From: Tubulanus polymorphus | Taxonomy: Eukaryota > Nemertea > Palaeonemertea > Tubulaniformes > Tubulanidae | Length of the DNA stretch: 64,000 bases | NCBI RefSeq assembly: GCF_964204645.1 | Contig: NC_134027.1 | Coordinates: 6,250,485-6,314,484, forward strand | Direction: 5' to 3' | Part shown: positions 1 through 64,000 of the stretch, one piece after another | How positions within the stretch are numbered: position 1 is the first letter of the stretch | How the letters are laid out: every line of letters starts with the position of its first letter | Notes under the pieces: generated by a model | What the model was told of the DNA's origin: nothing | Database searches by the model: none | Seen by the model: the letters and a program-made list of their open reading frames with translations, nothing else | Translations under genes and position numbers: made by a program

Positions 1-2698
1 ATCTCGGTTGCCGGCGTTCTATGGAATTCATGTAAAATCTCTCTTGAACAATTGAAAACAAGTCTGAAATGTTTCCTCGAGCTAATTTTGACGGCATCCT
101 AATCTTCAAGAATACTGAATGTTGGAGTATTCCCCTGATGATGTTTATTATGTCGTGGAAATGCTGAATTAGATAGCTCTGCTCAAGGAAATATTTCAGC
201 ACTCAAAGAAACTTTCATTTCGTAATAATTTGAACCTTACAACACCAGTGACAGATATTTCCAGGCTGTGTGTTATGAAGTTTAAAGATATTTTGTCTCT
301 GCGATATTCATGCTCTTTTTAAATGTGCCGGTTTCGAAATTTCTATTCCAGATTCTGTTAGACGCTCACCCTTCTCCGTCGCTGTTGGAAACAGAGGAAA
401 TAATGCCCTCGGAAGATGACGGTCAAAATAATCCAAACTGCGAAATTAACATTGAACAAGAAGTAGAAGACCGCACAGAGGTATAAAAATGATTATTATA
501 CAATCATCTTTTTTTGCCCATAAATCACTGATAAGTGGGCAAATATGAAAAAAACTATTTGGGAAATTCTTGATTTCTTAATTGCATGCTTAGATATTCC
601 ATTTTTTTGCTTGATTTCTTGTACCTATATAGTGATGAATGTTTTTCCCTATGTTTAACTCCTTCATGCAGTAGATCATTTTAATATCATCTACACTCAT
701 TGCTACTCTTTTAATCCTTTACCGGTGCTTTTGAATTTTTTAATGGCTTACAATTCACATTTTCCCCATGTTTTACACAAATGCTGTGATTTTAGTTTTG
801 GTTTTATGGTTTGAATTTTGAACCCTTGATTTTTATATCCTCTTATCACATGTAGGATGATGAAATTACTCACTTTTGAAAGGTTTGTATGTGGATATTT
901 TTTGAGAATGCAACAGAACATAAATCAGGAATGAACTTTTTCAGGTTTAATTTCTTTTGATTAACGATATTTTAAACACTTATTGCAATAAGATTATTTC
1001 ATAGCACAAATCAAATTATACCATCAATTCCATTTGATTTATTTACATTCATTAAGTCATTAATTGCAAATTATGAAGCATTTTTACATGACTGGTAGTT
1101 AATTCTCTATTTCTCAAATTATGCCAATCATTTACGATAATCTTTCAAGTCACAAATTTCACTTCTGATTGAAATTTCAGTTTTTTTCATCAGTGAGAAA
1201 AACTGGAGAAAATTGTCAATGTTTCGAATAGCTTTGATTCTTGTTTGCGTTAGTTTTTGCGAATCGTATGCCTTCGACTTTTTGTATTATGTTTCTTATG
1301 TATTAGAATATATTTACCTACAGAAACCATGTTTATACCGGACTTAACTAGCGATGGGTATATCCATTTTTTTGGATGCTACAAACCCCAAATGCCGGAA
1401 AACTGATAATTTACAAATATAACATTGCCTTATGTTAACCCATAACGGCATTTTATGTTACTTGCAAAATACCATTTATATATGTCTAGGTGATAGATGT
1501 TTTAGAATTTCTTCTCTTTTCCCTCTTTTGCATTGCTTTATGTGATATATATCGTAGCCCATTATTGCATACCGCATTTACCCATGTAGTATTTTAAATT
1601 ATATCGGCTGCACATGTATTGTATATATTCATTTATTAATGATCATTATTATAATATTATCATAACATACATCTATGTAGGTTTGATAGTGTAAAAATGT
1701 GTTGGGTCGATCTCATATTTTTCCCATATAGATATTAGAAATTAATTAGTTCTTTTTACTTTATTTTCAGCTATTGAGACCATAATAGAACTTAATTGAT
1801 TGTTAAATACCTGCGAGCTCTTCCCTTTTGTACTGCTGGATGATGAACGAGGAAGTATTGCATATTTCAATGGGTTTTCTGACTGGGAAATACATAAAAT
1901 CTCAAAACAGCATTGCTTTTTTGGAATATTATGATTCAATATTTTCGAAGAATAATGTTGAATGTGGAATGAAGTTTGAATACTGAATATGTATTGGATG
2001 AAAAGTGTATCATGATTAATCTGTTCTGTGCTATTTCTAGAAATGTTATGTTTGAAATAGTATGCTTAAAATGCTGTTTTTAGTTTGATGAAATTATTAA
2101 GAAGGACATCGAATAATGCATAGCATAATCAGAGCTATAGATGTTTTCCACATTCCTTAAGATATTACTTGAATACCATAGCAATAACATGTAATCAGGA
2201 TCAATTCTGTATAATTAAAATGTATTTTAAGTGAAATATTAGTATTTATATTACACTGGTTGTTTGATATGCAGCTTATAAAAGCAATTTTCAACTGCAT
2301 AGGATAATCTTAACGTGTGTATCTTTTGTTTGTGTAGGTTTTATCTTATTCAAATCTGAATGATAATCAGTGGCTGCTTCTGTTTTCAATTTGATATCTG
2401 TCCTGAAAGCAATATTCACAATAGTGATTTTTATGATATATTTACCACCGACCCTCATTTTGAGTTTTTCACCTTTGTCTTATTTTTCCAAACTTTTTTG
2501 GAAAATATTTTTTAAATATCTGAACAAAAATGAACTCTTCCTATTTTCTATACCACCGGTTTTATTCACTCACAGAAAGGATACCGACAGCATCACCAGA
2601 GGCCTTCTGCCTTACAACTGTCTGAGTTCGAGGCTCTTTTCTGTGGTTTGAATCCAAACAATTTTTGCTTGATTGGTGTGATTGATGTAACAGTGTAA
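1..2698 (+). CDS. 3' end of an unidentified gene (partial)
   Basis: The clearest piece is an exon at 352-480, bounded by a pyrimidine-rich acceptor (ttctattccag) and a gag|gtataa donor and open in only one frame. It encodes an acidic stretch with LLETEE and INIEQEVEDRTE. It can join in phase to a final exon at 2576-2698 (acceptor cactcacag), which reads KGYRQHHQRPS, then LSEFEALFCGLNP, then a stop after IDVTV. Bases 1-34 may be the end of an upstream exon (SRLPAFYGIH) with a weak gtaaaa donor at 35. An AATAAA lies about 310 bp after the stop. I do not recognise the family. The acidic segment looks disordered and gives no clue to function. The upstream part of the gene lies outside the window. 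The exon at 352-480 is likely real; the joins are less certain. Confidence 0.45.
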
Positions 2699-3009
2699 TA
2701 ATGATTGTATGATAAAACTTGCTGTGCAAGCTCGATATTACTTAGTATTTATGTGCATTTCATCAATGTGTAGTAAATTGAATTGTGATATCGCAGATCT
2801 AGTCTATTGTGGATTGAAGAATGTGAATTTTAGATAACCAAAAGAAATTGATTGATTTGAACGTTGTTGTTTAATTTAGTTTTAAATTAAATCCCAGGAG
2901 TGTTACAGTGTGTAAATGGTGTAATCTAAGATGAAGATAAATCTATATGTCAAGATTGTACAACAAACGTTACAGATAAAAACATATTTTGTGCCGAATG
3001 AATAGTTTC

Positions 3010-3015
3010 AATAAA
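3010..3015 (+). terminator. Polyadenylation signal AATAAA
   Basis: Canonical AATAAA about 310 bp after the proposed stop of the leftmost gene, followed by a T/G-rich stretch (tttgtgtattttgtatt) typical of a downstream element. Confidence 0.5.
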
Positions 3016-4165
3016 CGTATTTTCCCAGAATTTGTGTATTTTGTATTAGTTGCTGATTTGGTTTAGCAAGGAAGAAAGGAAGAAGGTTTTGAAAAGAGGA
3101 CACGAACACCAAAATGGAGACTGAATGTGGGTTCTAAACGATTTTTTCTTCCCATCTTATTTATTTATCTCAATTATAACGATGTTTTCGCCATCTATTA
3201 GAATTCCGCTGAACTATCGAATTTCGCGATCGACAATATCAAAGATAATGGATGAACGATATTTCACAAGTGCCATCTATCGGAAATCTAGAGATTCATA
3301 TCAATAAAGATTAACGCGAGTGATACGGTATGATGAAGTACTGATATTGATTCACAGACTGGAGGCCTACTACATCAATGAATAGAAGAAGAACGGCCCC
3401 ACCTACTGGTATTGATTCTGAGGCCCTAAAACTGAATAGGAGTTGATCATGCTTATCCCAGGCTTGAACCTGATAAAAGGATAACTGGGAAAGTCAAATT
3501 CCATTAGACCTTGCGACTAGTCCGAAATTATAGATTTTTTGGAGATTTCGATGACTTTCAACGGAGGTAAATGTTATATATAAGTTCATTCTGTGAATTG
3601 TTTCTGAGAGGCAGCTCCCGATATCCGACAAGTCATAGTGGACACGTCTGATCGCAATGTACGTTTTCTCTTAGATAATAAGAATCAGAAACATATACAT
3701 TGATTATCAGTTAGTTTTATTTATCAAAGTGTTAAAAATTCGTGGAAATTTTCATGCATATATATCGGACCCAATTTCACAAAAGGATTAACTCTTCAGT
3801 TCATTTAATTCAGTTAATCTCAAATCGACAAAGGAGCTCATTTGAAATTGGACCCAGACAAATTAAATCAAAGCCACCGATCCTATCAAATTTAGTTCAT
3901 TTTTAAGAATTGAAATCTTCGCCTTCAAATGTTGAACTGAATTCGATTGTTGGGTTGGGATAAAGGAAACAAATAATGTACCATAATGAAAATTGTTTAA
4001 ATCACCCAAAAAAAGAGATTTCGCATGAGAACAATATACGTATGTATATGCGACGCAGGAATTAAAAATAGCCAATCAACGTGCGTTGTACGGTACCTAA
4101 TTACCTTGTCTATGCGTTATACAAATAAACGTCTAAAAGGGGTTGGACACAATCTTAACAATACT
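3016..4165. other. Intergenic, convergent 3' ends
   Basis: AT-rich DNA between two convergent genes. No coding exon with splice sites or family similarity was seen. The left end should hold the cleavage site of the leftmost gene. On the minus strand a possible AATAAA (tttatt at 3716-3721) could end the deacetylase-like transcript. Confidence 0.5.
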
Positions 4166-6051
4166 TCAAAGATATTTCCTAAGGTACTTGATTAATTCCT
4201 CTTCTGCTTTTGGGTCAAAGAAAAGAGACCCATGGATGCCGTTCATCATATGAACGTGTTCAACGGGAATACCGGCTTTTTTCAAACGCACTGCGTACAT
4301 AAATCCATCATCCCTCAATAGATCATGTTCACACGTGAGCATGAACGTATTTGGTAATCCTTTCAAATTATCTGCTAATAACGGAGAAAAGCTCGGATCT
4401 AAAATCGTCGACTCTATTGCGTTGACTGTGAGCTGGTCACCTGGTTCGGTGGAAAACGGTTTCGTGTTCTTATTATGTCGATCTGGTAAGAGGGAACGAC
4501 TGACGTACTGGGCATATTTGTGTGATGTTTTCGAAGCCAGGGACACGTGATGGTTTTTGGCATTAAAATGTTTTAGATATTTCATCGATGGATCGGCGTA
4601 ATGTGACCAAATCTTCATTGCATTTTTGCTAGTTATTGTCCCTTTTGCATTAAGCTGGTAAGACGGGGTATTTAAATCGAAGGCTTGAAGCGCTGGGTAG
4701 ATTAGCACCTGCAGTTTAGGTTTGTTTAAACCTAATACTTCTAGTAACTGTAAATTCACAGCTGCTGCCAGATTACCGCCTGCACTGTCTCCTGAAATAA
4801 TGAATGTTCCTTTCAATTTAATGTATACAGGGTACGTAGTTTATGGAATACAAATGCCCATGGTATATTGTGATCTTTCTTCAAACATCGATATATGCTA
4901 ACCTCCAATTGCTATCCGTTTTGGATCGACTCTGTATTTCTGAGAATTTTGTAAGAAGTATGTACTGGCCACTTTACAGTCGTCCAACGATGTTGGGAAT
5001 GGATTTTCGGTGCTGGTAAGACGGTAACTGAAAATGGAAAAAAAACTAAGTGATAGAACCCAGTAAACTCTATCGTTATGGAAATATGTTCGTAAAATGA
5101 CAATTTTGACAAGTTTCAGAATTCAATGAGTACATACTTATGAAGGGAATGAACTGTGAATATCGTTGGAAGCTGTGATATCGAGTTTGTACTCACCTAA
5201 CAGATACAATGAATATTCCTGTTTTCGCTGACAGCATCCGAATAGGACGGTCATAATCGTCTGAAATTATGGGAAAAAATCGCCATGATGAGGAAAACTG
5301 TCTCAAATTCTGTTTTGGGATCAAATCATAACGATTACTGCATTTCAAAAGACTTACCTACGGTCATAGATAACCAACCTCCACCATGCATGAATATCAA
5401 GCCAGGACGATTCTGCCCCGTTGTTCTTGGATCATAGAGACGAACTTTCACGTCATTGAATTCAGTGTCAGTTACCTTAATGAGAAAGTTGATCAGACTG
5501 TTTTACGCAGCGCAGATTTTGAGATAACTAGATTGTTCAAAATGTTCTCCACAAGTCGAGCTTTATTCATTTGATAATCATCGGTTATTGTTATTTCGAC
5601 ATTCTGATCATTATCGCTTGGTATTTTAGCTCTTGACCAATTTGTAATATATACCTCTAGTTTATCTTCATCATCTATGGGTGCCTCAAGCTTTGCTAAT
5701 ATCCGTGAATATTTATCTAAAACTATTCGAAACGTGGTTCCAAAAGTGGATATACCAAGAAAACTCGAAAAGTCAGCCTGAAATTGAAAATTGTCAAAAT
5801 ATTTCTCATAACATAATCAGCAATCGGATCAACAAATTTCACATAATAGATTTTTCTGCACCGAAACCCTTCTCGACTGAATACTTGAACAGAATACTTA
5901 CTAAGTGAAATGCGATTTTATAACCTAAACCCATCATCCGAACCGTATGCGGAGATTCTGTATCTTGTGGAAGTGGTTCGTAGTACAGATAGGCAAGTAA
6001 AACTACCAGAACCGAAGGTACCAGGATAATTGTGTTCAAGACGTAACCCAT
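4166..6051 (-). CDS. Arylacetamide deacetylase-like serine hydrolase (AADAC family)
   Basis: Six exons on the minus strand: 6051-5902, 5777-5655, 5475-5358, 5260-5197, 5027-4903 and 4791-4166. They join in phase to 401 aa, close to human AADAC (399 aa). Residues about 5-22 form a hydrophobic signal anchor, as expected for an ER type II enzyme with a lumenal active site. HGGGW (121-125) is the oxyanion-hole motif of the hormone-sensitive-lipase family. GDSAGG (194-199) carries the nucleophile Ser196. Asp350 in CEHDLLRDDG and His380 in NGIHGSLF complete the triad with the same 30-residue Asp-His spacing as human AADAC. The expected role is hydrolysis of lipid or xenobiotic esters and amides. 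The substrate cannot be read from sequence, and the family is large in invertebrates, so one-to-one orthology is not claimed. Exon 3 uses an AAG acceptor. All key residues are present. Confidence 0.93.
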
Positions 6052-7632
6052 GCTGTTAGATAGATAATAAATACATTTCGTTATCGTATTAATTGATATC
6101 GCGAATTGGTCTCATAATATGTAGTGCGTATCTCGTTTTGTTCCTTTATACTCCTTCGAATTGTGTTTTTCACTTCTCTTCCCTGTTAAACTCTACGTAA
6201 AAGGTAGGGACATTATTCCAAGCAACTTAGCGAAGATGCTTTAAATGCTCCTGCCAACTTCTTTTAACGCATTGTATGTAGAATATTTCATACTGTCAAA
6301 ATAAGTGTGTATTCAGTGACTAATTTTCTCGATGTCTTTATATGTAAATCTTGGTTCAAAATAAAGAGCCATTAAACTAAAATGGTTACTTTTTGCTCAT
6401 CCAGTTTTAAGACAAATACTAAGGCACTTATCGTCCGATAGAGTTTTCAAAACAGCTCATCAATCTATTGGAATAAACTCCGACCAACTTGAATCGATCA
6501 ATGCCAAAACTCAATGTTCCTTTCAGCAACCTGCAAAAAAGAATTCTAGATATTTACCTTGAACGTCGAGGCCCCTAGATGCCAAGAAACGGGTATACCG
6601 AATACACGATAGCAAGTCTACTACAGCGCTAAGTGTTGCCTCGAATAATGAACTAGTACTAGCCTGTTTCTTCTTATCCAGAATATGAAAATAACTCAGG
6701 AAAAGTAAATTGATATTGTGTTCAGCACTGATCAGTACTTCGCGCGATAAGATACGACGTGTACGAAAGTCTAGGGCAAAATATATTCATGTTTTTTAAG
6801 TATTTGAATTGATGATTTCAGTTGATATTCACGTGTACACATTCATGAATTCTGTAATGATGAACTCAGAACCAGCCCCACAGTCGTAAGATTCAACTTA
6901 TATTGTCAAAAGAGGTCGATTTTTTACCTTGATTAAAAAATCAAACTCTGTGGAACTGTGTCTGTATGAATATAATTTGTATGTGTCGAGTCCATGTGAT
7001 GATGAAGTAGAAATATTAGGAAACGTCCAGCAATACTTGTTTTTCAAAGGGAGCAGGGAAACAACTCGTATAACTCCTTCCAGCGAATCCGATCATTTAT
7101 CTTCAAAATCCAGTAAAATATGATAAAACGTATATTTTCTTAAGTTCAAATGATTTTCATTTATTAACATGAACTGTAAATAAATAATAATGATATAAAA
7201 TTTTACTAACTCCAGATGAACTTGCAATACGCAGATTTGTTTCCATATATATCGTTGTTACCTGAATGACATCGACATATCAATGTATACTGTGATCACT
7301 GATAGTTATGTTTTATTCAATAGTTCAATTTTTCCCATATCAGTTCAACGTACATTTAGAAAACTAAAATGGACGGAATTTCTTACTGTGCATAAACACA
7401 GAACTTTTTAAAAAGACAATTACATCATTTCATATATTTTATTGAACAATACGGTTCATTACTATTTTTTAGAAACTCAATAACGTAAGATATCAAAAAA
7501 ATCTTTTAAACCTCACAAAAAAGAACAATTGTATTTTTGAATTGGTTGCAACTACCTGTTTTCAGGATTAAGATATTCACAAAAAACAAACCGTTTGAAC
7601 AGACATATTGAAATCATATATATTTGTTGAGA
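6052..7632. other. Intergenic: deacetylase-like promoter side and AK8 3' side
   Basis: No supported gene. The left part lies upstream of the deacetylase-like start. The right part lies downstream of AK8. The short open frame at 6929-7123 has no splice context or recognisable similarity. Confidence 0.5.
7438..7443 (-). terminator. Polyadenylation signal for AK8
   Basis: tttatt on the plus strand (AATAAA on the minus strand), about 190 bp after the AK8 stop, in a suitable place for its 3' end. Confidence 0.45.
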
Positions 7633-10600
7633 TTAAAGTTTTTTCGGTAGAGGCTCAACGAGCATGCTCTCTATACATTCAAACACGGTGTGCGGATCTT
7701 GGTCGGCGTTTAAATGTTGGCCATCGGTGTAAAAATCGGCGATCTCTTCGACGTAGACGTGGTACTGCGTAAGACGTTTTTTCACCTCCTTTTCGCTGTT
7801 TTTCGGGTGGTATACAAGACGGTTTTTAATCTGTTGAGTTCGCGGTGGGTTGTACAATAAGTGATAACGCTCGCCGGTGATCGGGTCGGTCGCTAACATT
7901 GACAAACGCTCAATGATTGAATCGTTCGGTACATCCATGAAAAACACCCTGAAAATGATAAGAAATTTACAATAAATGATAGGTACATTAAAGCTACACG
8001 TGCAATTGATTGAATTATTTTTTCTAAAAAATTTTTTATTCCTAATCGTACAGCAAAGTACAATGCTCATTGAGCAGAACAAGAAAAAAAGAATTGTTAC
8101 AATATACAAATGCTATCCTGCTGATGAAAAAGTAGAAGTAGTCTGCATTCTTAGTGGATACTTTTTAATCCAAATTATCAAGAAATCTGAACAGAAATGA
8201 TATTTCATGAATCATGCTAAGATTTAATTAATTGAATGGGTTTCATAGCACGTCATACAGCATGCACTACAGCCAAGTTCAAATGCACTCACTCATAGAG
8301 AGAGAGTTAACTACTGGAAGTCAAGTGATAATTCTACTTTTTTGAGGCAAATAAGAAAACACTTATTAATGTTATTCAGTAGCTTCAATTTGACTGTTTA
8401 AACTGCTAGTTAGAATTCAATTCATTGATAATATTACTGGTACCTGTTAGGAATAAATCCAGCAGTGGTAAGTTGTTCAGCCTGCTCTCGAGTACGCGGA
8501 TATCCATGGAGAACCCAACCACGTGTAACGCAGTCCAACTGACTTAGTCGATCCTTCAGTATATTCAAGACAAGAGCATCGGGAACTGAAAGGAGAACAC
8601 CCAAAAATGTTTTCAATAATAAATATGACAATATGATAAGTATGATATTGAATCTGTTGATAGTGTTATCATCATATTGAAAGTGTCTGGATTATAATTC
8701 CAGTAAGTTTACATACCCAACATTTCTTTTTCAATGTAAGGCTTAATAGCTGTTCCCATACTAGTCTCATCAACTATACACTGCTTTATCAACTGTCCCA
8801 TAGACACTGAAATAGGATATTTATCATTCATAATGGTGATATAGACTTTAACCAAATACAAGCATTGAAATTACCTAGGTACCAAGACAAGTGATATTTC
8901 AAAGACTTTTGCTTACCATTTACGATATTATATTTACTAGCAAGTAAAGCTGCCTGTCCTGCTTTTCCACATCCAGTCGGTCCAAGCAGTACAACTCTTG
9001 GATTATGAGGGGCAGCTGATCTGCGTTGACTTTGAAGGAAAGTTATAACTGAAAATCAAACAAAAAATCTATAGAAACAGGTTTACTTTAAAATACAAAT
9101 AAGATGTAAAATTGGAGATTTCCAGGTATTTATTGAGTAATGAATGGAGTCTCTGATTCTCTATCAACCTTGTGAGAAGACGTCTGATTTTGGTTGATCA
9201 GCATTGATGAATTTAGTTGATTTCTGAAAACAGTCGACAATTCCCTCGATGTGTCTGTGATAGACCATCAATTTTTCAACAAGTTCTTCTTCGTTGTTTC
9301 CCACTTCTTCTTCGAGACGTTCCACGACTTCAGCACTGGTTGGCCAATCAAAACTTACATGGTACACATCTAATTAGTACCGGCAAATAGAAAAATCAAA
9401 CTAGTTATTCTTCTGCTACCGTTATATTGAAATAATGATTTGGTTGGTAGCACTTAAAATTCTCACTGCAAACAATTAAACCGAAGAGGATAGAAATAAG
9501 TTTAGGGTTGTAACATACCACCAGTTTTGGGATCAACTCTTTTTCCTGCTGCCCTTTCAATAAGAACTGTGTCTGGAGCCTCTAAAATAACTGCGATGAA
9601 TAAAAGATAGAAATACCTATTTCATCTCACTGATCAACTCGGAAAGTAGGTAAAGTCCGTGCAATGTTTTAGAGTTCCAACTCTCAACTCTTGTCAACTA
9701 CATGGCAAGAGCAATTTGTTGTTTCATTGCAGTCTTTTTGCCAAAAGTAGAATACATGTAGTAACAAAACACATGTAGCAATAATACTTAACCTACCACA
9801 ATGTTTTGGATAAATTCCTGCTGTGACTAAGGCCAAAGCTTGTTCTCTGTTCTGTGGGAATCCTTCCAGAACCCAACCCTTTTTCACGCAGTCGAAAAGT
9901 TGTATTCGTTCTTTTATGATTTCGACCCACACCGATGTAGGAACAGACTGAAATGTTATGCCAAATCTTCCTAAGTTTCTCAAAGACGACATACCATTGC
10001 AAAATGTAACTTTCCCATGAAGGGCTAGCAACCATTTACAGCGATTGATGGCAAAGAGGTCAAAGAATCAATTACAACTATAGATATAAAATGATTGTAT
10101 AGAATTAGAAGTAAGGTAAGAAAGGCTAGTTGAAAATTGCTTTAAAAGATTGAATAACCTGTTTCTGTTTGACCAATTCTTCCAAACGTCTTTTCATGTC
10201 TTGACTCGCATCTTGAACAAGTGTTTTCAAGTTGAGATGAGCCGTACGCAGTTTGCTGCAAATTTGCTTTGCCATAGTATACTTTCCAGCTGCTGGTGGA
10301 CCAAGTAAAATGATTTGTGGAACTGAAACGAAGCCAACATAAGACCATTAAATACACATATCATGATGAAATGAAGTTTAATCGTATTTCTATGGGAACT
10401 CATCAAACTTACTGTCATCATTTTCTCTTTTCAATAATTCAATCATGAAATCAATCGGATCCTCTGGTTTGTTAACTGTTACTTGCTCAAGCAATCGCTG
10501 TAAAATGAATGATGATCATCATTAAAGAATCTTTTTTTAAAGAATTTGTTCATGTTTTACAATCATGGAGGCCTATTCCGGCCTAATATTAGTTTGTAGT

Positions 10601-11020
10601 AGGCTAATAGATATATTCATTTAGTCTTGATGATTGTTCTTGTTGTTCTGCCGCCCAAACTGGGACGGGGTGTAAATTGAGGCGAGGCCGGAGCGGAGGG
10701 CCTAAATTAAATAAAAACTAGCTAAGCCCGGGTTTCTCTAAGTCTTGTCTTGTTGAGTGACTCTTAAATCTAAATTTTATTTCTTTTCTTTCTCATGTTC
10801 GATCAACATTATGTTAACACTTTATGAGAAAGCTTTTAAATGTTTTATTTGTAAAATCTTAGAGTCAATAAAATTCTAATGACTGCATTTGAATTGTTTT
10901 GTATTGTTGTTGTGATCATTCAAAACGGTATTTTACCTTGCACATATCAAATATTTCATGGCTCTCGGCATATGTGGCAAATTGAGGTGGAATTCTCAAC
11001 GGGCGTTTTGTTTGGTCCAT
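7633..11020 (-). CDS. AK8: Adenylate kinase 8, tandem AK domains
   Basis: Ten minus-strand exons: 11020-10937, 10497-10413, 10322-10159, 9947-9797, 9590-9519, 9369-9169, 9048-8917, 8806-8717, 8585-8444 and 7948-7633. They close in frame to 478 aa (human AK8 is 479 aa). Matches run the full length: RPLRIPPQF at the N-terminus, [17 protein letters not shown] and [10 protein letters not shown] in the two NMP-binding regions, RVDPKTG and [11 protein letters not shown] in the lids, and DQDPHTVFE near EPLPKKL at the C-terminus. The enzyme interconverts AMP, ATP and ADP. In vertebrates AK8 is linked to motile cilia, so a ciliary role is likely. P-loop 1 reads GPPAAGKYT (64-72) and P-loop 2 reads GPTGCGKAG (275-283), where human has GKT and GKS. 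The second loop has no Ser/Thr directly after the Lys or one position later. The start Met follows the family N-terminus. Confidence 0.95.
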
Positions 11021-11799
11021 TTCCTTAGCTTTTCTTTTGCTTTCTTTTATAAGAAACAAAAAATCAACATTTATGAACGTGTAACCAGGAAACTGTAAAC
11101 AATAATTCTCTTCCGGGTTATGGTATTCACTAATTCTTAGCTATAGGACTCGGACACCCAATCCGGACAGGAACCCGGACATGTACTCGGCCCGTTAGTT
11201 TAGGCGGGTGTTATTCGGCCGAACTGACGCTAGCAGATGGAACTTAATACATGATACAAAATAAATCTACTCAAATTATTCAGGGATCAGGGATTAAAGC
11301 CTAGGAAAGAGACGTCGTAACATGAGTCAGCTTCATCGTATGTATCGGGCCCTAAGGCCTAGACGCGTCTCGGGCGGGTCAGCCCGGTCGCTGGAGTCGG
11401 CGCCCCCGCTGGTTACTCTTATAGAACAATCCTGAAACTTCATACAGCAGGATAGGGCTTTGACCAAGACTACTTTTGCCAGTGACACAGTACGACGACG
11501 ATTCTCTGAATGAAAATTCAAATATGTGACTTGAGTGATTCGGCTAATAGTGAATTAATTCACGTGTAACTTTTACGACACCTGTTGTTATATGTTAAAT
11601 AAAGCGAGTAGTTACTGGCCACCGTACCCCATTGGTTTAATGTCGTATCTGCAGGTCATAGACTAAGGTCCGTAGTGATAGGCACCAGGAAGCTAAATAC
11701 TTACTTCTCAATATTTACTGACCATGCTGAGCTATCTTCAAAAAATGAAGATTTACATATCTCAATTTTCATTTAGAGAGGTCCGATTTGAGTTGAAAA
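11021..11799. other. Head-to-head intergenic region
   Basis: About 780 bp between the divergent AK8 and papain-like starts. It must hold both promoters unless there are distant 5' exons. The stretch 11340-11420 is locally GC-rich compared with its surroundings. No TATA box or known element was identified with confidence. Confidence 0.45.
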
Positions 11800-13401
11800 A
11801 TGATCAGGTTGGCTATACTAACATTAGCAGTGTTTTCATCAGTTGAATCAATTGCCCAAGTCGACTGGAGAGCCGAAGGCGCCGTCACTGAAGTAATGAA
11901 TCAGGTATATTACCAATCTGTTACATACGCCATCATCTTTCAGTTGTCAGTTTTGTCATAAACCACCGCAAAATATTCATTTTGAAAAAAAGTTGATGCT
12001 AGTTACTCAACGCTATCCTATAAAACTTTAAACTATTGTCCTAATCTATTTCTAGTTCTGATTTTATGATTTTCCATTATCACTCAATATTTTAAAGTGT
12101 TGTACGTTCTTCAAAATGAACAATTAAAAAGATGACATTTCTTTTTTCATTTACACTCATTCGTTTCTCGCCTTATTTGGCCATATTTTTCTTTATTTGT
12201 GGTAGGGTCAATGTGGATCTTCGTGGGCATTTGCTGCAACTGGAGCGCTCGAAGGTTTCTTTTTTCGTAAAACAGGCAAACTCGTTAAACTTTCCGAACA
12301 AAACGTAGTGGACTGTACGAAGAGCTTTGGTAAGGAATGCGGGCAAACATACCATCAGTTTTTCCCACGGATGCCTTGCAAATAAGCAGCACAAACCTAT
12401 CACGCTATGGTGCCAGGCCATTATAGTTCACGCTTTATGCATACTTATGTAAATCTATATTTTAATGCAAATAGAACCCATTCAAATTGACCCCTTTGAT
12501 AATAACTATGAAGGTAATTAATAAATAATATGTAGGTAACAATGGATGTAGAGGAGGCTGGCCAGGGAACGCTCTCAAATACGTTCGAAGCAACACAGGT
12601 ATCGACACAGAAAGCTCCTACCCGTACTATAAGAGGGTAAGTAGTAAATGGAGGTTTATCTTTGCAAAGGATTGAGCGATTGTTTTGCCACTGATCTAAC
12701 TTATGGATTTTTTCCTCCCAGGAACTCGGTTATTGCTATTACAGAAGGGAATATAATGGTGCTTCGAGTGGAGTCAGCGGTATTAGTTATATTCCAACGG
12801 GTGATGAAAATGCGCTGAAGGCCGCTGTTAAGATAGGACCAGTAGCCGCATCGATCGATGCATCGCATCCGTCTTTCTCTACCTACCGTAAAGGTATTTA
12901 CTACGAATCGAGATGTGGAAATGGGCTAAAACACCTTACGCAGTCAGTACTTATTGTCGGTTACGGCAATGAAAGCGGAGCGGACTACTGGCTTATAAAG
13001 AACAGGTAACTTGTATACTTTATGAGGCAATCACGTTTGTGTAATAATATATTGGCAGCGCATACCATAGCGTTATCCATGTATTGATATTGCTGCTTAT
13101 ATTGCGATATCTGCAGAATTCAACACGGATATTCTTCTCAGGAAACATGTGTACCACTAATCCAATAGGGTTAGTCTTGGGAAACCAAGATCCAAGCGAC
13201 GTAAAGCCTAACGAACAAAACCCTCTTCGGCGTTCATGGCACCACTCAACGCGTTTCAATGACAATTTCCATTTCTTTTCAATGCGAGATTTTTCTCATT
13301 ACAGTTATGGAACCTTTTGGGGATTGGAAGGCTACATGAAAATAGCCAGAAACAGAAACAACCAGTGCGGCATCGCTACTAAGGCATTCATTGTAATATG
13401 A
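11800..13401 (+). CDS. Secreted cathepsin L-like pseudoprotease (C1A fold, Cys to Ser, His to Gln, no propeptide)
   Basis: Five exons: 11800-11904, 12206-12329, 12536-12636, 12722-13005 and 13305-13401, joined in frame to 236 aa. Residues 1-19 are a signal peptide ([14 protein letters not shown]...), followed directly by the mature papain-domain start [17 protein letters not shown]. There is no I29 inhibitor propeptide, and exon 1 leaves no room for one. The active-site block is GQCGSSWAF, so Ser41 sits where papain has Cys25. The oxyanion Gln37 is kept. The His block reads [12 protein letters not shown], so Gln184 sits where papain has His159 (fixed by the VGYG anchor). Asn204 is kept in the KNSYGTFWG block. 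Other papain-domain cysteines ([23 protein letters not shown]) remain. Cysteine-protease activity is not expected. A binding or structural role is an inference. The frame is intact, so it does not look like a decaying pseudogene. Confidence 0.9.
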
Positions 13402-13424
13402 AGTACCCATGCATTGATTATGAA

Positions 13425-13430
13425 AATAAA
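13425..13430 (+). terminator. Polyadenylation signal for the papain-like gene
   Basis: AATAAA 23 bp after the stop codon, which implies a very short 3' UTR. Confidence 0.6.
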
Positions 13431-14268
13431 GCATTAGAAAATAGACATTGCAAAAGCGAAAAAATTATGGTCTTTTTAATTTCGACGTTCATTTTCACAA
13501 TTTTGGTCACAGAATCCTTTTTCGTGATTCCTGCATAAAACAGCCTCCATATCCTCTCATCCAATAAAACAACAAAACACCGAGCCTTTGTGTGGAGGTT
13601 TAATTTCAATTCGGTTTTATTTCAATTGCCTTTTTAAAAAAGGTGGTGATTTAAGTTTTTCCGAGAAATAACCAACATTGATAATCTTAAAGATCAGAGG
13701 AAAAGTTTAAGCCACTCTAGAAAAATTGATATCCTCCAACGAACAGTCCGGAATAACCTATCTTTGTTTGGTAAAGAAAATTAAAAGATTATCAAAATAC
13801 TTTGGGATTTACAAATGAAATTACATTTTGAATTACCCGCCAGATGACTCACGGCCATTGCACAACCACAACATGTTCAGACAGGATTACTGCTCGAACA
13901 GGTTCAGGCAGGTTTCAGTGCTGCGCTCTGTCGCAAACGGCTATAAGTACGGTGCGCGCTGGAGAAATTACAGTACAGTAACGCGAACATTGATCATAAC
14001 CACACACACTTCACACCCATACACACGAAGCAGTGAAGCGGCGAAATTTTAAGTAAGAAAGGATTGGGTTCGCAACGAACTATCCAGTCTTACTTGAAAC
14101 CGAAAACGACATCTTTTATTTTGGATGTTGAAAAATTCCAATGTCGAAACAGCTATGTTAAAAAATGAATAGAAAATGCATTTCATTAGAATATCGAATT
14201 ATTATTCATCATTTATGTTATAGTTTTAGGGGGAGATTTTAGGGTCGATTTCTTAATTACAGGTCGAA
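13431..14268. other. Intergenic, upstream of the VWA gene
   Basis: No supported coding exon. The sequence just before 14269 (cttaattacag) looks like a splice acceptor 6 bp upstream of the ATG, so a non-coding 5' exon of the VWA gene probably lies in this interval. It was not located. Confidence 0.45.
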
Positions 14269-16206
14269 ATGGCACCAAAACGACCGTCGACAAATTCTTT
14301 TCTCCCCACCCCTAACAAACGAAGTCGGACATCGAAGCCTCCAGCCCCGTATCCCGGAGGACCGATGGAAATTGTCTTCTCGTTCGATACGACAGGATCT
14401 ATGAGCGGATGCTTGGCTGCAGTTCGTACGAAGGTTCAACAAATAATTGGCCGCTTGTTCAGAGATATGCCCATGTTACGCATTGCGGTTATAGCGCATG
14501 GGGACTACGAAGATCGATGTTGTTACGTGACGAAAATGCACGATTTTTCGGCCAACGTCGACGACTTAGTTACTTTCGTTAAAGATGTAGGTGCAACTTG
14601 CGCGGCGGCAGATCCTGACGAATGTTACGAACTGGTTTTGAAAGAGGTCTCGGAAATGTCGTGGTCACCAGGATCACAGCGGTCGCTGGTGATGATCGGT
14701 GATCGGAATCCTCACGAACCATCGTATTACCAGTTGTGGAAAAACCGTAGTCCAAGTACCGTACCTTCACAACCTATTGACTGGCGCGAACAGGCTGATA
14801 ATCTTCATGATATGGTATGTTTTTCTTTTCATCAATTTCTCTCTTTTAGTCCGCGTTTTTAGCGCTTAAACGTTACTAGGCTGGTAGCTTATCATTTTGC
14901 CATTAAGTGGCCAGGTAACCACTATATTAGGTTGATATATTCCATCGAATTTTGCCTTTTCCTTCGTTGATCATTATATTATATCAATGACTTTTTTGTT
15001 TATTGACTTTTTTTCATACATTTACTTTTCAGGGAGTTCACATTTATAGTGTCCACTGCAGGGGGGAATCAACATCTAAGTTCTTCTACACCGACCTGGC
15101 TAGACGTACGGACGGAGCTTACATTCAACTAAGTGATTTCTCAAACGTATATGATATGCTTATGGCGATTTGCTACAGAGAGAATGGTCCCGATATGTTT
15201 ACGGTAGGTAACGTTTTTATCCGAATTCGTAGCTCAAATTATCTGAGATTTTAAGTATCAATATTTCAAGCATATTCTATCAATTATCGAACAACTTTCA
15301 CTGAATTCATCAAGAGATCATAGAATATCTTATCATATTTTCAGGCATACGAACATGAGGTTCGTGGGCGGGGTACAATTCATCCCGAAATGGACCAAAT
15401 GTTTTCTGACTTGAGAACAGCGGCTTCTTCCACTGAGAATCAATCGCCCCTACCCTTATCGTCACTTCCTAAGGCCAATACAACGACCAAGAAACCTTCA
15501 TCTAGACAGTGCAAAAAAGAGCCGGTGTACATGAAAAAGAATCGGTTAGAAACGAAGAAGGTGAGAAATCATGCTTTTATGGTAGTGATTTAAATTTAGA
15601 ATAATTTCATCTAATACCTCCTAACAATGATTCCGTATTCTTCTTCAGGTGCTTGTTTCGCAAATGCGACGACGGAGTCAACCTATATCGTACAATAAAG
15701 TTATCACCAGAGACGAAAAATCGAAATTACCCTTAGTTTTCTGGTCCAAATGGAAAAGATGTATGGCTTTGTCTCCATCTCCCAGCGATCAAATCACTCG
15801 ACCGCGAGCAGATGGAGTTGGTTCGAAACTTCCCGTTTTATTCGGTCGTTTTAAGAACGAACGAGCATGTTTATTCGAGTTCTCGGTTCGTCTGCCCGTA
15901 TCTTCAACACTTTACGTCACGCATATTTCTGCTGCCGTGCAGAAAGGTACCATGCCAAACTGGGAGAACGTGCTCCTCCGAGCTCGACATATTAGGGATG
16001 AAATCACGGACGTATTGAGCCAGGGCTGTGAAATTTTTGTAAGGAGGGCAGTTATGCGCGAAATAGAATGTTGGGACGATTTAAGAGAAACGCGAGATAT
16101 TTTCTCTGAAGTGAATGACTATGCGTGGCAGAAGATGGCGTGTGGACGTAGAACACATAAAACAGTTGTTAGACGTAGTTACACTATCTCAGATAGCATC
16201 ATGTAA
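14269..16206 (+). CDS. VWA-domain protein, probably intracellular, function unknown
   Basis: Four phase-0 exons: 14269-14814, 15033-15203, 15345-15560 and 15649-16206, giving 496 aa. There is no signal peptide. Residues 3-24 are basic with Pro/Ser/Thr (PKRPS, NKRSR) and could act as a nuclear localisation signal. A von Willebrand factor A domain spans roughly residues 33-235: the strand EIVFSFD leads into a MIDAS-like DTTGS (40-44), and LVMIGDRNPHEPSY (140-153) matches the strand and metal-site Asp near the end of such domains. The DTTGS form resembles VWA domains of the vwkA/alpha-kinase type, but I see no kinase domain. The second half has a low-complexity Ser/Lys linker followed by a conserved-looking region of about 180 aa with VFWSKWKRCMALSP that I do not recognise. 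It may bind partners through the metal site (inference). Confidence 0.85.
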
Positions 16207-17123
16207 AATAAATCTTATCTCTTGCAACCTGATTACTGTTACCTTTATCTTATGTACGTAGTCCGTGTTAAATGTATATTTATATTCTGTATTTAGATGT
16301 ATATATCATATACATAAGTCCACAGTGTTCTCTCTCGTGAATTCATGACGGGTTATCTCTGTCCTGATATTCATTTGTAGCTTGATGCATACGTTCTGTA
16401 GTAGACAGGAGTATTGACGTCACCCGACGTGAATTGTGTGATGAAAAGAAAAAACGCAGTCGTTTCTGAGACAAGTTAAAATACATGAGATGAAAAATCA
16501 ATTACAGCAATAACAACTATATAAGTAACATAATCTTTTTCTCAGATTCAATTTCTGGTTTTGAGGTTGCATTTTTCTGAGAAAAATTTCAAGACACTAT
16601 AAGCTCGTTTTTACGGTATTTTTCTAAAACAAACACTCAATTGTACCCCATAGTCTCGGACACTGTCGCTTTATTAAAACAAAATTACTTTGTATTTGAA
16701 TTGCGCTTTACTAACATACGTCGACTAAAGTGTACTGGTTTTCAATTATAAATTCCACACTTCAATACTGTATGGAATCTACTCCTTGCAATAAACGTCA
16801 GCCGTTCTGAATATACCTCATATCATGCATAAAAACTATACCGTCAACACGTACTTGAAAAAAGTAGTTCTGGAATACGCCTTTTAGTATAACGATCATT
16901 TTGTATTTTCATGTTACATATATTTGTATTCACCTTATGAGTATGGATGACTGAGTGAGATATACGTTTTACATAAGAGTTGAGTATGGAGTAAAGGAAC
17001 TGAAAATTAACTCATCAAGATACCAAAGACAAATAAACTCCAAGTATAATGCGGGGTCTAAGTGGATAATAAGGTGGATAGTTCATTTTACATGTACTGG
17101 TAGTTAACCTGGATGTTACGATA
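16207..17123. other. Intergenic between VWA gene and TRPC gene
   Basis: AT-rich, tandem plus-strand arrangement. AATAAA at 16207-16212 directly follows the VWA stop but may be too close to serve alone. A TATA-rich run lies at about 16275-16315. Nothing else was recognised. Confidence 0.45.
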
Positions 17124-20100
17124 ATGGCTGAAGAAAACCCTAAAACGAGAAGAGATGATACGGATTGGATTCCACCGTTAGGAATTGTGTTTCAGGGTAC
17201 GAATACACGATATCTATAGTAGTTTTATAGTATTATATGAAATGACACATTTATCGAAATATGTAGGTATTTAATCCTGATTTGACAGTATTAGATTTTT
17301 GAAAGATATCGTTTTAACGTTTTAATTTGCTATAGGCGCCATTGCATTTCAACAACATGGGAAGAATCACCGTCAAAGACTTTCACAGGTAAGAGAGAAC
17401 CGTCATATATCACATTTTGTTCGTTAATTCGACACGTTGCGCGTGTATAGACAATGCGATCATTTAAAACAGTCGTAAAATAAAGTATTTCAAAGAATGT
17501 TTTCTTCATACACACATGTATAAATGGTGCCTAATCAAATATACCGGTATGCAAATGGGTTCGTGATGAATTTCAAAATGCCATCTGTTTTTGATTGTAC
17601 TGTACTGAATTCAATGAATCTCTAGGATGAAAAATGTCTATTAAGTGCGGCGGCATACGGGGATGTCGAGATGGTTACTAATTACGTTACGAATTGTAAC
17701 GTCAACCTTGCAGCCCAAGATAGTCTTGGACGAACTGCGTTTATTTTGTCTATCGTAAATAATCAAAATAAGGTAATTACGCAATGTCCATGGAAGTTAT
17801 GTCTACTCAATTTAAGTTTCTCAATATACAGAGAACACTTAGCAATACAACATCGAGCGATTCACTGTCATGGTATTTTACAGGTAGTAGAATATCTCAT
17901 CGATGTAGTTTCACTTAGAGAAATCTACGATGGATTAATATGTGCCCTACGTGGTATGTTGTCCGGTATTGCACTGTTCATCATCCATCACCAAAGATAC
18001 GAACAACTAAAATGGCACACCGAACCAGAAACCAATGACTTAACATCGGTACAGTTCGACTTGAATTTAGAACTTAGTCCGCTAGAAGTTGCCGCCCAGG
18101 AAAACTTGTTCATAGTCGTCCAGTCGCTATTAGAAAAGGGCGAACGGATTCTACCACCGCACGAGTCCACGTGCCGATGCACTGGTTGCAAACAACTTTT
18201 TGAAAAAGACGCTTACAGCTCCGCGCGGAGAAAACTCGAAACTTATAGAGCGCTTTCGAGCGAGGCATATATTACATTAGAAAGCGTTGATCCGATCTTG
18301 AAAGCAATGGAATTTTCAAAACTGCTGAAAGATTTGTCTGCACGTGAACCACACTTTAAGGTAGAAGCCGTTCTTGTTACCTTAAGATCGGTGTTTCGAA
18401 ATAGTTATAATCATTTATCTAATTATTTGAACCCGTTTCAGAGTTCCTATTTAGAATTATCTGATAATCTCGGTCGGTATTTAGTGAAATTATTGGATCG
18501 TGTCTATGATGATACGGAATTACACATCATTCTGAACGAGACGGGCGATTCTGTGACGGACAGACACCAGAAGAACGATCTCGCCAGACTTCAACTGGCC
18601 GTTGACCAGAAAGAGTACGGGGTCAGTGAAAATGCACTGTTTTTGTGATGTGAATCTAAGTATTTTCCAAATAATGTTTATGATTCATTCTTAAGTTTTG
18701 ATTTTACAGTTTGTTTCCCACCCAGGCTGTCAGTATTATATGGAGGTGCGTTTTTACGGCATGTTGAATTCATCAAGAATGTCTAACATCGGATTGTTCG
18801 GGTTCATTACGTTTATGTACATACTATTCTATCCACTTCTAGCAATTCTGTATATCCTCATCCCGTGCAAAACTCAGGTATAAATATATCTTAACCATCA
18901 TCTGCCAGTACTATAATTTTTGAAAAACAAAAAAATGTCTATAGGAAAGGGATGTAAATCTTAGTTTCAGAAATTTATGCGCACGCCATTTTTGAGTTTC
19001 ATATCTGATGTTGTGTCATTTCTGACATTCCTGGCGATAGTTTTAGCATACGGTTACCTTCGGCATCACTATCAAGATGAAGAGGATGCCGCACTCATCC
19101 AGTTGTACCGCGAGTACATCGCTCAAACCAAACTGGACTACAATCCGGACGTGAAATTCAGAAGTGGCGATCGGGGTGGTGTGCTGTTGATTCTGTTGGC
19201 TGTTTTTACGGCAGGTTTGTTCAAAAAATAAAATGTATCATGTGGAAAGACTATCATTTGCAAACAACCCAACGGCAGTTTAGTTTTGATAGTTATTTAT
19301 TTGTTAGCAACAGAAGATAGTGATTTTAAAGAATAGCGATTTTCACATAGGTCTATTGTGGAAAGAGATAAAGCAATTGTATACGACTAGTTTCCACCAG
19401 TACGCAGCTGACTGGTACAACGTCATGGACTTCTTAATGATACTTCTTTACATCACAGTAATGACTATCGAAATAGTGTCTTCCTTTAAGGTAAATAATT
19501 GGAGTAAAATCAATCGATAGTCGACGTTATTCTACTTCGATCTGTAAAACAAGAGTTTTTCTTAGATAACTGCAGCTCGAACGGCGTGTCGTTTCAATGA
19601 AACTTGGTCAAATATCGCTGCTGATGACGAGACAGCTCGTGTACATTTCTATTGGCTTGTAGCAGGTAAGAAAAATGCCACGAGGTTAGTTAACATTGGA
19701 CGACTGGGATTCTATCATTAACGGCTGCTTTTTTTAAAATTCCAATATTCGACTTTGATCTTATGTGCCAGATCAACTCAAGCCCTAAGCACACGACACA
19801 GGGAAACGCTCGCAAACATACTTCTGTCTACGTGTTTCTCCGCGTCGTGTGTGTTGGTATTTAGTTTGTGTACCGTCCATGTTTGGTACGTGGTCTCTTT
19901 GTACGTGACGGGCTTCTTTTGTTTGTGTAAATGAAGGGTAGAAATCTCTCTCTCTACAGATCGTCATTATATGTGGTGGTATGATCCTGATAATATATTC
20001 GACGGTTTATACGCTATAGCGACCATATTAAGTTTCTGTCGGACATCCTACCTACTCGATCTGAGTCCGTACGTTGGACCTTTGAATATAAGCGTCGGAA

Positions 20101-21883
20101 GAATTGTTTTCGTAGGTATTTTATGTACTACTATTATCAAATACGAATTTTTGCTATCATCACTGTTGTCATTGAATTCTTAGTACAAATTGAGCAGAAT
20201 ATTCATCACTTGAGAAATAGGAAATTCAAATGTTTAATGTTTACATGCATCTTCTTCTCCAGGACATCCTGAAATTTGCCGGTATATTTGTGATCGTTTT
20301 TACTCCGTTCTGGGTATCGTTGATCAACCTTTACCATTTTTACAACGACGATACGTTACAAAAGGTGTCATTGTTTATTGTAAAGGCGGAAAATCTACAA
20401 TTTCCCGCGAAAACCTTTGCCAGCGGGTAAGAAATTCTTTAAGAAATAAAAAAGAGTAGCTGAACAATAGAAAGCGATGCCGTAATGCACGTGCGTTCAT
20501 CTGAAGTATTTATCTCAATCCCATATTTTTGCTTTATTTTAAAAGGTACATCTCTGGATTCCAGACGCTGTTTTTCGCTCTATTCGGCTACGGAGAATCT
20601 GACTATCCCGATCTTGGGTATTTCTCAAACAAATGGACGCATGTGATCGGTTACTTAATATTCGGGGCATTTCACGTTGTTCTTATTGTTGTTCTGTTAA
20701 ACATGTTGATTGCAATGATGGCCAAGTCTTATGATAATGTATCTGTAGGTATCAGGTAACAATGTTATTGAATCGTTTTCTGCCTAAATCGTTTAACCTA
20801 ATGCATCAAATATTGTCTTAACTCGCAGGAGAAAGCGGATACCGAGTGGAAATTCGCTCGCATGAAAATGTTCGTGACTTATATGAGAACTGGTTCAACT
20901 TTGTCCGTACCTTTTAACTTGATTCCATCTATCAAATCCTTGTTGTACTGCTTTCGCGGGTGTATTTGTGAAGGTCAAAAACATTTAGAAGAGTCTGTGG
21001 TTGTCATCAATGAGAGAAGTCTCGGTCGTCACATCGTAAGTTACGATATAACTGTTCAAACATTTGCTGGTGGTCTCAGATGAAATTAAACTCATATTTC
21101 AATTAGATGCCGAAAACATTATTTCTAGGAAATGACTGAACGACTTGACGCCCCTACGTCAAAAAATAACGATAAGGTCAATGACGATATGTCACAGGAA
21201 TCGTCATCGTCTGGAGTTAGGAATATCGATTCGGTGGATGAGGGTCCTACGATGCAGGAGGAATCAATTGGTATTACATATCAGGTAGGCCTACTCATAT
21301 ATTGGCGAAAAGATTTTGAATACTTGAATTGTGAAATTCCTCATTTTTGTGTATTTTTGGTATTATTTGATCGTAATAGGATGTGATAAGCAGAATAATC
21401 AATCGCCTTGTCAGTGACTATCATCAACTCGTACAGGAAGATGGCCGAATCTTATCAGGTATATACAGATATAAGATACATTAACATAGAGGACTTGCAG
21501 CATTGTACTTTTTTCACGGGACTATGCACTAACGGTGGTCAAACTGTGGTCAAACACAATAAATGAGTTACCGGACATACTCGATATTTGTCAACATCCC
21601 TTGATTATCTTTTGTCATAGCATAGCACAAGTAAACTATGACGTCCACGCTAGACGAGGGATTCTGTAACAATTAAACGATTGATCGGGCCTGAAACGGT
21701 TTGAGAATCTTCATAATTTTCGTTTCAGAATCGAATCACGAGATTGTTACATTCAGGGAAAAATTTCAGAGAGAGATGCGCGAACAAGGGGAGAAAATTA
21801 GCGCTCTTACCAGTCGGATAGAAACATTGTGTAAAACTCTTGATTCGTCAATGGCTAGTGACGCCGCCGATACTAAATTGTAA
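17124..21883 (+). CDS. TRPC-type transient receptor potential cation channel
   Basis: Fifteen exons: 17124-17196, 17336-17388, 17626-17772, 17884-18621, 18710-18877, 18971-19214, 19351-19490, 19566-19665, 19960-20111, 20263-20426, 20546-20744, 20829-21035, 21129-21284, 21380-21458 and 21729-21883. They close in frame to 924 aa. The order of parts is TRPC-like: N-terminal ankyrin-type segment (about 43-110), the zinc-site signature PHESTCRCTGC, the linker NDLARLQLAV, six membrane segments (about 360-720), a pore loop around FFALFGYGESDYPDL, LNMLIAMM in S6, and the TRP-helix motif EWKFAR (732-737). A C-terminal helical segment (about 876-912) looks like a coiled coil for tetramer assembly. The family forms plasma-membrane Ca2+/Na+ channels downstream of phospholipase C. 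Assignment to a particular TRPC subtype is not possible here. Confidence 0.94.
19780..19922. mobile_element. Candidate MITE in TRPC intron 8
   Basis: The left end aagccctaagcacacgaca (19780-19798) matches 17 of 19 bases of the inverted end of the element at 23599-23784. An inner palindrome pairs about 19789-19807 with 19839-19858. The right end holds gacgggctt (19907-19915), an inverted partial copy of the AAGCCC terminus. No coding capacity. The exact boundaries and target duplication are unclear. Confidence 0.45.
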
Positions 21884-22513
21884 AAGAAATGACGTACGGT
21901 CTAAAATATAGAAATTCAATTATGAAGAGATATTTGTTGAAATGTTATTTTATTATATTTGTAACTGGATATCGATGTGGATTGCGTCTAATATGTTATA
22001 TAGTAAATCTACTGAGAACACTAATGCGAATCAAAATTAAGATTTTTACCTCAAACCACAATATCATTCATATCATACGACGGTCATCCGGTTTAGGCCC
22101 ATGGTGTATAGACGATCGTAAGCAAACCGGGCGCTTATTTTGCATAAGTATGAAGATTTGGCACAAAATTGATAGTTTTGTTAGTTGTTCATTATTCGAA
22201 TATCTTCATAACTTATTATCGAAATCAATTCAACAATTCTGGACGGCATAGACTTATTTTTTGTTCAAAGAAAATTCCACCATGGTTTTCGTTGAAAAGA
22301 TCAAGCGTTGCAATATACTTTTAATTGTGCACGGATTTCACTAAAAAACTACGAAAGGAATGACGTAATGAATTAAGTACATAAATAATTTCACCAAGGT
22401 TTCGGAAACGATCAATGTAAGCCCTTGGGTACTCACAATTTGTTCATGTTTGGCTATTCATGAATAAGTGCAATAACTACTGGGGTTCCATCATTATAGC
22501 TATAATCGTCCAA
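21884..22513. other. Convergent 3' region between TRPC and ACP7
   Basis: AT-rich, probably the 3' UTRs of both convergent genes. The open frame at 21889-22251 follows the TRPC stop and has no splice context. It is read as chance. Confidence 0.5.
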
Positions 22514-25482
22514 TCAGTTCTCGTCATCGGAATCAATAGTTGTGCCATTCGGTTTACGCTTAACAAGTTCCATCGAGGTGAAATTAGTATCGAAGATGTC
22601 ATCAGCGTCGTCATCTACTTCATTCAGTAACGGTTTAATCGTACCCTTCCGACCGGCTGCCGCGTCAACATTCATGACATATCTTCTCCAGCCTGATCGT
22701 TTGATACGATAGAAAATAACCACCACCATTATCATAGTTACAACGGTAACGAATGCGACAGCGAAGTACAGTAACATGTCAGACCGATGTAGTATATGCC
22801 AGGGAATCAGATGAACTGGAAAGCGCCCGTGACTGCCTTGTACTATCCAAACGTTGTCTAATAATGCGCCATCTTCCAGCGAAAACTGGGTCCAGTGTAA
22901 ATGTGACTTATTGACGGCTTGTAAAGTTCCGTAGCTAATATATGCTTTTTCGCCGAGATGGTGAGCCGACCATTGATCTGAAACAAAAACGATTATCAAT
23001 GACGCCGTATAGATCACGAAATCATGTAACAACACTAATATTCCCTTTTTCTGATAACTTACATTCGTTTTTTATGAATTTCGAGTAACCCTCCTTATTC
23101 CCAGCGGCCCCAGTAATCAGATAGATCGGGGCACCTGGGTTCGTATGGTTCCCCACAACATAATCCTTGTAAACGGGTTTAGTTCTTTCGTACGAGTGCT
23201 CGTGTGCGGCGATGACCACATCCACGGCGTATTCGTAGAATATATCTTCAAGTCTGTAAATGCAATGAAATTAATGAGTTGTACAAAAATTCAATTTGAA
23301 GATACAGCTAAAGATTGTAGTACAATTCTATCAAAAGCTTGATTTCGATATCCATGTAGAAAAGAGGACCTACCCCTTTCGGATCACGAAGTTATTCCCT
23401 TCGCAGTTCCACGGTTCCTTATTAGAACAGTACATTGGACGATGACCGAACGCAACAATCCACGGTCTGGTTGCCCTAGAAGCGTTTGCTTTCTTCAAAT
23501 CGGAAATAACCCATTGACGTTGTTCCTCCGCAAACTTTCCAACTCTCAAGTAAACTCCTGTAGAAAATCTGTAAGCGAAATTAATTGAAATTCATGTTGT
23601 TTAAGCCCAACGAACATGGCACCGAAAAACGTTTTCGATGTTTTTTGTTATGCCGTGTGCGGGGGAGGCAAAACACAAAACGCCGAACTGAAAAACGTTT
23701 TTCACGAGCAAAAAACTTTTTCTGAAAAACGTGTTTTCTGTTTCGGCGAAACAAATGTTTTGCCGTGTGCTTTGGGCTTTAAACTTGACGAAATGATACC
23801 AATGGTTGGCTGAAAATACTCACGCTATGAAATGAATGAGTCCCATATCGAAACTGTACCACATCTTACGAAGCGGGATCGGCCAATCGGTGAATGGCGT
23901 TGAGAATCTTGTTCGGTATTGGATGAAATCATCTTTTTTTTCTGAAAGTAGATAAAACCGTATGGATGAATATCCTCACTCTGACAGACGCGTTTAACGA
24001 CGGATCGTTCTGTTTACCATGATTGCCAGGACACGTCATATAAGGCAAATATGCTGCAATTGGTTGGATCCTTCTCATGAAAGCGTCACCAACCTTGAAT
24101 GAAAACACGATGAGTTTATTTTTGTTGAACTTCGAACGAAAAATATCCAGATGGCCCTTTGATTTTAGAAAAGTTAGATTTTTTATCTTACATGATACCT
24201 TGGGATTCTTACCTTTCCACCTTCCTCATCCATGTCGTAGGCAAAGTCACCTACATGAAGCACGGCTGAAAATAACTGCGTATCCTTCAGTTTCTCCAGT
24301 CCACTAAAACTGGATGCTTTCTCTCCTAAATCTCCATATACCAAGAGGTTCGGTGTCCAATCCTTAAAGATGTATTATGTATAAAGGTGGAAGATGTTTG
24401 TTTTATTATGAATTCACATGGGATCAAAAGTAGACCAAGTGACAGTTTTAGATAAACAAGGGACCCCCAAAATAATTTGATAATTTTCAGCACTGTCATA
24501 TGACACATTGCCTTCATGGAATTGAGGTTACCTAGATTTTCGCCATTTTATTTACCAAATGATAGACTTACGGTTCTGTTATTCATTGATATGAATGTGA
24601 ATATTTCGGATCTGTAATCGTCGACTTGTATCGAATAGAAATACTTCGCTCCAGGTTCAAGATTCTTGAATGCAGATGGCAAAATAGTAAAATCTCAAAA
24701 TCGACAATGTAACGATAAAAAATATGAAGAATATGACATATATGAATAGTTAGAATGATTTGAACTATTCTACGCGAGTTTCGGGACAATTCTTAGAAAT
24801 GACGTTTGAAAATGCAGCAGGCTGGTATCGTCGTTTGGAAAACATTTTCTTCCATTTCGTGTGAGGGGATTTCAATGAAATGTAGCACAGGATAGTCAAA
24901 TTACCGTTAGTTTTACTCTGTGGTGAAAATGAGTACCGTTCTCGTTACCAGTTACAAACTCGACCCATTTTCCCACTGCTTGCTGCCCGGATGATAATTG
25001 ACCCTCGCGATAGTACAATATAGACGCGGACTCCGGCGCAGCTCGAGTTGCCCACATCACTACCATTTCGGTAGGACTGTCACCGTATGAAATGTGAACT
25101 TGTTCTGGCATTGATAGGTAGTTAGACGTAACTGAAAAGCAGTAAAAAGCTTAAAAATGCCAGATGTGACACTGTGAAATCGATACAGCTGCTACTAGAA
25201 ATATGTAGTGCATATATATGTTACATCTCGCAAGGTATCATTTAATGTACGCTAATAAACACGACTAGCCGATTTTCAGTTCAACAGAAGAAAGATTATA
25301 CGGACGAACAAGACACCGTAAAGCTATAATGGCACAGATATTTCATTGATGCTTGTATGTTCGCCTCTACGCACCCGCGAATGCCATGTCTTGCACGAAT
25401 TGAAATTTTACTTACTGTGACTTATTTCGTACAAATTAAAGATTAAAATCACGTAGTTTAAATGTATCCATCGTAATTCCAT
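22514..25482 (-). CDS. ACP7: Purple acid phosphatase, ACP7 type, with C-terminal membrane anchor
   Basis: Nine minus-strand exons: 25482-25416, 25131-24905, 24664-24572, 24362-24213, 24093-24018, 23941-23824, 23568-23374, 23253-23063 and 22977-22514, giving 526 aa. A hydrophobic N-terminus is a probable signal peptide. An N-terminal fibronectin-III-like domain (PEQVHISYGDSPTEMVVMW) precedes the metallophosphatase domain. The dinuclear metal motifs are all present: GDLG (139-142), GDFAY (167-171), GNHE (202-205), GHRP (His286) and AHEH (His326 and His328). These coordinate the Fe-metal centre that hydrolyses phosphomonoesters at acidic pH. After the catalytic domain comes a predicted transmembrane helix (YFAVAFVTVVTMIMVVVIFY) and a short basic then acidic tail, so the enzyme is probably type I, with the catalytic side lumenal or extracellular. 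Intron 6 carries a small inverted-repeat element. Confidence 0.94.
23599..23784. mobile_element. Candidate MITE in ACP7 intron 6
   Basis: Imperfect terminal inverted repeats of about 23 bp pair 23599-23621 with 23761-23784 (core GTTTAAGCCCAA against TTGGGCTTTAAAC). The interior repeats GAAAAACGTTTT-like motifs three times. It lies wholly within an intron and encodes nothing convincing. It shares its terminus with the element in the TRPC intron. No clear target duplication was identified. Confidence 0.55.
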
Positions 25483-27596
25483 GTTGAGGTGATTAGGATA
25501 CGTAAATAATAAGCGCTGCAGTGCTGTGTGTCAAGTTAATTTACCGGCTACAATACGAACACCAAATGTCGCAGAGCAACGCGCGTCATAATCAATTCAT
25601 AACAGATGTCTATGAAGAGAAATCAGTATATATAAAAGTGTGTATTTTAAGAACGATCTATGTGGGTTTACTTAATAAAGAAGAAAAAATAGCCTAGGGG
25701 GATTTTAAGATGACGTTAGTATAGTCATGATTACCGAGGATGCCCAGATCGAACAGTTGATGATTGTTTTATTATCAATGCTGGCTTGTCACGGTTCATA
25801 ACCAAATCATAATCAAGTTGACAGCTGCTGAAACCAGATATGCCGACGAACTGATTCCAATCGATTTCAAAGCACAATCTAATTTAGTAACTGAGTTTTA
25901 GTAAATTCGAATATTGTCAACATCGTTAGCGTTAAATCGAACGTTAATGATTGCACTCGAAAGAAAAAAACAATTCAGAGATCAAAATAATCATCATTAT
26001 TATATGTGTGGTTATTCTATGTTTTTTTGCAGATGTGGGATGTGGGTAAAGCTAGGTGTTTTATGTTCTCAAGTAGAAATAAGTATGCAGAAATCTACGG
26101 GTATTGGTGATGGGCACATCATCATGCTCTTGCTACATTTTCTTTTCCCGTTGAGAGAATTTGGTCACGAAAATAGTGAAACGCCTTTTGCAACACAAAT
26201 GGTTTTGAGAACTGGAGATTCATACGATGAAAATTCTCATACATAAAATAATCATTTGTTATAGATGTCTTTTTTATCAAATGTATTGGAATTTTTTTTT
26301 CGAAGCACTTTTCTTCATACACTGGCAAGAGAATGTTTCATTCAGTCCGGGAGAGGTGGGAAAATTGAAAGATTTGATGATCGGGTATGGGGGCTCAGGG
26401 TGATTTCCGTTTCAGGAGTATTTTAAAGTGGCCTATTATGTGGTGTGATCAACCGTGCCCGTAGAGACCATATGGGATCTTGGGACCGACCTGACCTGTA
26501 CCCGTGGATACTGAAAATGTCTTCTTACCATGGAGACCCAAGGTAACAGAACTATTGATAGAAACAAAAAGTACCGGCATGAATTTTATGTGGTACTGAA
26601 GACTGATCTGAACCCATGGGTGCGGCGGGTAACAGATTAAAAACAAAAATGCTAACACGCTAAACGCCAACCACATAAATTCCAGGATACATTTCCAACG
26701 ACAACCATGCCTAAGCGATAAAATTTCAGTTCTTAAGACGTCGAGATCTACCGCCGGGCAAATTTTCAGGGCGATACATCCAGTAACGACGGAGCATACG
26801 ACAATTCGGTATTATTATATATTACAAGATCGCGGGAAAAACATGAGCCAACATAATACCCGCTTAGTCGTTGAACTGGAAAACCTGTTTACTGATTTGC
26901 GTTCCAGATTCCAAGAAGATTCTCAGAATCTTAAAACAGCACGAAACTGCTTAACTGGCTATTTTTCTATAAAAGAGTTAATTTCCAATTAATTTCATTT
27001 TACTTAGGGAGAGGGTGACAGGTGTTTGTATTCTACATTGATTTTTTCGCAAAAATATATCATGGAAAAGGAAAAAGTGGATGTTTTGTCAATGTTTTGT
27101 ATGAATGGATTCAGAAAATTTAATGAATAATTAATCATGTATATGAATACTAATAGATTGCTACAAATAGAATATAATTACCTAAAAAATATAGAAATAT
27201 CATTTAGAACTTCAAAACGCACGCATATCATGGGCGCTACAGTGGTTCGTATTGTAGCCTACATAAAAGAAACACTATATATCTATATTATATATAATAA
27301 TCTTTCGACCGCCACAGTTCTGGACCACTTAACATTTACCTCCGACGGGTCTTTGTAGCCCGAATGTTATGGATAAATCACTCTTGGAAACCAACTTTAC
27401 CAGATAGAGACTCTCAGAGGCGATGTATCAAATCACTAAAAGCCTAGGGAGACTCCCAATTAAACGAGTGGGTGGTGAAGTTTATCGACAACGCATGCAT
27501 AGGACCATAACCCATTCATTGTTTTATAACCATTTTATTTGATACAGATCATCAATTTACGATTGAAAGCACTTCAAACGATAAACATTATTCCCA
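25483..27596. other. Intergenic between ACP7 start and GT31 gene
   Basis: About 2.1 kb that should include the ACP7 promoter. Short open frames such as 25914-26246 and 26122-26328 overlap on opposite strands and show no known domain. Nothing else was recognised. Confidence 0.45.
27534..27539 (-). terminator. Polyadenylation signal for the GT31 gene
   Basis: tttatt on the plus strand (AATAAA on the minus strand), about 60 bp after the glycosyltransferase stop. Confidence 0.5.
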
Positions 27597-28994
27597 TTAA
27601 TTCCAAAATGATATCATGTGATTATTATACAGAACTTCCGTTTTCCAATGGAAAATGTATATGAACTCTTTTTCGAAATCAGCTAAATTTGCGTACGCTA
27701 CTTTTTTAGTGGCAAGCTTCATGAACTGATACGCGGGCGCTATATCAACGATGCCAATATCTGCAATTTCACGGACTATTCCAGTAAATTGCGCGTCGTC
27801 AATCCAGAAATATTTTGCACTTAGCGCAACGCGCCTCAGTTTAAACAAAGTCTTCATGTGTAATAAGTAGGCCCATCCGAAGCAATAATCTGGGTACAAA
27901 TCGGGTTCATATTCCTCTTTGGAAACAGACCATTTATAGCTTTTATCACGAAGTACAGTACTTTTAGCGGTTACGTAACATATGAAAGGCGGATTTTCAC
28001 TGCTATACTTTCCGAAATGTTGCGATAACGTTCGGGTTATCCTAGGGATATTGGCGAAAACGTCATCGTCAAGTTTCATTACGTACTTAATGTGGGCACA
28101 ATTCTTTTCGATCCAGCTCATTGCCGTTAATCCTTTGACGGTCATATTTCGGTAATTATCAATAAATGATGCCTGTACGATATCTCCGTGATCGGTCATC
28201 TCCTGTGTTAATGCTGTCTGTTCGTCCTCACTCAAACTAGCCATTCCGATGAAGAAGACAATTCTAAATCTATATTTACGTTGTTCGGCAACCCGAGCCC
28301 AAGTATTGCGTATGTATCGCCGCTTTTCCCAATTTTTAACTGCCGTGTGAATGTAAGCAATAAAATGTAAATTGAGCGGACATATTTTGTCTATCTCCAC
28401 ATCTTTGACAATTGAAACGCATACTTTATTTTCTGTCTCTATTTCATAAAACGTGGTCACAATGCAACTGTTGTTATCCTTCGTATTTGGTTCATCTTTT
28501 GAAGTTTTGAATCGTCTATTCCCGTTTGTACCGCGTTCAACAGCGTTCCAGTCAACCCTATCATTCTCAAGCTGATTGATAGAATTTGCATTACTAGTCT
28601 CACTCTTCACAAATTCTCCTTTCTTTAACTCACGAACATTTTTGCCACTGCTTGGACTATATTCTCGTGGAACTTTCTCTTTAGCAGCCAATATCAACTC
28701 GCGCGTATCCGAAAAGTCTGTATGATTTCCATCTTTGTTGATAACTATATCAAATGCTTCAATGATTATTTTCATTATCATCGATTTCTGTATTTGCGTA
28801 GCCGATTCGATCGATTTTATCGATCGCACGAAATTCGGGTCGTCAAAATCACATTGAGAACGAAGAGAACTAGTGCGAAATTCCAGCATGAAAATAGTCA
28901 CAGTAATGAAAGCTATGAAATATAACACCGTTTTTGATCTGACCATCGGGTGCCTTGAAACCCATTTCAGTAATCCGCCGGTAGCTATCCTCAT
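27597..28994 (-). CDS. Single-exon beta-1,3-glycosyltransferase, GT31 family
   Basis: Uninterrupted frame of 465 aa from ATG at 28994; the frame also continues upstream without an ATG. Residues about 22-37 (TVLYFIAFITVTIFML) form a signal anchor after a short basic tail, the type II topology of Golgi glycosyltransferases. A long, poorly conserved stem follows (about 38-200). The catalytic domain has the family motifs RRYIRNTWA (225-233), FFIGMAS, the metal-binding DDD in KLDDDVF (309-311), and a late YPDYCFGWAYLLH block followed by DDAQFTG, which corresponds to the family's EDV-type motif. It should transfer a sugar in beta-1,3 linkage from a UDP donor to glycoprotein or glycolipid acceptors. 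Donor and acceptor cannot be assigned. It is the only intronless gene here. Confidence 0.88.
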   Translation of the reverse strand: MRIATGGLLKWVSRHPMVRSKTVLYFIAFITVTIFMLEFRTSSLRSQCDFDDPNFVRSIKSIESATQIQKSMIMKIIIEAFDIVINKDGNHTDFSDTRELILAAKEKVPREYSPSSGKNVRELKKGEFVKSETSNANSINQLENDRVDWNAVERGTNGNRRFKTSKDEPNTKDNNSCIVTTFYEIETENKVCVSIVKDVEIDKICPLNLHFIAYIHTAVKNWEKRRYIRNTWARVAEQRKYRFRIVFFIGMASLSEDEQTALTQEMTDHGDIVQASFIDNYRNMTVKGLTAMSWIEKNCAHIKYVMKLDDDVFANIPRITRTLSQHFGKYSSENPPFICYVTAKSTVLRDKSYKWSVSKEEYEPDLYPDYCFGWAYLLHMKTLFKLRRVALSAKYFWIDDAQFTGIVREIADIGIVDIAPAYQFMKLATKKVAYANLADFEKEFIYIFHWKTEVLYNNHMISFWN

Positions 28995-30361
28995 CTTTTC
29001 GATCGTTTTAGAGCGTTGAAAGTCATTAATTAATCTTGTCACCAGGATATGACGCGAACTCAATTCCGAATAATTTCACAGCACCCGCGTGCACGTTTCC
29101 CTTTACACCATATATACATATGCTTCGTTCCGGTCATTGGAGAAAATTTATAACAGGCTCGGGCCAAGCAGGTGGTCAACAAATATCAGCATATTGCAGT
29201 ACAGCGCTACCTAACCATTCAACTATTCACAAACCAGTTATATTGTGTCGTGGACTGCTGAACAGTTCTAATTTAGTGTCGTGGACGGGGGTCATTCATT
29301 TATTACGTACGCAGAGGGGGGGGGGGGTGGAAATTTCAAATTTTATGCGTACGTAATAAATGAATGATCCCACTGCAAAAGCATGACACACATAAAAACG
29401 TTACATTTTGCAGACAAGGGGGTATCCTTATAATTTCTTGATGGATCACCCTTCTTCCTTTTACCTCTGATTTATATGAACTTCGGGAAAGTTAGCTGGG
29501 GCGATTAGCCCAGATCAGGCCCTCAAGGGTGAATTTTGCCGTGCCTTATCAGAGAACGCGTTCCACGCAAATCACTCACTCGATAAAACAATGCTTAAAC
29601 AAAGCGAAGCGAGTCTTCCGGAACCAGTTGCCAAATTTGGCCCGGACCAAACATGCTCATAGATCGTAGATATAGTTTGCATAACACAGCCTTGATGGAA
29701 ATATTCTACACTGCTGTTAATTCGAAAATCCAAAAAATACTGCAATTTACTAATACCGGGAGTAATATGAATCTATTGTCCTTACCGCCACGTGCGTGGT
29801 ATTTTCTTGTTAAAAAATGTTGTTTATTTTATTATGTCTCTTGTTTTTTTTTTAAATCAAAAATAAGGTTCTTAATTGATCTTGTTTGTAAGATGGCGAT
29901 CGTGTTGATCTAAATCATTTTTTTTTCTCTGCTGCAGTCGCGATGCACTTTTTACAAAATAAAGATTTGAATTTAAATTTGCATTGAGCGGCGCTACACA
30001 GCTCGGCTCCACACCACTTCCTGTATACTTCCGGGTTTGTATAGTTTTGGCCAAGTCCTTGACGCTGGACCCCAATTATTGTCATTTTAAGGAGCGGTTT
30101 TGACGTTTGTGATTTAAGTTGATTTATTTAAAACAATAGTACAATAATGTAGCTTCGGCCTTACTGCAGTTTAGCCTAGGTCACCATGGTTAGGTAAAAC
30201 GAAGGGACGGGACACCTACCTACTGCAGTCGCTCCACCAGGCACTCGTGCATTTGGTTTTTTCCCAGTAGCACAGACTTGAAGGGGTTGACGTTATAACT
30301 TAAGAGACACAATCGCTTCCTTCAAATGCTTCGATCACTTTCCTTATTTTCAGATATAAAG
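28995..30361. other. Head-to-head region between GT31 and CLPTM1L
   Basis: Should contain both promoters. It holds the foldback element at 29288-29371. No other gene was recognised. An in-frame ATG at 30326 lies upstream of the chosen CLPTM1L start. Confidence 0.45.
29288..29371. mobile_element. Short foldback element with G-run in the loop
   Basis: Two 26-bp arms (29288-29313 and 29346-29371) are reverse complements with one mismatch. The arm core is ATTACGTACGCA. The 32-bp spacer contains twelve consecutive G (29316-29327). It is non-coding and may be a very small MITE or a solo end of a larger element. Confidence 0.7.
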
Positions 30362-33300
30362 ATGTGGCGTCCATCCCTTACTACAATACTATCTACGCTA
30401 TTTTTGTTATATATCTCGCATTCGATGTACTCGATATATAGTTTATTTCATCCAACACAGTGTCAGATTCAATCAACCTGCCTCAAACCATATCTCAGCA
30501 GAAATAAACCATTACAGGTAAGACTTAGAAATCAGGTTGCTGTACTTTATGTCCCCAGTCAGGGTTCTGTAATATAACTACATCCAGAAAATGTGTGGAA
30601 TAAGACTTTAGATTTAGGTGGTCGATGAGTCTACAATCCTACTGGTAGATATGTTACCATGAATATTTATGAACTATATATGACAATATTGTTATCATTG
30701 CAGCTTAGCATTTATTCATCAAAATCTGAACAAGTTCGTTCAATTGATGATTTGACATTAATATGGAGGATAATGGACTTCACTGCTTCTAAGAGCATTG
30801 ATCAGTATGTAAAATATCTGTTTTTGTATCATGAAAAATGTCACTAATAAACTTTAGATACCAAGAAGTTTCTTTTATTTTCACAGTACATTGAATGTAA
30901 CTGTACCGAAGAAAACTAGGAACAACGGAACTTTATTTCTTCACATTTTCCTCCACCCTTTGAACCAGTTGTCTTTCAAAAATCGTTACACAGTTTATAC
31001 CAGCGGTGTTTTGACAACTTACTCGGTGAAGAAAGCTGAAACCTTTAACTTGATGGGAGAACAAAAAGTCAAGGTATTTTTGACTGAAATGAATAAAGTT
31101 CATTTGCTAACTCTCATATCAAAAGATTCTGTCAAAAATGAATGATTTTTTAGCATTCTCGAATTGTTTGTATTTCAGAATGAAAGTAAACCATTCGACT
31201 CACGTCCCGTTTCACATTGGAAGACCGAGATATTCATCAACGTTATGGATGAATTAATATCCCTTGATAGATATCAAGTCCCCCCTTTACTCTATAAATT
31301 CGTCAGGTAAGTTCAGCAATATTTGCGTAGTAATTTCTGAAGAGTGACTGTTTTTGCAACCTTTTGAGGAATACAATTCAATGTAACACATCTGGGTATT
31401 TTCGCACAGATTATCGCCTGAAAATGAATATTTACCTCCACTATATCTGGACACTGTCAGTGAAAGAGATCGACATTTGCAGGTATCCTAGACAGCTTTT
31501 CTCCAGTTTCTTAATCGCATCGTCATTACATGCCGAGTCCACACCTTTATTGTTACATGCATTTGATGACTTAATGGGTTTACCAATTGATAATTTAAAA
31601 CTATATCTGGATGGATGTTCTTATTATAGGCGTTGAATAAGACATGTTATGAGATGCCTCTCACCATACACTATACACCAACCTCTGTGGGACGCCTGCA
31701 GTTGTGGAGCAGTTTGGAAGAATCTATGAAGATGTTGTATTCTTTCGGTATGCTAAGTTCTTTTGTAGTAGACAATGCCAAATGCTAACTTCAGGCCCCT
31801 TTTCTGATCCATGATTTCTGCCACATGTATATGTTCAACTTCATAGGTTTCTCTCAGAAAGATACCGATGAAGTGAAAGGAATTTTTGCCGACACAAATA
31901 TCTACCTCTTGCTTCTAACATTCCTTGTTTCCGCTTGCCATGTAAGTTAGCCTCTTATCAAAAATACATCCATTATCTAGAAATTTTCACGTTTAATTTC
32001 AGTTGATTGTACATGATCTTATATGCATTTCAGTTGCTGTTTGACTTTTTGGCATTCAAAAACGACATCAATTTCTGGCGAAATCGAGATTCGATGGTTG
32101 GTTTGTCTACAAGAGTGGTCATATGGCGATGTATGAGTATGATTATAATATTCTTCTATCTGAAAGATGAAGATACAAGTTTATTAGTATTAGGTCCTGC
32201 TGGTATTGGTGCCTTGATTGAGGTGTGTTCTCTTGTATTTATGATTTATGAAGAGCCCACAGTAAAAATGTCTTTGGGTCTTCTTTTCCTCGGTTCACTA
32301 TGAGCTGGAGTGTGCTTTGGAATTTTATGTCCATAGTTCTTATACAAAAGACCTGGTTTTCATTGTAGATGTGGAAAGTTTCAAAGGCATTTAAAGTCAA
32401 AGTGATTCGCCGTGGTTTCATGCCATCATTCCAGATAGGAAGCACTTCTGCAGGAGAGGCTGAAACAGAAAAAATTGATTCTCAGGTAAACTGCCATCAT
32501 ATTTCTGAATTTGATTTGTTGTATTTGATTATGTCATTTAAAGCATAAACTTCTTTTTCCTGATATTTTTTAGGCTATGAAGTATCTTTCTTACGTATTA
32601 TATCCATTGCTGATCTGTGGTGCCATATATTCACTGCTGTATAATCCATTTAAAAGGTACTCTCAGAGATTTAAGGATGATTTTTACATTTAGCATCTAA
32701 TTTTTACATTTAGCATCTAATTTTTACAATCAATAGCTTTTAAGGCACTTAAATGGATTGTCTTGATATTTAGTTTATGCATTTTCCCTGGACACATCTG
32801 TCTAATTAAGTTTTCTTGTTTTTAGCTGGTATTCTTGGTGCCTTCATAGCATGGTCAATGGTAAGAATATCTATTCAAATAGATTCAGATTTTCCATTCA
32901 ACAAGAACCCTTTGAAAAGTACATGCATTTTTCTAAAAATCTTCAAATCAATAATTTTAGGGGTTTATGCATTCGGTTTCTTGTTCATGTTGCCCCAGCT
33001 ATTCCTCAACTACAAGGTAATTTGTTTGTTTAATTTCTGAATTGAATAGTTGTACCCACAGTTTCACTCGGATTTCCTCTATCTATTTGCTAATTAATGT
33101 TTCAGTTGAAGTCTGTTGCCCATCTACCGTGGCGCGCATTCATGTACAAGGTTAGTTGATAAGTAGTCGATGAATATATTCTGTATACATTACATTAGAT
33201 ACATTGACTTTTCTGTTGCCTGTCGATTAATGATATCAAAATATGATTTTATTTCCAGGCATTCAACACGTTTATTGATGATATCTTTGCATTCATAATC

Positions 33301-33588
33301 ACCATGCCTACTGCTCACCGGCTGGCTTGTTTTAGAGATGATATAATCTTTGTTATTTATCTTTATCAACGCTGGTAAGTAATAATTATTGATATGACCA
33401 AGAATTTGCTTCTTATCGTTGGATGGAGCACAGGCCGATAGATGTTAGATTTCTTAATTTGAATTAACAACCTGGCATTGTCTTGTTTCAGGTTGTACCC
33501 AGTCGATAAAAAGCGCGTTAACGAATATGGTCAGTCGTTCGTCGAAAATGATACAAAGCAAAGCAAAAACGATAAAAAAGATAAATAA
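30362..33588 (+). CDS. CLPTM1L: Cleft lip and palate transmembrane protein 1-like
   Basis: Fifteen exons: 30362-30517, 30704-30804, 30887-31073, 31179-31306, 31410-31482, 31630-31747, 31847-31941, 32034-32222, 32369-32485, 32574-32656, 32826-32860, 32961-33016, 33106-33150, 33259-33374 and 33492-33588. They close in frame to 531 aa (human about 538). Near-identical family blocks include [70 protein letters not shown] and [17 protein letters not shown]. There is an N-terminal hydrophobic segment, a lumenal domain and several membrane helices in the second half. The family acts in the ER membrane. Recent work links CLPTM1L to lipid scrambling for GPI-anchor synthesis, and it is also known as a cisplatin-resistance factor. 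The start is the Met matching the human N-terminus (MW); another in-frame Met lies 12 codons upstream. Confidence 0.96.
32670..32722. repeat. Short tandem duplication in CLPTM1L intron 10
   Basis: The unit ttttacatttagcatctaat occurs twice head to tail, with a partial third copy. Purely intronic. Confidence 0.7.
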
Positions 33589-34169
33589 ACCGTTGTAACC
33601 GACAATCAGTGAGAATGTTTTCTACATTTACGATATATTACTTAGTATCGACAAGATTTTGTGCCAGTCTCTCTATTCTCTATGCATGTAGAAAATTCAT
33701 CTACAATACCTATCCTATAGTATAAATTACGTCCATGTCCTACCTTATTCCTAGATGTCTGTTAGTGCTTTTACTTTATGTATATTCATACTGTACATTA
33801 CTATACACAAACTGTACAGGGCTTCCTAATATAAAACCACAGAAGTTGCACTCTCTGCCTTTAATAATTTGATAGAATAGATTTTATTTACTGATAGCCT
33901 TTATGTGATATAACAACCAGTAAAGCACCCTAGCAGAACCAGAGCTGTTCTCTCGACTAAAATCTGAATCAGTTTCACTGTACTGTGTTGTTAGTATTCC
34001 TTGCCATGTAGACTGAGTATATAATAAGGGTGCATGCTGGCATAAGCTACTTATGCCATGAGCTGAATTGATGAAATTCATTGGCAAATGTGGGTTTTTT
34101 TAACGATAGTTTGTTTCTATATTGTTTATTTATTCAAGCATTGCATTTGAATCATGTGTAATCATCAAA

Positions 34170-34175
34170 ATTAAA
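34170..34175 (+). terminator. Possible polyadenylation signal for CLPTM1L
   Basis: ATTAAA about 580 bp after the CLPTM1L stop, followed by a GT-rich run (tgtattgtattggt). A plausible but not unique choice. Confidence 0.35.
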
Positions 34176-34441
34176 TGTATTGTATTGGTACATTCAGTTC
34201 TGGAAATTTTAGCCATGAAATTAATAGATATTGTTTTTATTTGAATCATTGGTGTCTTTGCATTTAGTTGCATGTACTTAGAGGTATGTTTTAATCTCGC
34301 TGCTCCCATAATTCTATTTGAAACGGTTCAAGCAGATGGCGCCCCAACAGCAACACAAACATTTTGTCATTCAGACGCTTGATAATAGAATATCCTCAAA
34401 AAGGATGAAGAACAAGAAGGAAATTTCAATTCAAGTCAATA

Positions 34442-34447
34442 TTTATT
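34442..34447 (-). terminator. Possible distal polyadenylation signal of the ataxin-1 homologue
   Basis: tttatt on plus (AATAAA on minus). On the minus strand it is followed by a T-rich stretch (TTTCCTTCTTGTTCTTC) suitable as a downstream element. If used, the 3' UTR would be about 8.9 kb. Confidence 0.3.
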
Positions 34448-37145
34448 AATATATTTGGTGACAATAGAGAAAAACCAATGGATTACAACACATCAGTTAG
34501 TTGTTTGTCCCTTGCTCACTCAGTGAAAATATGGCCACCTATTTGCATAATATTGTATGCGCCTGCCATGTCACCTGGTGGAAGAGACCGAGACTGACAC
34601 AGTCAATGCACAAGCTGAAGCAGGGGTAGTCTGTGTAATGTCCAAGCATCCACTCGGAGATTTACTTCATCCATCACCCATGGCTGTACATATATTACAA
34701 AATGTTGTAATAAACATACTTTTTCCAAAGTTACAGCACATAGGCCAACTCGAGTATTATACTACAGTACATTACAGAGGCATTCAAGAGCAAAGAATCT
34801 TCAGAAAATCTTGCGAAATAAGTGTTTCATATAGATCAATGGAATGCTTTGAAAAGCCAAACAATGGATAATTACACAGACTTAAGCTGAGGTATGATAT
34901 AATATGTATATATTAATATATACAATGAAAGGGCACAAGGATTACACCTAGCAAGTCCGAACAATGCTTCTGAAGCAAGCGTAAATCAGGACTGTAAAGT
35001 ATAGATCGATAGCTTCTGGCTATTTCATACCAAAAGCTTGTATATCATTAAATAAGATATGCAATAAAATTGAACCATGAACCAAAAAAGAGAGACAAAA
35101 AATTAAAACTACATCACAGTCGATTTAAGAGTCCCAAGTAAATGATGAGCTATTGTGCCATTTTATAGGTAGGAGATATTTAACATAAGTGTTGGTGTTC
35201 AACCCAGATGTAACCACTTGGCCAGGTGATCAATGCTTCATTTTCAATATCAACGCAACGTGACATGTTTTCCCCTGTTAAAAACCAGCTGAAGTTTACT
35301 AGTGGCATTTGGCATCTGGGTTGACTCGACAAGACTTAAATTTGGCACACTTAAACTCGCACAGTATCATCATTCGCACATTGAATAAACTGTGGAGTTG
35401 AGCTCTCAAGACCTAAATATATAAAAGCTAAATAACAAAAAAATAAAACGATCACAGTAATGGACAATATTGGCCGAGGCTAAAATGTCGTAACATTGGC
35501 GTTATGATAAAAACGCTGATGCCATAGGATTGGCATTTAACAAATACATTAACAGTCTAATTATGATAGCCATACCATGCCATGTACCCTGTAATATCGA
35601 ATTCTATCATGAATATTTCACTTCCGTTTATGTGCACTGTAAACACTTTCAAAGTCATGGTAATACATGTACTTATTAAATGGAAATCTGTTTTTGTTTT
35701 TGTAAACCTATGTAGAGCAATTTGTATTAGCACATGAAAGCTCAGAGGTTTAATGCAAGATGTGAGAATAATCAATATTATGTACAGGTATATATTCAGA
35801 AGCAAATGAAATAGTAAGGGCCGATTGCCAATGTCCGGGCAGATTAGCCTCTCCTACAAACATAGGGATTGTCAGTATAAATAAAAAGACGTAGTCACAG
35901 GGGTCAAAAGTATTCTGAAATGCAGTGGAAATGAATCTATAAACTATAAACAGCTAATTTGTCTAAAAAAAATACTTAAGTTCTATTCTTGATCACAAAT
36001 CTATGTGATATTCTGGGAATTTAGATATTTTTTGAAGCAACGTTAGCATAGATATCAGCAGAAGAAATTTGTCTAAATTCTAAAGTATTTTAGGAGTGTG
36101 ACCATTTAATTGAATGAAATAAAAAACACCGCAATTAAATTCCACAATTCTAATGGTAATATAAGTCTGATATCTGAATGTGAATATCTTTCATTTACAA
36201 ATATCTACTATGATCTATTAAGAGTGCTGGCTTCCTAGTGAAATGAAAATAACACAAGATCACTCTTAGTTGTGTAAGTTTAAAATTGTGTTTAGAATCA
36301 GATAGATAATACTGTTGAAGAAAATGTAAGTATCAGAAATACAAATAATAATTTACAACCATCAAGAAAAATAGAAACAGAAGGTTCTGAGAGCGCAATG
36401 AAATCATCCGATTATAACATAGGCAATTTTCCTCGATTAAATCTAATAATTTCAAGTGAAACATATGCTAACTAAATGAAATCTGTTTCCAAGGCCCTTT
36501 AAGAAGATGGGGTCAGTGAGCGCAAATAAAAAGAGCACAACACTGCACTGTGCCCCCTCAGTTTCGACGTACCAAGTACTGGTCACACAACATTCAGATG
36601 ACACAAAAAATCACCAATTAAGCCACTACATACCCCTTCATTTACTGTCAATTCATACATTTAAACTTTCTCCTAGTCACTTTTCGATATAATACATTAT
36701 TGCATGGTATTTGACTGAACTGCGGATGCAACGCTCTTTACATTGGATACACTGACATTGTCATTTTGAAAATGATCGTTATCAATGAATTTTTACATTT
36801 TTATATAATTACTCTAAGACTACTATTTCCATCACAGAAGCTCTTACTTCACTTGAATACAAGATTTACGTCTTCATTGAGGAGAAAGTTTCACAAACTT
36901 TTTAAACTTCAGTCCTCAAATCTTTTTTCGACAGACGGAATTGTTTAGTATAGTAGCTACGCTAAGGTTACACGATTGACAAACCTCTAGTACGTGGATA
37001 CAACTAAGAGCGTTTCATCGTGGGAAAAACATCGTCAAAGTTTATAATTATTATAATAAACGACTTTTTAAAATTTACATTGGAAATCTACATTGATGAT
37101 ATCTTTCATTAATTAAATCCTATGTAAAATATTATGGGGAGACTC

Positions 37146-37153
37146 TGAGGTAG
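37146..37153 (-). promoter_or_regulatory. let-7 8-mer seed match
   Basis: tgaggtag on the plus strand, CTACCTCA on the minus strand: a full let-7 8-mer site if this region is 3' UTR of the minus-strand gene. Depends on the UTR inference. Confidence 0.35.
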
Positions 37154-37174
37154 ATGAAGGCTTCCAATATGAAA

Positions 37175-37240
37175 TAGTATATATTATATAATATATATAT
37201 ATACATACATATACATATATGTATATGTACATACATTATA
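37175..37240. repeat. AT/ATAC-rich simple sequence
   Basis: Irregular TA and TACA dinucleotide-type repeat. It includes two of the Pumilio-type motifs, which weakens their significance. Confidence 0.7.
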
Positions 37241-40200
37241 ACACGATCAGGCCAGAATTATGCACAAACACTATAAAGCAACACAAATTTATATCATACA
37301 ATTTTATACATGGTATTCGGTATTCTATTAAATATGCGTTGATAGTTCAGTTGATCACACCAGAAAACAGGTACCAGCCTAATATGTACTTCATCACAGT
37401 AGTGAAGATTTTACGTACCAGTAAGACCTTTACGTGGTAGAATGCTGGTGTAACACAGTCATCATCTCTAAATTAATTGATAGTTAATCGTAGCATTTCA
37501 TGATAATCTGCAGTAGTTATAGAGTAAGGTCTTCCCCATCTCGCCAAACCCAGCTCCTTTTGAGGGTGGTCTTAACCAGTAAGACAAAACGAAGCCAGCT
37601 TTTTTAGTTAATAATACAGTACCGTATTCAAACGTGTATATCATTCTTTTTACTAAAGAATTGGTTGGTGGTTTATTTGACACTTTCTTGAACAATCTAC
37701 ACAATGAATTGACTTTCTTTTTCTCTTGGTTTATATAGATATATATCCCAGCACAACTTGTCTTTACACATGTATATAATACACCAAGTTATATATATAT
37801 ACATTCAACGGAATAGTAATAATACTGATAAGACCGAATAACCATACTTTTTCTCCGCAGTCTCCCAGCAATCTGCACAACAATAGAAGTTCTTACCAAT
37901 CATATCTGAATCTGAATACTTTGGTTCATATCATCATTCTCTCTATCTTTATGAATAAATTATGTTAAATATTGGTTACACCTTTTTTTGAGATATGTTA
38001 AGTCCAATATATAGGTCTTTCACTTTATACCTTAAGACCCCTATGCATACAATAGTATATAAATTTAGGCTTCACACCTGGATTTAATGTGCAATCGTAC
38101 TTAAGTTAAATACCACGTCTTGCCATGCAACGCTAATCATTGATTCACTTTTCCTGATTTTTAATTTTTCTTTTTGCTTAATTCATTCTTACTTGTCCTA
38201 AAGGCTCCTACAACGGGAGTATGCTCGATTGAGGAAATTTCATTCAAAATCATAACATATCACATCAGTTACAAGAAATGTAAATGTGTATACTGAATAA
38301 CTATGAATTTAATTCAAATATCTAATTTCTGACACTTATACCAGTAACATCTCTCGATAAACTTTCTTATGTTATTGTTTGACTACCTGAACTGACTGAT
38401 GAACGAATATCTTATTTCAACTAACATACTTGTATTTCATATTACTAGTTGTTATAAATCTATATTTGGAAAATAATAAATCATAATCATTATTATCACC
38501 TTTCATTATTATTTATCATATTTATTATCATTATTATTATTACTATCGTTATATATGAGATAATGGTGATGGTGATGAAAATGATGTGTTTATAAGTAGA
38601 ACATGTATTTATTTACTAATTAATTTCACACAAGGTGATATATGTATAATTCAACTAGGCCCATTCAGGAAGCAATTCGTCCTCTTGGTAAAGTGAACGC
38701 CGTGTTGTTGGAAAACAGTATATTGGGCAATTACCAACGTCATATTTCCACATACTTAAATAAACGGGAACAATGCATCAAAGACTTTCAGTTGATTTAG
38801 GCTTTTCATCGACCTTTAATTTTAACCTGTAAATTTTCTATACCTGATTAGGAAATTCCATTGATGCCAAAAAATTAAGATACTTGAATGTTATTTCATA
38901 TCACTTTTGCATTCTCCATTATACTTCACAAGATTGAAAGACAATTTTCAATGTAAGATTATTAAAAAGTATTGATATACAAAAACTGCATTCAACTCCT
39001 GTTTCAGAGCTTACAAGATTCTTCACTATAAAGGTGTACCGACCAGCCATCATTCTGTTGTGTGCTTGAAACAGTTCGGACAGAATATTCATGCAAAAAA
39101 TCTACTGCGGAACGGATATACTCAATTTCACAATATTCCACACATAGCCATCATCATAATCACTATCATCGATAAAAATATTGCATATCATCATCGGCAA
39201 TACACGAAGAAACACTTCACTTCAAAAATCGTCTTACGAATAATATAATACGATTCAAAATTATGACATATATTCATCACCATAGCATTGTTTAGCACAT
39301 TTAATGTATTTTGAGACTGCATTTGCACACCAATTTCAACTACGATTCCCTCTTTCCCCGTACTACTGATCACAACTTGTCGCAATATGGCACATGCAGT
39401 ATAAAAGATTTCATGTACATGACAGCGCAACCATCTGCAATCGACGCAGACCAAAGACTCCAAAAATATACTATACACAAAGATCCACATCGACGCAGGT
39501 GGTGCGGTCAACTCGCATTTTTAAATACCAAGGCCACTACTCACTGAAAATTTTTCTTCCCAAAATACATGGTATAAAAACTACAATATATATTATTTTG
39601 AGAAGAAATAGAAAATTTGGCACCTTCGGTATAATGTATTGCAATAATCTATCGAAAGTAGTGGCCCTGGCATTTACTAGTATATTTATAAATAGGGCCT
39701 AACCATGTATTGACTAACAAAATGCTTCTAAGAATAGTAGATGTTCTTATTAAGACTTTTTTTTAGATACATTGATAAAGTTGAGTTGTTAAAACTGAGA
39801 GAATGTTTCATTCAAAGAGCAAACGCCTTTTAATTGCTCAGTGACATAAAACATTCAGCAAAATCATGTCCAAATTAAATCAACAAGTACTCCGACTAAA
39901 TTCCTTTATAAGCGCAAAATTCCACTTCAAATTGATATATTCTGGGGTGTCTTTTTATAAAAGATATTGTTGTATGGACCTTTTCCCTTGAAAGAAGATT
40001 CATCGCACTAAATATCTAAACTATCAGAAACATTATTAACCAGCCCTGTAGTAAAAGGGCCAAGACTTATTTCCAAAATTCATTTTTGTCAATACCTTGG
40101 TGTCTTAACTGTGCTCGAAAAACTTCCAAATGATCTCTAATGGACGAAAACAAAAGTTCCGGTGCCTCATGCACAAAAATCAATACACCATCAATTTCAA

Positions 40201-41961
40201 ATTAAAATTGGTTATAGATTTCGACTCGAGAATGTGATGAGGCTTTAAGACACCAGCTGTATTGATTTATCACATTGAAACGGTCTTTGAGGTAATCCCA
40301 GTCTCATGAGGTATTAAGGTCACACGATGATCGGACGATAAGCTCAAATAGAAAGCTCCACAGCCGAGGTAAGATCCAAGTGCATATCCACTATATATGA
40401 GGTAAAAGTAACATAAGCTATTGCCTCCAGCAAAAATACAGACAGTAGTAGATTGACACCGGAATTTAGACCGAAAATTGCTATGAGAGAGAGGAAAAGT
40501 TGATACAAACTACCGTAACTGCAGTAGGCTCTGTACATAATACGGAGTAATTTTTCTTTAAAAATATCTTATTGAGATTAACGGCCTTCTTAAATGATTT
40601 GGAAAATACATATACAACTGGCCTGATCATGGACGGACACACTCAGTGTTTTTATTTATCATCATGCAGTACTATTTCAAACAAATTCAAAGAATTTTTT
40701 AAATCAAACAAACATAATAACGAAATAAATAAATCGAGATGAACAGAAAAAGTAACTTCTGTCTGTATTTTCACCGACGGAAAAGCTGATGTTCATTTCA
40801 TCATTTTTCTTTTGAAGATAAAGGATTTTGCCACATTTCAAACATTCAACCATACATTTGACGACCCTCATAATAAAAACCTTTAAACAAACACGCGAAT
40901 TCACTGTAGGTTTACTACCTTTCCCTTAAACGTTATTTCTCGAAAATATCACTAAATTACAGATGCTATATGCATTAAAAACTATACATATGTATCCGAC
41001 TCCTTTATAGTATAAGAACACACACATACATTTAAAATGCACCCTGTCCGATTAAAGAGGAATCTTGATTATAAAAAAAACATCATTTACATTACATGAC
41101 CATGGAAAACAAACCACATAGATTTGCTCAAAACATCACAAAGTAGACCGTCCTATCAGAAACAAATGTGATCTTAGATTTCTCAAAATTCACTGATCAG
41201 AAATTTACTGTTTCCTTGATATCCTTATAGCTTTCATCTTAGCGGGGAGGTGCATAAAATGACGATTGTATGAGAGGTAAAAGCTCACTCCACGAAATAC
41301 CCAAAGCCAACTCGAAATATATAATAATAATACATGTACACGCGTATGTATCATTGAAAAAATGATCACTACAGTTGATATTTGTGCTTCTGGTTTTCAC
41401 ACCCAGTTTTATGTAAAATCGTCTATAAACATTGGTCGACAAAATTGGGATGACTTGAGATCGAGCTCAACAAAACTTCCAATACGATTGAATTTGTTTT
41501 CATTTCAATATTTGATTTTTTTGCAATGACTCGGTTCAATTCAATGAACTAGTCTCGAAATGGTTTGTCCATAACATTAAAACAGCCCACTCAGAAGTGC
41601 ATGTTTAGAAACGATATCTGAATTGCCAGTATTGTACAAATGGACTTTTAAGTTAATTTTAGAGCCCATTTTCTGATTAAATACATATTTGGAAAATGGA
41701 AGTAGCAAATAATGATCCGAGATTCAAAGTGAAGATTCATGTTTCATACTCTTGAAGGGTCATATTTGAAGTGGACATTCATGTTGTATGGTCTCAGCTT
41801 CTCTATCTTTTATTTTAAGTGAAACAATCAATTTCCATTTGCCTAAAAACATTGAGAAATATGCACGAGAACTTCAAGAATTGTTTCATTTTTGGAATTA
41901 CGTTTGGGAAGTTTTCAATATATCTGCAAATTGTTCTTTTACGAACGTAATGCATGCTAAA

Positions 41962-41969
41962 TGAGGTAG
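41962..41969 (-). promoter_or_regulatory. let-7 8-mer seed match
   Basis: Second tgaggtag (CTACCTCA on minus). A 7-mer match (gaggtag) lies close by at 42284-42290. Confidence 0.35.
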
Positions 41970-43349
41970 ACACTATGACCTATGGGTCCCATAAGACCGT
42001 GGTCCACAATTAACGATTATCACAGATCGAGAGCTATCCCAATTATGTCGACACAAACTACTTCAAATTTCCGATGCAGTACACCTCTTGAATGTCACTT
42101 ATGATTATTGCGAAATAGATAGGATTTCCTTTGCCATTCTTTACAATGTCGTGTATGCTTAACTACGTGAAATTTCTACCATCTCTGAAAGAAAGGTTAT
42201 GCCAATACTGAAAAGTTCATCTAAATTTTTGTTTCGGTTCCTAAATTATTCTCTCAGTTAAGTTACACAGAATTTTCTGGTAAGAGGTAGAGCTTAGCAC
42301 TCCCTGGCGAAATTGTTGCCCTCTATTCACAAACAATAGGTGTACTACAAATGATTATTTCAGATGATCTTGATGAAAGACGTATTCATTGTTCTCCATA
42401 CCTCCACGTACAAATGATATTCAATGATGAAAATATACAATAGAAAAATTCAAATCATTACGATAATTAAGTGCTAGCTAGTTACATTCCTTTCTTGATG
42501 TTATAAACACGCACCAATCGTTTTTACACAAAATCTTTTGCAAAATATTACAATTATTATCATTTAATCATTATGATTATTATCATTATTGATATTAACA
42601 ATGCGCTTATCGCATTTCCAACTCCCGGGTATCTTGTTTAAGCAGAAAAAAAACAAGAAAACTTCTTCAATGCATACATGCATGTTGGTGTTGTTTGTTG
42701 TTACAATAGAAAGCGCTGTTCAGCAGGTGTTCATATCCTTGGCATCCAGTTTTAATACTTGGTGCGACCAGGCCGGGCGGCATCCATCTTGAATCACAGT
42801 GTAACATGAGGTAATAATACGCACTTGTGCTCGAATGACTAAAGATCCCATGAAAACATCACACTATTACTAGGCACCAAAAATGTAGAATAAATCACCA
42901 TGCAATATTGTTTTTACTATCATTATCATTGTTATGTGATATAGTTGCTCTGTTTTCTCAATACGTTTTGAGATGTCTGTCTTAGTTCTTGCGATTTTTT
43001 CGTATGGAAACGTTGATTTTTTCAAAACTGTAGCCGACGATTTCTTAATTTTCTTAATCATCCACTTTCGTCGTCGTTGTCCGGGTTAGATGTAAGAAAT
43101 AAAGACTTCGCCATTTATTTCTACGTACACATATACCGGTATATTTTCTGTATATACTCGTTTACAAGAGAGTCACGATGAGATCCAGATCTTGGTCTGC
43201 CTCATATATCTGAATTGGTACTGCAGGCATGGCCGCCGTGCCATATTACATATATTTCTACAGTTCTACAGGACCGTTTCAAGAAATTTACTTGAAATAA
43301 TGCGCTAGAATTCAATAATAATAAATTAATAAGTCCATTTAATTGGTTA

Positions 43350-43355
43350 TTTATT
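43350..43355 (-). terminator. Possible proximal polyadenylation signal of the ataxin-1 homologue
   Basis: tttatt on plus (AATAAA on minus), 11 bp after the stop. Use of this site would give almost no 3' UTR. Confidence 0.3.
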
Positions 43356-43365
43356 GAATTTTTTG

Positions 43366-61370
<18,005 letters not shown>

Positions 61371-62803
61371 CTGCAAATATACAATAAACAAAATCTGATT
61401 ATGAATATCCTTCGATATGTTAAGTTGGCAGTTTTGCAATGAACATGGATTACTTAATTCCACCAGATGTCAGGGCAATGGAGATAGTGCACTAAATCAA
61501 TGAGAAACTAATCTAGATAGACAGCTGACAATTGATGGAGAGAGTACATCACTGACATCCACTATCCATAGAAAAAACATTTCTATTTCCTTGCATAGAC
61601 ACCGACTTTTTATAATGCTTTTAGTTAGAAAAGAACTAGCAACAACCAAGCAGGTTTGCTATTGTGTTTTTTTACTCCAAGACATACAGCTCTGATCACA
61701 TTATGAGGAAGGAGCTTTTACTATTTTGAGAATGATATCGTATATAACTTATTCATAACTATGATAGCTGTATTACATGCAGAGTCTAAACATCAGATCC
61801 AGAAGTGTAAAAGTGGAATTGTATTCTGATGTAGGAAGATTTTTCATATATTGGTTGTGATGTGTTTCCTCATTTTGATATGATCTGAAGACTGTAGACA
61901 GGGCAACTGGATGATACCAAGATTAACCAATGTACTGGGTGACTATACAACAAGGTATACTGGGTGACTAGGTGGGTAACTGGCCAGCCGACTGGGGAAA
62001 CTGCAGTTATCAGAGTTATTAGACAATTTGTGAACTAAATGAATGTCGTTAGTGTTAACTACAGTCCGAAAAAGTGAACCACACGCGCAACTGAGCACGA
62101 TCGCTTTATTTCAGACCGAAGATGGCCGACACTGTGAAACTTGAAATACCGCACTATAGTATAAGTGTTATGCTTGCCATTCACAGTCACCAGAAGTTCT
62201 CTTAACCTATCTGACGGTATTCATCATCAAGTTTACAATGACAATCTTTTTTTTCAAATCTGTACATGAAGATGAAGACGCAGCACTTTTGTGCACTAAT
62301 TAAACTTATGTCTGACTAACTTTCATAATATCGATTTTTGTATAGAGTGTCTATGATTTCAGTGCTCATTTTGTAGGTGCAATAATCCTGGTATAGACAT
62401 TACACTCGCATGATTCTAAGGAGAATATAATCTCTGAACTACACTGGTATGTAAGATAATTGATTCCGTAAATAAAGTTCAGGGATGTCAATACCCGCAC
62501 CCCCTATAGTTGAGGTCTCGGAAACACAGTTCAATAATTTCAATTTTTCTCAATTTAGCCAAGATGCAAGACTGACTCGCAAAATCAATTATACAAAGAA
62601 ACAGTTTCTGACCTGAATTAAAAGTACTGGTGCCAACGCAATTCATCCTGGATGTTTTGATCATTACGGGAGCATGTTGAACACTGTGCGACTTTATTTG
62701 GAAAATAACTCTTCGAGACCTCCTGACCTAAATTTTCTATTATGTACCTGAGTCACCTTTTTCACAAAGTATCGACATAGAAGGTCAATCTTCAACGGAC
62801 CTC

Positions 62804-62813
62804 GGGGCGGGGC
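62804..62813. promoter_or_regulatory. GC box (Sp/KLF-type)
   Basis: GGGGCGGGGC in otherwise AT-rich DNA upstream of the ataxin coding exon. It could mark a promoter. Single-motif evidence only. Confidence 0.3.
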
Positions 62814-63734
62814 GACATCAAAAAACATAAAGCGTGGCAGCAGTTAGCCTGTTTGTGACCTTTCTTATACCTCGAGGATTGATTCACATGATTACATTCA
62901 GATAATGGGAAATTGTATTGAAATACATCAGAACTGGCTGCTGATCGTTCCTTTACTGATCTATACAGTACTCAATTTAATTAACAACATTTATCCTGCG
63001 GGACTCGCGAAACATACAGGTTGAAAATCCCACGAGCTGTTTCATTAGTTGCCGTCTCTATTAATCTTAAATTTCCTGGCCGAACCTAAAATGGGACTTA
63101 CTTATCGCAATATGAAACATACAGTCGTCGAAACATGTGATACATGCATGTAAACTTTCGCCTTAATCTCGATTTCTAATTAGCGAAATTCAATGCGGAA
63201 CGACGACACCGTGTCGGATTAAAATGATGTCAATTTAACCATTCGCAATTTACGCTGAATGTGATACATTAAGGACAGTAGATATTTTCTTGACGACTTA
63301 ATCGGAATTGAATTTCACCTCACGTCTTAATGGATCTTAATTCATTTCAATGAGACGAGGCCTTAAATTAAAGCCCCGGAATTACTGCTAGTTTACACAA
63401 AATGCTGCAGTACGCACACACTCACACATCCAAACCGTATATATTTGTTCACCTAGGGACGGAAGGCAAACAATTTCTAAATGTTCTTCCAAGAATGGAA
63501 AACAATTCCGCCTCGAGCGGCAGTTTGCTATAGTATCATCACACTTGCTGATCGATAGCTATGGGAAAAATGTCTGTGCGACATAGATTCGTACATAGAA
63601 AGAAACCTGATCGTAGGTAGCCTCCGGCGCATTGATTACTAAACTAAATGATGTCATAACATGACTATGACATCACTATGAACGTTTATATGAATAGGAA
63701 AGTAAGTGTGTCAGTTGATACAGAGTAAGAGAGA

Positions 63735-63742
63735 TGACGTCA
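63735..63742. promoter_or_regulatory. Palindromic CRE motif
   Basis: TGACGTCA, the full CREB/ATF consensus, in the upstream region of the ataxin-1 homologue. Function untested. Confidence 0.3.
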
Positions 63743-64000
63743 TTAAAGATAGTGAAGTCACAACTATATCGTAATCTATATGCTGATTCTGAGGTCAATA
63801 TTGATGTCAATAATCTTTAGTTCTATACAAAAAATATTTTATGAATGAAACGCATTGATGTTACTGGCATCAAGCCAGATTTAACTTATGGCTCAAATTA
63901 TGATACAAGTTTTTTATCGCAACCCGTGCAGTTTTAGTGCAGTTAAACTGTTTTCTACGAATCATAACTTATAATACTTTAATCAAACATTCATGTATTT

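Follow-up and report, generated by a model that had tools for sequence, protein, structure and literature searches.

A putative secreted cathepsin L pseudoprotease without a recognisable propeptide in the nemertean Tubulanus polymorphus

What becomes of a cathepsin L gene when its catalytic cysteine and histidine have both been replaced and no propeptide can be recognised ahead of the mature domain? This question is raised by a gene on contig C3 of Tubulanus polymorphus, located in the 64,000-nucleotide stretch of DNA that was analysed here as a whole (hereafter the window). The initial annotation had described an intact, five-exon gene for a secreted papain-fold protein with Ser in place of the catalytic Cys, Gln in place of the catalytic His and a signal peptide joined directly to a mature domain that keeps the fold and its disulfide cysteines, and had read this combination as the mark of a repurposed, non-proteolytic family. 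The features of the locus are as follows, in window coordinates.

11800-13401, plus strand: the window gene, a cathepsin L paralogue on contig C3, with five exons and four GT-AG introns
11800..11904, plus strand: exon 1, with the start codon, a signal-peptide-like stretch and then the mature N-terminus
12206..12329, plus strand: exon 2, GQCGSSWAF..., in which Ser41 (codon TCG) takes the place of the catalytic Cys25
12536..12636, plus strand: exon 3, NNGCRGGWP..., with the GCxGG motif kept; 101 nt, like the matching exon in paralogues L012 and L013
12722..13005, plus strand: exon 4, with Gln184 (His163 position), two 2-residue insertions and, near its end, Asn204 (Asn187 position)
13158..13219, no strand: copy of a dispersed repeat of about 62 bp, in intron 4 and outside the gene product
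13305..13401, plus strand: exon 5, beginning within the Ser205 codon, with Tyr206 for Trp189, and running to the stop
13425..13430, plus strand: AATAAA, a polyadenylation-signal-like hexamer read from the sequence, 23 nt past the stop codon

The exons of 105, 124, 101, 284 and 97 nt join into a coding sequence of 711 nt that encodes 236 amino acids with zero internal stops, which bears out the intact gene described initially. The start codon is at 11800, and an in-frame TGA lies just 5' of it. PF00112 was the sole Pfam family found in the protein (244.5 bits, profile positions 4-218 of 220, residues 20-234), with no match to the I29 propeptide family. The best solved relatives were cathepsins L (9hjy, fibroinase and cathepsin V, with E values down to 3.1e-71), and the best 60 of 174 PDB matches carried the names cathepsin L, V, S and K, related cathepsin L-like names, fibroinase and silicatein. 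Over the mature domain, identity was 51.9-54.6% to human cathepsins L and V and to PDB rows 9hjy and 8iui (51.9% to human cathepsin L), and 57.4%, 55.0%, 50.7% and 47.6% to the paralogues L013, L010, L012 and L016 of the same genome. With a full PF00112 domain and its best matches among cathepsins L, the protein is, as a homologue judged by sequence, a member of the cathepsin L subfamily of C1A.

The genome searched comprised 268 Mb in 77 contigs. COX1 gave no match in it, and the opening 1,500 bases of four of the 77 contigs contained no telomere array. The repeat in intron 4 proved to be a dispersed element, as 39 of 40 scored matches (322 candidates) were copies of it elsewhere in the genome at 89-98% identity. 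Upstream of the gene, frames on the minus strand at 7636-10347 gave weak adenylate kinase (ADK) matches, all under the Pfam cut-off. Downstream, neighbouring frames lie on the plus strand at 14257-16203; neither of the two scanned had a Pfam match, and the first (FSFDTTGSMSGC) presumably resembles a von Willebrand A-type domain. Two minus-strand frames farther along, at 43369-43986 and 59833-61398, matched AXH (ataxin-1/HBP1) over domain parts 67-116 and 1-72 of 116. The ionotropic glutamate receptor channel family (PF00060) gave 76 matches genome-wide, counted exon by exon, which is many for an animal with a genome of this size.

Alignment to cathepsin L placed Ser41 at Cys25, Gln184 at His163 and Tyr206 at Trp189 (Trp177 in papain), and all three residues are replaced; Gln35 (Gln19) and Asn204 (Asn187) are both kept. 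The two catalytic substitutions first noticed were thereby confirmed, and the initial annotation is right and slightly understated, the loss of Trp189 and the two 2-residue insertions being additional. The Cys25-His163-Asn187 triad of an active peptidase reads Ser, Gln and Asn in the alignment, and the catalytic death that these residues predict is well supported. One of the insertions is found directly before the strand bearing Gln184, and His181 lies three residues ahead of Gln184, in a loop longer by two residues. The cleft is further altered by Met70 to Pro86, Ser133/Val134 to Ala152/Ala153 and Gly164 to Ser185, changes that fall on the wall of the S2 pocket. The protein retains Trp26 as well as the GlyGly of the strand that binds substrate. 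Its six cysteines (38, 72, 81, 115, 175 and 226) stand at the columns of the three cathepsin L disulfides, with no further Cys among the 236 residues; all the cysteine columns being matched, the three bonds themselves would be expected to form, in keeping with the fold and disulfide cysteines described at the outset. The protein is basic, with a pI of 9.04 and a charge of +6.9; the pI is 5.01 for L010, 5.20 for L013 and 8.53 for L012.

Conservation was scored against nine triad-type relatives, namely L010, L012 and L013, in which the triad is intact, and six PDB rows, two of which were taken as engineered and had their Cys25 column set to Cys. The window gene keeps 59 of the 69 columns that are invariant among these relatives, and the ten that it has lost are K17, C25, S29, Q37, L53, A127 (an alignment gap), S133, V134, H163 and W189. 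Of the five catalytic-centre columns three are lost, compared with 7 of the remaining 64 (Fisher p = 0.019), the five columns having been picked from knowledge of papain after the sequence had been seen.

The signal-peptide-like stretch of exon 1 reaches a 9-residue hydropathy of 2.87, and cleavage would fall at SIA|Q, directly before QVDWR. By a simple rule, a signal-like in-frame ATG stretch precedes 215 of 127,800 window positions, and the start of the gene is therefore unlikely to have arisen by chance. The corresponding exon of L013 opens with the end of the propeptide; that of the window gene opens with the start codon and a hydrophobic stretch. A model made from the four sister propeptides found none in the window, where the best fragment had E = 6.2; the sister exons, on which it had been trained, reached 1.1e-21. 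In spliced alignments, a propeptide exon was found upstream of each of the four sister genes, and propeptides taken from paralogues, never from the gene being aligned, scored 121-182 at these genes versus 48-70 at the window gene, scores that take in the mature N-terminal exon common to all paralogues. An I29 family search of the genome (E 0.001) gave, among the matches listed, four sites (L010, L012, L013 and L016) and none on C3, in agreement with the missing I29 domain. The same search was silent at genes labelled cathepsin F, O and 26/29-type, and is therefore sensitive to cathepsin L-type propeptides only; these labels, like that of cathepsin B used below, are our assignments from the look of the sequences. 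By these Pfam, model and alignment searches a recognisable propeptide exon appears to be absent from the gene, and the direct junction proposed initially was upheld: the predicted protein is a putative signal peptide, signal-peptide-like by the simple rule, fused straight to a complete cathepsin L domain.

The exon structure connects the gene to its sisters. Exon lengths of 101 and 97 nt and an NQ|G junction are common to the window gene, L012 and L013, the L016 model shares NQ|G and the 97-nt length, and exon 5 has this same length in four cathepsin L paralogues. One intron has been lost, the 284-nt exon 4 being the fused counterpart, with four extra codons, of L012/L013 exons of 161 and 111 nt. 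The remaining introns are kept, and an origin of the window gene as a processed retrocopy is therefore ruled out. The closest sister is less clear. In a tree of 11 rows with 200 bootstraps, which excludes the genes labelled cathepsin F, O and 26/29-type, the window gene paired with L013 in 70%, with L012 in 15% and with L016 in 2% of replicates; in a tree of 8 rows, from which L016 and cathepsins K and S were also excluded, it paired with L013 in 46% and with L012 in 38%. The partial model L014 (labelled cathepsin B) was excluded from every tree. The codon model preferred a pairing with L012, with which a shared GGWP motif and 124-nt exon agree. Tree and codon model thus disagree on the place of the window gene among cathepsins L, and long branches may mislead. 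L012 (C4:11052000-11061500) carries a full triad and a propeptide, yet is itself basic, and its branch roughly matches that of the window gene in length.

A second cathepsin L paralogue with Ser for Cys25 was found in L016 (C7:4517500-4526000, exons on the minus strand), which reads GSMGSSVPIS. It keeps the His, Trp189 and the I29 propeptide; Cys22, Trp26 and the GCxGG motif are gone, the GCxGG region resting on doubtful short exons, and it may be a pseudoprotease or a decaying gene. At the catalytic position the codon is TCG in the window gene, AGT in L016, TGC in L010 and L013 and TGT in L012. TCG is two changes away from TGC or TGT, one of which is silent once Ser has been reached. Since no single silent change leads from TCN to AGY, and only 2% of bootstraps join the two genes, separate losses of the cysteine appear likelier from these codons and trees. 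Of the recurrence considered in the initial annotation, Ser at Cys25 was thus found again in one paralogue, but without the loss of His and I29 and without a grouping of the two genes. The annotation's interpretation also held in part: an intact cathepsin L paralogue with a signal-like start and conserved fold residues does combine the replacement of Cys and His with the lack of a recognisable propeptide, but the "family" it spoke of was not seen, no second copy of the gene having been found in the 268 Mb genome, and none of the results pointed to the lectin-like, matrix or defence roles that it had suggested. No relative was confirmed in a collection of prokaryote contigs (36 pattern matches) or of viral contigs (4 pattern matches), neither of which consists of animal genomes.

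Our preferred reading, to which we give about an even chance, is that a cathepsin L duplicate has turned into a secreted pseudoprotease that most likely acts by binding. With two of three catalytic residues lost and no recognisable propeptide, the protease has probably turned non-enzymatic. The main alternative is early decay, in which a duplicate recently lost catalysis and its 5' exons and has not yet accrued stops or frameshifts. We consider this unlikely, albeit a serious contender. Relaxed selection yields losses of catalytic residues and propeptide, the window-gene branch is about six times that of the least-changed sister, and L016 has also lost Cys22, Cys25, Trp26 and GCxGG. On protein branches the window gene measures 0.96-1.12, L012 0.91-1.03 and L016 0.93 versus 0.15-0.19 for L013 and L010; a long branch also fits relaxed constraint and so counts against a binding protein, though L012 and L016 are similar and L012 bears the triad. 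Against decay, 711 nt have stayed free of stops and frameshifts at 47.6-57.4% identity to four cathepsin L paralogues, the six disulfide cysteines, the splice sites of all four introns and 59 of 69 invariant columns are kept, and the gene retains a signal-peptide-like start of the kind expected at 215 of 127,800 positions.

Selection was examined by a codon test on four genes and 209 codons under three topologies, L016 being left out. Omega = 1 over the whole window-gene branch was rejected in all three (2dlnL 27.35, 20.71 and 25.44), which argues against decay, although synonymous change was saturated, branch lengths were at the bound, the omega estimate near 0.01 is not meaningful, and a whole-branch test averages in any period when the gene was still active. 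Convergence was incomplete in one fit (2dlnL -1.9). On the control branch of L012, which keeps the triad, omega = 1 was not rejected (2dlnL 0.83-2.14), which means either a test of low power or relaxed selection on L012 itself. Recent decay keeps some probability, given saturated synonymous sites and a branch that, like those of two sister genes, is long; the gene is intact and probably functional.

For a pseudoprotease acting by binding, we envisage the following. The putative signal peptide would be cut off before QVDWR, and the protein would enter the secretory pathway in "mature" form with no zymogen stage. Without the Cys nucleophile and the His base, peptide hydrolysis by the papain mechanism would be impossible, and an inhibitory propeptide would no longer be selected for because the product would be harmless. 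The fold would now have to form without the help of a propeptide, which cathepsin-type enzymes are reported to need for correct folding (PMC4924875), a point against this reading. The resulting stable two-lobed domain, with its remodelled cleft and basic surface, would bind an extracellular partner that is new and may be anionic. Basic charge and M70P are also found in the triad-bearing L012, and are therefore not specific to catalytic loss.

A related possibility is that the dead domain regulates its sisters as a decoy, competing for their cystatins, propeptide-like inhibitors or substrates. Triad-bearing L010, L012 and L013 are at hand in the same genome, the protein still has Gln19, Trp26 and the GlyGly of its substrate-binding strand, and PMC4671257 counts the regulation of active counterparts among the roles of pseudoenzymes. 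We nevertheless find such a role rather unlikely, as the cleft is altered by M70P, S133A, V134A and G164S (at the S2 wall) and by the adjoining insertion, although M70P also occurs in triad-bearing L012.

It is decidedly improbable, in our judgement, that the 5' end is mis-modelled, with an unseen upstream exon spliced to an acceptor within the signal-like stretch and encoding another N-terminus, possibly an over-diverged propeptide. A candidate acceptor, TTAG, ends at 11827 with TACTAAC ahead of it; the spliced aligner took it with two of four queries, and of 3205 YAG sites, 10 have TACTAAC in the preceding 45 nt. However, TACTAAC occurs in none of 32 intron ends (last 45 nt) of five gene models, and most of these 32 introns close on a T-rich stretch that the candidate does not have. 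The intron would also be in phase 1, whereas exon lengths put the matching intron of L013 in phase 0. Moreover, no I29-like exon was found in the window, nor on the chromosome among the matches listed (E 0.001), and the signal-peptide-like start is improbable by chance.

That the protein is a silicatein-like or other serine-nucleophile enzyme retaining some hydrolytic or mineral-condensing activity is highly improbable: it shares Ser for Cys25 with silicateins, and silicatein alpha is among its PDB matches (5.9e-57), but ordinary cathepsins L score higher, PMC6233156 describes silicateins as keeping the His and Asn and as having ASY in place of SCW, and the window protein has Gln for His and reads SSW. 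Silica formation by triad mutants is reported there too (PMC6233156), and the triad alone is therefore no firm test of that activity.

Compared with known systems, the putative pseudoprotease has the whole mature domain, the disulfide cysteines and the exon lengths and junctions of its sister cathepsin L genes, but differs from cathepsin L in its replaced Cys, His and Trp189, its basic character and the propeptide that no I29 search found. L016 resembles it as a cathepsin L-like protein with Ser at Cys25, but still has His, Trp189 and I29, and its serine is encoded by AGT rather than TCG. Silicateins have a propeptide. They too are cathepsin L relatives with Ser for Cys25, but keep Ser, His and Asn (PMC6233156), and with Gln for His the window protein is therefore not a silicatein. 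TINAG and TINAGL1 are cathepsin B-like with extra N-terminal domains, unlike the window protein, which is cathepsin L-like with PF00112 as its sole Pfam family and no extra domains. Both are described in PMC10318531 as inactive papain-like proteins that affect the contact of epithelial cells with the surrounding matrix. A precedent for the pseudoprotease reading is Plasmodium SERA5, which has a papain-like domain with Ser for Cys and an indispensable, non-enzymatic role (PMC4671257); in SERA5 that domain forms the middle module of a larger protein of the parasite, and in the window protein it stands alone. Among these inactive homologues, then, silicatein keeps the His (PMC6233156), and SERA5 and TINAG are parts of larger proteins.

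Inactive cathepsin homologues are thus already known, and what is unusual here is the combination of losses in a bare architecture. Among the matches listed in the literature (titles and abstract openings), no C1A homologue was described that lacks Cys, His and propeptide together, which is weak evidence of absence. We suggest, more tentatively than the pseudoprotease reading itself, that this gene stands at the start of a lineage of dead cathepsin L domains without propeptide, which fold by themselves and serve as small secreted binders, catalytic loss having freed a protease from its zymogen apparatus. The presence of two Ser-for-Cys paralogues with differing Ser codons in one genome suggests recurrent catalytic loss in cathepsin L. 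As a mature domain on its own, lacking Cys, His and propeptide alike, the window protein would also offer a natural test of whether the propeptide serves folding or just the control of activity.
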